Shown: positions 1 through 64,000 of the stretch, piece by piece
Numbering within the stretch: the stretch's first letter is position 1
How the letters are laid out: every line of letters begins with the position of its first letter
From: Pseudoflavitalea sp. G-6-1-2
Lineage (GTDB): Bacteria; Bacteroidota; Bacteroidia; Chitinophagales; Chitinophagaceae
Direction of reading: 5' to 3'
Length of the DNA: 64,000 bases
Assembly (NCBI RefSeq): GCF_012927185.1
Contig: NZ_JABBGB010000002.1
Coordinates: 1,612,001-1,676,000, forward strand
Program-made: the position numbers and the translations under genes
The notes under the pieces: generated by a model
Told to the model about the DNA's origin: nothing
Databases searched by the model: none
What the model saw: the letters and a program-made list of their open reading frames with translations, nothing else

Positions 1-170
1 TGGGAGAATCGCTGAAGCAACTGAGCAATATACAGTTCACCTTTATGCCAACGATCATGAAAGGCAAAACACCTCAATACACCTATCAATTGCAAAAAGG
101 AATTACGGAAGACAGACAGGGAATGATCATCATTCGGAACGAAGGCATTCTCGATCTCATCAACGCCTGA
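1..170 (+). CDS. MutS-like ATPase (MutS domain V), C-terminal end only
   Basis: The last 55 codons of a gene that enters from the left, with the first full codon at 3 and TGA at 168-170. The peptide contains GITEDRQGMIIIRNEGILD, which matches the C-termini of the two MutS-like ATPases at 40468-41784 and 43311-44651 almost residue for residue. This is therefore a third paralogue of the same family. The visible part lies after the Walker B region, so the ATP-binding motifs are outside the window. The homologues have MutS core and ATPase domains but no mismatch-reading domains, so a role in classical mismatch repair should not be assumed. The family call is firm; the function is unknown. Confidence 0.88.
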   Translation, partial: GESLKQLSNIQFTFMPTIMKGKTPQYTYQLQKGITEDRQGMIIIRNEGILDLINA

Positions 171-190
171 TCCGAAGTACAGAGAATGAT

Positions 191-238
191 AAAAAACAAA
201 CAGCCGCTTCCTTTTCCGGAAGCGGCTGTTTTGTTTTT
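191..238. terminator. Bidirectional Rho-independent terminator
   Basis: Perfect 11-bp stem 201-211/218-228 (CAGCCGCTTCC/GGAAGCGGCTG) with a 6-base loop, flanked by an A-rich run on the left and a T-rich run on the right. It lies between two convergent genes and can serve both strands. Confidence 0.88.
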
Positions 239-250
239 ATCTGTGGCTAT

Positions 251-3200
251 CTATTCCTTCACCAGTTTAGCTGGCTGCATGGTTCCATCCTGTGCAATTA
301 CCTGAAGAATGTAAACACCTTTAGGTAGATTAATCAATGGAATCTGAACAGCAGAAACAGCTTTCTGATAGATGTCTTTGCTGAATAGCAGGCTTCCTGT
401 AAGTGAAAGCAATCTTACTGCTTTCACAGGTTTGCTGCTGCTCACATACACATAGCTCGCTACGGGGTTCGGATACACTTTCATCGCAGACTGCTGGCTA
501 TTGCATTTCACTTCTGCCATCACTATTGTGCTGTATGTATAACGGCCATCGATATCAACCTGTTTCAGTCTGTATGCCCAACGTCCGTTACCGGGTTCTG
601 CATCCTGGAAAGAATAGTTTGTTCGATTGTACTCGTACCATACTTTTTTAGCTGCAACCCAGTTGCCGCCTGCGATGCTTCTTTCTACTACAAAATGTGA
701 GAAGTTGGAAGCAGACTCTACTTTCCAGTTAACAGTTACACCACAATTCTTAGCAGTGGCAGTGAAGCTGCTGAGTGTTACAGGAAGTATGTTGATGCTT
801 TGTACACGCAGTCGCGCCTGTGTGCTGGACGTACATCCGTTTGCATCTGTTACGGAGAATGTATAGGTTGTAGTTCCTTCTTTGGCTTCCGTTGGAACAG
901 GATTGCTGATATATTGATTGCTCACTTTATTGCCGGGCGTCCATGTATACGTGTATGTTCCGGCAGCAGGATTGATCTGCGGATTGAATGCCTGTGCAGG
1001 AACTCCCACACTGGTTACTACATCGGGCACTGTAACGGTTGGTGCGGGTGTAGCGTTTACGCCGATCACTGCACTGGTGCTAACCATACATCCTGTAACA
1101 TCTATTCCTGTAAGTGTGTACGTTGTATTGCCGGTTACATTGCTCACAGTAGTAATTGAAGCAGCTGGATCAGCAAGGCCTGTTGTAGGCAGCCAGCTGT
1201 AGGTAACTCCCGTAATAGCAGGTACTCCGATTGTAGTACTTGCATTCTGGCAAATGGTCTGTGTTGGAATGGCCGGCATTGCAAAGCCTCTTACAGTAAT
1301 ATTTACAGTGGCACTGTTGGTACAACCTCCAATTGTTTCAGAACAGGTGAATGTGAAAGTTTTATTCAAATCCCCTGCTACTGGTGTAAATACCGGTGTG
1401 GCTGAAGAATAGTTGTCTATCGACGAAGCGGAAGTTAGTGCAGGTGTTACTGTCCAGCTGATAGCTCCTGCATTGGATGCATCTCCCAGCTGAATATTGC
1501 TGCCTAAACAAACCTGAGCCGGCGCATTGATTTTCGGAGCAACATTCGTTGGAGTGATCAGTACGGATGTGGTAGCCTTGCAACCTGCCGCATCTGTCAC
1601 AACAACATCAAAGCGTTCCGGTGCTGTTGGGTTGGATGCCAGTGTTGGATTCTGTACTGTAGCATTCACCATTCTTACCGAAGGACTCCACAGGTAGGTA
1701 TAAGGAGCAGTTCCTCCTGATGGAGTGGTATTGATAACATATGGTGCGGCTGAAGAACAAACAGTAGCATCGCTGGCAGTGATAGCCGGCCCGTTCACCG
1801 TTACTGTCACACTACCACTCTTGCTACAACTGGCCACATTATTCCCATCATAATAAGTGACCACTACTGTATACACCTGTGTGCTGGTGGGACTGGCAAT
1901 TGGCTGCGCCACTGTTGTGCTGCTCAGCCCCGTAGCTGGTGACCATGCATAAGTAGCATTGGCTACAGGAGCTCCACCGATCTCTATACCCGTACCACGG
2001 CAAATGGTAGGATTGGTCATCGCAGGAACCGTATTGCTGTTGTCAACCACAATATGCGCCGTAGCATCCAGAAAGCAACCTGTTTCAGTATCTGTTGCAC
2101 GAACCGTGAAATCCTGTGAAGTAGTTACCAGCACTTTCGGCTGTGCAGAAGTATTGGTAGTACCATCCTGATAACTGGCTATTGCCGGCGTCCATGAATA
2201 GGTATAATTAGGTCTTGCTGGTGTTCCAAGCTGAAGCACTGTATTGCTGCAGCTGGTAATATCCGGACCAGCATTGGCCACCACACTTTTTACAATTACA
2301 GAGGCCGTATCACGAACAAGACATCCTGTTACAGCTTCAGTTACAGTAACGATATATTTGGTTGTAACAGTTGGTGTAACTGATGGGTTGGAAATATTAC
2401 GCTGTGCTGCATTCATTTCCGTCCAGCTATAGTTGTAACCTGCAACTGATGCCTGCCCGAGGTTTACAGTGGTACCCGGACAAATTGAATGATCCTGTGC
2501 TGTGAACACCGGCAGTGTAGCTGAAGGCGAATTCACATGAATGGTTTTTGTACAGCTGTAACCAGGGTTGGCTACACTTGTAACAGTAAGCGTAATATCT
2601 CTTTCAATATTATCAGTAAGGGTTACTGTTGCTCCTGTTGTAGCAGAGATACCGCCCGCAGGAACAGCAGACCATGAATACTTCCATTTTGCAGGATCGA
2701 GGGTTGAAGGCGATGCCACCAGTTTCACAGGCCCTAACGCAGTATTGGCACAACCTTGATCTGCCACCACATCAATTTTAGTTACAGGGCAGCCTGCAGA
2801 ACCGCAATCCCCCACCACTACATCATCAATTGCACTCACTCCATTGAGGGTAACAGTCAAACGGTAAGTAGTAGGCGATCCTGCCGGAGAAGCAGACACA
2901 GTGGTCTGAGCTGTATTGGTCGGTCCGGTGATGGTGCCTGTACCAGATACCACCTGCCAGGAGAATGTTTTACCTGTGATAGTCGGAATAGCATCCGGCT
3001 CACCTACTGTGCGTGGCCCGCACATATCTTCCCCTGCATTGGCCACCAGTACAGTTACTGTAGCATTATCAGTGAAAGAACAGGCTCCGTTGGTGGCGGT
3101 AATAGTATACGTAACAGGATTCGGAACAGGAACCTCAGCACCTGATTTGAATGTCACTGAAGCACCGCTCATTGTATTGAGATAAGTACCCGGAGACCAT

Positions 3201-5749
3201 GTATAAGTGAACCCGGCATCGGCAGGTGTAGACAAAGTACCGGTAATTGATCCGCTTTTAGGGATCACCAGATCTGCTACAGCAAAGCTGGCCGGAGCGG
3301 CTACCACACCAACATTCACATCATCATTGGTAGTACAGGTGCCGCCAGTGGTAACAGGAATGGTCATCTGCACATTGTATGTTGTAGCAGCTGCAGGCGT
3401 AGCCAGTGGCTGCGCAATGGATGCATTATCCAGTCCGGTTGCAGGCGTCCATGCATAGGTTACTCCCGCAAGTCCTGCAGGAGGCGGAACGCCCAATCGT
3501 ACCGGCTTTCCGGCACAGCTGCTTACATCTGGTCCTGCATCGGCTTTGTACGCATTCACAATCACCTGCCCCTTCTGCTCACAACCATTCGCATCTTTTA
3601 CAGAGATCGTATACACACTGTTAGAAGCAGGTGTAACAGTAGCAGTATTGGTAGTGCTTCCAATACCATTGTCCCATGTATAGGTGTAGGGGGCTGCACC
3701 GCCCGCAACAGTAGCTGCTATATTAATAGGCGCTCCTGCGCAGGTATTATAAACAATTGAGCTGATGGTTGGGCTCACATTGGCACCTACCACCACTTCT
3801 GCAACTGCCGAAGTACTTATAGGTGTTTCTCCGCAACTGGCCGGAGGAAGTACAAGCCTGCGGTAATAACGCGTATCAGCCAGTGAAGGAGGAGAGAAAT
3901 CTTTTTTGGTTCCTGCCCCGCCGATATTGTTCCATGGGCCGGATGCAGAAACGGCTACCTGCCATTGATAACGGGCTTCAATATCCATCTGAGAAAACTC
4001 ACCGCCAGGCCCCTTCAGTTTGGGCATCTGATCAGAGGTGAAAGCCACCTTGTTACCGGTCAGTTGTTGTGTAAAGCCATTGGCGCAGATGCTCTGGCTC
4101 AGCGGAGCAATATCATTCTGCGTGGGCATGGGTGGACAAATAGTGAACCCCAACAACTGCATGTCACTGTTACTCATTACTCCAGTAAAAGGTTCAGTTA
4201 CCGGAACAAAAGCAGTGCTGGTTGAAGTGGGAGACCCGGCCACATATATTTTATTACCGAACCCTTCCACTTTGTAGAAAGCAGCTGAAGAATTAGATAC
4301 GCCAGCAAGATACCATGTTGCAAATGTTAGTTTTCCTTCAGTTGAAAACACAGAGAGATAACTACCACCGTTGGCCTGGCTTCCGGATCCATCAGTGGAT
4401 ACCTGAGTGATCGGTGCATTACCCGGAGTCATCGCCAGTATTCTTCCATTGGATATGGTCAGCAATGCCAGACCATAACCAGAAACAGATGCTCTGGCAA
4501 TACCAAACTTAGTAGCAAATATTTTTTGTCCGTTGGCCGCATTCAGGCGGATCAGGTAATTACCTCCCGTTGAACCATCTGTTGTAGCCACTACAGGATC
4601 TGTAGAAGGCATACTGGAATTAGACCCCATCATATAAACAGAGCCATTGTCCAGCAATATATCGGCCAATGACGAACCGGTTGTAACACCAGCCTGAATA
4701 CCGCTGTACAGAATATTTCCCGAAGATCCAAGCTTAGTTAAATAGTGGCCTCTCCCTGAGCCAGTCCAGTTTGATCCGTCAGTAACAGGGTAGTCAGCAG
4801 AAACAGTGATACCTGAAAAATACACTTCCCCGTTTTTTAATTCCAGGTTGATAGCACCTTCCCCGGCAGATCCGCCTACTATTGCACGGTAATTGACGCT
4901 TCCATCAGTATTGAGTTTCACGAAACCCACGTCACCTGCGCCTTTTAATGTACTACCATTAGTGCTGGGGAAATTACTGTTTTGATCAATCGCAACTCCC
5001 AGTACAACCACTCCGTTCTCTACCGCCATATCTGTCAGCCCGGCAGTGAGCGTTCCGGTCGTTTTTTTTCCCGTATAAGTGCTGTATACAATACTGCCAT
5101 CAGGCCGCAGCTTCTGAACTATATGATCATACGAACCGCCAGCCGCCGGGCCGGTTGTGACATATACATCTGTAGATTGGGTAGCATAAGAAAGATAGAC
5201 AAAGCCATTTTCCACAGCAATATTATGCCCGATATTATCATTGCTGCTTCCGCCCAGGTAAGACATGGCCTGGATAGCCCCACTGTTGGCATCAACCATC
5301 GTATAAAGCACATCTATTAAACCTTTCCAGGTGCTCCCGTTTGTAACGGGCATGGTGCTCAGGGCTGTTGTACCCATCATGTACAGCTTACCATTGCTGT
5401 AAACCATTTTTGTACTATTGGCACCAACAGGGAAAAAACGACTCCAGATAAGGTTGCCGTTTGGTGCAATTTTCATCAACATCACCCTGCTACCTGTACC
5501 GCCGGTATATTCAGGAATGGTTACCGGAAGTGACGAACCCGCCACTGTTCCCAACAGGTAAACATTACCTGTTTCATCGAGAACCATTTCACTCAACCCA
5601 TCAGTACCATTGTTGGCGAAGATCTTACTGTAATGAATATAGGCCTGTGCCTGTGATGTAGTGGAAATAACGCTGCCCACAAACAGCAATAAAAGAAAGA
5701 TACAGACACACTTCACGTGCCTGCCCATGACGAAGTAGAGTTTTGTCAT
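251..5749 (-). CDS. Giant T9SS-exported surface protein with SBBP/Ig-like repeats
   Basis: About 1,832 residues from the ATG at 5749; another ATG at 5728 also precedes the signal peptide, and the longer frame to 5830 begins with TTG and adds no signal. The signal peptide ends near TTSQAQA. Residues up to about 560 are beta-propeller-like repeats of the form GGxYLxxL. They are followed by many Ig/PKD-like modules with recurring YTYxWSP and TPAxTTxYxV strands and CxG-type cysteines, then a fibronectin-like segment (LPVTLSSFTATAKN) and a C-terminal sorting domain containing VYPNPV and LPKGVYILQV. That end marks export by the type IX secretion system and attachment at the cell surface. Adhesion or matrix building is likely, with no visible catalytic site. 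It is convergent with the MutS-like gene and divergent from the GH2 gene. Confidence 0.9.
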   Translation of the reverse strand: MTKLYFVMGRHVKCVCIFLLLLFVGSVISTTSQAQAYIHYSKIFANNGTDGLSEMVLDETGNVYLLGTVAGSSLPVTIPEYTGGTGSRVMLMKIAPNGNLIWSRFFPVGANSTKMVYSNGKLYMMGTTALSTMPVTNGSTWKGLIDVLYTMVDANSGAIQAMSYLGGSSNDNIGHNIAVENGFVYLSYATQSTDVYVTTGPAAGGSYDHIVQKLRPDGSIVYSTYTGKKTTGTLTAGLTDMAVENGVVVLGVAIDQNSNFPSTNGSTLKGAGDVGFVKLNTDGSVNYRAIVGGSAGEGAINLELKNGEVYFSGITVSADYPVTDGSNWTGSGRGHYLTKLGSSGNILYSGIQAGVTTGSSLADILLDNGSVYMMGSNSSMPSTDPVVATTDGSTGGNYLIRLNAANGQKIFATKFGIARASVSGYGLALLTISNGRILAMTPGNAPITQVSTDGSGSQANGGSYLSVFSTEGKLTFATWYLAGVSNSSAAFYKVEGFGNKIYVAGSPTSTSTAFVPVTEPFTGVMSNSDMQLLGFTICPPMPTQNDIAPLSQSICANGFTQQLTGNKVAFTSDQMPKLKGPGGEFSQMDIEARYQWQVAVSASGPWNNIGGAGTKKDFSPPSLADTRYYRRLVLPPASCGETPISTSAVAEVVVGANVSPTISSIVYNTCAGAPINIAATVAGGAAPYTYTWDNGIGSTTNTATVTPASNSVYTISVKDANGCEQKGQVIVNAYKADAGPDVSSCAGKPVRLGVPPPAGLAGVTYAWTPATGLDNASIAQPLATPAAATTYNVQMTIPVTTGGTCTTNDDVNVGVVAAPASFAVADLVIPKSGSITGTLSTPADAGFTYTWSPGTYLNTMSGASVTFKSGAEVPVPNPVTYTITATNGACSFTDNATVTVLVANAGEDMCGPRTVGEPDAIPTITGKTFSWQVVSGTGTITGPTNTAQTTVSASPAGSPTTYRLTVTLNGVSAIDDVVVGDCGSAGCPVTKIDVVADQGCANTALGPVKLVASPSTLDPAKWKYSWSAVPAGGISATTGATVTLTDNIERDITLTVTSVANPGYSCTKTIHVNSPSATLPVFTAQDHSICPGTTVNLGQASVAGYNYSWTEMNAAQRNISNPSVTPTVTTKYIVTVTEAVTGCLVRDTASVIVKSVVANAGPDITSCSNTVLQLGTPARPNYTYSWTPAIASYQDGTTNTSAQPKVLVTTSQDFTVRATDTETGCFLDATAHIVVDNSNTVPAMTNPTICRGTGIEIGGAPVANATYAWSPATGLSSTTVAQPIASPTSTQVYTVVVTYYDGNNVASCSKSGSVTVTVNGPAITASDATVCSSAAPYVINTTPSGGTAPYTYLWSPSVRMVNATVQNPTLASNPTAPERFDVVVTDAAGCKATTSVLITPTNVAPKINAPAQVCLGSNIQLGDASNAGAISWTVTPALTSASSIDNYSSATPVFTPVAGDLNKTFTFTCSETIGGCTNSATVNITVRGFAMPAIPTQTICQNASTTIGVPAITGVTYSWLPTTGLADPAASITTVSNVTGNTTYTLTGIDVTGCMVSTSAVIGVNATPAPTVTVPDVVTSVGVPAQAFNPQINPAAGTYTYTWTPGNKVSNQYISNPVPTEAKEGTTTYTFSVTDANGCTSSTQARLRVQSINILPVTLSSFTATAKNCGVTVNWKVESASNFSHFVVERSIAGGNWVAAKKVWYEYNRTNYSFQDAEPGNGRWAYRLKQVDIDGRYTYSTIVMAEVKCNSQQSAMKVYPNPVASYVYVSSSKPVKAVRLLSLTGSLLFSKDIYQKAVSAVQIPLINLPKGVYILQVIAQDGTMQPAKLVKE

Positions 5750-5875
5750 TAGCCTGGACTTTTTATTTTTAAAAGGATAATTGAATAGGCAAGTCGCACT
5801 ATCGGCGATAGAGAACGGATTAACCGGCAAGAAAAATCATTTGTAACTGACAGAACGTAGTAAGAGTTTAAAGTT

Positions 5876-5897
5876 TTTGTAGGCGTACGACTACAAA
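5876..5897. repeat. 22-bp inverted repeat in the adhesin/GH2 divergent spacer
   Basis: TTTGTAG (5876-5882) and CTACAAA (5891-5897) are perfect inverted arms around GCGTACGA. It sits about 130 bases upstream of the adhesin start and could be an operator or a leader hairpin. A second, wider pair AGTAAGAG/CTCTTACT lies at 5859-5866/5938-5945. No good promoter match was found in the 5750-6262 spacer. Confidence 0.4.
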
Positions 5898-6052
5898 CAG
5901 ATTTTGCCTGATAAAATCAGCAGCAAACACAACAACGCTCTTACTCTTATGCACACCTGCCAATAGAAAATGATGCATGATGGCTCTACGTCCCCCGTAC
6001 TGGCAGCCTTTTTACAGATCTGCAAGAAATAATGTAAGACGAATTTTACTTT

Positions 6053-6094
6053 GCGGGTGCCATTTGCTCGCGACGCGATCGACTGGGCACCCGC
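6053..6094. repeat. GC-rich inverted repeat upstream of the GH2 gene
   Basis: GCGGGTGCC (6053-6061) pairs perfectly with GGCACCCGC (6086-6094) around a 24-base loop rich in CGCG. The segment is richer in GC than the sequence around it. It may be a leader hairpin of the downstream gene or the remnant of a mobile or repeated element; the sequence does not decide. Confidence 0.4.
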
Positions 6095-6262
6095 CGACTT
6101 TCTTCGAACCCGCTTAAATTTTCAACGCATTGAACTTTCAAGGGTCTCCCTACCTCGACTCCAATGCAACCGATTGTGCGAAATCTTTCGCCCGTGGCCC
6201 ATTTGCTTCCATAACCGGCTACCTTTAGCGCAACTTTTAATGAAGCACCTACTTACGCAACC

Positions 6263-9200
6263 ATGAAACTATTTTTTGCCAGCCTGCTTACAGCATTACC
6301 GGGTTATTTTTTCGGACAATCTATTCCATCGGAATTATTGTCTCCCGAAATCACCTCCGTCAACCGCCTCCCCATGAGGGCGTCGTTCTTTGCCTTTGAG
6401 AACAGGCAACTGGCAACAAACAATACAAAAGAGCAGTCCGCAAACTTTTTATCCCTCAACGGCACATGGAAATTCAACTGGGTGCAGGACCCCACACAAC
6501 GCCCCACCGATTTCTATCGTACCGACTTCAACGATGCAAACTGGAACAACTTCAAAGTGCCCGCCAACTGGGAACTCAACGGATATGGCCTCCCCATCTA
6601 CGTTAACCAGCCCTACGAATTTGCAGGCAGACAAAAAACTGGCAGCCGCATGAATCCTCCGTTCGATATCCCCGAACACAACAACCCTGTTGGCTCTTAT
6701 CGCAAAAAATTCAACCTGCCCTCCAACTGGAATGGCCGCCATGTTTTCATTCACCTCGGCGCCGTGAAGTCTGCCTTCTTCATCTGGGTCAATGGCGTAA
6801 AAGTGGGTTATAGCGAAGACAGCAAACTCGCAGCAGAGTTCGATATCACACGTTATGTTCATGCAGGCGAAAACCTCATCGCACTGCAGGTGTACCGCTG
6901 GAGCGACGGCAGCTATCTCGAATGTCAGGATATGTGGCGCATCTCCGGCATCGAACGCGATGTATACCTCTACTCCACTCCATCATTGAGTTTCGCGGAT
7001 CTCAATATCAGTGCAGACCTATCCAACAACTACACCACCGGTGAATTGCAGATCGATGCAACCATCAACAGCTATAAGATCGACAAAAAGACTTTGCACA
7101 GCAGTCCCGATACATTCTCTGTTGAAATGGAACTTAAGGATGCGCAAGGCAACACAGTACTGCAAGATGTATCCCGCGGCGTTCAGTCCGTTCTCGGAAA
7201 CTATCTTGCCAAAATTCAGTTCAGGCAACAATTGCCTTCGGTACATACCTGGTCGGCGGAGATCCCTTACCTCTACACTTTATTCCTTACGCTGAAAAAC
7301 AAAGACGGCAAAGTGCTCGAAGTAATTCCGCAACGGGTTGGCTTCCGGCATATCGAGATCAGCAACCGCAACCTGCTCGTTAATGGCAAACGCGTACTGC
7401 TGAAGGGAGTGAACAGACACGAACACAATCCTACTGCCGGGCACACACTCACCAAAGCAGATATGGAAATGGATATGGAGATGATGAAAAAACTGAACGT
7501 AAACGCTGTTCGTCATTCTCACTATCCTCCCGATCCTTACTGGATGGAGCTTTGCGACAAATACGGACTCTACGTGGTAGACGAAGCCAATATCGAGTCA
7601 CATGGCAGGTACTACGATCTCGAATACACACTCGCCAACGACCGTCAATGGCTGAAGCCGCATCTCGACAGAATTCAGCGCATGTACGAGCGCGATAAAA
7701 ATCATCCGGCCGTTATCATCTGGAGTTTAGGAAATGAAGCAGGCAACGGCACCAATATGTACACCGCCTACGACTGGCTGAAACAAAAAGACAAACGTCC
7801 TGTTCAGTACGAACGTGCGGAAGAGGATTACAACACAGACATGATAGTTCCCCAATATCCTGAGCCTGCTTATCTGGTTGAATACTCCAAACAAAACCCC
7901 GATCGTCTGATGATCATGAGCGAGTATGCACACATCATGGGAAACAGTCTCGGCAACTTCAAAGAGTACTGGGACAATATCGAAAACACACCCTACCAGC
8001 AGGGAGGATTTATCTGGGAGTGGATCGATCAGGCTATCGACACCGTAAAGAATGGCAAACGTATAATGGCCTATGGTGGCGACTTTCCGCTCAGCGGCCC
8101 GGTTGACAATAATTTCAGCGATAATAATTTCTGTGTGAAAGGTGTGGTTACTGCGTATCGTGGATTAACGCCCATGGCAGTTGAAGTAAAGAAAATATAC
8201 CAGCATATCAAAACCAGCTACACTGGCGGCAAACAATTTACAGTTCACAACAACTATTTCTTCAGAGACCTGAAGAATGTTCAACTGAACTGGGAACTAT
8301 TGCAGAGTGGGCGTTCTGTAGCAACCGGAAAAATCACTGACCTCAACATTACACCCGGCAGCGTGCTTCCCATACATATTCCATTCAATGATACCTTTTC
8401 AAATCAGCACGAATATTTCCTCAACATCAGCTATACACTCAAAGCAGCTGAACCCTTTCTCGAAAAAGGATATACAATTGCTGCAGAACAATTCTTACTC
8501 AGTAATCAGACCTTTACAACAACTCCTCCAAAAGCAGGCCCCATCAAATCTTCAGAAAAAGATGGCCACCTGGTATTGACAGGCAAGAACTTCAGCTGCC
8601 AATTCGATTTGAAAAAAGGGCTGCTGAACCAATACACTGTAAACGGACAACAGCTATTATTGCAAGGTCCTGAACCATCTTTCTGGAGGGCTCCAACCGA
8701 TAACGATATTGGCGCCGGATACAATCACAGTTTACGCAATTGGAGAAATGCTTATAAGCAGGGCACAGCATTAACCGTAAACACAAAGGAAATTATGGGA
8801 GGATATGAGATCATCTTCACAAAGAAACTGGTGAATGGCGATGCAGGTGCAGCGCAAACATATACTGTGTTTGGCGATGGCAGCATCAAAGTAGAAAACC
8901 GGTTTACGGCACTGGGAGGTAAACACCCTATTGTTTTCCGCATTGGAAATGATCTGCAACTCAATCCGCAACTCAATCAGATTCAGTTCTACGGCCGTGG
9001 TCCCTGGGAGAATTACCGGGATCGCAAATCAGCGAGTTTTGTTGGCATCTATACGCAATCAATCGACGATCAGTATTTCCAATACGCCCGCCCGCAGGAA
9101 AGCGGCAACAAAACAGATGTTCGATGGGTTTCACTCACCAACAAATCGGGCAAAGGCCTGCGTTTTGAAATGGCAGACAGTCTGTTGAATTTTTCTGCAC

Positions 9201-9412
9201 TTCCGTATAGCCTCGACGATCTCGATCCTGAAGCCGATAAAAAGCAGTATCACTCAGGCGAACTGGTAAAACGTAATAGGATCTTTATGCATGTAGACCT
9301 GCAGCAGAGCGGTGTTCAGGGCATCGACAGCTGGTATTCACAGCCGTTGGAGCAATACAGAATTCCTTTTAAAGATTATCAATACAGTTATTGGATAAAA
9401 CCTATCCGATAA
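6263..9412 (+). CDS. Secreted GH2 beta-galactosidase (LacZ-type)
   Basis: 1,049 residues, the normal length for LacZ-type enzymes, with a short signal peptide ending near GYFFGQ, so it acts in the periplasm or at the surface. Order: sugar-binding jelly roll (about 50-235), Ig-like domain (to about 350), TIM barrel (about 350-650), then a linker domain and a C-terminal beta-galactosidase small-chain-like domain (about 770-1040). Barrel signatures are GVNRHEHNP and NAVRHSHYPP. The general acid/base is E492 in WSLGNEAGNG and the nucleophile is E554 in IMSEYAHIMGNS. It hydrolyses terminal beta-galactosides. It stands alone: no SusCD pair or other glycosidase is adjacent, which is unusual because Bacteroidota GH2 genes often sit in polysaccharide loci. 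Start ATG chosen because the signal peptide follows directly. Confidence 0.95.
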   Translation: MKLFFASLLTALPGYFFGQSIPSELLSPEITSVNRLPMRASFFAFENRQLATNNTKEQSANFLSLNGTWKFNWVQDPTQRPTDFYRTDFNDANWNNFKVPANWELNGYGLPIYVNQPYEFAGRQKTGSRMNPPFDIPEHNNPVGSYRKKFNLPSNWNGRHVFIHLGAVKSAFFIWVNGVKVGYSEDSKLAAEFDITRYVHAGENLIALQVYRWSDGSYLECQDMWRISGIERDVYLYSTPSLSFADLNISADLSNNYTTGELQIDATINSYKIDKKTLHSSPDTFSVEMELKDAQGNTVLQDVSRGVQSVLGNYLAKIQFRQQLPSVHTWSAEIPYLYTLFLTLKNKDGKVLEVIPQRVGFRHIEISNRNLLVNGKRVLLKGVNRHEHNPTAGHTLTKADMEMDMEMMKKLNVNAVRHSHYPPDPYWMELCDKYGLYVVDEANIESHGRYYDLEYTLANDRQWLKPHLDRIQRMYERDKNHPAVIIWSLGNEAGNGTNMYTAYDWLKQKDKRPVQYERAEEDYNTDMIVPQYPEPAYLVEYSKQNPDRLMIMSEYAHIMGNSLGNFKEYWDNIENTPYQQGGFIWEWIDQAIDTVKNGKRIMAYGGDFPLSGPVDNNFSDNNFCVKGVVTAYRGLTPMAVEVKKIYQHIKTSYTGGKQFTVHNNYFFRDLKNVQLNWELLQSGRSVATGKITDLNITPGSVLPIHIPFNDTFSNQHEYFLNISYTLKAAEPFLEKGYTIAAEQFLLSNQTFTTTPPKAGPIKSSEKDGHLVLTGKNFSCQFDLKKGLLNQYTVNGQQLLLQGPEPSFWRAPTDNDIGAGYNHSLRNWRNAYKQGTALTVNTKEIMGGYEIIFTKKLVNGDAGAAQTYTVFGDGSIKVENRFTALGGKHPIVFRIGNDLQLNPQLNQIQFYGRGPWENYRDRKSASFVGIYTQSIDDQYFQYARPQESGNKTDVRWVSLTNKSGKGLRFEMADSLLNFSALPYSLDDLDPEADKKQYHSGELVKRNRIFMHVDLQQSGVQGIDSWYSQPLEQYRIPFKDYQYSYWIKPIR

Positions 9413-9488
9413 TGAATCCATAGAAAAAAGTTCGATACCAACCTGGTCGATAAATTGCATAATTTGCTTCATACCCAAAAATGAAGAT

Positions 9489-10058
9489 ATGAGGAAACTG
9501 ATCTTTGCCATCAATCTAACATTAGACGGCTGTTGCGACCATACCAAATTTAACGGAGGAGATGATATTCAAAATTACTTTACGGAACTAATGCAGGATT
9601 TCGATCTGCTTGTATATGGCCGTAAAACCTTTGCACTGATGGTTCCTTTCTGGCCGGATATCGCAAAGAAAGGTTCCGCTCCCACCAAAGCCATGATCGA
9701 TTTTGCACAGCAGTTCGACAGTAAGGCAAAGCTTGTCTTTTCCCGGTCGCTGAAAAACACCGGAGACAGCAATTCACGCATCGCCCACGGGGATCTTAAA
9801 GAAACGATACTGGCATTGAAACAGCAGGAAGGAAAACATATCATGACCGGCGGTGTAGACTTACCTACGCAAATGACAGAACTTGGACTGATAGATGAAT
9901 TCATTTTTGTGTATCAGCCAATTCTTGCAGGAGAAGGAAGGCGGTTTTTGGATACAACAAAATGGCAGCAAGGCTTGCAACTGGAACTGATAGATCAGAA
10001 AGTACTGAATGACGGAAGTATCGCATCGAAATTCCGGGCGGCAGCTCTCCAAAAATAA
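9489..10058 (+). CDS. Dihydrofolate reductase-family protein (RibD C-terminal domain)
   Basis: 189 residues covering one RibD_C/DHFR-like domain: N-terminal strand MRKLIFAINLTLDG, then DLLVYGRKTFALM, and the later HIMTGGVDLPTQM and GEGRRFLD segments typical of the stand-alone YyaP/YwjB-like branch. It is cytosolic, with no signal or membrane segment. These proteins probably bind NADPH and reduce an unidentified substrate; they are not the folate enzyme. The gene follows the GH2 gene at 76 bases on the same strand and ends at a strong terminator, so co-transcription with the GH2 gene is possible, but no functional link is evident. Confidence 0.88.
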   Translation: MRKLIFAINLTLDGCCDHTKFNGGDDIQNYFTELMQDFDLLVYGRKTFALMVPFWPDIAKKGSAPTKAMIDFAQQFDSKAKLVFSRSLKNTGDSNSRIAHGDLKETILALKQQEGKHIMTGGVDLPTQMTELGLIDEFIFVYQPILAGEGRRFLDTTKWQQGLQLELIDQKVLNDGSIASKFRAAALQK

Positions 10059-10080
10059 CATGGGTAGTGATGTAATTAAG

Positions 10081-10111
10081 AAAGGGCGCAGCATCGATTG
10101 CTACGCCCTTT
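10081..10111. terminator. Bidirectional terminator between convergent genes
   Basis: AAAGGGCG (10081-10088) pairs with CGCCCTTT (10104-10111); an inner AGCA/TGCT pair extends the hairpin. It lies between the stop at 10058 and the convergent stop at 10132. Confidence 0.8.
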
Positions 10112-10131
10112 CAGCTTTATGGATTCGAATG

Positions 10132-11073
10132 TTACCTGATGAAAGAAACATCCTTGCCTTTAAGATTATAGCTCATTGGTGCATAATGTCTGTATACAGC
10201 CTTCTTCTCTTTCAGATCGTACACTGTAACAAATTTATCTGTTGAACTTTTTACATATTCAAATAAGAACCTGCCTCTTTTTTCTACCTCGAATATCTGA
10301 TACAGTTCAGCATCCGTACACAACCTGTATTTGTATCTGTAGCTGCCGAACACATTCTCTTCCTTATCCTTTTCTTTTCCGGTGAAGCTGTTGTATTGTA
10401 TCAGCAAACGTTTTGGAACATAGAGCGTATCGTGCGAAAGCAACTGAGACAAGTTTGCATCCTTAATATTCTGAAACAACCATGGTCTGTTCTTATTCGT
10501 AAGATTGGTATTGGATGTTGCCAGACAGGCTTTCAGCGATACCGGGCTCCAGTTGTAGAATTGTCCTTTTGCATAGAGATTGTCGATCACCTCATCCTTC
10601 TTCCCTCTGTCTCCCATCATCATAGATTCGAAATTGGGGAACAGTTCTATACGGTACAGTCCATCGGTAACCACTTTCCCTTTCTTTGTTACTTCTTTGA
10701 AAACGTTCAAAGCGAGGTAGTAGTGAATGTTTGAGTAAGAGAAGCCATTCGATCTGCTGACGGTAGTTTTTACGCCTTCGATCACAAAATAGGAATAGGC
10801 AGGGTTGCCTGCGTACTTGTTTGCATTGCTGAAATCGTCAAAAATAATGGGGGTCAGCGTCCATGCTTCAGAAATGGCTTTTTCGAGGGAATCATTCGCA
10901 ACACCATTCTCTTTTTGATAGAAGAAAACGGTTTTGGTTGCTTTTAACTTAGCGATCGCATCATCCTTGAAATTTTCTTCTCCCATCATGAATGGCGCGC
11001 GGGAAGATTTGTTTGGAGCGCAGGCAGCAAAGGAAACTGCCACTCCAATGAAAAGAATCAGAGCTTTCATCAT
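10132..11073 (-). CDS. Lipoprotein of unknown function
   Basis: About 313 residues from the double ATG at 11073/11070; the frame is open to 11184 but only with a TTG start and no signal sequence there. The N-terminus MMKALILFIGVAVSFAACAP is a lipoprotein signal with the acylated Cys in the lipobox. The body has mixed alpha/beta character, many Tyr, Phe and Lys residues, and segments such as WTLTPIIFDDF and LFEYVKSSTDKFVTVYDL. I recognise no family and see no catalytic motif. It is monocistronic, ends at the terminator at 10081-10111, and is transcribed away from the small secreted protein at 11245. Confidence 0.75.
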   Translation of the reverse strand: MMKALILFIGVAVSFAACAPNKSSRAPFMMGEENFKDDAIAKLKATKTVFFYQKENGVANDSLEKAISEAWTLTPIIFDDFSNANKYAGNPAYSYFVIEGVKTTVSRSNGFSYSNIHYYLALNVFKEVTKKGKVVTDGLYRIELFPNFESMMMGDRGKKDEVIDNLYAKGQFYNWSPVSLKACLATSNTNLTNKNRPWLFQNIKDANLSQLLSHDTLYVPKRLLIQYNSFTGKEKDKEENVFGSYRYKYRLCTDAELYQIFEVEKRGRFLFEYVKSSTDKFVTVYDLKEKKAVYRHYAPMSYNLKGKDVSFIR

Positions 11074-11104
11074 TTGATTGATTGAGGGTGAATGGGCTGG
11101 CGCG

Positions 11105-11112
11105 CAAATATA
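11105..11112 (-). promoter_or_regulatory. Candidate Bacteroidota -7 element
   Basis: On the minus strand the sequence reads TATATTTG, an exact match to TAnnTTTG, about 30 bases upstream of the lipoprotein ATG at 11073. No TTTG is found at the usual 19-21 base spacing, so support is partial. A GTCAA/TTGAC inverted repeat lies further up at 11159-11173. Confidence 0.4.
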
Positions 11113-11244
11113 GGATATGTAAATGAGATGATTGATTTGACAAATATCATATCGGCCAGTCAAGATAGTTGACTCAATGGCCAATAGTAAACAATAAGCA
11201 AGCCGGATAGCTATTAACTTATTGTGGTAATCAAACCTTTCATT

Positions 11245-11649
11245 ATGAAAAAGAACATCACCACTCCTTTGTTTTCGAAAGTTGTTCGCAACCCTTTAAT
11301 GAAAATCAGTTTCATACTGGTTCTGCTATTGTCCGGCGCATCCTACGCGCAGGCGCAGCATTGCGATGGCTGCAATCTCAACATTATTGGACCAGAAATA
11401 GTGAGTGTAGGTCAAACAGTTACCTATACAGTAAAGCCTACCCCTGTTTCAGGTTACTACACTCCGTACTGGGATTATTATGGATACCTGAATGGCTATG
11501 CCACTATCCTCGACCAGGGACAATATGCCAATGGCGACTACTATCTTACACTGTACTTCCAGATGGCCGGCTACACTTATCTGAATTTTGAAGGCATGTA
11601 TTATGCCGGAGATGATTATGATGAGTTTACACTTCAGATCAATCCCTAG
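11245..11649 (+). CDS. Small secreted protein with one PKD-like domain
   Basis: 134 residues from the ATG at 11245; a GTG at 11224 would add seven residues. Signal peptide MKISFILVLLLSGASYAQAQ (about residues 19-38). The mature part starts HCDGCNLNIIGPE, followed by a single beta-sandwich of the kind found as repeats in Bacteroidota adhesins (VSVGQTVTYTVKP, then many Tyr and Gly residues). No T9SS sorting domain or lipobox is seen, so it is probably periplasmic or released. A CxxC pair follows the signal peptide. It is followed by a terminator and is likely monocistronic. Function unknown. Confidence 0.75.
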   Translation: MKKNITTPLFSKVVRNPLMKISFILVLLLSGASYAQAQHCDGCNLNIIGPEIVSVGQTVTYTVKPTPVSGYYTPYWDYYGYLNGYATILDQGQYANGDYYLTLYFQMAGYTYLNFEGMYYAGDDYDEFTLQINP

Positions 11650-11679
11650 ACCATCCATTGCATTTGCTATACTTCAACA

Positions 11680-11712
11680 AAAAGGGATAGACGGTAAATG
11701 TCTATCCCTTTT
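11680..11712 (+). terminator. Rho-independent terminator
   Basis: Perfect 12-bp stem AAAAGGGATAGA (11680-11691)/TCTATCCCTTTT (11701-11712) with a 9-base loop, directly after the small secreted protein. Confidence 0.85.
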
Positions 11713-11806
11713 CAGATAACCAATTCTGAAAAGCACAACAATTTCTTTACATTCTATTAATGCATTAGACAAATCGATAATATTCTTTTGCCGAAAATCT
11801 CCATTA

Positions 11807-13249
11807 ATGAAAATTACGACAACCATCATTACGGCAACGGCATTATCGGCCATTGCATTCTATGCGTGTAAGAAAAGCGATAACAAAGAAGAACCCAAGT
11901 CACCGATCGAATTCAAGAACCACAGCATCACTCCTGCCCTGATCAAAAAACAAAGCGGTTTCGATAACCTCGAACTGTTTACTCTTTTCAGCAGCGAAGA
12001 CGTATTCGCACAATCACCAGGTTATGTATTCGGTGGCAGCGCCGACGGATCGGGTACCATCAAAAACCCCAATGGTGAAGGTTATGTAATGCTGGTAAAT
12101 AATGAAGACAATTACTCTCTGTCAAAGATCACTTTCGATAAAACGTTTAAACCTGTTAAAGGAGAATACCTGCTCAATTCAGATGCAGGCCAGTGGAGAC
12201 TTTGTTCCGGAACCATGGCTACTGTTGCAGAAAATGGTTTTGGTCCTTTTTACCTCTGCGTAGGCGAAAGCAGCACAGAAGCACAGGTGCACAAGATCGA
12301 TCCTGCAGCAACCGGTATTCAAAGCAACACCGCTACAGCCGGCCTGGGCCACTGGAGCGGCGAAAATGCCGTGCCTTTGAATAAGGATGCATATCCCGGC
12401 AAAACCGTTATCATCATTGGAGAAGACGACGATTCCAAAACCGGTGGACAGGTAGTGATGTACGTATCCAACACCGTTGGCAATCTCGACAACGGCAAAC
12501 AGTACATGCTGAAACGTACAGACGGCAACCAGAAAGAAACAGATATCCGTACCGGCTCCACTTACGATGTGGAATTCGTAGAGATCGAAAACTACAAAAC
12601 CCTTACCGGCACTCAGATACAGGATCAGGTAGATCCGCTGAAAGCCATTAAGTTCGGGCGTGTAGAAGACGTCGATTACAAAAAAGGAGGCGCAGCACAG
12701 TCCAGAGAAATTTACTTCAACGCAACCGGACAAGCCGCTACCGGAGAAAATGCAGACAACTCAAGAACTGTAAAAGGAAGAGTGTACCGTCTGATCCTCG
12801 ACGCAGCCAATCCCCTGAAAGGCAAACTGGAATGCATTCTCGACGGTGATGAAAAGACCGGCCCTGCCAAAGCTTTCCAGAATCCCGACAATATCTGCGT
12901 AACACAGAACTACGTGTATATTCAGGAAGACGCCAATTCTTATGGTGATGAAACACACGATGCTTATATCTATCAGTACAACATCGCTTCCAAAGAACTG
13001 AAAGTTGTGTTCGAACTCGATCACAGACGCGACGATCCCAAATTCAAAGCTACCGCTGCCAAAGGCAACTGGGAATATGGATCACTGGTGGATATTTCTG
13101 ATGTAATCGGCGTGCCAAACACTTTCACACTGTGCATTCAACCGCACACCTGGAAAACCGATGCGTTCAAGAATGCCGACAAAGGCACCAAACGCGCATC
13201 AGAAAATCAGGGCAGTGAAGTGATACTCATCAAGGGTCTTCCAAGATAA
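11807..13249 (+). CDS. PhoX-like (DUF839) lipoprotein
   Basis: 480 residues. The N-terminus MKITTTIITATALSAIAFYA is followed by CKK, a lipoprotein signal with Cys near residue 21, so it is probably anchored in the outer or inner membrane facing the periplasm. The later part has the PhoX/DUF839 pattern: FQNPDNICVTQNYVYIQED, then a regularly bladed C-terminal half consistent with a beta-propeller. PhoX enzymes are Ca/Fe phosphatases, but I cannot identify the full metal-ligand set, so phosphatase activity is only inferred from family resemblance. Terminators stand on both sides (11680-11712, 13288-13320), so it is transcribed alone. Confidence 0.7.
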   Translation: MKITTTIITATALSAIAFYACKKSDNKEEPKSPIEFKNHSITPALIKKQSGFDNLELFTLFSSEDVFAQSPGYVFGGSADGSGTIKNPNGEGYVMLVNNEDNYSLSKITFDKTFKPVKGEYLLNSDAGQWRLCSGTMATVAENGFGPFYLCVGESSTEAQVHKIDPAATGIQSNTATAGLGHWSGENAVPLNKDAYPGKTVIIIGEDDDSKTGGQVVMYVSNTVGNLDNGKQYMLKRTDGNQKETDIRTGSTYDVEFVEIENYKTLTGTQIQDQVDPLKAIKFGRVEDVDYKKGGAAQSREIYFNATGQAATGENADNSRTVKGRVYRLILDAANPLKGKLECILDGDEKTGPAKAFQNPDNICVTQNYVYIQEDANSYGDETHDAYIYQYNIASKELKVVFELDHRRDDPKFKATAAKGNWEYGSLVDISDVIGVPNTFTLCIQPHTWKTDAFKNADKGTKRASENQGSEVILIKGLPR

Positions 13250-13287
13250 TCATCCCTGTTACTGCTGATTTCAGCCATCTATATTTT

Positions 13288-13320
13288 CCTGATGCACTGT
13301 ATCAACAACAGTGCATCAGG
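13288..13320 (+). terminator. Rho-independent terminator
   Basis: Perfect 13-bp stem CCTGATGCACTGT (13288-13300)/ACAGTGCATCAGG (13308-13320), 7-base loop, followed by TTATTCTTTT. It separates the PhoX-like gene from the peroxidase gene. Confidence 0.88.
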
Positions 13321-13379
13321 TTATTCTTTTAAGAACGCTGCTGCGTTTATCACAAACATTGAGACGCTACGTTAAGCAT

Positions 13380-15179
13380 ATGAAAAAAGCATGTATCATT
13401 TCCGGTTTCTTTCTGTTCTCCTTTTGCCTGCTTCAATGCAAGAACAAAAGTAAACTGCCACCGGAACAGCTTGTGAAGGATTATTTTATTGCCGGCATCG
13501 ACAGCATGGATAAATCTGCCAGATATTTCAAATCGCTGGTAACTGCTCCACCATACGACAGCAGCAAAATCAGTGAGGCATTTATTGCACTCCGGAACAA
13601 GTACAAAACCACTGAACTGTTTGCAGCGTATTATACTCCCGAAACAGCCAAATCGCTGAATGGTCCGCCTATTGAATCAGTCGATGAAAACGATCCGCAT
13701 ATCACGGAACAACCTGAAGGACTGCAGGTGATAGAAGCGTTGATATGCGATAAAGAATCAGACAAATCTGAACTGATCAGACAAACAGATATTTTGATCG
13801 GCAGTCTTGGCCGACTCAAAACACTCACACAACAACAGCAATTCGCTAACCCACAGATATTCGATGCAATAAGAGATGAACTGTTCAGAACTACCAGTCT
13901 CGGACTTTCGGGTTTTGATGCACCGCTTGTGCAGAGCAGCATAATGGAGGTTCGCACGGTTTATCAGTCGATAGACAGTGTGTTGAGTTTCTATCAGAAC
14001 AAAGACGCAGCAAGTATCATTGCATACACCAGACAAACCTTACAACGCGCAGCTGATTACCTGCTCACCAATAATAACTTCATAACTTTTAACCGGCTGG
14101 AGTTTATCCAGCAATTCGCCAACCCCATCAGCGGATCGTTGCTGACTTGTGCCGCGGAACTAAAGGTTCAATTACCCGGCAATAACAGGCCATTGAAAAC
14201 AACAGCCAAAAGCCTGTTCGATTATGCGGCCTATGATGCCGATTATTATACAGCATTCAGCACGCATCAATCGTCTCCATCGAAAATAAGTCTGGGACAA
14301 CAATTGTTCTATGATCCCATTCTGTCGAAGAATGGAAGCCGGTCCTGCGCATCTTGCCATCAGCCGGACAAAGCATTTACCGATGGAGTAAAAACAAATT
14401 CAACATTCGACCGATCCAATTCATTGCTTCGCAATACACCTACGCTTGTATATGCCGGTCTTCAGCCTGCATTGTTCTACGACAACAGAGTGAAATATCT
14501 GGAAGATCAGGCCAGAGACGTGATCAGCAATAAAGATGAGATGCATGGTTCATTGGCAGAAGCGGCTAAAACCTTGTCTGCAAATGCCCAATATGCGGCA
14601 CAGTTCAACACAGCGTTTGCTGTTGAAGCAACACCTGTAAACGCAACAAATATTCTGAATGCACTTGCATCGTATATCCGTTCGCTGCGTCCGTTTTCAT
14701 CTGCATTTGACAAATACATGCTCGGAGACAGCACCAAACTGAACGCAGATCAGGTGAAGGGTTTCAATCTCTATATGGGTAAAGCAAAGTGCGGAAGCTG
14801 CCATTTCATGCCGCTGTTCAACGGCGCCATTCCTCCGGAGTTCAGGGAAATAGAAACGGAAGTGCTGGGCGTACCTGTTCATCCGAATTCCAAAACAATC
14901 GATGGCGATTTAGGCAAATACAATCTGAGAAAGACTGATCTCTACAAATATGCATTCAAGATCCCAACCTTGCGGAACATAGCGCTTACAGCCCCTTACA
15001 TGCACAACGGCGCATACAGCACGCTGGAGCAGGTGATGGATTTCTACAACAAAGGAGGTGGGGCCGGACAGGGAGTACAGATCGACAATCAATCCCTGGC
15101 GCCGGATCCATTGAATTTAACACCCGAAGAAATTAAACAGGTAATAGCGTTTATGAAAGCGCTCACCGATGAAAAATAA
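13380..15179 (+). CDS. Di-haem cytochrome c peroxidase/MauG-type with imelysin-like N-terminal domain
   Basis: 599 residues from the ATG at 13380; the frame opens inside the preceding terminator, so the upstream start is rejected. A lipoprotein signal (FFLFSFCLLQCKNK) anchors it in the periplasm. Residues about 25-290 are helical, with an imelysin-like stretch EGLQVIEALI resembling the GxHxxE motif, but with Gln where imelysins have His. The C-terminal half is a bacterial di-haem peroxidase: haem sites C323-x-x-C326-H (CASCH) and C471-x-x-C474-H (CGSCH), and the typical TAPYMHNGAYSTLEQVMDFY near the end. It probably reduces peroxide or oxidises a periplasmic partner. It is convergent with the lipoprotein gene at 15211, with a 31-base gap. 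Confidence 0.9.
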   Translation: MKKACIISGFFLFSFCLLQCKNKSKLPPEQLVKDYFIAGIDSMDKSARYFKSLVTAPPYDSSKISEAFIALRNKYKTTELFAAYYTPETAKSLNGPPIESVDENDPHITEQPEGLQVIEALICDKESDKSELIRQTDILIGSLGRLKTLTQQQQFANPQIFDAIRDELFRTTSLGLSGFDAPLVQSSIMEVRTVYQSIDSVLSFYQNKDAASIIAYTRQTLQRAADYLLTNNNFITFNRLEFIQQFANPISGSLLTCAAELKVQLPGNNRPLKTTAKSLFDYAAYDADYYTAFSTHQSSPSKISLGQQLFYDPILSKNGSRSCASCHQPDKAFTDGVKTNSTFDRSNSLLRNTPTLVYAGLQPALFYDNRVKYLEDQARDVISNKDEMHGSLAEAAKTLSANAQYAAQFNTAFAVEATPVNATNILNALASYIRSLRPFSSAFDKYMLGDSTKLNADQVKGFNLYMGKAKCGSCHFMPLFNGAIPPEFREIETEVLGVPVHPNSKTIDGDLGKYNLRKTDLYKYAFKIPTLRNIALTAPYMHNGAYSTLEQVMDFYNKGGGAGQGVQIDNQSLAPDPLNLTPEEIKQVIAFMKALTDEK

Positions 15180-15210
15180 ACAGTCCACTGTCTGCACTTC
15201 GGTCCATCGC

Positions 15211-16908
15211 TCAGGGCTTATGTAATTTATAGAGCCTGCAGATATTCCCCGGAACTTTTCCAAGGAACGGATCTGGCTGGCGAATTAGATAAATATTATT
15301 TTTTTCATCCGTCCCCAATACTGAGACTCCTTTGAAATCAACATAACGGGCCGAACCGGTGGTATGCGACTGCAACTTGTCTTTCGTAATATCATCCACT
15401 GAATTTCCGTTGATCTCGAGACCGGCGTAGAGATAACTCGTCTTCTTTTCGAGATTCACTGCATTCAGATTTACCCTTCCTCCTACCTTTATCCAGTCGC
15501 CTGTACTTAGCATCACATGATTGTAAGAGAACAAATGACCATAAAAATCTTCATTGAATATCTCAGGTTTCAGTCCGGTTCCCAAGCCTGTAACACTGCT
15601 GGTATCGAACAGACGCAGGGTGATCAACTCAATATCATTAGGGTAAGTAGCCAATGGTTCTTCACCTTTGAAATCATAATAAGCAACGCCCTTTGTTTTG
15701 TTGGAAGGAACGTTATAATATCCTGCTATTCCCACTTGTGTTACAGGATTAAAGAAAATGCTTTCAATGCCCGCAGTGTATTTAGCCGGCATTCTGGGGT
15801 CGTTGCTAAACAAAGTATGCACCATACCATTATTATCTAAAACAGAAACAATAATGGTAGATTCACTGGCGGTAAACATATGCGTATTGTCTAAGTACAA
15901 AGTTCCATCAGCCGCAGGCCGGATATTACTAACCACAATGTTTGCCTGTGCCAGTGATCCTGTAGGCGTGAGTCCGGGAGGCAGTGCATAAGTCCAGTTC
16001 CTTGTTCCATTGTATCCCAATCCTCCGAAATAAGAACGATTCATCAAAATGAGCTGATTGGTGCTCAGGTCATATTTATACAATCGCGTAACACCATATG
16101 CCCTTGCGCCGGGAACATTTCCTACATCCGGATTATTCGGTCCATTATCCGTTACTTCTCCGCAGAGATACACATATCGTTCGTCCCAGCTCATGGCCGA
16201 AGCCCTGATGGTGTTGAATCTGAACTGATCATCGGGATCTCCGTATATGGTTCCATTCGAAATGATCTGGACCGGATCGGCAGCACCGGGCTTTAGCACA
16301 TATATTCCTTTTTTATTACTGTAACAGAGCATACCATTTCTGCCAACACCACCTGATGTAAGAAAGGGATAATCAAAGCGGCCAAGCCCCGGTATATCGA
16401 AGGCCGTTAGTGAATCTACCCGCAATGTAGTATCCGTCTGTGCGCTTGCCGTTGCCACCTTCAGAATTTTGATAGATGGCGCCAGCATGGATTGCCCGTT
16501 GGCGCTTATCACTACCGCTTTATTCTCTCCTAAACCCATTTCGGGAGTGATCACAAATTTGATAAAGTCGCCCGGAACCTTCGGCAGATCGGGACGTGCA
16601 GATATATCACACCTTTTTACCACTGCAATAACTGCCGGAACATCTCCGATAGTGATTGTCACTGATGCAGGAAAAAGATTCCCTGCCAGTTCCATAGTAT
16701 CTCCGGTAACAAACTCTCTTTTATAGTCATAATGATAATAGTCCGCGTTGCCCACCGCCGGCGCAATTCCGTACAGATTAGCTGTGGTTGTAACCAGAGA
16801 TGGCATGTTCAACAGGCGTTCTTCATCAGCGGCTACTTTTTTGCAGCCGTACATCAGTAAAGATGACAACACCAGCCCCGCCATTATTTTTTGAATGAAA
16901 TATTTCAT
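15211..16908 (-). CDS. Lipoprotein with IPT/TIG-like domain
   Basis: 565 residues with lipoprotein signal MAGLVLSSLLMYGCKK (Cys near residue 22). Residues about 60-150 resemble an IPT/TIG domain (YHYDYKREFVTGDTMELAGN then ASVTITIGDVPAVIAVVKR), a fold common in Bacteroidota surface glycan-binding lipoproteins. The rest is beta-rich with propeller-like spacing (GMLCYSNKKGIYVL, YVYLCGEV, GTLYLDNTHMF). It is the last gene of the sigma-FecR-TonB receptor-lipoprotein unit, 14 bases after the DUF4397-like gene. The position suggests a surface ligand-binding accessory of the TonB receptor at 17785, taking the place of SusD. The ligand is unknown. Confidence 0.75.
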   Translation of the reverse strand: MKYFIQKIMAGLVLSSLLMYGCKKVAADEERLLNMPSLVTTTANLYGIAPAVGNADYYHYDYKREFVTGDTMELAGNLFPASVTITIGDVPAVIAVVKRCDISARPDLPKVPGDFIKFVITPEMGLGENKAVVISANGQSMLAPSIKILKVATASAQTDTTLRVDSLTAFDIPGLGRFDYPFLTSGGVGRNGMLCYSNKKGIYVLKPGAADPVQIISNGTIYGDPDDQFRFNTIRASAMSWDERYVYLCGEVTDNGPNNPDVGNVPGARAYGVTRLYKYDLSTNQLILMNRSYFGGLGYNGTRNWTYALPPGLTPTGSLAQANIVVSNIRPAADGTLYLDNTHMFTASESTIIVSVLDNNGMVHTLFSNDPRMPAKYTAGIESIFFNPVTQVGIAGYYNVPSNKTKGVAYYDFKGEEPLATYPNDIELITLRLFDTSSVTGLGTGLKPEIFNEDFYGHLFSYNHVMLSTGDWIKVGGRVNLNAVNLEKKTSYLYAGLEINGNSVDDITKDKLQSHTTGSARYVDFKGVSVLGTDEKNNIYLIRQPDPFLGKVPGNICRLYKLHKP

Positions 16909-16922
16909 GATGATACTTTTTA

Positions 16923-17762
16923 TTAGAACATTTTCTCGATGAGCAACGATGCGTTGTTATTGAAACTCACCACCGCTCCCTTTTTATCTGTATACGTTAC
17001 CGGTTTGGTATATCCTTTGAAAACAAGCGTGTACGATCTGCCGGGAACAGCTTCAAAGAACGAACGGACCAACACTGTGCTTTCGTCCTGCCTGCCGTAT
17101 ATACGAACCGTTATCCTTCCCGTAGCATCGAGCGGTACATTTTCATAGGCAGTTACCTGTCTGTATCGCACACCTGCTGTAAATGCAGCAAAGTTTTCTT
17201 TTCCTACTTTCACCATCACCGTATCATTGGACGGACTCATATGCGCCAGCCTGATACGGATGGCATTCACAGGTGTCTGCTGCTCATCCGTCGCATTGAT
17301 CAGACTGTAAATACCTGCACTATCAGTAAAGTATATGGAATGATACTTATCAGGCTCCAGCATCACCGGCGATTCCAGCAGTTTAAAAGTGCCGGTATCA
17401 GTGAGCCCCGAAACATGTGCACCCGCCCGCATAGTACCATATGAAACCCAGGGCTGCTCTGAATTGTAATCAGAATTGGGAAACAGCCAGAGATTGAGAC
17501 TACCCGTTGGCCCGATACCTTTGTTGAAGTAAGGCGCGGGTATAACATCCGGAGAAGACGAAGTTGGATCACGGTAAGGAGGCTCTGTTTTATCCCAAAG
17601 AATAGTGACCATTTCACCGGTACCGGAATTACCCAGCATAGTGGTGAGTTCCACCGAGGCATTGTGAAAACTTACTTTGCTGAGATCATGTTGCTTGTTG
17701 ATCTCCTTTTTACTGCAGGCTGTCAGCAATAGCAGTAATGCAACAACCAATAATTTATTCAT
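16923..17762 (-). CDS. DUF4397-like lipoprotein
   Basis: 279 residues from the ATG at 17762, where the signal MNKLLVVALLLLLTACSKK begins; the longer frame to 17795 would overlap the upstream gene and lacks a signal. Cys near residue 16 is the lipid anchor. The body has two beta-sandwich-like halves with the DUF4397 flavour: VSFHNASVELT near the start and IRIRLAHMSPSNDTVMVKV with ENVPLDATGRITVRIYG further on. No catalytic motif is visible. It lies 22 bases after the TonB receptor and 14 bases before the TIG lipoprotein, so it is almost surely co-transcribed and probably part of the same outer-membrane complex. Confidence 0.75.
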   Translation of the reverse strand: MNKLLVVALLLLLTACSKKEINKQHDLSKVSFHNASVELTTMLGNSGTGEMVTILWDKTEPPYRDPTSSSPDVIPAPYFNKGIGPTGSLNLWLFPNSDYNSEQPWVSYGTMRAGAHVSGLTDTGTFKLLESPVMLEPDKYHSIYFTDSAGIYSLINATDEQQTPVNAIRIRLAHMSPSNDTVMVKVGKENFAAFTAGVRYRQVTAYENVPLDATGRITVRIYGRQDESTVLVRSFFEAVPGRSYTLVFKGYTKPVTYTDKKGAVVSFNNNASLLIEKMF

Positions 17763-17784
17763 GCTGATATTTTGAGGCAGGTGA

Positions 17785-20700
17785 TTAAAATGCATAGGTG
17801 AAAGACAGGTTGAAGAACCTCCCTGTATTGTATTGTAAGAAAATATTATCGCCGGTAGGCCTTAGCACACCAGCTTCATTTTTGATAAGATGTTCATACT
17901 CGTATTTATAGTTATCGTTATTGTCTTCGGCCAGGCGAACCGGTTTATCCAGCAGATTCTGCACCGTGAACCGCGCCTGAAGCGATCTGTACAGACGTTG
18001 CGATAAAGAAAGATCAAGCATGCGGCGGGGCAGTTCCAGAATGGAAGGCCGCATCGAAAGAATGCCGGACTCGAGACCGGGTTCCTCTTTGATCGAATTC
18101 AAATTGCGGAGGCTCACAGCATAAACATTGGTGCCGCTTTCATTTAAGATCAGACCGAACCTGGTTCCGGTTCCGGGATTCTCATAATACAATCCGGCAT
18201 TGATCACATAAGGCGCTTGTCCCTGCAATGGCCTGCCACTGAAAGATCCCATGACCAATGTACTGGTAGGTTTGGGCTCCTTATTGCTCACTTCACTTTT
18301 GATGAGCGTACCATTCAGGTTAACAGACAGTCTCCTGAAAATATTTCCCGGAATAAAAGAAAGGCTCTTCCTGATCTCAGCTTCAATGCCATACACCACA
18401 GCCTTTTGAGGATTCTTGTAAGTGATACCAGTATAACCCGACAGATCATAGGCATTTTTTTCATCACGGAAACGTTCAATCGGATTGTTGATATGCTTGT
18501 AAAACACACCGAGATTGAACAATTCATTTTGTGCCGGACCTGAAGGATACCACTCAAGCCGCAAGTCATAATTATCAATGGTAGATGCCAGCAGTTTTGG
18601 GTTACCCGCAATTTCTTCCTGGTTCACATAATCAATGTCTGAAAATGGACTCAGCTCCTTGAAGTCGGGCCTGTTCACCGTTCTGCCATATCCGGCACGA
18701 ATAGTCAACTGGCGCAGCGCCGTCCAGTTGATATTGAAAGAAGGAAGCAACGATGTTTTTTTGAGATCCGCAGAAACCGGCAACACAAATCCTCCGGCAC
18801 TGATGGCAGCAGAAACCCGCTGCCTGTTGTATTCCAGTCTCACACCGGCATTGACGGTGAGACGCTGGTGAAAAAATTTCCAGTCGGTCATAACATACCC
18901 ACTGTTGTTCTGCTCGCTGCCTAAGTAAGCATCAGCAGGCGTAGTACCGTCATACACTTCCAGCCCACTGCCGTCGTTCCTGAAATATTTATCATTCCAG
19001 ATATACGGCAGATCTTGCTCTTTCCACCGGATCAGTTCCTGATTGGTGACACGGGCATTCGAAGCCTCACTCTGATCATTCTCATAAAGAGTTCTCCCCT
19101 GCGTACCATACCGGTTCACTTTAAAATAACGGCGTGCAACATTCCGGGTACGAAACAGGTTATAACTGCCTGCCTTTACTTCCAGAAAACGGTTTACAAC
19201 ATATCCGAAATCAACTGCCGCATTGTAGGTATGCTGATGATTTTGCTGAAAGAAACGACTCATCATCCCATTCAGCAGATCAATCGGACCACTGCTATTG
19301 GAGCCTGCGGCCATCCAGCGGAGATCTTGTGTCATATATTCAGCATTGTAAGTACCCCTGCCATCGTACATGGTGCTATAGTTCATCCTCCGCTGGTCTG
19401 GCCGGTTATCGAGATAGAAGGTATAGCCAAGATTCCAGTTGGCACTAAGGCTGCTGTCTGCTCTGAGATAGTGACTGCCATTGAGGTTGCCGGTATACAG
19501 GGTTCTTTGCTGAAAACTATTCAGCACGGTTTTGAAGCGTTGCCCAATATATGCCCTGCCTGTATTCTTTTCCTTTATGGTTGAACTGGTTTGGCTTCTG
19601 CCCTCATTGAGTAAAAAATTCTGCCACACAATGGAATGCCGGTTATTGAAACGAAGCGTAAAATTTTCTAACAGATTCACCCGTGCAATCTGTGTAGCCT
19701 GCTGCTCATATCCCCGCCTGTCGTGCTCAGTATAATAAGTAAAGTAGTCCTGACTGTTGTAATACCCAGTCTGGCGGTAGATGGAATAGTTGCGGTTATC
19801 CAGCTGATACGTGAGAGAAGAAAGATTGTACAAACGCCATTTGCCCAGTTTCCAGTTGTCGAAGAAATTCAGGTAGAACTGCATATCGGGCATGGCTTTA
19901 CGTTTGTAAAGCGTAAAGTCAGGATTGAATCCTTTCACTTTTTCCTGCAAAGGTTTCAGGTTGATGAGGCCGCTTCCGTCCCGCATGTCACCCACTTCAG
20001 CAGGCAGCTTGCGCAGGCCGTTATCAAATCCCAGCCAGTCGGTTTTACTGCCTTTGTAACTCACCATATCTTTTCCGGTGGTGCCTTCCCGATAAGAGAG
20101 CTGAAGGCCAAGATCCAGATGGCGTACGGGTTTGGCGTTCTTGGTAAATACTTTTACTGCACCGCCTGCATAGTCGCCAAACAACTCCGCTGTTGGCGAC
20201 TTGTACACCAGAATGCGGTCGATGATGGAGGTAGGCAACAGATCATACGCAAACGCACGACTATACAACTCCGTGGACGGAGCAATATTATTATTCAGAT
20301 ACGTTATATTGTAACGCTGGTTCATACCGCGCACAACAATGAATCGATCATCTGTAACTGTTATACCTGCAATTCTCTTTACCACCTCCGCCGCACTTCG
20401 GTCAGCAGTTTTAGAGATCTGCTCATTGGAAATGCCCGAAACAACAGAATTGGCACTTCTTATTTCGCCGATCAGTTGTTTTTCTGTAGAGAAAGAAACA
20501 GCTTTAATGCGTTGCGCACTGGCATTCACCACCACTTCTTTCAGGGAGCCTGCTGCCAGCATCTTGATATCGAACACTACAGTTTTATCTGCTTCCACGG
20601 CAACATCCGGAAAACTGTTTCGCTGATAACCTGCATAGCTCACCAGCAACGTATACTTCGCCGGCAGGATATTCTTAAAACTGTAATACCCTTTTTCATT

Positions 20701-21171
20701 AGCAACAGTATGCAGATCGCTACCTTCCAGCTGAACCGTAGCACCGGCAAGCGGTTGCGCTGTTTCAAAATCCACAATTCGGCCGCGGAGCGTGCCTGGT
20801 TTGGTACCGGCAGGTTTTTCTGCAGGGTTTTCTACCGGTACTATCACCAGGTAAATGCCGCTTTCCTTCACATGAAGGTTGGTTTTCTGAAGTAGTGTTT
20901 GAAAAATTCCTGCCAGTGGTGTGGCCGTAAAAGTTTGTGCAGTTATCTGATAGTTTTTTACACTTGCTTCTGTAAAAGTGATGGCCATCCCTGTTGCAGT
21001 TTGCAACTGGCGAAGCGCCTGTGCCAGCGACTGCTGCTGAAACGTAATGGTTACCGGAGTTTGCAGCCTTTGTTGTGCAGTGAGTACCCCGCATAGCAGC
21101 GTGAAAAATACAATGAATACACAAAAAGAGCCCTTGCCTGAACGATTCCGTTCAAGTACAATCTTTTCCAT
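17785..21171 (-). CDS. FecA-type TonB-dependent receptor with STN signalling domain
   Basis: 1,128 residues. Order: signal peptide ending near GVLTAQQ; secretin/TonB short N-terminal (STN) domain (about 35-110, FQQQSLAQALRQLQTATG); carboxypeptidase-regulatory-like domain (about 128-210, GTLRGRIVDFETAQPLAGAT); plug (about 235-345, with ERxRGMN-like VVRGMNQRYNITYLNN); then a large beta-barrel ending in SFTYAF with terminal Phe. The STN domain is what touches FecR, so this receptor should signal ligand occupancy to the anti-sigma factor at 21184. It lacks the SusC plug hallmark and no SusD follows, so it is not a classical glycan importer; two lipoproteins follow instead. Start chosen at the ATG 12 bases after the fecR stop. 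Ligand unknown. Confidence 0.92.
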   Translation of the reverse strand: MEKIVLERNRSGKGSFCVFIVFFTLLCGVLTAQQRLQTPVTITFQQQSLAQALRQLQTATGMAITFTEASVKNYQITAQTFTATPLAGIFQTLLQKTNLHVKESGIYLVIVPVENPAEKPAGTKPGTLRGRIVDFETAQPLAGATVQLEGSDLHTVANEKGYYSFKNILPAKYTLLVSYAGYQRNSFPDVAVEADKTVVFDIKMLAAGSLKEVVVNASAQRIKAVSFSTEKQLIGEIRSANSVVSGISNEQISKTADRSAAEVVKRIAGITVTDDRFIVVRGMNQRYNITYLNNNIAPSTELYSRAFAYDLLPTSIIDRILVYKSPTAELFGDYAGGAVKVFTKNAKPVRHLDLGLQLSYREGTTGKDMVSYKGSKTDWLGFDNGLRKLPAEVGDMRDGSGLINLKPLQEKVKGFNPDFTLYKRKAMPDMQFYLNFFDNWKLGKWRLYNLSSLTYQLDNRNYSIYRQTGYYNSQDYFTYYTEHDRRGYEQQATQIARVNLLENFTLRFNNRHSIVWQNFLLNEGRSQTSSTIKEKNTGRAYIGQRFKTVLNSFQQRTLYTGNLNGSHYLRADSSLSANWNLGYTFYLDNRPDQRRMNYSTMYDGRGTYNAEYMTQDLRWMAAGSNSSGPIDLLNGMMSRFFQQNHQHTYNAAVDFGYVVNRFLEVKAGSYNLFRTRNVARRYFKVNRYGTQGRTLYENDQSEASNARVTNQELIRWKEQDLPYIWNDKYFRNDGSGLEVYDGTTPADAYLGSEQNNSGYVMTDWKFFHQRLTVNAGVRLEYNRQRVSAAISAGGFVLPVSADLKKTSLLPSFNINWTALRQLTIRAGYGRTVNRPDFKELSPFSDIDYVNQEEIAGNPKLLASTIDNYDLRLEWYPSGPAQNELFNLGVFYKHINNPIERFRDEKNAYDLSGYTGITYKNPQKAVVYGIEAEIRKSLSFIPGNIFRRLSVNLNGTLIKSEVSNKEPKPTSTLVMGSFSGRPLQGQAPYVINAGLYYENPGTGTRFGLILNESGTNVYAVSLRNLNSIKEEPGLESGILSMRPSILELPRRMLDLSLSQRLYRSLQARFTVQNLLDKPVRLAEDNNDNYKYEYEHLIKNEAGVLRPTGDNIFLQYNTGRFFNLSFTYAF

Positions 21172-21183
21172 AATGCCGATTAG

Positions 21184-22182
21184 TTAATAAATGATGTAAG
21201 TGGAATCGTTTTTCCTGTGGTATTGATTTTGGTTGAGCAAACAGAGTACATCCATCAGATCCTTTACCGGCGTACTCCTGTTCAACTGTATGGTGTAGCG
21301 TTGTTGTTTTACCTGCTGTTGGTTTGTTTGCAGTTGTATGTTGCAGAATTGTTGCAGCGCCTGCTGAAGCTCTCCGAATGAGGCAGCATTCAGCTGTACC
21401 ACTGAATCTTTGAATGCAGAAGCCATCCATACAGGCACCTGCGATACAGTGTAGTGGCCGGTTTGCGCATTCACCACCAGCTGCCGGCCCTGTGTAAGCA
21501 CTTCCAGCTCCTTTGTATGATGGCTCACCGAAATTTTACCCGTTGCCACTGTGATCACAGCAGCATTTTTATCAGTGGCAGCTTTCACACTGAAAGAAGT
21601 TCCCAATACTGTAGTTCGAACACCACCCTGCTCCACTACAAATGGATGCTCAGCATTCCGCTGCACATCAAAAAATGCTTCGCCGGACATCAGCTCCACA
21701 TGGCGGGTGATGATACCAAATTGCTTCGCATCGTATTTTAACTGCGTATTGCCTTTCAGCCACACAGTACTCTCATCGGGCAATGTAAGCTTATACATTT
21801 TTCCTGCCGGTACTGTTACCGTCACCAATGCATTGGTACCACTGTTGTCTGCATTGTTCAGACTCCGCGCCATCCACCATCCACCCACTAACAGCAATAC
21901 CACCGCCGCAGCAGCATACCAGCGGTACCTGCCCGCCGAACGGTTATGCGGCAGCTGATACACCGGAGCTTCCGCAGTTGTGCCAGTAGTCTGCAAAGGC
22001 AGGGACACGCGCAGAGAAGATTCCATATCAGCGGGCATCAGCGCTGTAACGGGCTCCGCCCAGGTATTGTTCAGGATGGTATCCAGCGCATCAGGATGTT
22101 CCAGCAACCACTGGGAAACCTGTCTGGCTTCTTCCGGGGTACAGCCTCCTTCAATGAATTTTTCCAGTAAAGCTTTTTCCAT
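21184..22182 (-). CDS. FecR-family anti-sigma factor
   Basis: 332 residues from the ATG at 22182 (MEKALLEKFIEGGCTPEEAR); the longer frame starts with TTG and is rejected. The N-terminal cytosolic anti-sigma part (about 1-75) has the usual xGxxTxEExxxVxxWLxxHP pattern. One membrane helix follows (WYAAAAVVLLLVGGWWMA, about 80-98), then the periplasmic FecR domain (AGKMYKLTLPDESTVWLKG and GEAFFDVQRNAEHPFVV), then a C-terminal DUF4974 domain similar to the STN fold (FGELQQALQQFCNIQLQ). It should hold the ECF sigma factor at 22253 until the TonB receptor at 17785 binds its ligand. It lies 70 bases after the sigma gene and 12 before the receptor. Confidence 0.93.
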   Translation of the reverse strand: MEKALLEKFIEGGCTPEEARQVSQWLLEHPDALDTILNNTWAEPVTALMPADMESSLRVSLPLQTTGTTAEAPVYQLPHNRSAGRYRWYAAAAVVLLLVGGWWMARSLNNADNSGTNALVTVTVPAGKMYKLTLPDESTVWLKGNTQLKYDAKQFGIITRHVELMSGEAFFDVQRNAEHPFVVEQGGVRTTVLGTSFSVKAATDKNAAVITVATGKISVSHHTKELEVLTQGRQLVVNAQTGHYTVSQVPVWMASAFKDSVVQLNAASFGELQQALQQFCNIQLQTNQQQVKQQRYTIQLNRSTPVKDLMDVLCLLNQNQYHRKNDSTYIIY

Positions 22183-22252
22183 TCGTATGATATCACGGAT
22201 GAATGAGCAATACCCGGTAAGCAAAAAACCGAGTTAATGATTTGGTAACAAT

Positions 22253-22792
22253 CTATCCTTTCAGTGTATCGCGAAGGAATTTCATGGAAAGCCCCATCTG
22301 CTTTTCAACAGTGGCAACGGAGATGCGCAATTGTGCTGCTACTTCCTTGTAAGAAAGTCCTTCTTCCTTTACGAGTGTAAAGATTTCTTTTCGTCTGGTG
22401 GGAAGCTGCCCGATGGATAACTTCAGATTCAACACTTCTTCCTCCGTTTCCATCCAGCGCGGAATAACAACTGCCGTTTCGGACTCATTCAATTGCTGCT
22501 GCCGGCTGTATTGCTCACTGGTAGCCAGTTTCCTGAGATTATCAATTACACCGTTGCGGGCATAGGTGAAAAGTAAAGGCAGCACATCCTCCGTGGTATC
22601 GATGGTGTGTATCCTCTGCCATAATTTAAGGTAGCAGTCCTGAATAATGTCTTTTGCAATGGATGGGTCGCGGGTAAGTTTCCAGGTAAAATGATACAGC
22701 CTGTCTTTGGTCAATAGAAAGAGCTGTTCAAATAATTTGGACAGTTCCTGGTGTTGTAGAGAATTCGTATCGTGTGGGGGGCGGGAGGTCAT
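22253..22792 (-). CDS. ECF sigma-70 factor
   Basis: 179 residues from the ATG at 22792; a TTG at 22810 would add six residues. Sigma region 2 is DRLYHFTWKLTRDPSIAKDI then QDCYLKLWQR. Region 4 is LPTRRKEIFTLVKEEGLSYK then EVAAQLRISVATVEKQM, a helix-turn-helix. Length is normal for the FecI/ECF family. It heads the unit sigma-fecR-receptor-lipoproteins and is divergent from metY. Release from FecR should direct RNA polymerase to the receptor promoter. Confidence 0.93.
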   Translation of the reverse strand: MTSRPPHDTNSLQHQELSKLFEQLFLLTKDRLYHFTWKLTRDPSIAKDIIQDCYLKLWQRIHTIDTTEDVLPLLFTYARNGVIDNLRKLATSEQYSRQQQLNESETAVVIPRWMETEEEVLNLKLSIGQLPTRRKEIFTLVKEEGLSYKEVAAQLRISVATVEKQMGLSMKFLRDTLKG

Positions 22793-22831
22793 TGGCTGAA
22801 TCAGCTGCAAAGGAACTCAACAATTATTACC

Positions 22832-22930
22832 GTAATGTTAAGAAAGCGGCTATCCGAAATTTTACAACTGACTGTTGTTTACCAGGACCAGCCTGAGAAT
22901 GCCGCTTCAAAAAAAACATTACCGTTTTTT
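22832..22930 (+). promoter_or_regulatory. Candidate structured leader or attenuator upstream of metY
   Basis: A long-range stem encloses two hairpins: GTAATGTT (22832-22839) pairs with AACATTAC (22915-22922), and AAGCGGC (22844-22850) with GCCGCTT (22901-22907). Inside are ACAAC/GTTGT (22864-22868/22874-22878) and CAGG/CCTG (22883-22886/22892-22895). A T6 run (22925-22930) follows, as in an attenuator. I found no SAM-I consensus. Against a leader role, a weak promoter-like TAAATTTA lies after it, near 22953. If that is the real promoter, the fold is not transcribed with metY. Confidence 0.35.
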
Positions 22931-22963
22931 CTCTTATATGCCATTAGTCCACTAAATTTATAG

Positions 22964-24286
<1,323 letters not shown>

Positions 24287-24312
24287 ATCAGTCCTGATAA
24301 AATAAGTTGTGG

Positions 24313-24352
24313 AAAAGCAGAAGGATCGCCCATGAGCGATCCTTCTGCTTTT
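24313..24352 (+). terminator. Rho-independent terminator of metY
   Basis: Perfect 17-bp stem, 24313-24329/24336-24352, with a 6-base loop (CCATGA) and a T-rich end. Confidence 0.92.
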
Positions 24353-24480
24353 TGCATTTACGGATACACCCGGTCAACATCGGAACAGCATTGGGTAATA
24401 ACAGCGAATTACTATTCAGATGCTAAAATGATATTTGAGCAGATACATATCAATCCCCGACAACCCAAACAACATGCATT

Positions 24481-25980
24481 ATGAACAATAAGCACCCGCG
24501 TGGCCTATATCTCCTTTTTACCATCGAAATGTGGGAGCGATTCAGTTTCTATGGCATGAGGGCCGTACTGGTGCTTTTTATGACCAAAGCCTTACTCTTC
24601 GACAAAGCCTTTGCAAGCAACCTGTACGGCAGTTACACTGGTTTCATTTACCTCACACCGCTTGTAGGCGGATATATTGCCGACAGATGGTGGGGAAATA
24701 AACGGTTGATCGTAGCAGGTGGATTGATGATGGCAGCCGGTGAGATCATTCTGTTTTTTGCAGGCTCACTTTACATCACCAATCCACAGCTCGCGGGATT
24801 GTTGTTCTTCAGCGGACTGGGTTGCATGATATCGGGCAACGGATTATTCAAACCCAATATCTCTACACTGGTTGGACAGCTTTATACAAAAGAAGACAGC
24901 AGAAAAGATGTGGCCTACACCATCTTCTACATGGGCATCAATATTGGCGGCGCATTAGGTCCGATACTTTGTTCGCTGGCCGGTGATACCGGCAATCCTG
25001 CAGATTTCAGGTGGGCATTTCTAACAGCCGGTGGCGCTATGCTGCTGAGTGTGATCATCATTCATTTCTTCTTCAACAAACATATTAAAGATCCGGAAGG
25101 AAAGTTGCTGGGAACAAAACCAGCCGGAGCGCCGGCCATCGTATCGTCTAAAGTTTTCGCTACAACTTTTCTTGCCGGTTACGTATTGCTGATGATTGCG
25201 TTATTGTATTTCGATGCAAAAGTGATCAGCTTTCTGCCCTGGCTGCTGCTTGGGTCGGCCATCTTCATCGCAGCAATTATTTTTTCCGATAAAAGCCTGC
25301 TTGCAGCAGAGAAGCGCGGAGTGGCCGTAATTTTTATCGTAGCATTCTTTGTGATCTTTTTCTGGAGCGCGTTTGAGCAAACTGGTGCATCGCTGGTGTT
25401 CTTTGCCGATGAACAAACAGACAGGCGTTTAGGCTTTCTGCGCTGGGAAGTTCCTCCGAGCCTTTTCCAGTCTTTTGGTTCTATTTTTCTGGTATCGCTC
25501 GCTCCGTTATTTGCGTGGTTATGGACGAAGATGGGAAGACGCCAACCTTCCTCTCCTGCGAAGATGGCCATCGGGCTTCTATTGCTTGGACTCGGCTACC
25601 TGTGGATTGCACAAGGTGTAAAAAATGTTCATCCCGGCGTTAAGGTAAGCATGATCTGGCTTACAGTGATGTATGCCTTGCATGCAGCCGGGGAACTGTG
25701 TTTGTCGCCGATCGGGTTATCACTGGTGAATAAACTGGCCCCTCTGAAATTTGCATCACTGCTGATGGCTGTTTGGTTTCTGGCCACTGCTGCGGCACAG
25801 AAAACAGCTGGTGTATTGAGTGCATTGTATCCTGCAAACGGAAAAGCCACTTATGTGTTGGGATATACCATCAATAACCTGTACGACTTCTTTATGTTCT
25901 TTGTATTGATGACAGGTATTGCTTCGCTGACGCTTTTCCTGCTGACCAAAAAACTGCTGAAGATGATGCCGCAGCAATAA
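24481..25980 (+). CDS. POT/PTR-family proton-coupled oligopeptide transporter
   Basis: 499 residues with about twelve to fourteen membrane helices, the normal size for DtpT-like carriers. The family signature is at the N-terminus: E16-x-x-E19-R20-F in IEMWERFSFYGMR, the proton-coupling motif. Also present are PLVGGYIADRWWGNKR between helices 2 and 3 and the long loop with NGLFKPNISTLVGQLY. It imports di- and tripeptides with protons through the inner membrane. The gene has its own terminator (26070-26095) and no peptidase neighbour. Confidence 0.94.
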   Translation: MNNKHPRGLYLLFTIEMWERFSFYGMRAVLVLFMTKALLFDKAFASNLYGSYTGFIYLTPLVGGYIADRWWGNKRLIVAGGLMMAAGEIILFFAGSLYITNPQLAGLLFFSGLGCMISGNGLFKPNISTLVGQLYTKEDSRKDVAYTIFYMGINIGGALGPILCSLAGDTGNPADFRWAFLTAGGAMLLSVIIIHFFFNKHIKDPEGKLLGTKPAGAPAIVSSKVFATTFLAGYVLLMIALLYFDAKVISFLPWLLLGSAIFIAAIIFSDKSLLAAEKRGVAVIFIVAFFVIFFWSAFEQTGASLVFFADEQTDRRLGFLRWEVPPSLFQSFGSIFLVSLAPLFAWLWTKMGRRQPSSPAKMAIGLLLLGLGYLWIAQGVKNVHPGVKVSMIWLTVMYALHAAGELCLSPIGLSLVNKLAPLKFASLLMAVWFLATAAAQKTAGVLSALYPANGKATYVLGYTINNLYDFFMFFVLMTGIASLTLFLLTKKLLKMMPQQ

Positions 25981-26069
25981 CGCGTAGATATTACTTCGAT
26001 CAATGATATTTTTTGTGCCTGTATTACCCTCAAAGAAAGGACAGAGATGTGTTGTTATGAAAAACGAAA

Positions 26070-26095
26070 AAAGGATCGCCTGCTGGTGATCCTTT
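26070..26095. terminator. Terminator between the POT gene and the ars operon
   Basis: AAAGGATCGCC (26070-26080) pairs with GGTGATCCTTT (26085-26095), with one G-T pair and a 4-base loop, between convergent genes. A-rich and T-rich flanks allow use on both strands. Confidence 0.75.
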
Positions 26096-26116
26096 CTATT
26101 GAATTGAAATCAGGTA

Positions 26117-26548
26117 TTAAATGAGTTGTTTGGTCATCACGATAGCGCTCACCGGACAAACATGACTAAACTCGGCTGATTTTTTTACTTCATCAGGTAC
26201 AGTTTCGCGCGTGATAACTGAAAATCCTTTCTTAGTGAAGTAATGCTGTGCTGTTTCCGTTAACAGGTACAAAGCTTTCACACCGGCATTCTTCGCCCGG
26301 TATTCCAATGCCTCTGCCAATGCTGCGGCAATTGCCCTGTTTCTGTAATCGGGATGCACCGCCATTGACCTGAGCAGTCCATAGTTTCCATATATCTCCA
26401 CTCCTATTACGCCAACAAGCGAACCACCATCGGTTGCCACTAAAAAACCATTCAGATCTTCTGACAGGTCTTCTACAGGTAGAGATTGAGACTGCAATAG
26501 TCCGGTGATTTCAGGGAGCATCTGCGGTGTGGCTTCGGAAACGTGCAT
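26117..26548 (-). CDS. arsN: ArsN-type GNAT acetyltransferase of the ars operon
   Basis: 143 residues from the ATG at 26548 (MHVSEATPQMLPEITGLLQS), which matches the usual start of ArsN2 proteins; the longer frame begins with TTG. A single GNAT domain: LLRSMAVHPDYRNRAIAAAL is the acetyl-CoA binding motif A, followed by LYLLTETAQHYFTKKGF. It is the last gene of the arsenic operon. ArsN proteins acetylate amine-bearing or organic arsenic-related compounds, or protect in a way that is still unclear; the exact substrate cannot be read here. The product ends in VSAIVMTKQLI. Confidence 0.85.
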   Translation of the reverse strand: MHVSEATPQMLPEITGLLQSQSLPVEDLSEDLNGFLVATDGGSLVGVIGVEIYGNYGLLRSMAVHPDYRNRAIAAALAEALEYRAKNAGVKALYLLTETAQHYFTKKGFSVITRETVPDEVKKSAEFSHVCPVSAIVMTKQLI

Positions 26549-26602
26549 ACCAGAATTATTCAGCGTTGATAAGTAAATAAATGTAAGCAAAAATCAGCTG
26601 GC

Positions 26603-27016
26603 TTACAGGTACTTTTCAGCAAAGGCTTTTGTGTATTCTTTGATCAGGTTACGGGCATGCAGAAATTGTTGTTTGATCTCTTCCTCCGTACCGGTGGCTT
26701 TTGCCGGATCAGGAAAATTCTCATGGAACAGCTGTGCTTTGGAGGGGAAGAAAGGACATCTTTCTTTTGCATGGTCGCACACTGTAATCACATAATCAAA
26801 ATCTATTCCGGCATATTCTGTAATGTTGTTGGATGTATGGCCTGAGATATCGATACCATCTTCGGCCATGATGGAAATGGCTTTGGGATTTACACCATGT
26901 GTTTCTACACCTGCACTATAGATTTCGGCCTTACTGCCGCCAAAATAACGGAGGTATCCTTCTGCAATCTGACTGCGGCAACTGTTGCCTGTACAAAGCA
27001 CCAATACTTTTTTCAT
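26603..27016 (-). CDS. arsC: Arsenate reductase, low-molecular-weight phosphatase type
   Basis: 137 residues. The phosphatase loop is C8-T-G-N-S-C13-R14. The redox pair that relays electrons after attack on arsenate is C80 and C87 in VCDHAKERCPFFP. An ENFPDPAKATGTEEE segment carries the DP acid motif. These are the marks of the thioredoxin-linked class (Staphylococcus pI258 ArsC type). It reduces As(V) to As(III) in the cytosol. Its ATG overlaps the acr3 stop by one base, so translation is coupled, and it supplies the arsenite that Acr3 exports. Confidence 0.95.
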   Translation of the reverse strand: MKKVLVLCTGNSCRSQIAEGYLRYFGGSKAEIYSAGVETHGVNPKAISIMAEDGIDISGHTSNNITEYAGIDFDYVITVCDHAKERCPFFPSKAQLFHENFPDPAKATGTEEEIKQQFLHARNLIKEYTKAFAEKYL

Positions 27017-28113
27017 TATGAGGGTTGTTTTAAAACTTCAGCATTATTTTCAGAACCGTACCATTTTTTACGAAGCCAGAAAGCCACATTTACAAGGGCA
27101 ATCAATGCAGGTACTTCTACCAGCGGCCCAATAACACCGGCAAATGCCTGGCCACTGTTGATGCCAAAAACACCGATCGCAACTGCTATCGCCAATTCAA
27201 AATTGTTACCGGCAGCAGTGAATGCAATGGAGGCATTCTTTGAATAATCAGCGCCAAGGAATTTTCCTGTGAGAAAACTTACCAGGAACATGATCACAAA
27301 ATATATCACCAGAGGAATGGCTATTCGCACTACATCCATCGGTATGCTCACAATCAGTTGTCCTTTGAGGCTGAACATAACAATGATGGTAAACAATAAC
27401 GCGATTAACGTAACCGGAGAAATAACCGGGATGAACCGCTGCTGATACCATTCTTCTCCTTTCAGTTTTATCAGTATTATTCTTGTTAGCACACCTGCCG
27501 TAAAAGGGATACCGAGATAAATGGCAACACTTTCTGCAATCTGGCCGATGGTGATATTCACTGCAATTCCTTTTAGTCCGAATAAAGGAGGCAGCACCGT
27601 GATGAAGATGTAAGCATACAGGCTAAAAAAGATCACCTGAAATATGCTGTTCAGCGCAACAAGTCCTGCTGCATATTCCCGGTTGCCTTCTGCCAGTTCG
27701 TTCCAGACAATTACCATGGCAATACAGCGGGCAAGACCGATCAGAATAAGGCCAGTCATATATTCCGGAAGATCATGCAGAAAGAGAATGGCCAGAACAA
27801 ACATCAGCACAGGCCCCACAACCCAGTTGAGGAACAGCGATGCACCCAGTATTTTTGTGTTCCTGAATACTTCTCCTAATTTTTCATATCTCACTTTGGC
27901 CAGTGGTGGGTACATCATCAATATCAATCCAATGGCCAACGGAATATTGGTAGTGCCTGATGAATACGCATTGATCCATGCCGAAGACTCCGGAATAAAA
28001 TAGCCTACGCTCACTCCAATGATCATGGCGAGGAAGATCCATAAGGTTAGATATCGGTCTAAGAAACCGAGACGTTTTCTTTCAGTGGCAGGATTGCAGT
28101 TGTTTGCGCTCAT
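27016..28113 (-). CDS. acr3: Acr3-family arsenite efflux permease
   Basis: 365 residues with about ten membrane helices, normal for ACR3. Family segments: [20 protein letters not shown], the helix-4 region [19 protein letters not shown] with the conserved functional Cys, and near the end [20 protein letters not shown] with PLVEVPALI. It exports As(III), possibly also Sb(III), through the inner membrane using the proton gradient. It is the third gene of the operon, 62 bases after arsM and overlapping arsC. Confidence 0.96.
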
Positions 28114-28175
28114 ACATATTTTTTAACTAAGACTGCGATCATGAAATGACCGCAGCCGAAACTGATTTTAAAGGA

Positions 28176-29021
28176 TTAACTGCAACAGCCAGGTGCACAG
28201 CAAGCGCCTGCATCTTTTGGTTTCTCTGCATAAACAGTAATGCTGTAAATGCCTGTGTTCCCTTTTCTGAATGCAGCGATCTCTTCTGCTGACAAATACC
28301 CGCTGAGAATATCATCAGGGATCACAATTGCTTTTTCTTTCTGAATGGTAATATTGGTGAACCCGTTCTTTTCGATCAGTTCGAGATATACCTGCTTTTG
28401 AATGGCGCCCGATACGCAACCGGCATACATTTCAGCAGCTTGTTGAATTGCGGGAGGCAATGTGCCTTCCAGCACAATGTCGGAGATGCTGAAATGTGCG
28501 CCGGGTTTCAGCACACGAAAAATGTCTTTGATCACTCCATCTTTGTTGGGTACGAGATTGAGTACGCAATTGCTCACAATCACATCTGCGGTGTTTGCGG
28601 ATACAGGCATATTTTCGATGTCGCCCTGTCTGAACTCTACATTGTGAAATCCGAGCTTCTCTGCATTCTGTCTGGCTTTCTCAATCATGGCAGGAGTAAA
28701 GTCGATGCCGATAACCTTTCCTGTTTCTCCGGTTTCGGATCTGGCGATGAAGGCATCGTTGCCGGCTCCTGATCCCAGATCGATCACCACATCTCCTTTT
28801 CTGATCTTCGCAAATTGAGTGGGCAGCCCACAACCCAATCCAAGATCCGCATCGGGATAGTAGCCTTCGAGCTGAGTGTAATCGTCCGTCATTATATTGG
28901 CTGTTTCGATGGAGCAGCAACCGGAACCGCAGCAGGATGCTGCGTTGTCTGTTTTATCCTGTAAGGCAATCTCACTGTATTTCTGCCTTACCATTTCTTT
29001 TATTTGCTCAGTTGTTTGCAT
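28176..29021 (-). CDS. arsM: Arsenite S-adenosylmethionine methyltransferase
   Basis: 281 residues. Rossmann methyltransferase with SAM loop VIDLGSGAGNDAF. Arsenic-binding Cys candidates are C64 in LGLGCGLPT and the Cys in YAGCVSGAIQ, as in ArsM proteins. Additional Cys clusters occur at both ends: C30-C31 and C35-C36 near the N-terminus (CCGSGCC) and CCAPGCC at the very C-terminus. It methylates As(III) to mono-, di- and trimethyl species. It is the second gene of the operon, preceded by its own copy of the ArsR-type palindrome at 29042-29059. A C-terminal Cys cluster is common in bacterial ArsM and may help capture arsenite. Confidence 0.93.
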   Translation of the reverse strand: MQTTEQIKEMVRQKYSEIALQDKTDNAASCCGSGCCSIETANIMTDDYTQLEGYYPDADLGLGCGLPTQFAKIRKGDVVIDLGSGAGNDAFIARSETGETGKVIGIDFTPAMIEKARQNAEKLGFHNVEFRQGDIENMPVSANTADVIVSNCVLNLVPNKDGVIKDIFRVLKPGAHFSISDIVLEGTLPPAIQQAAEMYAGCVSGAIQKQVYLELIEKNGFTNITIQKEKAIVIPDDILSGYLSAEEIAAFRKGNTGIYSITVYAEKPKDAGACCAPGCCS

Positions 29022-29041
29022 AACAATTCTTATTATTGGTT

Positions 29042-29059
29042 TATTGCAATATTGCGATT
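29042..29059 (-). promoter_or_regulatory. Second ArsR-type operator, in front of arsM
   Basis: TATTGCAATATTGCGATT matches the operator at 29414-29431 (TATCGCAATATTACGATA) at 15 of 18 positions by my count and is likewise nearly palindromic. It lies in the 59-base gap between arsR and arsM, 20 bases before the arsM ATG. No clear promoter match goes with it. Confidence 0.6.
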
Positions 29060-29080
29060 AATCAGGGCAAAAAAAATGCC

Positions 29081-29410
29081 TTAGCAGCATCCGTCTTTGT
29101 TTACGTAAGCAACAAAGAATGAATCGAAGGCAGCACGGTACTGATTCCATGTTTTGGGATCGATGCAATAGCAAACGCTGGTTCCTTCAATGGTTCCGGT
29201 GATCAGTCCTGCGTTTTTAAGTTCTTTCAGGTGTTGACTGATAGTTGCCTGCGCAAGACCGAGTTCTTCCACCAGATCACCACAGATACATGCCTGCGCC
29301 TTCACCAGATACTGAATGATGGCGATGCGTGCAGGATGCGCCAATGCTTTCATCATCTGCGCCAGCTTATTCTGCTTTTCCGTGAATATTTCTGATTTTG
29401 TAAGACCCAT
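29081..29410 (-). CDS. arsR: ArsR-family arsenic-responsive repressor
   Basis: 109 residues, one winged helix (ALAHPARIAIIQYLVK then GLAQATISQHLKELKNAG recognition helix). Arsenic-sensing Cys candidates: C41-x-C43 in ACICGDL, at the place of the CVC motif of classical ArsR, plus C80-x-C82 in SVCYC and the terminal C108-C109. It is the first gene of the operon. A palindrome overlaps its promoter, so it should repress itself and the downstream genes until As(III) binds. Which Cys set senses arsenic cannot be settled from sequence. Confidence 0.94.
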   Translation of the reverse strand: MGLTKSEIFTEKQNKLAQMMKALAHPARIAIIQYLVKAQACICGDLVEELGLAQATISQHLKELKNAGLITGTIEGTSVCYCIDPKTWNQYRAAFDSFFVAYVNKDGCC

Positions 29411-29413
29411 ATC

Positions 29414-29449
29414 TATCGCAATATTACGATATACTTCCGGAACTGCAAA
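29414..29449 (-). promoter_or_regulatory. ars promoter with overlapping ArsR-type operator
   Basis: Reading the minus strand: TTTG (29446-29449), a 19-base gap, then TAATATTG (29419-29426), a one-mismatch fit to the Bacteroidota TTTG...TAnnTTTG promoter. The palindrome TATCGCAATATTACGATA (29414-29431) covers the -7 box, the expected place for a repressor to block polymerase. The ArsR ATG follows within a few bases, so the leader is very short. Confidence 0.75.
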
Positions 29450-29468
29450 TATTTTTTTGAATTGACTA

Positions 29469-30566
29469 TTACTTCTTCGTCTGTTTTTGTTTCGGTGCCA
29501 GCTCCCTGATCCATTGCGTGATCAATGCAACACCTTCTTTGTGAATCACTGAGCGCGCAAGTTCCGGCATGGCAATATTGGGCGCTACGCTGTTCATCCG
29601 GTAAACAAAAATGGAGTGCTCAGGATCACCGGGGATTATATCATAGTTAAGTCCACCTGCACCACCACCTGCAGAAACAGGCTCTTTCATTATACCGACA
29701 TGGAACCTGTCTTTTTGTTCATACTCCAGAAATAATCCGGTATTGGAGGCATCACCTCCTGCACTATGGCAATGCGCACAATTGACATCGAGGTAGGCGC
29801 GTGCCCGTTGATCGAGGGTGAACCTTTTGGCATCTTTCCAATCAGGCAACACATCCACACTATCGGAATTGGGAAATCCAGCTAACGCACCGGCTGCTGC
29901 CCATTCAGCCAACTGATTGTTTTGCTGCCCATGTACAACATAATTAAGATTGCGGGCCTTGGGACCAATGGGTTCCAGCTGATTGTTATTGTTATGGCAC
30001 CGCTTGCAATCGTTCACATTTGGTACCTGATAACTCGTATGCACTTCATTCCCCGCTTCATCCACCAATGCAATTGGGAGCACTGCACCGGTAATATGTT
30101 TCTTTGCTGCAGTCTGTTCTTTATTCCACAAATAATCCATCACTTTCCAGCGGTGATCCAACGGATCTTTTACCAGCAGGCGTGTCTCTATCATTACCTT
30201 CTCCCCCGCTTTATTCCTGTAAGCGAAATTCTTGATGATGATAGTGGAATCCGGAAAATCAAGTATTCCTTTGGCAACATACCTGATCTGTTTACCGGCA
30301 GGAAGAACAATGAACCTGTCTTTGACGGTATAATCACTGAACAAAGGCGTAACAATTTCATAGTGTCTTACAGCAGCTATCGGATTCAATGATTTCAGTT
30401 CGCCGGAAAAGAAACCATAGTCGGCCAATTGTTCCAGAAAAACAAACCCCTGTTCCGCAGTTGCTGCTGTTTTATTATTGGTGTTGTTGCCACAACCCTG
30501 TTGAAGGGTTGCAGCAACCATTACTATCAGCATCAAAACGCCGCTCACCCAATACGTTTTTTTCAT
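29469..30566 (-). CDS. Di-haem c-type cytochrome lipoprotein (SO_2930/HNE_0200-like family)
   Basis: 365 residues from the ATG at 30566 (the frame opens three codons earlier with GTG). Lipoprotein signal with Cys in LQQGCGNN. Two haem sites: C187-KR-C190-H and C263-AH-C266-H, the second followed by SAGGDASNTGLFLEY, and a C-terminal IAMPELARSVIHKEGVALIT that probably gives a haem ligand Met. Overall layout (YEIVTPLFSDYTVKDRF, then KDPLDHRWKVMDYLWN) matches the family I know as SO_2930 or HNE_0200-like, which is found next to a parallel beta-helix protein, as here. It probably carries electrons in the periplasm or at the surface for an unknown oxidation. Last gene of the TetR operon. Confidence 0.85.
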   Translation of the reverse strand: MKKTYWVSGVLMLIVMVAATLQQGCGNNTNNKTAATAEQGFVFLEQLADYGFFSGELKSLNPIAAVRHYEIVTPLFSDYTVKDRFIVLPAGKQIRYVAKGILDFPDSTIIIKNFAYRNKAGEKVMIETRLLVKDPLDHRWKVMDYLWNKEQTAAKKHITGAVLPIALVDEAGNEVHTSYQVPNVNDCKRCHNNNNQLEPIGPKARNLNYVVHGQQNNQLAEWAAAGALAGFPNSDSVDVLPDWKDAKRFTLDQRARAYLDVNCAHCHSAGGDASNTGLFLEYEQKDRFHVGIMKEPVSAGGGAGGLNYDIIPGDPEHSIFVYRMNSVAPNIAMPELARSVIHKEGVALITQWIRELAPKQKQTKK

Positions 30567-30592
30567 TGTAGTCACTGGTTAAGTATAGAACA

Positions 30593-31867
30593 TTACTTAC
30601 AGACAAAGGGAGTAATATTTGTATCAGGCTTCCACTTTGCCGGATTGGACATTGTAAGGAAGTTGGCATTTACAAATGCGTTGGGCTCCTTTTGTCCTAT
30701 GCACAGGCTATCGGGATTGACTGCACTGCCATTGCTGAGCACATTGGTACTAACGCCATCGTAAAAAATGAATGGCACTCTTTTAATGGCAGGATCGATC
30801 TTGCGGAGTGTCTCTTCAACAGCAACGAACATGGGTCCCATACGATGTTCGTGCAAAGGTTGCGGGAATGCATCAGCCATCTGGAAAGTATTGCCATGAA
30901 TGCTGATATGCGCAGGAACAGGAAAATACTGATCGTTGATTCTGTGCACTGCACTATCATCCACAGTAAAGCCCGATGCAATGATGATACCCGACGTATT
31001 GTTATTGATGATCCTGTTATTGAAGATCTCCACATTCGAAGTGGCCAGAATGATAACACCACTGCCGGGAGGCGCATTGCCTACACCCCACGCTGTTCCG
31101 AAACTGCCGGCTTTGGCAAAGTTCCTGAAATTGTTATCGTGGATATGATTGTTCCAGGCTTTGATATGGCCACCTTTTTGTGAGAGACCAGGTAAATCAA
31201 AAACCAGAAAACCTGCCGTGTTGTTGTAGAATTCGTTATCGTATACTTCTGCATGAGTAGTGTTTTCCACTTCACATCCAGCTACATTTTTTGCTCCTTT
31301 GTTATTGCGGATAACGGCAGAATCCGATTGACCTACATAGATGCCTGCATCGGAAGAACCTTCCACATAGCAGTTTTCTACCAGCACATTTTTGCAGAGC
31401 ACGGGATAAATGGCATAACCGCCGCTGGTAGAATCAGCCGTTTTCCAAACAGCATTCAGACCGGCCACTACTACATTACGGCTTTTATTGATCTTGATGA
31501 GATCACCTTTGGAGTCGCGGATGGTCATATCGCCGATGGTGAAACCAATCAGTGAAGTAACCCGTATGCCCTCTCCTCCTGTTTTTTGCGAAGAGAAATC
31601 GAGTATGGTCTTTTCCGTTCCTTCTCCCCTCACCCGGATATGATTCACATTGGCCAGGCTCAGGTTATCGAACTGATACTTCCCTTCTTTCAACAATATG
31701 TCGGTACTGTCTTTAATGGTGAGGAATGCTTCAGTTATTTTGGCTTCTTCACCAGGACCAAAGCTAAGCGTGTGTTTGTAAGATGATTTTGTGTCAGGCG
31801 CTGTATTGCATGCAGCCATCAACAGCAGCAAACAGCATAGACCAAGAATAGGTTTCAGGTTGTTCAT
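30593..31867 (-). CDS. Parallel beta-helix lipoprotein, partner of the di-haem cytochrome
   Basis: 424 residues with lipoprotein signal LGLCCLLLLMAACNTA. The middle is a right-handed parallel beta-helix with short rungs rich in Asn, Val and Ile: NHIRVRGEGTEKTILDF, GFTIGDMTIRDSKGDLI, NVLVENCYVEGSSDAGIYVG, VEIFNNRIINNNTSGIIIAS. Such helices bind or cleave polysaccharides, but I see no certain lyase triad. This family and the cytochrome at 29469 occur together in other bacteria, which argues for a joint machine. It is 26 bases upstream of the cytochrome gene and 18 bases after the TonB receptor. Confidence 0.85.
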   Translation of the reverse strand: MNNLKPILGLCCLLLLMAACNTAPDTKSSYKHTLSFGPGEEAKITEAFLTIKDSTDILLKEGKYQFDNLSLANVNHIRVRGEGTEKTILDFSSQKTGGEGIRVTSLIGFTIGDMTIRDSKGDLIKINKSRNVVVAGLNAVWKTADSTSGGYAIYPVLCKNVLVENCYVEGSSDAGIYVGQSDSAVIRNNKGAKNVAGCEVENTTHAEVYDNEFYNNTAGFLVFDLPGLSQKGGHIKAWNNHIHDNNFRNFAKAGSFGTAWGVGNAPPGSGVIILATSNVEIFNNRIINNNTSGIIIASGFTVDDSAVHRINDQYFPVPAHISIHGNTFQMADAFPQPLHEHRMGPMFVAVEETLRKIDPAIKRVPFIFYDGVSTNVLSNGSAVNPDSLCIGQKEPNAFVNANFLTMSNPAKWKPDTNITPFVCK

Positions 31868-31885
31868 TATGGTTGATATTCGTTA

Positions 31886-34648
31886 TTAAAAAATATTGTA
31901 CGCATATGTGATGTAATAAGTAGCCCCGATCATCGGGTTGGCGGTACCTGTAGAGTAATATTTGTTGGTGATATTGGTTCCTCCCAAACGGATACCGGAA
32001 TGCGCTTTCAGCAGCTTGTAGCTGATCTGTGCATCCATCACAGCAGAGGCAGGAACGTTGCCCTGTCCGCCACCGCCATTCACTACATAAAAATAGCCGG
32101 GCTTATACCGAAGCGTTGTATTGAAACTCCATTCCTTTTTACGGCCAAAGCCCATATTGCCCAAATCGAAATTGATATGATAATCGGGTGCATTGAAATT
32201 GTTGACCTGCTTGTTGTTCTTATTATCGATATGATCAGAATAATAGTTGGCCTTGAATCTGAAGCTTCCCAGAAAGTCGATGCTGATGCTGGCCGCATAG
32301 CCATAGGTTTTCACTCCTTCCGCGCCATTGAAAGCTATATTGTAAATCACATGCCTGCTTTGGTCTTTGAACGCGGCAACATCATTGGTACCGGGCGAAT
32401 TGGCTACGTTGGCATAACCGATGAAGTTTTTCCATGTGGCGTAATATCCCAGCACATCTATGAGAATGAATTTATTGATCACGGTTGCATATCCCAATTC
32501 AAATGCATTTACACTCTGAGGTTTGATGCCGTCGTAGGCAAACTTCTCCAGCACCGCAGGATCGTTGCTACGCTGATACTTGCGCACACTTTCCAAAGTA
32601 TAAGGTGCATACTGATCGAAATGATATACGCCATTCAGCAGGTAATTGGAGCCACCGGAAGAATAACTGTTATAACCGTTGAGCGTGTTTTGCAATGCCT
32701 GGATATTGCTCGGAAAACTATAGGCATTCTGATAAGAGAAACGGATGTAGTTGCTCCTGTTCACTTCAAATACAGAGCTCAGCCTGGAAGTTACTTTCGC
32801 ATCGGAGAACAGGGAGTTTTTGTCCCACCGGAAAGATGCACTCAACTGAAGTTTATCGTGGATCAGTTTCTTCGATGCCTGGAGATAAACACTCCATTCG
32901 TTTACATTGATGGGTTTATCATTATCCGGAAATAAAGTGTTCTTACTGTTCAGGCGGTACAGTCGGTAATTCACTCCCGCGATGAGGTTCATGAATTTCA
33001 CCAGCTCTGAAAAATTATACTGCAGTTCGGCATTGTACAATTTTGAGCGGTCGAGAAATAAAGTGCCGCCTTCCGAAATAGGTCTGTTGGCAATGCTGTC
33101 TTTTAATCTGTTGAAGGTACTGGTACCGGGCATTACTCTCCCCTCATCCGCAAAAGAGCGGGCAGCAAGATTCGCGGCCTGCAGATCAGCACCTCCGGCC
33201 ATTGCAGTGAGCAGGCCCATGGTGTATTGAGGATACCATCCATCTCCTGTACTTTCGTTGTAGCTGGGCTTCCAGGCCTCATTGAGATATTGTGCAGTAG
33301 GCCCTGCAAGCAGCGTGCGGCCTGAGTTTTCGGTAGTGGCATATCCACGTACAAACCAGTGATTGGCTTTCAGCTCCAGCCGGTACTGACCAACTTTGAA
33401 TCCACGGATCTGATAACGGGTGTCGTTCGTGTACACAATATTTCCTGTGCCGAATGTACCGGAACCGATCAGCTCCATTGTACTTGAAAGCTTGTAACGC
33501 AGCTCTGCATTGCCTTTGAATAAATAAGCGTTGTTATTGAGGTAATCATATTCTGCATACCCGGTACGGGCAACATAGTAAGAGGGGTTTGCCGCCAAAA
33601 AAGGTTCTATCAATGGAGCCAGTGAAGGATCCGCTTGCAGTGCTCCCTGCATAAAAGGAACAATGTCTACCGATGTGGCTCCTCCGTAATAATTGATGCC
33701 GTTGTAATTGGGATCTGTATACTTTGATCCGGGCCCGCTTTTATTGGATGAGTCGGTGGCCACCCAATCGTTGCCCTTTGTATATTGAAAATTCATTTTG
33801 TAGGCAAAGCGCTCACTGAGTTTCTGTGCCCAGCGCAAACTCCAGTCGTAATAAGGAGAGGCCTTCACAGGATCTCCATACTTCTTACCATTGATATGGT
33901 TTATGCCTTGTGTGATCAGAAAACTAAGTCCCTGGTCCTTGAAAGGATTTTTGCTGCTGGTGACCATGGTACCATTCAAGCCGCGTGATCCGTACAATGC
34001 GGAAGATGCGCCGGAAAGCAATTCGATATTGTCAACGTCCAGTTGTGTGGGACTGATAACAGATCCCAGCGGGAAGTTCAGTCCGGGTGCCTGATTATCC
34101 ATTCCATCCACGATCTGCGTAAAATTCGTATTACCGCTTGTATTGAAGCCGCGGGTTGTAATGCTGGTGAAACCGAGGCTGGATACGGTTACATCCACAC
34201 CACGCAATCCCTGCAATGCATCGATGTAATTGAGTTGGGGCGAGAGTTGAATTTCTTTCCGGCTAAGCTGCTCGATGGTAACCGGAGCAGTGAGTTTACG
34301 TTGCACCATCCGGCTTGCATTCACCACCACTTCTTCTCCGAGTGTGGAGGCTGCATTCAAGGCAACGGTGAGATTACCCGGTTGCTGCAACGTCATTTCT
34401 TTTGATTCGAACCCGATGGAAGAGAAAACAATGGTGAGTGGGAAATGCTGATTCACTGTAAAACGGAAACGGCCACGATCGTCCGTGTATGTACCTCCGG
34501 TGGCGCCTTTGATAGATACAGATACCGCCGGTAATGGCTGTTGTGTTTCGGCATTGGTAACTACGCCGGTGATGGTCTGGCGTTGTGCATGTACGGACCC
34601 GGCAGCGCATACCAATGGGATCAATAATGCAAGCAATCGTTTTTTCAT
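31886..34648 (-). CDS. TonB-dependent outer-membrane receptor with CarboxypepD-like domain
   Basis: 920 residues: signal peptide to VHAQR; carboxypeptidase-regulatory-like domain (about 22-105, QTITGVVTNAETQQPLPAVS); possible TonB box EEVVVNASR; plug with GVDVTVSSLGFTSITTRGFN and ELLSGASSALYGSRGLNG; then a beta-barrel ending AYNIF with terminal Phe. There is no STN domain and no FecR neighbour, so it is not sigma-coupled; control is presumably by the TetR protein two genes upstream. It imports an unknown ligand. The gene lies 47 bases after the aldehyde dehydrogenase gene. Confidence 0.92.
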   Translation of the reverse strand: MKKRLLALLIPLVCAAGSVHAQRQTITGVVTNAETQQPLPAVSVSIKGATGGTYTDDRGRFRFTVNQHFPLTIVFSSIGFESKEMTLQQPGNLTVALNAASTLGEEVVVNASRMVQRKLTAPVTIEQLSRKEIQLSPQLNYIDALQGLRGVDVTVSSLGFTSITTRGFNTSGNTNFTQIVDGMDNQAPGLNFPLGSVISPTQLDVDNIELLSGASSALYGSRGLNGTMVTSSKNPFKDQGLSFLITQGINHINGKKYGDPVKASPYYDWSLRWAQKLSERFAYKMNFQYTKGNDWVATDSSNKSGPGSKYTDPNYNGINYYGGATSVDIVPFMQGALQADPSLAPLIEPFLAANPSYYVARTGYAEYDYLNNNAYLFKGNAELRYKLSSTMELIGSGTFGTGNIVYTNDTRYQIRGFKVGQYRLELKANHWFVRGYATTENSGRTLLAGPTAQYLNEAWKPSYNESTGDGWYPQYTMGLLTAMAGGADLQAANLAARSFADEGRVMPGTSTFNRLKDSIANRPISEGGTLFLDRSKLYNAELQYNFSELVKFMNLIAGVNYRLYRLNSKNTLFPDNDKPINVNEWSVYLQASKKLIHDKLQLSASFRWDKNSLFSDAKVTSRLSSVFEVNRSNYIRFSYQNAYSFPSNIQALQNTLNGYNSYSSGGSNYLLNGVYHFDQYAPYTLESVRKYQRSNDPAVLEKFAYDGIKPQSVNAFELGYATVINKFILIDVLGYYATWKNFIGYANVANSPGTNDVAAFKDQSRHVIYNIAFNGAEGVKTYGYAASISIDFLGSFRFKANYYSDHIDNKNNKQVNNFNAPDYHINFDLGNMGFGRKKEWSFNTTLRYKPGYFYVVNGGGGQGNVPASAVMDAQISYKLLKAHSGIRLGGTNITNKYYSTGTANPMIGATYYITYAYNIF

Positions 34649-34695
34649 ACGCGTTATTTAGCAGTTAGGGAGAAAGGACCTATCGTTGACTGATC

Positions 34696-36087
34696 TTAGA
34701 ACAATCGCTTTAACCACTTCAGCTTATCCTTGTAGGGCGGATATTTCATCGCCGGATCGAACCACAGGGGTGTTTTCATTACAGCACGTGCATGCGTGAA
34801 CACCCTGAAACCATGTATGCCCCGGTAAGCGCCGATACCACTTTGACCAATTCCGCCAAAAGGCAGGTTTGAATTGGCCAGATGCATAATGGTGTTATTG
34901 ATGCATCCATTGCCAAATGCTTTGCTTTGCAGCCATTGCTCTTCTGTCTGTTTATTGGTGGTGAACAGATAGAAGGCCAGTGGATTGGCATGCTGATCAA
35001 CAATACCCATTGCCTCTTCTCTTGTACGGAAAGAAATGATGGGTAATAAAGGGCCGAAGATCTCTTCCTGCATCACCACATCATCCGGTGAAACGTTTCT
35101 GATGATTGTTGGTGCAATGAACAGATGGGCCGGATCATACCCTCCACCCGTGACCACTTCGCCACTGCTATTCTTCAATAATGATACAAGTGCATTGAAC
35201 CGCTGAAGATTGATGATGCGGCCATAATCAGCACTATCCTGCACAGTTGTTCCAAAAAAATTACGGATACAATCTTTCAGCGCATCGATAAAGGGTTCCA
35301 GAATATCTTCCTGCACCAGCAGATAATCAGGTGCCACACAGGTTTGTCCTGCATTGATGAACTTTCCGAATACGATACGCCGCGCACTGACAGCAATGGC
35401 TGCGTCTTTTTCAACAATAGCAGGACTCTTCCCTCCCAGCTCCAGTGTGACAGGCACTAATTTTTTTGCGGCGAGTTCATAAATGGATTGCCCAACATTG
35501 CCGCTTCCGGTATAGAAAACATGATCAAAGCGAAAGGATTCCATCATTGCAGGCACCACTATTCTTCCTTCTCCCTGCACTACACGCACATGATCTTCAC
35601 GGAAGATTTGTCTGATCATTTTCTCTATCACTGCTGCAGTTGCCGGAGCATGTTCGGAAGGTTTTATGATGATGCAATTGCCGCCGGCTATCGCCCCAAC
35701 CACAGGTACCAAACCCAGCAGCAGCGGATAATTCCAGGCGCCAATGATCAGAACCACTCCTTTAGGATGCGGATAGATCTTGCTGGAGGAGGGGAAATTG
35801 AGCAGGTTGGTCTTTACCCGTTCGGGCTGCATCCATGCAGCCAATTTTTTGATGGCCAGTCTGATCTCGGACAGCAGCAGGCTGAATTCTGTAAGAAACG
35901 ATTCTGCTTTGCTTTTTCTCAGATCACTGTACAATGCGCTGTACAATGCTTCTTCATGGGCAATCAGCCCATCACGGAACGCCACCAGCTGTTGCATTCT
36001 GAAACGGTATCCAATGCTACCACCGCTTTCGAAAAAGCGACGCATATTGTTCAGCCCATGGGCTGCCAGTGGGGTTACCGTTTCCAT
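34696..36087 (-). CDS. Aldehyde dehydrogenase, ALDH3-like (fatty or aromatic aldehyde type)
   Basis: 463 residues, the short form typical of class 3 ALDH, with no N- or C-terminal membrane anchor. Key residues: N119 in GAWNYP, E216 in TLELGGKSP, catalytic C250 in NAGQTCVAPDY, and NSNLPFGGIGQSGIGAYRG late in the chain. The ALDH3 tail is KLKWLKRLF. It oxidises an aldehyde to the acid with NAD(P)+ in the cytosol; long-chain or coniferyl-type aldehydes are the usual substrates of the class. Its start is 5 bases after the TetR stop, so the two are co-translated, and the outer-membrane receptor follows: a route from uptake to oxidation is inferred. Confidence 0.93.
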   Translation of the reverse strand: METVTPLAAHGLNNMRRFFESGGSIGYRFRMQQLVAFRDGLIAHEEALYSALYSDLRKSKAESFLTEFSLLLSEIRLAIKKLAAWMQPERVKTNLLNFPSSSKIYPHPKGVVLIIGAWNYPLLLGLVPVVGAIAGGNCIIIKPSEHAPATAAVIEKMIRQIFREDHVRVVQGEGRIVVPAMMESFRFDHVFYTGSGNVGQSIYELAAKKLVPVTLELGGKSPAIVEKDAAIAVSARRIVFGKFINAGQTCVAPDYLLVQEDILEPFIDALKDCIRNFFGTTVQDSADYGRIINLQRFNALVSLLKNSSGEVVTGGGYDPAHLFIAPTIIRNVSPDDVVMQEEIFGPLLPIISFRTREEAMGIVDQHANPLAFYLFTTNKQTEEQWLQSKAFGNGCINNTIMHLANSNLPFGGIGQSGIGAYRGIHGFRVFTHARAVMKTPLWFDPAMKYPPYKDKLKWLKRLF

Positions 36088-36092
36088 CTGTT

Positions 36093-36692
36093 TTATTTAG
36101 GCTTATGAAATATTATGGACACCAGGTGTTTGATATTCTGCAGGCTGTTTGCATATTCCACCGAGGTGCTTCCTTTCAAAATGGATTTTTGTTCTTCATA
36201 GTGTTTCAAAGCATCGCTGATATCGATCAGCAGGGATGCGATCTTGCCTGGATTGCCTTTTGCCACTACGCCTTCCTGCATGGCCTCTTTCAGGATAACT
36301 GTGAGAAACTCCTGTTCCTGTTTTCTGAAATCTTCGTACAGTTCAAAAAAGCGGGGCAGCATTTTAGTGAGCATGCTGGGAGAGATTTTACTTACATTCA
36401 GCACATTCACATAATATTTGAAGCGGGAATCGAGATAGAACCAGATCTGCGCTTCCAATCCTTTCTTCTTTACTGTTTTCTGTTGCAGTGCTTCGATATA
36501 TGTTCTGCCTTCTGCCAGTGCCGCTTCTACAAAAAGATCTTCTTTGTTTTTATAGTAGTAATAGAGTGATGCTTTGTTCAGCCCGATCAGTTTTGCAATA
36601 TCATCCAGTGTTGTTTTTTCCAGACCGTATTTTGTAAAACACTGCAGGGCCGCTTCACGGATCTTTTGTTTTAGTGCTTCCTTTTTTGTCAT
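36093..36692 (-). CDS. TetR-family repressor
   Basis: 199 residues from the ATG at 36692 (MTKKEALKQKIREAALQCF); a TTG four codons earlier is less likely. The N-terminal DNA-binding domain has the classic pattern TLDDIAKLIGLNKASLYYYY then KNKEDLF. The C-terminal ligand-binding part is all helical with no recognised specificity. First gene of the operon TetR - ALDH - TonB receptor - beta-helix - cytochrome. A pair of palindromic sites lies just upstream (36731-36773), so autorepression relieved by a small lipophilic or aldehyde-like ligand is likely. Confidence 0.93.
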   Translation of the reverse strand: MTKKEALKQKIREAALQCFTKYGLEKTTLDDIAKLIGLNKASLYYYYKNKEDLFVEAALAEGRTYIEALQQKTVKKKGLEAQIWFYLDSRFKYYVNVLNVSKISPSMLTKMLPRFFELYEDFRKQEQEFLTVILKEAMQEGVVAKGNPGKIASLLIDISDALKHYEEQKSILKGSTSVEYANSLQNIKHLVSIIFHKPK

Positions 36693-36730
36693 AATTGAAT
36701 TCAATGGCTCTTAAAAGTTAGAAATCTTTT

Positions 36731-36773
36731 TTTGATTTTTCAAACTTTTAAATAAAAAAGTTGAAAAATCAAA
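36731..36773 (-). promoter_or_regulatory. Double TetR-type operator
   Basis: TTTGATTTTTCAA (36731-36743) and TTGAAAAATCAAA (36761-36773) are perfect inverted copies 17 bases apart. Each copy is itself a TTGA-n4-TCAA palindrome, so this reads as two adjacent operators, about 40-80 bases upstream of the tetR start. Confidence 0.65.
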
Positions 36774-37222
36774 TCAGGGAAATAACATGAGAACATACCC
36801 CCGGATTGGCAACCATACTTTTGCCAGGTACTATCTTGTGCGACAGTACCTTGTTCATTTGTTGTTGGAAAGGCCGCAAAACTAGTGGTTGCCCCAAAAG
36901 GATGATTACTAAATTCGGAAAACCTGCCATTCAAAAGGGAATAAATAATTACCAGTTTGTTTGCATCACTTAAAAATTGTTGAAGAAATCTATCGGACTC
37001 ATACTATTTCAACACCTCTTCACGTTATCAGATCGTTCTACCTGACTGCAGACAGCAATATTTTCATCACAGCACAACACCTCTCCGATCTTCTACAAGT
37101 AAGCAGGGATAAAGATTATACTCATTTACCAGTATAATTCAACTTTACCCTTAATAATGTAAACCACTTCCATTTTCAGAAAGTATAAGCATATACATTC
37201 GCTATCATAAAGCAATTGTGTT
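36774..37222. other. Gene-free spacer between tetR and the ELW-repeat gene
   Basis: About 450 bases upstream of two divergent genes. It holds a 7-bp hairpin AGGTACT/AGTACCT at 36826-36832/36845-36851 and, on the minus strand, an isolated TAGTTTTG (36877-36884) matching TAnnTTTG without a correctly placed TTTG. I see no convincing gene or RNA in it. Confidence 0.5.
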
Positions 37223-40200
37223 ATGCGAAATTTTTACTTACTTATAGGCTTTCTTTTAGTTGTTTCTCCTCTGGCATATAGTCAACGTTTCACCCTCGTT
37301 AAGAACATCAATACCGAAATGAATCCCGCACCGGGTATCAGGGTTGATAATTTCGTCATGATGAACGGAACAACTTTTTTTGCCGGATCAGACAACGCAG
37401 GTGATGAGTTATGGAAGACTGATGGAACCGAAGCAGGCACCATGATGGTAAAAGACATCGCAACAGGAAACCCCGGCAGCAGCCTTCGTTTCTTTACAGT
37501 TGTTGGCAATACCCTCTATTTTGTTGCCAATGATCTGGTCAATGGATTTGAATTATGGAAGTCCGACGGAACTGCAGCTGGCACCGTTATGGTAAAAGAT
37601 ATCAACCCTACCGGGGACAGTTATCCGCAGTCGCTTACCGACATGAATGGAGTATTGTATTTTAAAGCCACTGACGGAGCACATGGAACGGAGCTCTGGA
37701 AATCTGATGGCACGGCAGCAGGTACGATAATGGTAAAAGATATCCTGCCAGGCGCAGCCAGCAGCGACATCATCACCATGAAAGCCATCGGCAATACCTT
37801 GTTTTTCTCCGGTACCTTTTCCGGCACTGGACCGGAGCTGGGCAAATCGGATGGCACAGAATCCGGTACAGTGTTATTGAAAGAAATCAATCCGGGCATC
37901 GCCGGCAGCTTTCCCCTGAATTTCACGGAACTGAACGGGGTATTGTATTTCAGCGCTGTCTCTCCGGCCGCGGGAAGTGAATTATGGAAAACGGATGGTA
38001 CCACTGCAGGCACTGTGCTGGTGAAAGACATCAATCCAGGTACCGCAAGCTCATCTATAGATTTTATGGTTGTTGCAAATGGGATGCTTATTTTCAGAGC
38101 CACTGATAATGCCAATGGCGAAGAAGCATGGAAGAGTGATGGCACCACAGCAGGTACTGTTCTGTTGAAAGATATTCAACCAGGCGTTACAGGCAGCGCT
38201 CCTTCCTATTTTACGGCAGTTGGCAGCACCGTGTATTTCACTGCTGAAAGATCAGACCTCGGTAATGAGCTCTGGAAAACTGATGGAACTGTGGCTGGTA
38301 CCGTGCCCGTGAAAGATATCAATCCAGGCAGCAGCAATACCTATCCTAATTCGCTGGCTGCATTGAACGGCACGTTGTATTTCAGCGCTCACACTGCTGC
38401 TTCCGGCGCTGAATTATGGCAATCGGATGGTACAGAAGCAGGCACTATTATGGTGAAAGATATTTACCCCGGCATAAACAATGGATTGTCCGGCAGTATT
38501 TTTAATGCAAACGGCACCCTTCTTTTTCAGGGAGAAGATAATATGAACGGTACTGAGTTATGGAAAAGTGATGGCACTGTAGCCGGAACTATAAGGGTAA
38601 CAAACACTCATTTTAAAGAAGGCAGTATACCGAAAGATTTTTTCAACCTCAATGGCACTCTTTTCTTTGCAGCTACCGAATCAATCAACGGAAGAGAGCT
38701 GTGGAAAAGCAACGGCACATCATCCGGTACCAGCCTTGTAACAGACATCAATCCCGGAACAGGTTCCTCTGATCCCGATCTGCTGGGAGTGATCAACGGC
38801 TATTTGTATTTTGCTGCTTTATCTCCCGACTATGGGACCGAATTATGGAAAACAGACGGCACTGCTGCCGGCACTACATTGGTGAAAGATATTACAACAG
38901 GTGCTGACAATACACAGTTTGCTCAATCACAGGTAGCCGGCAATCACTTATTCTTCAAAGTTTACAATGGTGCTGCATCTGAGTTATGGAGTACAGACGG
39001 CACTGCCGCAGGCACCCTACTCATAAAAACATCTCCTGCCGGAAGCGAACCGGAAAACCTCACCAACGTAAATGGTACGTTGTTTTTCAATGACGGGTTT
39101 TCGCAATTATGGAAAAGCGATGGCACGGCAGCAGGCACAACGCTTGTAAAAGACATCACCAACAGTCTGGGCGGAATATCTCTCGGTTCAATTACAGCCG
39201 TGAATAATACAGTTTTCTTTACAGCCTATACTGATGCTGAAGGCAGTGAACTATGGATGAGTGATGGAACAGCAGCAGGCACTGTTATGGTAAAAGACAT
39301 CAATCCCGGTGCAGACAACAGCAGTCCCGGTAGTCTGGTCAACTGGAATGGCACCCTGTACTTCACTGCCAGCCATAACAGCGCTGGTGCTTCGGGGTTA
39401 TGGAAGTCTGATGGCACACAATCCGGAACAGTACTCGTAAAAGAGATCACTCAGGATAATTCCGGTGCTGCGCCAGGCAATCTGCTGGCAGCCGGCAATC
39501 AGCTTTTCTTTGTGGCTTATACTGCTGCAACAGGTACGGAATTATGGAAATCGGATGGTACTGCTGCCGGAACAGTGATGGTGAAAGACATCAACCCCGG
39601 AATAAACGACGCAGTTAGTTTTTCCTCCCGCTTGCTGACTGTAAATAACCGGATAATATTCATTGCCGATGATGGTGTACACGGTGAGGAAATGTGGCAT
39701 AGCGATGGCACAGCGGCAGGAACAGCCATGATACAGGATATTGATCCATACGGCAGTGCTTTTTATGAAGACTATCTGCAAATTGGCAACACACTATTTG
39801 CTTCTGTAAGTGCTTCCGGTAATGATACAGAACTCTGGGCAATTGCCGATATACGTATCCTGCCCCTCACCTTCCTGTCGTTTTCAGGCCGCCTGAACAA
39901 GGAGGATGCCTTGCTCCACTGGAAAACCACCAATGAAGCAAACACCAGCCGGTTTATTGTAGAAAGAAGTACAGATCAACGGAAGTTCTCCGAAATAGGC
40001 ACAGTAACAGCATTCAATACACCGGGCGAGCATCAGTATAATTTTACTGACCGGGATGTAACAGCATTGTCCGCTCCGGTAGTTTACTATCGCCTCAGGC
40101 AATTGGATACGGATGATCGATCGACCTTGTCGAAGACCATCGCGCTGGCCGTAAAAAGTCCGATCGCTGTTAGTCTCTATCCTAATCCGGTAGTAAATCA

Positions 40201-40408
40201 GGCTAATCTTTCGATCAATCTGCAACGATCAGAACAACTCAACTGGAAAGTGATAGATAATGCAGGCAGGGTTATGTACCAGCACGCAGGTCGGTTGTCA
40301 GCAGGCAACACAACTGTTCAGGTAGATGTGCACGGGTGGCCCTCAGGTGTTTATTTTTTCATTATTTCAGGTAATTCGATTGAACAGCAATTCAGATTTG
40401 TGAAATGA
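37223..40408 (+). CDS. T9SS-exported ELWxxDGT-repeat surface protein
   Basis: 1,061 residues with signal peptide ending near SPLAYSQ. The body has seventeen recognisable copies of an about 48-residue module built on ELWKSDGTAAGTVMVKDI, plus one degenerate final copy (DTELWAIAD); the fold should be a long beta-propeller or solenoid. Then a fibronectin-like segment (LPLTFLSFSGRLNKEDALLH) and a T9SS type A sorting domain (VSLYPNPVVNQ and WPSGVYFFIISG). It is exported across the outer membrane by the type IX system and attached to the surface. No enzyme motif is visible; adhesion or a structural role is inferred. It is monocistronic and ends at a GC-rich terminator. Confidence 0.9.
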   Translation: MRNFYLLIGFLLVVSPLAYSQRFTLVKNINTEMNPAPGIRVDNFVMMNGTTFFAGSDNAGDELWKTDGTEAGTMMVKDIATGNPGSSLRFFTVVGNTLYFVANDLVNGFELWKSDGTAAGTVMVKDINPTGDSYPQSLTDMNGVLYFKATDGAHGTELWKSDGTAAGTIMVKDILPGAASSDIITMKAIGNTLFFSGTFSGTGPELGKSDGTESGTVLLKEINPGIAGSFPLNFTELNGVLYFSAVSPAAGSELWKTDGTTAGTVLVKDINPGTASSSIDFMVVANGMLIFRATDNANGEEAWKSDGTTAGTVLLKDIQPGVTGSAPSYFTAVGSTVYFTAERSDLGNELWKTDGTVAGTVPVKDINPGSSNTYPNSLAALNGTLYFSAHTAASGAELWQSDGTEAGTIMVKDIYPGINNGLSGSIFNANGTLLFQGEDNMNGTELWKSDGTVAGTIRVTNTHFKEGSIPKDFFNLNGTLFFAATESINGRELWKSNGTSSGTSLVTDINPGTGSSDPDLLGVINGYLYFAALSPDYGTELWKTDGTAAGTTLVKDITTGADNTQFAQSQVAGNHLFFKVYNGAASELWSTDGTAAGTLLIKTSPAGSEPENLTNVNGTLFFNDGFSQLWKSDGTAAGTTLVKDITNSLGGISLGSITAVNNTVFFTAYTDAEGSELWMSDGTAAGTVMVKDINPGADNSSPGSLVNWNGTLYFTASHNSAGASGLWKSDGTQSGTVLVKEITQDNSGAAPGNLLAAGNQLFFVAYTAATGTELWKSDGTAAGTVMVKDINPGINDAVSFSSRLLTVNNRIIFIADDGVHGEEMWHSDGTAAGTAMIQDIDPYGSAFYEDYLQIGNTLFASVSASGNDTELWAIADIRILPLTFLSFSGRLNKEDALLHWKTTNEANTSRFIVERSTDQRKFSEIGTVTAFNTPGEHQYNFTDRDVTALSAPVVYYRLRQLDTDDRSTLSKTIALAVKSPIAVSLYPNPVVNQANLSINLQRSEQLNWKVIDNAGRVMYQHAGRLSAGNTTVQVDVHGWPSGVYFFIISGNSIEQQFRFVK
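37400..39740 (+). repeat. Tandem ELWxxDGT coding repeats
   Basis: Seventeen degenerate units of about 145 bases, each coding for the core ELW-x-x-DGT-x-x-GT-x-x-x-KDI. Spacing varies by a few codons and identity is moderate, so the array is older than the one at 62197-64000. Confidence 0.85.
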
Positions 40409-40416
40409 TACATATG

Positions 40417-40452
40417 CCCGGGCCCCTTCATCCAACATTGAAGGGGCCCGGG
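40417..40452. terminator. GC-rich terminator between convergent genes
   Basis: Perfect 14-bp stem CCCGGGCCCCTTCA (40417-40430)/TGAAGGGGCCCGGG (40439-40452), 8-base loop. There is no strong T-run on either side, but it stands between the stops at 40408 and 40468. Confidence 0.75.
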
Positions 40453-40467
40453 TCTGATCATTCTTTA

Positions 40468-41784
40468 TCAGTTTTTAAGCATCTCCAGAATCCCTTCATT
40501 TCTGATGATCATCATCCCCTGCCGGTCTTCTGTGATGCCTTCTTCCAGTACATATGTATACCTTGGTCTGGCACCGTCCATGATGGTGGGCATATACCTG
40601 AACCGGATATTATCCGTTTCTTTCAATGCCTCTCCCACTTCAATGATATGTGTAGATACGATGAACAGGCAATCCTGATATTCAGCAAATGCTTCTGTTA
40701 CTGCGAGCGTGCCATCGTAAGCATCTTTTACATTGGTGCCTTTGAACAGCTCATCGAACATCAGCATAAGGCGTTTACCGCTGCTGGCCGCATCGGCGGC
40801 TTGTTTTACCCGCACCACTTCTGCATAGAAATGGCTGTAGCCAAGTCCGATATTATCAGCCACATTGATGGATGAATACATTCCTTCACGCACAGAGAAT
40901 TCGAAACCGGATGCAGCTACCGGAAAACCCATATGCGCGAGGTAGATACCGATGCCGATCGATTTCATCAGCGTACTCTTGCCAGCCATATTGGCGCCTG
41001 TGAGGAAAATTACATTGGAGTTTTCATGCATCACAATATCATTGCCAATGGCTTTATCGATGCAGGGATGCGCCAGTCCGGAAGCCTTCAATACATTCAT
41101 TTCCGGCGCCAATGCTTTCGCGTAGGTAAATCCTTTTTTGCGCGCTACATTGCTCACGGCAATGTAGAGATCAAGCTCATAGATGAATTGCAACAGGTTG
41201 TCCATCTCAGCCGGGAAGCGGCTTTTCAGCAGGTGATCGTATTGCGCCAGTGTTGTTACCGATAGGTCTGCATAGATATCCGTATTGCGCAGTTTCTCCA
41301 GTTGTTTGTCGGAAAGCAGGTGAAGCAGCTGGTTGATGCGGTCTGCCATTGGGCTCTTCATTTGCTGCAATACTTCCAGCATATCATAACATCGGTTCAA
41401 TGTAACGATGGTAGCCTGCAGCCCCTGCACAGATTTCTTGTATCGTTCATCACGGGTGAGTTTGCTGAGCAGCTTCTGTGTGATGATGCTGCTGACAGTG
41501 GAGAAAGCACTCTTTCCGGTACCGGTATCGAGGTATTCCCGCATGATGCTGATCTGCTGTACATCGAAGGAAAAACTCAGGCCCGATTGCTGGAAAAAAC
41601 TGAATATGCTGCTGCGTTGATTGATGCTGGCTGCATCGGGCAGAAGATTGCGGAACATTTGGTCGAGGAGTTGTTCTCCCCCACGCGATTTCACTTCATT
41701 GAACAGATGGTACACAGATCCCTGTCTGAATTTACCCAGCAGGTTCAGTTCGTCCAGTGTTTGCCTGTCGATATTAAAACTCAT
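40468..41784 (-). CDS. MutS-like ATPase without mismatch-recognition domains
   Basis: 438 residues, about half of a MutS. It starts directly in the MutS core (domain III-like: FNIDRQTLDELNLLGKF then QGSVYHLFNEVKSRGG) and ends in the domain V ATPase: Walker A G263-ANMAGKST, Walker B LMLMFDE near residue 344, and the signature STHIIEVGEAL. Domains I and II, which read mismatches, are absent, as is the MutS2 Smr nuclease. It probably clamps on some DNA structure, but its biology is unknown. It is the last gene of the Gld/MutS-like operon and a close paralogue of 43311-44651 and of the gene tail at 1-170. Confidence 0.88.
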   Translation of the reverse strand: MSFNIDRQTLDELNLLGKFRQGSVYHLFNEVKSRGGEQLLDQMFRNLLPDAASINQRSSIFSFFQQSGLSFSFDVQQISIMREYLDTGTGKSAFSTVSSIITQKLLSKLTRDERYKKSVQGLQATIVTLNRCYDMLEVLQQMKSPMADRINQLLHLLSDKQLEKLRNTDIYADLSVTTLAQYDHLLKSRFPAEMDNLLQFIYELDLYIAVSNVARKKGFTYAKALAPEMNVLKASGLAHPCIDKAIGNDIVMHENSNVIFLTGANMAGKSTLMKSIGIGIYLAHMGFPVAASGFEFSVREGMYSSINVADNIGLGYSHFYAEVVRVKQAADAASSGKRLMLMFDELFKGTNVKDAYDGTLAVTEAFAEYQDCLFIVSTHIIEVGEALKETDNIRFRYMPTIMDGARPRYTYVLEEGITEDRQGMMIIRNEGILEMLKN

Positions 41785-41814
41785 AATTGTTGATTGAATT
41801 GTACGGGATCAGAC

Positions 41815-43314
41815 TTATCGAATCTCCTGCCCTATCAGCTCCATCGCATAAGCTAATTCAGGATCTGTTGTCTGGCGGATATAGGAAAGATATTTGTCCA
41901 TCGGCACTTCTTTATCGGGCAGAATGCCGCGGCCATTGTCTGTTGTTGAATTGAAGAAGAACAATTCTGCCATGGGCACCGTGAGAATGGATTTGGTATT
42001 AGGCAGCAGATAATTGAGAAACCACGCCGCTGTGGTGGACTGCTCTCCGCTGCCGGTCTCTTTTCCGATGATCAGTCCACGTTTGTTCTTTTGCACCAGT
42101 GTAGCAAAATAAGTAGCGGCAGACACTGTTCCACCTCCGGTGAGCACCCATACTTTTCCTTTGAATGCATCTTTATCGGGAGGATAATTTTCGAGCATTC
42201 CTTCTTTCAGGCGTTCATTGCCAATGTAGCGGCCGGATATGCTGTCTTTATTGAAACGCTGATAGAGGAAGTTCCTGTTGTTGCGGACATCTTCATCACT
42301 GAGTTTTCGTTGTCCGTCTGCCACCGCATATTCAGGATAGGAAATATCGATTAATCTTGTGCGGTAGTTGTAAATATTCGGGAAAGACTGGGTGGACAGG
42401 AAAGAATACAACAATGCCGAGATCGCCGGATTGCCGCCGCCATTGTTTCGGATATCGATGATCACATGCTGAAATCCGCGCTTGTTCACTTCTTTGAAGA
42501 AAGTACTGAATTCTTTGTATGCGTACGCCTCCTGCAGGTTGAAAGAATTTACTGTGAGCGTACCTGTTTTACGCGCATCATCATAACTGCTGAAGATCCA
42601 GTAAGTGCGGGCCAGTTGATTCACGGGGAATACAGCCTGCCGCGTAGTATGGAAGCCGGGAGAAGCAGACAGCGCCGGCATGCTGATCTTCTTCACCACC
42701 TTCGTTTGAGGCTCCATGTATTCAAGCTCGTATTGTTGCGCGTTGTGTTGGCGCATACTCCGGGAGATCTGAAAATTACCGAATGCCCTGTCTGTGCCGG
42801 TATTGATAAAACCATCGCTGTAAGTGGAAGCACTCATGGATGCAATGATATCCTTTGCAGGCTGGCCGTTGATGCTCACCAGTTCCGAAGCAAACGGAAT
42901 GGTACTTCCTTTGATATTCACCAGAATCTTTCCGCGTTCTATGATTACCGGAAACGGAAAGAAATTGGTGTTGCTGACCACATCACGTGTGTTCTGCTCG
43001 GAGAAGTTGAAGTTCGTATGCACATCGCGTATCAGCTGAATGGGCGAGAATTGCATGCAGGCAAATACATCCTTTTGTGCTGCTGCTTTTTGCAGCAGCG
43101 AGTCGATCCTTTTGTTGAGTGTGATGGAGTCAACAAACTTGTAAGGATTCGGATGTTGTTTTATGAGAATATCCATCGCCAGCCTGTAATCCTTGATCAG
43201 CCCTTCTTTGGTGAGTTCCGGCAATGAATCCGGCAGATGGCTTGATTGAGCTACCGCTCCTATGCTGCAGGTTGCGAGGATGGTGCAAACACCTGCTATC
43301 AAAAACGTATTCAT
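41815..43314 (-). CDS. S41-family (C-terminal processing/tricorn-like) peptidase, secreted
   Basis: 499 residues with signal peptide CTILATCSIGAVAQ. N-terminal helical domain (about 35-110), PDZ-like middle (FASELVSINGQPAKDIIASM, about 140-170), then the S41 core: HVIIDIRNNGGGNPAISALL (about 285-303), nucleophile S398 in TGGGTVSAATYF, and E419 in IGKETGSGEQST, which fits the tricorn-like Ser-Glu arrangement more than the Ser-Lys dyad. It cuts proteins or their C-termini in the periplasm. Its ATG overlaps the TGA of the preceding MutS-like gene (ATGA), so the two are translationally coupled. Placement between two MutS-like genes is odd and unexplained. Confidence 0.9.
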   Translation of the reverse strand: MNTFLIAGVCTILATCSIGAVAQSSHLPDSLPELTKEGLIKDYRLAMDILIKQHPNPYKFVDSITLNKRIDSLLQKAAAQKDVFACMQFSPIQLIRDVHTNFNFSEQNTRDVVSNTNFFPFPVIIERGKILVNIKGSTIPFASELVSINGQPAKDIIASMSASTYSDGFINTGTDRAFGNFQISRSMRQHNAQQYELEYMEPQTKVVKKISMPALSASPGFHTTRQAVFPVNQLARTYWIFSSYDDARKTGTLTVNSFNLQEAYAYKEFSTFFKEVNKRGFQHVIIDIRNNGGGNPAISALLYSFLSTQSFPNIYNYRTRLIDISYPEYAVADGQRKLSDEDVRNNRNFLYQRFNKDSISGRYIGNERLKEGMLENYPPDKDAFKGKVWVLTGGGTVSAATYFATLVQKNKRGLIIGKETGSGEQSTTAAWFLNYLLPNTKSILTVPMAELFFFNSTTDNGRGILPDKEVPMDKYLSYIRQTTDPELAYAMELIGQEIR

Positions 43315-44651
43315 GATTCTACTGTGTTTTTTTGTTTGAAAAGATTCTTTACGGGCGCCCGTTTGCGGCCGTTCTTCAAAGTGTCGAGTATCCCTTCATT
43401 GCGGATGATGATCATGCCATGGCGGTCTGCTGTGATGCCACTCTCCAGCGTGTAGGTGTATTCGGGGATATTGCCATTCATGCGCGTAGGCAGAAACTGA
43501 AACCCGATATTGGGAATCTGCTGCAATCGTTCACCGGCTTCCACAATATGGGAGGAGATGATGAACAGGCTGTTCTTCTTTGCTGCAAAGGCAATGGTGA
43601 TCTCTACGGTGGCTTCATGTGCATCTTTCACGTTGGTGCCGCGGAACATTTCATCGAAGATGATGAAGAGTGATTTGCCGGACTGCAGTTCTGCTGCTAC
43701 TTTCTTTACTCTCAGTACTTCGGCATAAAAATGACTGGCGCCGATGCCCAGATTATCGGGCAGGTTGATGGTAGTGTAAATGCCATCCAGCACGGAGAAT
43801 TCCATTTCCTCAGCAGCCACCGGAAATCCGATATGGGCCACATACACGGCAGTACTCACAGATCGCAGGAAGGTGGATTTGCCGGCCATATTGGCGCCGG
43901 TTAGAAAAACCACATTATGATCCGGATGCATCGAAAAATCGTTGCTCACCGGTTTCGTGAGCTCCGGATGATACACTCCTTTGAGGCGGAGAATGCTTTT
44001 GCCTTTTTCTAACGCTTTGGGGAAAACGAATTTCCTTTCCTGCGCTACCCTTGCTACGGAAAGGTATACATCCAGCTGGTAGATCTTTGCCAGCAGCTGT
44101 TCGATCTTGCTGCGTTCACGGTGGCGGAAGAGCAGGTCGTATGCCGTGATGGCGGCATACGACAATTTCGCTCTTTGCTGTTCGCGCAATACCGGTTCAA
44201 AGGCCGGGTCCTGAAGAAGGGAGGCAATCGCCTCCCGCTCCATCGCCCAGGAGTCCATGGCTACAATCTCCTTTGATCCGATGAAAGATTTTACCTGTTG
44301 TACCAGGCCGATCAATGCAGTTACTCCATTACTGATCTCTCTTTCACTGAGCACGGCATGTTGCGAACCTTGTTTCTTTTGTTCGTCAGCTGCAGCCAGG
44401 TATTTTTCTGCCATATCGAATAAGGCACTTTCAAAAGGGAAGCGCATGTTCAGGCCGGCGAAACTTCTGATGATATTGCTTCTGCGGTTGATCTCCTGCT
44501 GATCACTCAACGGTTTGGTGAACATCTCTTTCAATACTATTTCTGCGCCACGGGTATGTGAATGATTGTAGAGGTCGAACAATCCCTGGCTATCCCGCTT
44601 TCCGAAGATCCGCAGATCTTCGATCGTTTGTTCATCTGTTAACAGGTACAT
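43311..44651 (-). CDS. MutS-like ATPase without mismatch-recognition domains (paralogue)
   Basis: 446 residues with the same layout as 40468-41784: core domain from TDEQTIEDLRIFGKRDSQG and HTRGAEIVLKEMF, then the ATPase with Walker A TGANMAGKSTFLRSV, Walker B LFIIFDEMFRGTN and SSHIVEAGERL. The C-terminus is extended by a basic tail (NGRKRAPVKNLFKQKNTVES) that its paralogue lacks and that could bind nucleic acid. It lies 11 bases after the GldF-GldG fusion gene and overlaps the S41 peptidase start by four bases. The active-site motifs are intact, so it is a working ATPase; the role is unknown. Confidence 0.88.
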   Translation of the reverse strand: MYLLTDEQTIEDLRIFGKRDSQGLFDLYNHSHTRGAEIVLKEMFTKPLSDQQEINRRSNIIRSFAGLNMRFPFESALFDMAEKYLAAADEQKKQGSQHAVLSEREISNGVTALIGLVQQVKSFIGSKEIVAMDSWAMEREAIASLLQDPAFEPVLREQQRAKLSYAAITAYDLLFRHRERSKIEQLLAKIYQLDVYLSVARVAQERKFVFPKALEKGKSILRLKGVYHPELTKPVSNDFSMHPDHNVVFLTGANMAGKSTFLRSVSTAVYVAHIGFPVAAEEMEFSVLDGIYTTINLPDNLGIGASHFYAEVLRVKKVAAELQSGKSLFIIFDEMFRGTNVKDAHEATVEITIAFAAKKNSLFIISSHIVEAGERLQQIPNIGFQFLPTRMNGNIPEYTYTLESGITADRHGMIIIRNEGILDTLKNGRKRAPVKNLFKQKNTVES

Positions 44652-44662
44652 GGTGTGATGTG

Positions 44663-47008
44663 TTATTGTCGTTTACGCCTGAGAAGGATCACTGTGCCTA
44701 AGATCAGAATGGCGGCAGGTAAGATCCAGACGAGAATGATCTTTTGTGTTTGTGCAGTGGTAAGGCTGATGCTCAGCAGTGTGTCTGTTGGCGGTATGGA
44801 AAATATATGAACAGGGAATGCTTCATCTGTGAGCCAGCTCAGATAGTTACCGGCAAGGAATTGTGAATTGATCCTGAGATTGGAAGCAAAGTCTGCATCG
44901 CCTGCAATGGTGATCTTTTGTTGTTTATTCCCTACCTGCCTGCTCAGTGCCAGTGCAACAGTAAATGAATCCAGTTTGTAATCGCCTTCACTGGCCACCA
45001 TAACGGGTGCCGCCGAGTCTGTTACCAGATGGCCTGCTTTTACCCATGCCAATCCCTTAGGGCCCGATACCATCAGTCGTGTTACTTTGAAACCTTTATC
45101 GCCATACGAGATCGGAGCCGCGCCAGGGTGAAGTATTTTGGTGGAATCCCCATTCTTCAACCCCTCTCTGGCCAGGATGCTGAAAGCGTTCTTTTGTTGA
45201 AGCAGCCCGGTATGGTCCATGGTTACAAATGGTGTTATCTTATCAGGGGTCTCATGTTTGGAGATCTGCACCATGGTGCCTGGCATCAGGTCTGCACCCA
45301 TGGGGTTGATGATCGGATTGAGCACCTGTTGTTTGCCTGGCTCTCCCAGTATCATCATGTTGCCACCCTTATCAATGTATTGCTTCAGGCGTGTTTTGAT
45401 AGTATCGTTCAGCATCACTTTGGGATCGGCCAGTACCAGCGCATCGGCATCTGCAGGTATATCCTGTATGCTGAGGTTCAGGGTATCGAACTCAAAACCG
45501 TGATTGATGAGAGCGGCTCTGCTTTGTTTCTGAATAGAGTAGAAATTGAATTCCCTTTCACCCAGTTTATGAATGCTTCGCTCGTAGTTGCCTGTGGTGG
45601 CGTATACTTTAGGAATGGTGTCGTTGGATAATCTTTTCAGCGCAGCAGCAACATGGTTTTCATCAGGCCAGTATTTGGGATCATCATACATCCTCAGGAA
45701 AATACTTTTGCCTTTATATTTCAATTGCATGACGGAGCGCATTCCTTCCGGCTGCAGGTCGATCTGCTTTCTGATCTCGGCCGGTTTGAGGTACCAGCTG
45801 AGATTTGTTTCGTGCATCTTGGCATATTCCCGTGCAATGGAATCGAGTGTCATACCGGGCATGCGTTTGTACATTGTGCTGTCTCCGTCTACCACATCGT
45901 AATACAGCACATAATTGAATCTGATATTGGGTTTGAAGCGGATGAACTGGTCCCAGAAACCCCAGATATACGTATTGCGTGCGCTGGGTCTGGTTCTTCC
46001 GAAGCCTTGTCCCGGATCGAGCAGATTGGTATAGAGTGTAACTTCCAGTGGCTCATCTTTCATGGTGCTGATGATCTCCTGCGTTTTTTCAGTAATGGTA
46101 TTTGCCTGTGTTCTGGTACCATCCCAGTAAGCGATATAACCGGGTCTGGAGGTGAGATAGCCCACTACCATTACAGAAAGAAATACGGTGAGGTAACGCA
46201 CTGCTTTTTTTCCTCTCGAAACTAACTCCCTTCCATGGCGCAAGCTCAGATAACTGAAGGTTACGAACATATAGGTGAGCAGTGCATAGTACATAATATC
46301 GCGCGAAGTGATGAGGCCTTCAACCATTCTTTCAGCTCGGCCGTTGATGGCGAGGAAGTAGGTAAGATCACGGATAAAATCATATTCCTGCCAGAGACCT
46401 CCTATACGTTGCAGGAGAAAAAGCAGAATGAATGTGGCGATGGCAGATACGATCTGGTAATTGGTGATGCTGCTCATGAACATGCCGATGGCTGTGTAAG
46501 AACATACCATCAGATAGAAAGTGATGAGGCCGGTTGCCAAATGTCCCGAATCGATATTTCTGATGCTGAAACCGCCTACTATCATAAAGAGGAGCATGAT
46601 GCTCAGCAACAACATATTGTAGGCCATTATTGCCAGGTATTTTCCCCAAACGATCTGATTGAGTTGTACGGGCGAGGAATAAAGCAGCTTCACTGTACCG
46701 TTATTGAACTCCCGGTTGATCAGTCCCATTGTGAGCAGGGGAATAAAGAGATACAGATTGGAAAAGATATTGCCGATGAAGCCATTCCCATCCATTCCCA
46801 TGAACACACTTTTGGTAATGCCCATTGGAAATTCTTTGAACGAGGGGGTTGTGCGCAGAAGGGAATCCTGCCAGTTGGCTAACATTGTAACGAAGTTGGT
46901 ATAATAGAGCGCACAGATCACAAAGAAGATGATGGTGAGGAACCAGGCCACCGGAGAAAAGAAAAGGTTCCGGAGTTCGGTTCTCGCTATTTTGAATATT
47001 AATCGCAT
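44663..47008 (-). CDS. GldF-GldG fusion: ABC-2 permease joined to Gld auxiliary domain
   Basis: 781 residues. The N-terminal third is a six-helix ABC-2 permease like GldF (IARTELRNLFFSPVAWFLTI, FIPLLTMGLINREFNNGTVK, LLYSSPVQLNQIVWGKYLAI). After a further helix near residue 285 comes a large extracytoplasmic GldG-like domain (EVTLYTNLLDPGQGFGR, VYATTGNYERSIHKLGEREF, ADALVLADPKVMLNDTIKTR) and a final helix next to a basic end (LRRKRQ). In Flavobacterium GldF and GldG are separate proteins; here they are one chain, which is common in this part of the phylum. It pairs with the ATPase at 47017, 8 bases upstream. Confidence 0.9.
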   Translation of the reverse strand: MRLIFKIARTELRNLFFSPVAWFLTIIFFVICALYYTNFVTMLANWQDSLLRTTPSFKEFPMGITKSVFMGMDGNGFIGNIFSNLYLFIPLLTMGLINREFNNGTVKLLYSSPVQLNQIVWGKYLAIMAYNMLLLSIMLLFMIVGGFSIRNIDSGHLATGLITFYLMVCSYTAIGMFMSSITNYQIVSAIATFILLFLLQRIGGLWQEYDFIRDLTYFLAINGRAERMVEGLITSRDIMYYALLTYMFVTFSYLSLRHGRELVSRGKKAVRYLTVFLSVMVVGYLTSRPGYIAYWDGTRTQANTITEKTQEIISTMKDEPLEVTLYTNLLDPGQGFGRTRPSARNTYIWGFWDQFIRFKPNIRFNYVLYYDVVDGDSTMYKRMPGMTLDSIAREYAKMHETNLSWYLKPAEIRKQIDLQPEGMRSVMQLKYKGKSIFLRMYDDPKYWPDENHVAAALKRLSNDTIPKVYATTGNYERSIHKLGEREFNFYSIQKQSRAALINHGFEFDTLNLSIQDIPADADALVLADPKVMLNDTIKTRLKQYIDKGGNMMILGEPGKQQVLNPIINPMGADLMPGTMVQISKHETPDKITPFVTMDHTGLLQQKNAFSILAREGLKNGDSTKILHPGAAPISYGDKGFKVTRLMVSGPKGLAWVKAGHLVTDSAAPVMVASEGDYKLDSFTVALALSRQVGNKQQKITIAGDADFASNLRINSQFLAGNYLSWLTDEAFPVHIFSIPPTDTLLSISLTTAQTQKIILVWILPAAILILGTVILLRRKRQ

Positions 47009-47016
47009 GGCTGAAC

Positions 47017-47937
47017 TTATTGATGGGATTGAGTGGATAATTGTTTGAAGATGTCGTCCAGTAAGCCTTTTTCGAAGTTCACTTCACGGATGCGCCAGTC
47101 TTTCTGCACACCTGCATTGATGATCCTTTCGGTAATATCTTCTTCTCCGTCGAAAAAGATGCGGGCCTGTTTGTCTGTAGTGTATTCTGCTTTGGTGATG
47201 CCTTGTATCTGCAGTATTTCACCAACGGTTGGCGGGTTGGCGAAACGCACCAGTACACTTTGCGGTTGCATGTAATTGTTGAAGGCATCCATTGAGTCGG
47301 AGAACACAATCCTTCCGGACTCGATCATGATCACTTCTTTGCAGAGCAGGTGGATCTCAGACATGATATGGGAAGAAAGCAATACTGTTCTTTCCTGTGC
47401 AATTTCCCTGATCAGTTTTCGGGCCTCTATCAGCTGATTGGGGTCGAGTCCGTTGGTGGGCTCATCCATTACCACCAGTTTGGGTTTATGAATGATGGCC
47501 TGGGATATGCCTACCCGTTGGCGATAGCCGCCAGACAGGTTTTTGATCAACCGCTTGCTGAAATGGGTTATGCCTGTTTTTTCCTTTGCCTCATCTACGG
47601 CAGCTTTGATCTTACTGTTTTCAATCAGTCTCAGTTCGGCCGTGTAAGTGAGGTACTCATCTACTGTGAGATCGAGGTATACCGGTGGCGTCTGTGGGAG
47701 AAATCCGATGGATCTTTTTGCAAGCTCAGGTTCTTTGCGAATATCAGCTCCATTGATAAATACATTCCCTTCAGTTTGGTTGAGCGCTCCGCAAATGATA
47801 TTCATGGTAGTGGATTTGCCGGCTCCGTTGGAGCCCAGCAAACCAATGATGCCGTTGGATGCGATCTCGATATTGATATCGCGGATGGCCCAGCTGCTAC
47901 CATAACGGTGCGAGAGGTTTTCTGTTTTTAAGATCAT
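47017..47937 (-). CDS. gldA: GldA-type ABC transporter ATPase
   Basis: 306 residues, one ABC domain: Walker A LLGSNGAGKSTTMN, Q-loop GFLPQTPPVYLDLTVDEYLT, signature LSGGYRQRVGISQAI, Walker B LVVMDEPTNGLDPNQ, H-switch LLSSHIMSEI, followed by the C-terminal extension usual in GldA/NatA-like proteins. It energises the GldF-GldG permease encoded 8 bases downstream. In gliding Bacteroidota this complex aids motility, but it is not part of the T9SS itself. It is probably the first gene of the five-gene operon; the 107-base gap to the sigma gene upstream holds a TACAGT/ACTGTA palindrome (47988-48001) and no recognised promoter. Confidence 0.88.
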   Translation of the reverse strand: MILKTENLSHRYGSSWAIRDINIEIASNGIIGLLGSNGAGKSTTMNIICGALNQTEGNVFINGADIRKEPELAKRSIGFLPQTPPVYLDLTVDEYLTYTAELRLIENSKIKAAVDEAKEKTGITHFSKRLIKNLSGGYRQRVGISQAIIHKPKLVVMDEPTNGLDPNQLIEARKLIREIAQERTVLLSSHIMSEIHLLCKEVIMIESGRIVFSDSMDAFNNYMQPQSVLVRFANPPTVGEILQIQGITKAEYTTDKQARIFFDGEEDITERIINAGVQKDWRIREVNFEKGLLDDIFKQLSTQSHQ

Positions 47938-48044
47938 GCAATGAGTGTTTTTGAATATTAGGTAAGAGCATAGGCCGGCCCGACCGGTACAGTAAACTGT
48001 ATCGATCCGATTGTTTTTTCAGCCTTTCTTAAATCAGACTGCTA

Positions 48045-48719
48045 TTATAGTTTTATTGAATTGTTTGCGACCTGCGTGATAATACTGCTCTGATATCTCT
48101 TATTGAACAATTCCATGAGTTCGTCTTTTGTATTACTCTTTTTGAAAAAAATATTGTTGCAGATAAAGAGCAGTAGAATTATGCAAATACAGGTGAGATT
48201 TTCTTTCATGAATTGCACCGCGCGGTTCAGGTGCACTTTCACTGTATTGGGAGAAAGCTGCAGAAATGCGGCAATCTCAGCTCTATTCAACCCTTTCTCC
48301 TTACTGAGTAGCAGCACCGTTTTTTGCTGCGAAGGAAGCTGATTGAAAATTTGTTTGAGCAGCATATGCTTTTCCTTTCCGATGAGATGCTCCTCCACAT
48401 GAGTGCAGTGTGTATTATTGTGGTTACTCAGGGTTTTGTGTATGCGCACCTGAATATTCCTGTCGCGTATATACCTTACTGAAAGGTTGGTAACTACCTT
48501 GATCAGCCAGCCCACCGGGTTTTCGGGGATGATCTTTGCCCTTTGTTGCCAGAGTGCCAGGAATGCTTCCTGTACAATGTCTTCTGCTACCTGTTTGTTT
48601 CTGGTGATCTGCCAGGAAGTATACTGCAGGTGTGTGGTCCAGTTATGAACTATGCTGGTGAACTGGTAATGGAAGAGATGTAAAGGTGCAGTTTTATATT
48701 GGGGAATGGTGGTCATCAT
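48045..48719 (-). CDS. ECF sigma factor with C-terminal membrane segment
   Basis: 224 residues. Region 2 is TSWQITRNKQVAEDIVQEAF then LALWQQRAK, with PVGWLIKVVTNLSVRYIRDR; region 4 is LPSQQKTVLLLSKEKGLNRA then EIAAFLQLSPNTVKVHLNRA. After region 4 comes a hydrophobic stretch CICIILLLFICNNIFF, long enough to cross the membrane once, and about 35 further residues. That tail is missing from ordinary ECF factors and suggests membrane attachment without a separate anti-sigma. It lies 12 bases after the lipoprotein gene at 48732 and so closes the SusCD operon, which already has another sigma at its head. Confidence 0.88.
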   Translation of the reverse strand: MMTTIPQYKTAPLHLFHYQFTSIVHNWTTHLQYTSWQITRNKQVAEDIVQEAFLALWQQRAKIIPENPVGWLIKVVTNLSVRYIRDRNIQVRIHKTLSNHNNTHCTHVEEHLIGKEKHMLLKQIFNQLPSQQKTVLLLSKEKGLNRAEIAAFLQLSPNTVKVHLNRAVQFMKENLTCICIILLLFICNNIFFKKSNTKDELMELFNKRYQSSIITQVANNSIKL

Positions 48720-48731
48720 TTCACAGGATTT

Positions 48732-49703
48732 TTATTCAGGTATTTTAAACCCGGCTTCTTTGGCGAAATTCCTCATGATGCCAAACTTTTTCAGTACAAG
48801 GGTTTCATTGGCATGAAGCGCGGCAAATTCTTCATTAGTGTAGCAAAATACGGCTGTTAGATATCCTCTGATATCATCTGTTTGCATGAGCGTATTATTC
48901 ACCAGCATTCCGTAAACACTGATCTGGGGATAGAACAGAAATCCCAGGTCCTGCGGAGGAGGTTCCCAGCCGGGCGGCATAAATAACATGAAAGGCCATC
49001 CGATATATATATCCAGATCATTTGGAAGCATGTCTTTTGTGGCTTCTCTTGAAATGCTGAGAAATTCTTTCAGTACGCGGGTGGCCATCAGGTCGTTGAT
49101 CCTTTTTTCTCCTATGCCTGCGAGGATGCTGGCTGCATATATTTTTCTTTCGGCCGTACTCATTACTTCCACATCTTTTGCCACTACCCCAAGTGAATTG
49201 AAGCCCATGAGTGCCGTCCAGCCTTGTGAGATCTGAACGTTGGTGTTCAAATAAGCAGAGAATGAATCAAGAAAAAGGATAGCGGGAAAGAGGCGAACCG
49301 GCGGCAGTTTTGGGATCACTTCCGTTTTCAGCAGGTTCAGCAAAGCAGGTATCCCTTCGCGTGAGGTGAGCGGCATCGTGTTCAGATAACTGGTTCCCAA
49401 AGGAGTATAGGACAACGACAGTGTTATGTATTTATATCGTACAGGGTGCTCATTCTCCCTGCTGACCTTTTCCTTGTAGATCGTATCTGAACAATAGCCG
49501 GGAATACCGGTGCTTTTATAGAATTCGAAGATCGCATGATCAACGGGATCATTGGGATTATCTTCAACAACGAAATAATTTTTATCGAGGTTGCTGGGTT
49601 CGGGGGCTTTCTCCTTGCGGCAGCCCGTGGTGAACAACAGGCCTGTTATGAGTATGCACGCTGTTGTGTAAAGCGTGGTTATGCGGATATATTGCAGTTT
49701 CAT
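48732..49703 (-). CDS. SusD-linked lipoprotein of the HExxH-type family, apparently lacking the zinc motif
   Basis: 323 residues, lipoprotein signal ACILITGLLFTTGCRKEK. The order of blocks follows the SusCD-associated zinc metallohydrolase lipoproteins: NPNDPVDHAIFEFYKSTGIP near the start, a central segment leading to LKEFLSISR, then a late GYLTAVFCYTNEEFAAL in place of the usual GF-x-Y-x-S-x-x-DEDFAE. Where the family has HExxH this protein reads AASILAGIGEKRI. So the zinc site appears lost and the protein would act as a binding partner rather than a peptidase. The family call rests on block order only. The gene lies 34 bases after susD. Confidence 0.7.
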   Translation of the reverse strand: MKLQYIRITTLYTTACILITGLLFTTGCRKEKAPEPSNLDKNYFVVEDNPNDPVDHAIFEFYKSTGIPGYCSDTIYKEKVSRENEHPVRYKYITLSLSYTPLGTSYLNTMPLTSREGIPALLNLLKTEVIPKLPPVRLFPAILFLDSFSAYLNTNVQISQGWTALMGFNSLGVVAKDVEVMSTAERKIYAASILAGIGEKRINDLMATRVLKEFLSISREATKDMLPNDLDIYIGWPFMLFMPPGWEPPPQDLGFLFYPQISVYGMLVNNTLMQTDDIRGYLTAVFCYTNEEFAALHANETLVLKKFGIMRNFAKEAGFKIPE

Positions 49704-49737
49704 GATGATGTGTAATTGAGATGAAAGATGGAAGCTG

Positions 49738-51243
49738 TTAATGTTTTACCGGCCGATCGGGTCTTGGTTCATTGGTAAGCATTCCCTGATTGAACTCGAT
49801 CTCATCGTTGGCAATGGGAACGATATAAGCCGCTTTGTCCTGTTCATACGGGCCCAGTTCAAAATAGCCACTCTCTATATACCCGTTGGCTGTGTAGATC
49901 ACATTGCGATGCCTGATCGTTTTGCTGAAAGGGTATTTGCTGTTCACACCATAGCGGCGAAGATCGAACCAGCGATGAACTTCAAAGCAGAGTTCGAGCC
50001 TGCGTTCATTTCTGATCTCGTTGATAAGGGTTTCTCCCTGTGCGTTACTTACCGGTACTTCATCTGGTCTGAACCGGGTTTTTCTGAGGTACTGCAGTGT
50101 GTTGCGGGCTTCTTCAAAACGATCCAGTGCGGCCAGCGCTTCTGCTTTGTTCAGGTAGATTTCAGCATAACGGATCAAGTAACAATCAGAAACATCGTCG
50201 ATGGCGGAATACTCGGACTCTCTCTTTTTGAAAATTCTTATGTCGCCTCTGCTGTTAGTTTTAAAGAATACCTGCCTGCGCAGATCATTCTGTGAGTATG
50301 CCATCACCAGATCATCAGAAACCTTGTAAGAAGTAATGATCGGTATATCCATGCTTGATGCCATATATGCGCCAACCCGGTTTGAACCCATAGTAAATAT
50401 CACTTCAGGAGAATACTTTTTTATGAAGTCCTTGTCTGTGGGATGAACATTCAGGTTAGTGAGCTGATACTGTTGTTTGTTGATCACGAGGTCCGCGTAC
50501 TGAACTGCTTTTTGATAATCTTCCATGTAGAGATAGATCCTGGAGAGCAATCCCTGCGCACTCGCCTGGTTGGCGCGGATGGTGGACGATTCATTGGCTC
50601 CGGCCAGTTCTTTCTCTGCCTGCAGGAGATCAGCAACCATCAGCTCATATACCTCTTTGGTGCTGCTCCGTGCAGCAAACTGTTCTTTGATAGCTGCCTC
50701 TGTTTTAAGTGGCACACCAAAATCAGTGGCTGCAGTAGCAGGTTTGTATGGCTTTCCATAGATATTCACCAGCATGAAATAATAAAGTGCCCGCAGAAAA
50801 TGGGCTTCTCCCGAGATGCGGTTCAGTACATTTTCTGGTTGACCTTTCTCTTTAAGTGCTGTTACATTCAGCAGTATCGTATTAATGCGCGCGATCCTGC
50901 TGTACAAAAGGTTGAAATGGCGGTCAGTATTATCGAGCTGCCCTTCGCTGTTTAATCTTGGCTGTGCCTGCCAGCCATAAAATCCCGGAGCATAATACTG
51001 TTTAACAAGAGAGGAAGGGATGTTGAAATTAACATCATCGTCCATGGTATACAGCATGTCGGGCGTAGAAATATTATAGTGATCCAGGTAAGCGTCTCCT
51101 ACCAGTATCTCATCCAGATCGGATGTTGTTTCAATAAAGCTGTTATTCTGGGAATAGGTGGCCAGGAATTTTTTGCAGGAGAGGGTACTGATGCACAGTA
51201 TGCAAATCAAAGGTATCCATATCCTGTTGGTAGCTGAATGCAT
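49738..51243 (-). CDS. SusD/RagB-type surface nutrient-binding lipoprotein
   Basis: 501 residues from the ATG at 51243 (MHSATNRIWIPLICILCIST then LSCKKF); the longer frame reaches into susC and lacks a signal. Cys in LSCKK is the lipid anchor. Typical SusD blocks: GEAHFLRALYYFMLVNIYGK, VYELMVADLLQAEKELA, AQGLLSRIYLYMEDYQKAV, CYLIRYAEIYLNKAEALAAL and NERRLELCFEVHRWFDLRRY. It forms the lid of the SusC barrel and captures the ligand outside the cell. Together with the neighbouring metallohydrolase-type lipoprotein this suggests a peptide or protein ligand rather than a glycan, since no glycosidase is encoded nearby. Confidence 0.95.
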   Translation of the reverse strand: MHSATNRIWIPLICILCISTLSCKKFLATYSQNNSFIETTSDLDEILVGDAYLDHYNISTPDMLYTMDDDVNFNIPSSLVKQYYAPGFYGWQAQPRLNSEGQLDNTDRHFNLLYSRIARINTILLNVTALKEKGQPENVLNRISGEAHFLRALYYFMLVNIYGKPYKPATAATDFGVPLKTEAAIKEQFAARSSTKEVYELMVADLLQAEKELAGANESSTIRANQASAQGLLSRIYLYMEDYQKAVQYADLVINKQQYQLTNLNVHPTDKDFIKKYSPEVIFTMGSNRVGAYMASSMDIPIITSYKVSDDLVMAYSQNDLRRQVFFKTNSRGDIRIFKKRESEYSAIDDVSDCYLIRYAEIYLNKAEALAALDRFEEARNTLQYLRKTRFRPDEVPVSNAQGETLINEIRNERRLELCFEVHRWFDLRRYGVNSKYPFSKTIRHRNVIYTANGYIESGYFELGPYEQDKAAYIVPIANDEIEFNQGMLTNEPRPDRPVKH

Positions 51244-51253
51244 AATGTTGATT

Positions 51254-54200
51254 TTAGAAACTGAGATTGAGGTTGATCGCATATACCGGTCTGATTGAAA
51301 GATTGATATTGTCAGCAAAGCCTGTTTGCGATGGGTCCTGTCCGCGGAGGGCTTTGTCTGCAAAAGTGGCCAGATTGGTGCCGGTAACCCGCACAGTAGC
51401 GCCTTTGATCCCTAATCGTCTGCACATCGCTTCAGCGAAATTGTAGCTCAGCGAAACATATTGAAGCTTGAGGTAATCGCCTTTTACTACACGCAGGTCC
51501 GAAAAATCATACATCTGATAGTAGTCTTTGGCAAAGGCAGTAGTTATATTATAGGGAGGGTTTAGCCACCAGGCGTAATCGTCGGCGTTGGATGCGCCCG
51601 GAGCACCCTGTATGGCGGGGATATTGGTGAATTTCTCATCTCCCGGATAACGCCATCTGTCAATGAATTCCTTTCGCAGGTTTTGTTGCGAGCCGGGCCG
51701 GAACGTGCCATATTTGCCGGATGCGATCTGCAGCAATCTGATCTTGTTGCCGATGCTGTAAGTGAGAGTCAGGTTGAGTGTCCAGTTTCCCCATACGAAA
51801 GAATTATTGATCCCTCCCTGCAAAACAGGTTCCCTTCTGCCAGACTCTACCATCATGATATTGTAGATCTCGTCTTTCGATATTTTATTATATTTCTCGC
51901 TCAACGCTGCTTTGTTGTCCACTTCTGCTCCATAGAATACAGGGTATCCATTATTCGGATCCAACGATTTGAAGCGATAGGAATAGAATGTGTTCACAGC
52001 TTTTCCATTGACGGGTACACTGCCACTGAGGAAATTTTCGTAAGTGAGCGATGCAGCATCTACCATTACGTTGCGGCTTCTCAGATTGTTGTTGATGAGT
52101 TTGTTGAATACCTGTCCCAGCTGAGGATCCAGCCGCCACATGAATCCCTTTCTGTTGCCTCCGCCCAGATTGTCGATAACCTTGAAATTAAGGCTCAGTT
52201 CCACTCCCTGATTTTCCAATGTTCCTCCATTCACCACGTACACATTTGCAGGTACCCCATTAACGGCAGAGACTCTCTTTTGCAGGAAGGCATTGGTGGT
52301 TTTGTTGTAGAAATAACCAAGGGATCCGTTGATCCTTCCTTTGAGGATAGAGAACTGCAGTGATCCATTGTAGTCGTGAGTTTTTTCCCAGGCAAGGTCA
52401 GGATTGGGAAATGATGTAATGGTAGAAGAGGGAGCATTGTAGTAAGGGTCGACAGGACCTTTCTGGAAAATGGTATAAGGCGTTTGTCCGGGCAGTATGT
52501 TCCCGCGGACGCCGAAAGAGAACAGCAGTGCTGCATTGTCGATCCAGAGTTGATTGCGCAGAAGGTCTTCATGAATATTCCATCTGCCAGACAATGCCCA
52601 GGTGGGCAGGAATTTTTCATTGCTTCTTGTACCAAATGAATTGGAGAACTCCTGGCTTGTATTGGCAGTGATCACATATCGTTCATTGAAAATATAGGTG
52701 GCGGTGAGATAAGGACGAACAGCGTTCTGCCTGGCATCCTGGATACCGGGTTTGCCCTGCCTCGACAACCAACCTGCATAGGCTGGATACTTGCTCAGGT
52801 CGATGGTTGCGAAACTAAGTCCCCGGTCGGGATAATATCCCCTGCTTTTAACTGTGTATGTATTGGCCTGGTTGGAAGATAGCTCTGCAGCAACTTCCAC
52901 CGAGAGCTGATGTTTGTGACGCAGATCGAGGAACCTGCTGAAATTGAGGCGGCCATTGATGAGATAGTTCTGCCTCCTCACATTCTCGGTACGAAGCTCG
53001 CCACCGAAAGGGATCTCATCCGAAATAGGTTGATACACACCATCCATGTAGGAGATCCTTCTTTGCTCAGTTACCCATTCGGTGTTGCCTGCAAACCAGA
53101 TATCGTGAGCGGAGTTGCCACCGGTATATGCCAGCTTGGTATTGAACTGGATCCCTTTGGCGATCTCGTAGCTGAGATCTACGCTGGCATTGTACTCGTT
53201 ATTTTCGACGGTTTCGCCGGTCTGATCCATTTCGTTCACAATGTTCATGGATTTGATATCCTTGAAATCATTCACAAACACATTGGAGTTGACGGTTGAG
53301 TAAAAGTAGAGTGAGCCATCCTGGTTGTAGAGTGGAATAGCCCTGCTGGTACCATAAGCATAGTTGAGCAGACCTACTTCCTGGGGTGTATATTTTCTTT
53401 TCTCCCTGCTCAGCTGAATGTTGAATTCTGCTTTGAATTTCCTGTAATTCATCTGCATGTTCAGCATGCCGGTGTAAAGATCACTTTTTTCTTTTTTGAT
53501 CACGCCCGGTTCGGTGCGGTATCCAACAGAGGCACGGTAGGAAGCGGAATTGGTTCCGCCTGATACACTGAGTGTGTGATTGGTGGCAAACACATCCTGC
53601 ATCGTATTGCCCAACCAGTCTGTATTTACAGCCTCTGCCCTGTTTACTCTTTGTTTGAATGTTTCAAAATCTATATTGCCGTTGTAATACTCCACAATAT
53701 CCTTTTCATAGGCTTCCATGGCGCCACCGCGCAGTGGCAGGTGTTTCTCAATCATTTCGCGTGATACGTCGATCCTGTCGCGGGAATCCATCATGAAAAT
53801 AGTTCTGTCCGTATATCTTGGTCTGCGGGTATAGGTTCCTGTTACATTGTAGTTTACGACGGGAGGGCCTGGCCTTCCTCTCTTGGTGGTGATCACAATA
53901 ACACCATTGGCTGCTCTTACACCATAGAGGGCTGCGGCAGTTGCATCTTTCAGTACATCGATCTGATCGATGTCGTAAGGATTTATTCCGGAGATGGCAT
54001 TGCCAAGCAGGTTTACAAAATCCGGATCGTTGATCCTTTCTGCCGGAATTGGAATGGGGTTGGTGCGAACAATTCCGTCTACTACCCACAGAGGTTCCCT
54101 GGAGCCGAGATAGGTAGCCGTTCCCCTGATGCGCAGTTTGGGTGCAGCACCCGCCTGTCCTGAGTTTTGCATGAAGGTGAGACCGGGAACCCGGCCTTCC

Positions 54201-55099
54201 AGCATCTTGTCCACTGTGTTCAAACCCGGTTGCAGAACAGAATCCATTTTCAGGGAGGTAACGGAACCTGTGAGGTATTTCTGTTTTATTTTCTGATAGC
54301 CATTGTACACTACTGCTTCTTCCATCAGTTCCATTTTTTTGGAAAGGGGAATGTAAAAGCAGTCATCGTTGATAGAAATGGTCTGGCCGGTGAGCAGGCC
54401 ATTTCTTATTGTGTTCAGCGCAGCATTGGTGCCCGACGAAACAGGTTTGTTTTGTGAAGACACCACCAGCATTGTGGTGGCCGAAGTGATTTTGATGCCA
54501 ATGCTGTTGAAGCCAACATAGGAAATGGTGAGAGTTTGACCAATCTCTGCGTTGATGGTGATCATTCCCTGTGCATCTGACACTCCTGAGTTTTTTGCGC
54601 CTTTTACCGAGATGGATGCGCCGGAAAGCGGATTGTAATCCTGATCGAGGATCCTGAGCCTGATCGGAATGAGCGCAGCCATGTCGCGGGCTCCGGATAT
54701 TTGAGGTGCTCCATCAAAAAGAAGTGCAAGTGAAGAAAGCGGAGAAACGATAATTGTTTTGCTTCTGATCACGTAAGTCAATCGCTGTGCTTTCAGGATC
54801 TCGTCGAGCACCTCGGTGAGTGGTTTGTCTTTCACATCGATTGTAACGGTCTGCGCTTCTTTGAGCGTTTGATGTGCGTACAAAAAAGAGAAACCTGTTT
54901 TTTGCTGCAGCAGGGTGAATACCTGTTTAAGCGGAGCATTTTTAACCGAGAGGTCCACGTTTTGGGAGATAGCCGCAGCCGAAACATTCATCAGGGCTAC
55001 GGTCAGGAAGAATACGGTTAGCTTCATAACTAACAGAGTTTTGGTTAACAGGCGGTTGCCCCCACGGGCAGGCCGGCCAAAAACAGCCATTTTTTGCAT
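51254..55099 (-). CDS. SusC/RagA-type TonB-linked importer with STN domain
   Basis: 1,281 residues. Signal peptide ending near NVSAAAISQN; STN domain (about 48-120, NAPLKQVFTLLQQKTGFSFL); carboxypeptidase-regulatory-like domain (about 148-225); plug with the SusC hallmarks EGRVPGLTFMQNSGQAGAAP and VLKDATAAALYGVRAANGVI; then the barrel, ending INLNLSF with terminal Phe. The STN domain is shared only by sigma-coupled SusC proteins and fits the fecR gene upstream. It imports the ligand captured by SusD, powered by TonB. Ten bases separate it from susD. The chain is a little longer than most SusC proteins because of the STN domain. Confidence 0.95.
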   Translation of the reverse strand: MQKMAVFGRPARGGNRLLTKTLLVMKLTVFFLTVALMNVSAAAISQNVDLSVKNAPLKQVFTLLQQKTGFSFLYAHQTLKEAQTVTIDVKDKPLTEVLDEILKAQRLTYVIRSKTIIVSPLSSLALLFDGAPQISGARDMAALIPIRLRILDQDYNPLSGASISVKGAKNSGVSDAQGMITINAEIGQTLTISYVGFNSIGIKITSATTMLVVSSQNKPVSSGTNAALNTIRNGLLTGQTISINDDCFYIPLSKKMELMEEAVVYNGYQKIKQKYLTGSVTSLKMDSVLQPGLNTVDKMLEGRVPGLTFMQNSGQAGAAPKLRIRGTATYLGSREPLWVVDGIVRTNPIPIPAERINDPDFVNLLGNAISGINPYDIDQIDVLKDATAAALYGVRAANGVIVITTKRGRPGPPVVNYNVTGTYTRRPRYTDRTIFMMDSRDRIDVSREMIEKHLPLRGGAMEAYEKDIVEYYNGNIDFETFKQRVNRAEAVNTDWLGNTMQDVFATNHTLSVSGGTNSASYRASVGYRTEPGVIKKEKSDLYTGMLNMQMNYRKFKAEFNIQLSREKRKYTPQEVGLLNYAYGTSRAIPLYNQDGSLYFYSTVNSNVFVNDFKDIKSMNIVNEMDQTGETVENNEYNASVDLSYEIAKGIQFNTKLAYTGGNSAHDIWFAGNTEWVTEQRRISYMDGVYQPISDEIPFGGELRTENVRRQNYLINGRLNFSRFLDLRHKHQLSVEVAAELSSNQANTYTVKSRGYYPDRGLSFATIDLSKYPAYAGWLSRQGKPGIQDARQNAVRPYLTATYIFNERYVITANTSQEFSNSFGTRSNEKFLPTWALSGRWNIHEDLLRNQLWIDNAALLFSFGVRGNILPGQTPYTIFQKGPVDPYYNAPSSTITSFPNPDLAWEKTHDYNGSLQFSILKGRINGSLGYFYNKTTNAFLQKRVSAVNGVPANVYVVNGGTLENQGVELSLNFKVIDNLGGGNRKGFMWRLDPQLGQVFNKLINNNLRSRNVMVDAASLTYENFLSGSVPVNGKAVNTFYSYRFKSLDPNNGYPVFYGAEVDNKAALSEKYNKISKDEIYNIMMVESGRREPVLQGGINNSFVWGNWTLNLTLTYSIGNKIRLLQIASGKYGTFRPGSQQNLRKEFIDRWRYPGDEKFTNIPAIQGAPGASNADDYAWWLNPPYNITTAFAKDYYQMYDFSDLRVVKGDYLKLQYVSLSYNFAEAMCRRLGIKGATVRVTGTNLATFADKALRGQDPSQTGFADNINLSIRPVYAINLNLSF

Positions 55100-55159
55100 A
55101 CTTTCGCGTAGTTTGGGTGATGTGATAACCAGTCTGAGACGACTATTTTATTTTCGTTA

Positions 55160-55210
55160 CCCAAGCTTTTTCGCCGGCAGTGTTGCAAGCACTTCCGGCT
55201 TTTTCTTGGG
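55160..55210 (+). terminator. Plus-strand hairpin with T-run upstream of susC (antisense-RNA candidate)
   Basis: GCCGG/CCGGC with AGTG/CACT (55173-55182/55190-55199) form a hairpin followed by five T on the plus strand (55200-55204). CCCAAG/CTTGGG (55160-55165/55205-55210) wrap it. The nearby genes are on the minus strand, so a terminator of this polarity fits a short transcript antisense to the susC start, or a leader structure of the susC mRNA. Confidence 0.45.
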
Positions 55211-55225
55211 CAAGCGTCTTTCTCC

Positions 55226-55246
55226 GGATCTGTTGGTTTCAGATCC
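55226..55246 (+). terminator. Second plus-strand hairpin in the fecR-susC spacer
   Basis: GGATCTG (55226-55232) pairs with CAGATCC (55240-55246) around TTGGTTT and is followed on the plus strand by TGCTTTTATTGTTTTT. It has the same polarity as the preceding hairpin. Confidence 0.4.
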
Positions 55247-55260
55247 TGCTTTTATTGTTT

Positions 55261-56457
55261 TTATTTTTGACTCAGTATTAATTTCCTGCCTTCAAGTTTT
55301 GTGCGGATCTCAAAATTGTTGAGGAACAACGTCAGGTCTGAAAGCTGTACACCTCTGTCCATTCTGCCTCCTATTTTTACAGCAGGCATTGGCCCTTCCA
55401 CCTGTACGTCGATATCGTACCATCGTTCTATCTGCCGGATGATTTCCTGAAAGCTCACCGATTCAAAATTGATGAAGCCATTTTTCCATGCCAGTACATG
55501 ATCTGTATTGGCGGTTCGGATGCTGATATCTTCTGCACTGGCAGTGATAACGGCTTGTTGTCCCGGACGAAGCATCACACCAGCAGCCTGGGTACGATTG
55601 TTATTTGCGTGGTTGCTCACTCTCACACTTCCCTCTATCAATGTTGTTTTGATCTTTCCTTCATTGGTGTAAGAGTTGATATTGAAACTGGTTCCCAGCA
55701 CCTGAACAACCGATCTTCCATCTACATCAACCATAAAAGGTCTGCTCTTGTCTTTTGCGATCTCCATATACACTTCACCACTGATCTTTATCTGACGTTG
55801 GTTCCCTGTAAATGCAGCGGGATAAGTGATGGAAGAAGCAGCATTGAGCCAGATCTTCGATCCATCGGGAAGCACCAGATTGTACTGACCTCCGTTGGGA
55901 GTGGTCATTGTATTCAACATTACTTTACTGGTAGCTTTGCCGTTTACCTCATACCGCACTTCACCATTGGGCAGCTTGGTTACAGATGCGTTGCCCTGTT
56001 GCGCAATGGCGCCATTGGCTGCACTGTCGAGTACAATCACAGTACCATCAGATAAGGTAAGGAGCGCTTTATTGGAGCCGGGTTGAATATTGTTATGATC
56101 GTCTTTATGTTCAGCAATACCAGACTGCTGGTGCTTATCGGTGAAGAAATAGAAATACGTGGCTCCGCCAAGCAATAGCAATACGGCTGCAGCCCATGCC
56201 CAGCGGCGATAGAGCGGAATACGGCGAACCGGCGTTTCTCTTTGTTGCAGGATGCGTTCAAAAATGAGATCGCGTAAAACGGGATCATCTGCAACATCGA
56301 AAGCATCGTCTTCAAGGGCTTCTGCCACTACTGCTTCCAGTTCCGATGTATGCTTTTTACTTTGTATGAGCGCAAAGAGTTGCTGCTGCTCTTCAGCAGT
56401 AATGGTTTGCGTGAGATACTTATCCAATAAGCGTGCGAATACGTCAGGTGATCCCAT
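55261..56457 (-). CDS. FecR-family anti-sigma factor
   Basis: 398 residues. Cytosolic N-terminus (about 1-80) with RLLDKYLTQTITAEEQQQLF; membrane helix RRWAWAAAVLLLLGGATYFY (about 84-104); periplasmic FecR domain (about 175-275) with GGQYNLVLPDGSKIWLNAAS, GEVYMEIAKDKSRPFMV and VQVLGTSFNINSY; C-terminal DUF4974 domain with VSFQEIIRQIERWYDIDVQV and LNNFEIRTKLEGRKLILSQ. It should bind the sigma factor at 56537 and sense the STN domain of the SusC protein at 51254. It lies 79 bases after the sigma gene. The spacer to susC carries two hairpins. Confidence 0.95.
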   Translation of the reverse strand: MGSPDVFARLLDKYLTQTITAEEQQQLFALIQSKKHTSELEAVVAEALEDDAFDVADDPVLRDLIFERILQQRETPVRRIPLYRRWAWAAAVLLLLGGATYFYFFTDKHQQSGIAEHKDDHNNIQPGSNKALLTLSDGTVIVLDSAANGAIAQQGNASVTKLPNGEVRYEVNGKATSKVMLNTMTTPNGGQYNLVLPDGSKIWLNAASSITYPAAFTGNQRQIKISGEVYMEIAKDKSRPFMVDVDGRSVVQVLGTSFNINSYTNEGKIKTTLIEGSVRVSNHANNNRTQAAGVMLRPGQQAVITASAEDISIRTANTDHVLAWKNGFINFESVSFQEIIRQIERWYDIDVQVEGPMPAVKIGGRMDRGVQLSDLTLFLNNFEIRTKLEGRKLILSQK

Positions 56458-56536
56458 AATAAGGTTTTAACGGGCGTTGAAAAGACCCCGGTAAGTACAT
56501 AAGACAGGTTACAAAAAGGAACAGGTGCAGTGAGTA

Positions 56537-57169
56537 CTATAAAAAATATTCAAGGATAGAGGACAGCAACCAGGTAGTGAGAAAAACATCGCCGGAATGC
56601 AGGCGAATATATTCCCTGATGGTATTGAGTGCGCGCACCATATGGCTTTTCACTGTAGCCGGTGCTATATTCAGTTGTTGTGCAATTTCAGTATAGGTTA
56701 ATCCCTGTTCCCTGCTAAGCTGGAATACAGCAGACTGCTGGGGAGGAAGGGTTGCCACCGCTTCGTCTATCATGGCAACGGCGTCTTTGTATTCCAGCAA
56801 ATAACCGGGAGTAAGAAAATCAGGAGAAGTAAGATCATCTGCCGGACCGGCAGCGAGCTGAAAGGCCCGGTTTTCAAGCGCATTGATAATGGTATTGCGG
56901 GCCAATGTTGCAAACCATGCATCGAAATGAGCAACGTCTTTGAGTTTGTGGCGCTTTTCCCATAAGCGTACGAACACCAGTTGTACGGCATCCTGTGCAA
57001 GTTGGGTTGACTTCAGGAAACTGAGCGCAACCCCGTAAACCCGCTTCCAGTATTGGTTGTATACCTGCCGATACATTTGTTCATCGCCTTCGAACAGGCG
57101 TTGCATAATTTCTTTTTCGCTATTTTTTTCGCAGGGCACCAATGATTGTAATTCATTTAATGTCCACAA
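56537..57169 (-). CDS. ECF sigma-70 factor
   Basis: 210 residues if begun at the TTG at 57169, 189 from the first ATG at 57106. The TTG start keeps an N-terminus (LNELQSL) like that of related factors, so the choice is open. Region 2 is YKQYW-like YNQYWKRVYGVALSFLKSTQ with AQDAVQLVFVRLWEKRHKL; region 4 is LPPQQSAVFQLSREQGLTYT then EIAQQLNIAPATVKSHMVRA. It heads the sigma-fecR-susCD unit. The C-terminus VFLTTWLLSSILEYFL is moderately hydrophobic, but shorter than the membrane segment of the second sigma at 48045. Confidence 0.93.
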   Translation of the reverse strand: MWTLNELQSLVPCEKNSEKEIMQRLFEGDEQMYRQVYNQYWKRVYGVALSFLKSTQLAQDAVQLVFVRLWEKRHKLKDVAHFDAWFATLARNTIINALENRAFQLAAGPADDLTSPDFLTPGYLLEYKDAVAMIDEAVATLPPQQSAVFQLSREQGLTYTEIAQQLNIAPATVKSHMVRALNTIREYIRLHSGDVFLTTWLLSSILEYFL

Positions 57170-57906
57170 ACTATAGCAAAAAAATCAGATGAGGCGCAAA
57201 AATATGACTACCCATTAGAGCTATTATTAATACTTCATATTCTTCGGCTTCAGGTTTCGACAGGTATTTTTCAGCAAACGAACCGGCAGGACCGGGTAAT
57301 TCCTTCTGTATTATTTTTTGCGAACAGTGTTGTTTTATTATATATTTTTTCATTAACTTTTCATAGCAAAACCATTAAACCAAACCGTGAGAACATTTCG
57401 ACTTTGCTTTTCATAGTTGACGCCATTTACAAAATCGCCTTTGTGATTTACGTCAGTTAGTTACTTTCTCTCTCTGGTTTTCTGGAATGCTTTAGGCACA
57501 CTACCCTGGAAAACGAATTGTTCACCTGTTTATCAGCCCATCTCAAAATTGAAGGTCTCTCCGCAAGTTTCATGATGTAGGATACATCTGCGGTATTCTG
57601 CATTTGACTTCAATCCAGGCAGGTCACACTCATTGTGTACCTAGGCCTGAACATCAGGATCAGGGGATCTTTAATACTCACTCTGGTTAAGATTTAATTA
57701 CTGGCAAGAGCACAGCTCAATGAAAGAGCTGCATCGCATTGTATATAATAATGCTGAGCAAGAAACCATTGTACAGCTGGGCAATCTATGCCCGGAAGAA
57801 AAAGATTTTGCTCAAAATGAAAACCGGGAAAATCAATACGAACATGCTAAAAAATTACACCAACCTTTTACATTTTAGTTTAAGATTTTCATTCATTGCT
57901 CAAGGG
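57170..57906. other. Gene-poor divergent spacer
   Basis: 737 bases between the sigma gene and the YD/DUF5977 gene. It holds a 60-codon minus-strand frame (57171-57353, start ATG, stop TAG one base before the sigma TTG) that I do not accept as a gene, and a hairpin CAGCTC/GAGCTG (57713-57718/57726-57731). I see no strong promoter match, tRNA or riboswitch. Confidence 0.5.
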
Positions 57907-60900
57907 ATGGATAGATTATTGGTCCGGAAGGCAATCACCATTCTGCTGTTGGCAATAATTACCACCATCGAATTGCAGGCACAACAGAACAGTTTCAATC
58001 CGGTTCCGAATATTATGTCGCCGGATGCTGCAACACTGGGCAAATACGGAACCTACAACGTTAATTATTACACAGGAGTGCCGGAGATATCTATTCCGCT
58101 TCATTCAATTAATGAAAACGGACTCAATATTCCTATTGCACTTTCTTACGATGCCAGCGGTTTTGTGCCTAATAAAAATGCAGGTGTTGCAGGATTGAAC
58201 TGGAGCCTCATAGCAGGAGGAGCAATTACGAGAGTGGTCAATGGAGTACCTGATGACAAGAACAATCCCAATGCTGAAATTTCCAATACCAATTTCGGTT
58301 ATATCTACGGGCAGCAGAGCGGAAAGGGAACTTATTCAGCTGAGCATATCAGAACTATCGGATTTATCAGCGATATCAACAATCCGATTTACAACCTCAA
58401 TTACGAATATATTCCGGATGTATTCAGTTTTAACTTCCTCGGTCATTCAGGGAAGTTCTTTATGGATAACACCGGCAAAGTGCAGGTAACAGGCGACAGA
58501 AATTATAAAGTAGACCTTAAAGACCTGAAGCCCCAGTATGATTTTCTCACAACAATTGCAGCTGTAACTACCACAGTGAACAGCTTAAATGACAGCTTAT
58601 ACAGCAGAATTGTGATCACTTCTGATGATGGATATACATTCTATTTTGGTGGATCGTTCAAAACGCTGGAGATTGGCTTTGCTTCCACCCAGATCCCGGG
58701 CAGACCGGATCGAAAAGGGGGACAGATCAATGCATGGTATCTCACCAAAGCAGTTTCGCCTGATGGCAATGAAATTCTATTCAATTACCAGAACTACTCC
58801 ACTTCTGATTATAATTATATCAAAAGCCTCTTCGACTCGCAGGTCGGGCAAGATACTCCGGCAGGGTTTATGGAGTTGAAATTATTTCGCAATCACTCTA
58901 TCAACATTGTGCAACAGAATGGCAACACAGTGGTAAGCGAGAACACGCGGGATATTGTCTATTTATCACTGATAAAACATGCCTATCTCACAGAAATAGT
59001 TACACGCCTGCAAAAAGTAGAATTTTCTTACGCCGAAAAAGACCTGAATACCAAGTTTTATGGAAACCCCTCGGATATTATTGCAGGCAATACTACGCTT
59101 GGAAGCGTGATCAGAAATATGTATACGCAGCGATTAGCCTCCATCAATTTTACGAGTCTGGACCAATACGGAACCTATAAGCAAGACAGAGTATTGTACC
59201 TATTTTATGAATACTATGGGAATCGCATGTTTCTGAAAGAAATACAAAGAAACAGAGGCCTTCCCTTTCCCGCCAACTATCCTGATTATGACAAATTTGT
59301 CTTCACATACAAAAACACTGGCTCTTTACCTTCAGCTCTTACGAGAGGCATAGATCTGTGGGGATATTACAATGGCCGGAACGGCAATACCGATCTGGTA
59401 TTGGCTCCGGCAGCTTCCTCCACGGAATACGAAAGCGATCCATCAAATCCTTCAGCTTACCGTCTGTCCGATACTAATTATGTTTCCTATGGAATGCTGC
59501 ATACCATTACCTATCCAACGGGAGGTGTTACACAGTTTACTTTCGAGGGCAATACTTATTCCAAAGCATTGAAAAGGAAAGTAAGCTCCGGCATAACGCC
59601 GGTATGGGATCAGGTAAATGGAATAGCTGGCGGAGCCAGGATCAGGGAGATCAAAAATACTCCTGGTACTACCACAACATTCAAGTATATAAACTCCTAC
59701 AATCAGAATCCCAATAATCCTTCCAGTGGCTTGCTTACCACATCCGGAGTGTATTACCTGGATTACATATCAAATAATGAACGGATGATCAGGCTGAGCG
59801 ATAACAATATCGCAACAGCTGGTAACTACAAGGAATCACATATTGCCTACAAGGAAGTGGTAGAAATCAACGGCGAAGGGTATACCAGGCATTTGTTCAC
59901 CAATCCGGAGACAAATGCAGACACTTATTTTCTTGGCAATGATTCTTACAAGGTTTCACCGGAAGTTTCCACTACTAACTTCAATCAGCAGCTTATGCGA
60001 TTGTATCGTTACAGCAGCCGTGAGGATGAAAGAGGATTGCCATTAACAACTGAAGTGTACGATAATGCCAATAATCTCAGAAAATCTACAGCGTATCAAT
60101 ATAATACTGATGCTAATAAAGATACTGCCAGAAGCATTGGGCAGTATTGCACTTTTAGTTTCTACAATTTGTCTGGCAAAATGATAACGCTGATACAATC
60201 CTATGCAATGTATCACTATCATAACCTTGTTACGCGAATTGTAGAGAAAGATTTTGGGGCTTCTCCGGCTAATCCTGTTACTCACACCAACAATTTCAAA
60301 TACAAGTCCAATACCAGTCGCCTGCAGATTGAAAAAAGCGATATCAATAGCATGGGAGATACTATGGTATTCAAGTTTAAATTTCCGGTTGACTTTGCCG
60401 GAGCAGAACCTTATACCACCATGATCAACAGACATCAACTTTCTTATCTGGTGGAACAGCAACAATACAAAGGCGTACAACAACCCGTTTTTCTACGATC
60501 GTCCAAAACAAACTTTGGGTTCTGGCAAAGCAATACATTGATAAAGCCAATTTCAATGGAAGAGAAGATCGGCGCTGCCAATGCTGAGGTCCGTAAACAG
60601 TTTACGGGCTATGATAATAAAGGCAATCTGATGTTATATTCCAATGAAACCGGTGGAGCAAAATTCCAGACATCTTTCATCTGGGGATATATTCAAACAT
60701 TACCCATTGCAAAAGTCGAAAATGCTGACAGCACAGAAATTGCCTATACTTCATTCGATACGGAGGGAACCGGTAATTGGATCTATGCTGCTTCCCGTGG
60801 ATCTTCAGAAACAGCAAGAACCGGCACTTATTATTTTCTGCTGACAGGTTCCAATAACATTACCAGGTCCGGATTATCGCCAGGTAACAAATACATCGTT

Positions 60901-61785
60901 TCCTACTGGACAAGAAATGCGGCAGCGTACGCTATTGCAGGAACTACCGGTACAGTTCAAGGTAAAACAATCAATGGCTGGACCTATTTTGAGCATACCA
61001 TCACGGGGCAAAGCTCCGTTGCGATTACCGGAACCGGCGCGATCGATGAACTGCGTTTATATCCTGCGAATGCAGCGATGACCTCTTACCTGTACAACGG
61101 GAAAGCCAATATGATAGTGCAGACCGATCCTTCGGGCAACAGCATATTTTATGATTACGATGGTGAAGGCAGGTTGGTAATGATCAGAGATCAGGATAAC
61201 AACATAGTCAAGCGAATCTGTTACAATTACCTGGGTAAGGAAGAGATTTGTGGTCCGTTATTTTATAAGAATGCTGCTATCAGCGCCAATTTTACCAAAG
61301 GTGATTGCCCTGGTGGAGTTCCTGGTTCAGTAGTTTCTTATCTGGTTCCGGCAGGTAAACATATTTCTATCATAAGTCAGGCAGATGCAGATCAGAAAGC
61401 AACCGCGGATCTTCAGGCCAATGGCCAGCACTATGCAGATTCAATTGGTACCTGTACACCTCAACCGATACAGATTACACTAATAAATGAATTTACGACA
61501 AGTACTATACCCAGCTCTACTGTGGAGTTATTGCAAAACGGCAGTGTAATGTACACACAGGCATTTCCTGCATCCAATAACTCCAGTGTGAGTTTTTCTG
61601 TATTACCGGGAGTTTACCAATTGCGTTTTAAAGTGACGGCTGCTTATACCAATACGTTTGTGGTATATGGTATAGTGGGACTACAAGGTTGGAGCAAGCC
61701 GGTTGGGCAAACCAGTGTTACTACCGGGAATGTTACGCTGAATCCCGGAACCAATTACACCATCTCTGCAAATGATGGGCTCTAA
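57907..61785 (+). CDS. Secreted YD-repeat/DUF5977 protein (Rhs-like, no toxin core)
   Basis: 1,292 residues from the ATG at 57907, where the signal MDRLLVRKAITILLLAIITT to ELQAQQ begins; an ATG at 57751 in the same frame would add 52 residues before the signal. The N-terminal part has the Rhs/TcdB-like entry segment (YYTGVPEISIPLHSINENGL, ALSYDASGFVPNKNAGVAGL, NWSLIAGGAITRVVNG). Late in the chain are one or two YD units (SGNSIFYDYDGEGRLVMIRD) and then a DUF5977 domain (NAAISANFTKGDCPGG, ISQADADQKATADLQANGQH). No Rhs core or toxin tip is present. Exported, probably a surface or matrix protein. The next gene starts 36 bases later on the same strand. Confidence 0.85.
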   Translation: MDRLLVRKAITILLLAIITTIELQAQQNSFNPVPNIMSPDAATLGKYGTYNVNYYTGVPEISIPLHSINENGLNIPIALSYDASGFVPNKNAGVAGLNWSLIAGGAITRVVNGVPDDKNNPNAEISNTNFGYIYGQQSGKGTYSAEHIRTIGFISDINNPIYNLNYEYIPDVFSFNFLGHSGKFFMDNTGKVQVTGDRNYKVDLKDLKPQYDFLTTIAAVTTTVNSLNDSLYSRIVITSDDGYTFYFGGSFKTLEIGFASTQIPGRPDRKGGQINAWYLTKAVSPDGNEILFNYQNYSTSDYNYIKSLFDSQVGQDTPAGFMELKLFRNHSINIVQQNGNTVVSENTRDIVYLSLIKHAYLTEIVTRLQKVEFSYAEKDLNTKFYGNPSDIIAGNTTLGSVIRNMYTQRLASINFTSLDQYGTYKQDRVLYLFYEYYGNRMFLKEIQRNRGLPFPANYPDYDKFVFTYKNTGSLPSALTRGIDLWGYYNGRNGNTDLVLAPAASSTEYESDPSNPSAYRLSDTNYVSYGMLHTITYPTGGVTQFTFEGNTYSKALKRKVSSGITPVWDQVNGIAGGARIREIKNTPGTTTTFKYINSYNQNPNNPSSGLLTTSGVYYLDYISNNERMIRLSDNNIATAGNYKESHIAYKEVVEINGEGYTRHLFTNPETNADTYFLGNDSYKVSPEVSTTNFNQQLMRLYRYSSREDERGLPLTTEVYDNANNLRKSTAYQYNTDANKDTARSIGQYCTFSFYNLSGKMITLIQSYAMYHYHNLVTRIVEKDFGASPANPVTHTNNFKYKSNTSRLQIEKSDINSMGDTMVFKFKFPVDFAGAEPYTTMINRHQLSYLVEQQQYKGVQQPVFLRSSKTNFGFWQSNTLIKPISMEEKIGAANAEVRKQFTGYDNKGNLMLYSNETGGAKFQTSFIWGYIQTLPIAKVENADSTEIAYTSFDTEGTGNWIYAASRGSSETARTGTYYFLLTGSNNITRSGLSPGNKYIVSYWTRNAAAYAIAGTTGTVQGKTINGWTYFEHTITGQSSVAITGTGAIDELRLYPANAAMTSYLYNGKANMIVQTDPSGNSIFYDYDGEGRLVMIRDQDNNIVKRICYNYLGKEEICGPLFYKNAAISANFTKGDCPGGVPGSVVSYLVPAGKHISIISQADADQKATADLQANGQHYADSIGTCTPQPIQITLINEFTTSTIPSSTVELLQNGSVMYTQAFPASNNSSVSFSVLPGVYQLRFKVTAAYTNTFVVYGIVGLQGWSKPVGQTSVTTGNVTLNPGTNYTISANDGL

Positions 61786-61821
61786 TACCTTATTCGAATG
61801 CATGCTTTAATACTTATTTGT

Positions 61822-64000
61822 ATGGCAAAGAATCTTCTTAAATATATTATCGGGGTGATGATTTTCTGTAGCCTTCCTGTTATCAGCATGGGGCAAATCT
61901 TATCATCGGGCGTGGTTTCTCCAACTACCCAGACCATTGCCAGTGGTTCAATACCAGCACCAATTACTGCCACGGACCCTAGCGGAGGCTCAGGTGAATA
62001 TCCATATGTTTACACATTTCAGTGGCAATCTTCTCCCAATGGTAATAATAGTTGGTCGAATATTTCAGGAGCTACTAACGGATCCGGATATGTGCCGGGG
62101 GCATTATCTGCAACTGTTTATTATCAGTTACTCACTTATGAAAATGGTTCTGTTGTTGTATCCAATAAGGTGGTAGTAAATGTTCAGGCCGTAGCTCTTC
62201 AGGGAGGGACTATTTCGCCTGCTACTCTATCTATCAATTATAACACTTCTCCAGGTCAGCTTAGTGGCACTGCAGCAACCGGCGGCAACGGCACTTATGC
62301 TTACCAATGGCAGTCTTCTCCTGATAACAGCACATGGTCAAATGTTAGTGGAGCAACGGCTCTGAACTATACGCCTTCAAATCTCACCACAACAACCTAT
62401 TACCGTAGACAGGTAACGAGCAATGCTGTGACTGTGAGCAGTAATACAAGTACCATAACTGTGTATCCACAATTGCAGGCAGGTAGTGTTACACCTGCAA
62501 GTCTCTCGATCAATTACAATACTTCACCTGGTCAGCTAAGTGGCACAGTAGCAACAGGAGGCGATGGTACGTATGGTTATCAATGGCAGTCTTCTCCTGA
62601 TAACAGTACATGGACAAATATCAGTGGGGCAACGGCTCAAAACTATACGCCAGGCAGCCTCACAGGCACTACATATTATCGCCGGCAGGTGACCAGCAAT
62701 ACTGTAACGGTAAATAGCAATGTGAGCACTATCACGGTGTATCCCCAATTGCAGGCAGGCAGCATAACACCTGCAACCCTCTCGATCAATTACAATTCAT
62801 CTCCCGGTCAACTTTCCGGTACTGTGGCCACTGGTGGCAATGGCACCTATGCTTATCAATGGCAGTCATCTCCTGATAATACCACATGGACCAATGTCAG
62901 TGGAGCAACGGCTCAAAACTATACACCGGGCAATCTCACCACCACGACTTATTATCGTCGGCAGGTAACCAGCAATACTGTAACGGTAAACAGCAATGTG
63001 AGCACTATCACGGTGTATCCCCAATTGCAGGCTGGAAGTGTTACACCTGCAACCCTCTCGATCAATTACAATTCATCTCCCGGTCAACTTTCCGGAACTG
63101 TGGCCACTGGTGGCAATGGTACCTATGCTTACCAATGGCAGTCCTCTCCTGATAATACCACATGGACAAATGTCGGTGGAGCAACGGCTCAAAACTATAC
63201 ACCGGGCAGCCTCACAGCCACTACTTATTATCGTCGCCAGGTAACGAGCAATACTGTAACGGTAAACAGCAATTTGAGCACTATCACGGTGTACCCACAA
63301 TTGCAGGCAGGTAGTGTAACACCTGCTACTCTCTCGATCAATTACAATACATCTCCCGGTCAGATTTCCGGTACTGTGGCCACTGGTGGCAATGGAACCT
63401 ATGCTTACCAATGGCAGTCTTCTCCTGACAACAGCACATGGACCAATGTTGATGGAGCAACTGCGCAAAACTATACACCGGGCAACCTCACCGCCACTAC
63501 ATATTATCGTCGACAGGTGACCAGCAATACTGTGACGCTGAGTAGCAATGTAAGTACCATTATTGTGTATGCACAATTGCAAGCTGGTAGTGTAACACCT
63601 GCGAGCCTCTCGATCAATTACAATACTTCACCTGGTCCGCTTTCCGGAACTGTAGCTACAGGAGGGAACGGAACATATACCTATCAATGGCAGGCTTCTC
63701 CTGACAACAGCACATGGACCAATGTAAGTGGAGCAACAGCTCAAAACTATACGCCGGGCAGCCTTACAACTACTACTTATTATCGCCGGCAGGTAACCAG
63801 CAATACAGTAATGGTAATTAGCAATGTGAGCACTATCACAGTGTATCCGCAGTTGCAGGCTGGAAGTGTAACGCCTGTAAGCCTCTCGATTAATTACAAC
63901 ACTACACCAGGTCAGCTAACCGGAACGGTGGCAACTGGCGGCAACGGAACGTATACTTACCAATGGCAGTCTTCTCCTGACAACAGCACATGGACCAATG
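61822..64000 (+). CDS. Secreted 92-residue-repeat protein, incomplete at the window end
   Basis: Open from the ATG at 61822 (MAKNLLKYIIGVMIFCSLPV then ISMGQ, a signal peptide) to the end of the window without a stop: 726 codons seen. After a divergent first module (about residues 35-125, with FQWQSSPNGNNSWSNISGAT), it consists of six complete 92-residue units and part of a seventh. Each unit has the Ig/fibronectin-like pattern YAYQWQSSPDNSTWTNVSGA then TYYRRQVTSN. The C-terminus, which would show T9SS sorting or other attachment, is outside the window. It is probably co-transcribed with the DUF5977 gene 36 bases upstream. Adhesive or structural function is inferred. Confidence 0.88.
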   Translation, partial: MAKNLLKYIIGVMIFCSLPVISMGQILSSGVVSPTTQTIASGSIPAPITATDPSGGSGEYPYVYTFQWQSSPNGNNSWSNISGATNGSGYVPGALSATVYYQLLTYENGSVVVSNKVVVNVQAVALQGGTISPATLSINYNTSPGQLSGTAATGGNGTYAYQWQSSPDNSTWSNVSGATALNYTPSNLTTTTYYRRQVTSNAVTVSSNTSTITVYPQLQAGSVTPASLSINYNTSPGQLSGTVATGGDGTYGYQWQSSPDNSTWTNISGATAQNYTPGSLTGTTYYRRQVTSNTVTVNSNVSTITVYPQLQAGSITPATLSINYNSSPGQLSGTVATGGNGTYAYQWQSSPDNTTWTNVSGATAQNYTPGNLTTTTYYRRQVTSNTVTVNSNVSTITVYPQLQAGSVTPATLSINYNSSPGQLSGTVATGGNGTYAYQWQSSPDNTTWTNVGGATAQNYTPGSLTATTYYRRQVTSNTVTVNSNLSTITVYPQLQAGSVTPATLSINYNTSPGQISGTVATGGNGTYAYQWQSSPDNSTWTNVDGATAQNYTPGNLTATTYYRRQVTSNTVTLSSNVSTIIVYAQLQAGSVTPASLSINYNTSPGPLSGTVATGGNGTYTYQWQASPDNSTWTNVSGATAQNYTPGSLTTTTYYRRQVTSNTVMVISNVSTITVYPQLQAGSVTPVSLSINYNTTPGQLTGTVATGGNGTYTYQWQSSPDNSTWTN
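62197..64000 (+). repeat. 276-bp near-identical tandem repeats
   Basis: Units begin at 62197, 62473, 62749, 63025, 63301, 63577 and 63853, each exactly 276 bases (92 codons) after the last, the final one cut by the window end. Between the units at 62749 and 63025 I count 21 differences in 276 positions, most of them at third codon positions. The constant length keeps the reading frame whatever the copy number. Confidence 0.95.

Follow-up and report, generated by a model that had tools for sequence, protein, structure and literature searches.

The last three genes of a five-gene operon in Pseudoflavitalea sp. G-6-1-2, coding for a TonB-dependent receptor (TBDR), a parallel β-helix protein (BHX) and an SO2930-type dihaem cytochrome (CYT), recur together in related loci, and the unexplained half of the cytochrome appears, by profile comparison, to be related to cytochrome P460. 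We propose, at about an even chance, that the three proteins form an outer-membrane redox module in which the P460-type haem domain oxidises an imported substrate under TetR or LytTR control, with an optional step performed by an aldehyde dehydrogenase (ALDH). The window, i.e., the whole stretch of 64,000 nucleotides that was analysed, carries all five genes on the minus strand in the order TetR-ALDH-TBDR-BHX-CYT (Table 1) with gaps of 5, 47, 18 and 17 bases, as the preliminary description had it. Homologues suggest that the regulator probably starts at ATG 36692. No terminator-like site was found in the gaps between the five genes (the whole scan gave 8 sites, against 8.0 in shuffled sequences). 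The same-strand run continues past CYT with an ArsR-like gene 58 bases downstream; the arsenic-type genes there probably have a promoter of their own.

Table 1. Features of the operon and its upstream region (positions in the window).
Feature	Position	Strand	Basis
Palindromic operator candidate TTTTTCAAACTTTT-N5-AAAAGTTTGAAAAA, 2 mismatches	36736-36768		upstream of tetR
Second half-site, partner of 36738-36751	36711-36724		arm pairing
TetR-type regulator	36093-36704	-	PF00440 (TetR_N) 54.7 bits, cut-off 24
ALDH, class 3 aldehyde dehydrogenase	34696-36087	-	Pfam Aldedh
TBDR, TonB-dependent receptor, N-terminal CarbopepD_reg_2 + Plug	31886-34648	-	Pfam
BHX, parallel β-helix protein, predicted lipoprotein	30593-31867	-	TIGR03805
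CYT, SO2930-type dihaem cytochrome	29469-30575	-	TIGR03806
Cytochrome P460/c'-β-like domain with first haem motif, CYT residues 44-214	29934-30446	-	
CYT Lys115, aligned with haem-cross-linking lysine of cytochrome P460	30231-30233	-	
First CXXCH (CKRCH), CYT residues 190-194	29994-30008	-	
Second CXXCH (CAHCH), CYT residues 266-270	29766-29780	-	

The receptor, β-helix and cytochrome trio

Both BHX (305.9 bits against TIGR03805, cut-off 141.5) and CYT (357.1 bits against TIGR03806, cut-off 313.3) exceed the curated NCBIfam cut-offs, which agrees with the family names first given to them. They are members of the SO_2929/SO_2930-type pair and stand in the order BHX-CYT, the order of the pair in Shewanella as well. 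The window genome holds one TIGR03806 gene, and CYT was found over the cut-off in 26 of the 244 genomes of the window's family (window included). Among the best 80 of a larger number of loci matched in a wider scan, 44 (L090-L133; 50-64% identity) group with the window by identity as clade A, including Chitinophaga, Pedobacter, Sphingobacterium, Ferruginibacter, Flavihumibacter and Niabella, while the remaining 36 are at most 48% identical. The clade-A counts given here (44, 38, 16, 22 and 11) refer to L090-L133 only; L103 and L104 come from the same contig of a single strain, and some loci from two sources are identical (L108=L048, L112=L049, L091=L054, L124=L052).

The proposed link of the pair to an outer-membrane receptor holds in 38 of the 44 clade-A loci, where the TBDR is present; of the six without it, two (L090, L108) have their start at a contig end or close to one, and L132 is fragmented. 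In all 44, a profile search placed BHX immediately upstream of CYT in the same orientation, or within the same chain; it also recovered the BHX of L095, missed by the simple longest-ORF selection used for gene calls. The same adjacency was seen in 33 of the 36 other loci (one exception lies at a contig end), in 38 of 40 fetched Pseudomonadota loci (41 genomes had a match, G712 being left out) and in 24 of 31 family loci; of the other seven, two are cut by contig ends and five have a CYT match that is partial or scores low. In five proteins from Pseudomonadota, BHX and CYT are fused into a single chain. Judged by gene order, the two constitute a near-obligate pair.

Outside clade A the pair mostly occurs without a detected TBDR and the other scanned neighbours are mixed; the joining of TBDR, TetR and ALDH to it sets the window apart from most pairs fetched there. 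In L148, L204, L213, L214, L215 and L224 the pair has a TBDR gene next to it in the same orientation, and in L222 one in the opposite orientation; the TBDR gene beside the pair on a Novosphingobium plasmid, again in the same orientation, is split by an IS5 element. Selected neighbours of class-B pairs were considered as a key to function and gave no common pathway (amino acid permease, peptidase, phospholipase, tyrS, recG, ygiQ, dnaB, a DNA-repair-linked radical SAM protein and one glycan cluster). No paper linking the TIGR03805/TIGR03806 families with ALDH and TBDR, or with Pedobacter and TetR, was found in the literature searched.

Receptors of the window's kind (>1200 bits) are present in 10 of the 244 family genomes and adjoin BHX-CYT in 9. 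The tenth genome, G189, holds the nearest relatives of the ALDH (64%) and of the TBDR (80% over residues 196-920), the latter split by about 1.65 kb, and neither BHX nor CYT was found in it. The receptor resembles SusC/SusD systems in its N-terminal carboxypeptidase-like domain and in lying beside a lipoprotein gene. It differs from them in scoring 102.2 bits against TIGR04056 (SusC/RagA), below the cut-off of 368.25, in the absence of a SusD-like gene among the five operon genes (Pfam) and in having a β-helix protein as a partner. Sister receptors (42-49% identity, 18 loci) were considered as a key to the ligand and set aside, since their neighbours, scanned for one member of each cluster, mark a different system: a SAICAR-synthetase-like gene adjoins 16 of the 18 and a fasciclin protein gene 10.

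The P460-like domain and its β-helix partner

The N-terminal domain of CYT aligned with cytochrome P460 by hhalign at E 1.8e-6 (controls 0.0027 or worse), with confidence over 33 columns, and is predicted to have the P460 β fold. Like the cytochromes P460 of N. europaea, Nitrosomonas sp. AL212 and M. capsulatus, it carries a FPDGTIIVK-type motif that includes a lysine at the cross-link position, and a CXXCH at its C-terminal end. This lysine, Lys115, is conserved in every one of 159 distinct full-length domain sequences, which were obtained from 255 raw matches after duplicates and matches shorter than about 280 profile positions had been removed. Against PF16694 the window CYT was not among the matches, and 4 of 39 relatives match weakly (best E 0.013). 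At the corresponding position, cytochromes c'-β are described as having Phe or Met, unlike CYT (PMC11928373). CYT further differs from cytochrome P460 in being dihaem, with an attached C-terminal cytochrome c domain whose haem, together with the invariant Met336, likely makes a His/Met cytochrome c; in its near-obligate β-helix partner; and in occurring in Bacteroidota, Pseudomonadota and others. It may also differ at the proton-relay position: counting without gaps from the VKD motif puts Arg132 in the place of the P460 carboxylate (Glu96/Asp102), and the hhalign alignment, of low confidence there, puts Leu134. Neither alignment gives a carboxylate, and the invariant Glu130 lies near. NsP460 is described as having no distal carboxylate (PMC11928373). 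Equivalence of CYT Arg87 to NeP460 Arg44 is not claimed. In the literature searched, mostly other than subscription journals, we saw no mention of P460 domains in the SO2930 family and no paper on P460 together with a β-helix.

BHX was modelled with a pLDDT of 93.1 and is predicted to share its fold with carbohydrate-active β-helix enzymes, the best structure matches being mannuronan C5-epimerases, lyases, polygalacturonases and NosD. Since many right-handed β-helices score high against the model (NosD 27.8) and the fold is common, these matches indicate no more than the possible presence of a long groove. The likeness to AlgE4/AlgE6 epimerases and polysaccharide lyases is one of predicted fold; a Tyr and a Lys that by eye lie in places similar to those of the AlgE4 active site are not claimed as a kept active site, which would need a residue-level alignment. 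Invariant residues in a 52-row alignment include Asp122, Lys125, Tyr151, Tyr154, Asp173, Gln180, Glu201 and Asn202. PDB sequence searches with BHX alone or with the CYT alignments gave no useful match, and a match of the BHX profile to the polysaccharide lyase RbmB (E 2.8e-4) is weak and would fit any β-helix. A strict lipobox is present in 20 of the 25 BHX rows from clade A versus 1 of 18 CYT rows; all eight clade-A CYT rows listed have a Cys behind the hydrophobic segment and either Gln or Glu at position -2.

Regulators and aldehyde dehydrogenase

The double palindrome at which the operon had been said to start was recovered with both of its arm pairs, 36731-36749/36755-36773 (89% complementary) and 36711-36724/36738-36751 (93%). 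Its CAAAC-N13-GTTTG form, with at most 2 mismatches and within 150 bases upstream of TetR, is present in 18 of 22 TetR-type loci (window included), which are related and hence not independent, versus 1 of 22 LytTR-type loci; 100 shuffles gave a mean of 1.34 and a maximum of 4. On these sequence counts the recurrence upstream of TetR is above the chance level. With up to 3 mismatches allowed, the long form has a single site in the whole 6.1-Mb genome. The palindrome is likely a TetR operator, and its second half-site may overlap TAACTTTT, a possible -7 box of a promoter.

Upstream of the 38 clade-A TBDR loci, TetR was found in 16 (with the TetR gene divergent in L124) and a LytTR-type gene in 22, never both; the LytTR-type assignment was made by phmmer to the L097 protein, with PF04397 confirmed in L056, L097 and L107 only. 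An ALDH gene lies beside the trio in 11 of these 38 loci: in L092, L095 and L112 it stands between TetR and TBDR, in seven Sphingobacterium loci it comes after CYT, and in one Pedobacter locus it is divergent. The window order is likewise seen in L050 and L055. Since ALDH is missing from 27 of the 38 and the regulator is LytTR-type in 22, ALDH and TetR are not fixed parts of the system and the trio is. The fixed five-gene set of the preliminary description thus has to be given up, and the link with ALDH and TetR stands as recurrent but neither unique nor constant.

The best NCBIfam model for the ALDH is that of the benzaldehyde dehydrogenase MdlD (NF045701), at 382.5 bits below the equivalog cut-off of 550. 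Three matches of this type occur in the window genome at E ≤ 1e-120. In a tree from which two duplicate rows were left out, and in which the non-operon rows are best matches of the window ALDH, the window type and the Sphingobacterium type are split by a long branch (support 100/100). Within the window type the operon enzymes form no single supported group, but 13 of the 29 inner branches of the tree are unresolved; change counts were not used, because the window copy (L062) sat among the non-operon rows. As the two types lie on well-separated branches, ALDH was recruited at least twice, and the joining of two distant subfamilies to the same trio, in different positions, favours a shared pathway. 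Frequent separation of ALDH and TetR from the trio had been named as an argument against such a pathway; the separation is found in part, while the two recruitments point the other way.

Proposed mechanism and rival explanations

In the proposed module, TetR would bind the palindrome and release it on binding a ligand, which is probably either the substrate itself or an aldehyde derived from it. The TBDR would carry the substrate across the outer membrane, BHX would hold it and the P460-type haem of CYT would oxidise it; His194 would be the proximal ligand of this haem and Lys115 is probably bonded to its porphyrin, while the invariant Glu130, Arg132 and Arg87 may line the pocket. Electrons would pass within CYT to the His/Met haem and then to the respiratory chain. 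In ALDH-bearing lineages the aldehyde product would enter the cytosol, to be converted by ALDH to an acid. The P460-type half is possibly the reaction centre. The general shape of the pathway first outlined survives here, apart from its substrate and its fixed gene set; the role of the cytochrome as a plain electron acceptor becomes doubtful, because one of its halves resembles a P460-type haem domain.

The pair may instead be merely an electron outlet or a structural unit, with the P460-fold domain redox-inert or an NO binder like c'-β and with oxidation carried out by an enzyme outside the operon. Cytochromes c'-β are described as having the P460 fold without hydroxylamine oxidation (PMC11928373), SO_2930 is listed among outer-membrane or extracellular c-type cytochromes in an account of the S. 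oneidensis electron-transfer network (PMC4837345), and in L042 the pair is part of a glycan-degradation cluster that also codes for a 3-keto-disaccharide hydrolase. We nevertheless consider this explanation unlikely, because the cross-link lysine is invariant in CYT, unlike in c'-β, and because the obligate β-helix partner and the natural fusions argue for a dedicated substrate.

Uptake of iron or another metal, in which the TBDR would import a ferric chelate, CYT would reduce or release the iron at the outer membrane, BHX would serve as a binding lipoprotein and ALDH would be incidental, has in its favour that, by sequence, the window TBDR has a single relative in the PDB, the colicin I receptor (E 1.1e-4), and that the TBDR of the L224 trio (Pseudomonadota) is best matched by TIGR01783 siderophore receptors, at 119.6 bits below the cut-off of 223.5. 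It is made improbable by the TetR/LytTR control and the recurrent ALDH recruitment, both generally atypical of iron uptake, and by the many pairs without a detected TBDR. The substrate originally suggested, a lipophilic or aromatic compound captured, oxidised and ending in an aldehyde, seems more improbable still. PDB relatives of the class 3 ALDH include enzymes acting on fatty aldehyde (4qgk) and benzaldehyde (5ucd), and in L092 and L112, both metagenome-assembled genomes of an Amazon data set, the gene after CYT codes for a PF04116 membrane fatty acid hydroxylase. As a general feature, however, this gene was rejected, not being found in the other 42 of the 44 loci (some cut by contig ends); most trios have no ALDH beside them, and its near relatives are widespread, with a match in 145 of the 244 family genomes at E ≤ 1e-120. 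The literature searched gave no paper on a β-helix with alkane. The evidence gathered here does not point to any substrate class, and thus gives the original suggestion no support.

Returning to the P460-type reading, it may be extended, tentatively and with low confidence, to the SO2930 family as a whole. The family would then be a widespread self-sufficient cytochrome P460, with a lysine-bonded P460 haem, a built-in His/Met cytochrome c and an obligate β-helix subunit selecting the substrate. Heterotrophs would in that case have a large group of haem oxidases that has gone unrecognised; its substrates might be hydroxylamine, N-hydroxy compounds or similar small molecules, and in Chitinophagaceae and Sphingobacteriaceae it would be coupled to outer-membrane import. 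A dihaem relative that keeps the cross-link lysine in several phyla would widen the P460/c'-β superfamily, and a P460-like domain would give the SO2930 family, whose function has been unknown so far, a testable active site.

Arsenic-type genes next to the window operon

A 58-base gap separates CYT, the SO2930-type dihaem cytochrome gene that ends the operon, from arsenic-type genes on the same strand (see table), and it holds an imperfect palindrome, atatcgtaatattgcgata, which could be the ArsR site.

Arsenic-type genes adjoining the operon in the window
Feature	Position	Strand	Basis of names
ArsC-like, ACR3-like, ArsM-like and ArsR-like genes	26603-29410	as CYT	inspection of translations

Ars genes are also found near the trio of receptor (TBDR), beta-helix protein (BHX) and CYT on the Novosphingobium plasmid NZ_CP039697.1 (L002), together with ALDH, AdhP and a PQQ-dependent dehydrogenase; the receptor of this trio is interrupted by an IS5 transposase.

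Neighbors of related trios and receptors

At five Pedobacter loci (L096-L098, L103, L104) the LytTR regulator of the trio is directly preceded by two serine/threonine protein kinase genes, an assignment scanned in L097 and extended to the other four by equal gene sizes. A sister group of the TBDR, with 42-49% identity to the window receptor, comprises 18 loci (L281-L298), and is adjoined by a SAICAR-synthetase-like cluster in 16 of them and by a fasciclin-type protein cluster in 10, both labels being based on one scanned member per cluster.

Fused, enclosed and partial forms

In the Pseudomonadota loci L200-L202 BHX and CYT are fused in one chain, with a second CYT gene downstream in L200 and L201 and a preceding DUF3083 gene in L200, the one locus where this neighbor was scanned. 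The BHX-CYT pair of L042 is enclosed by a glycan-degradation cluster (GH43, GH88, GH95-like, 3-keto-disaccharide hydrolase). Three further loci (L059, L060, L063) encode partial SO2930-like proteins that match only the N-domain and first haem, with no BHX alongside; an AraC-type gene lies upstream in L059 and L063, and an anthrone-oxygenase-like gene downstream in L059. These partial proteins possibly constitute another P460-type family of Bacteroidota.
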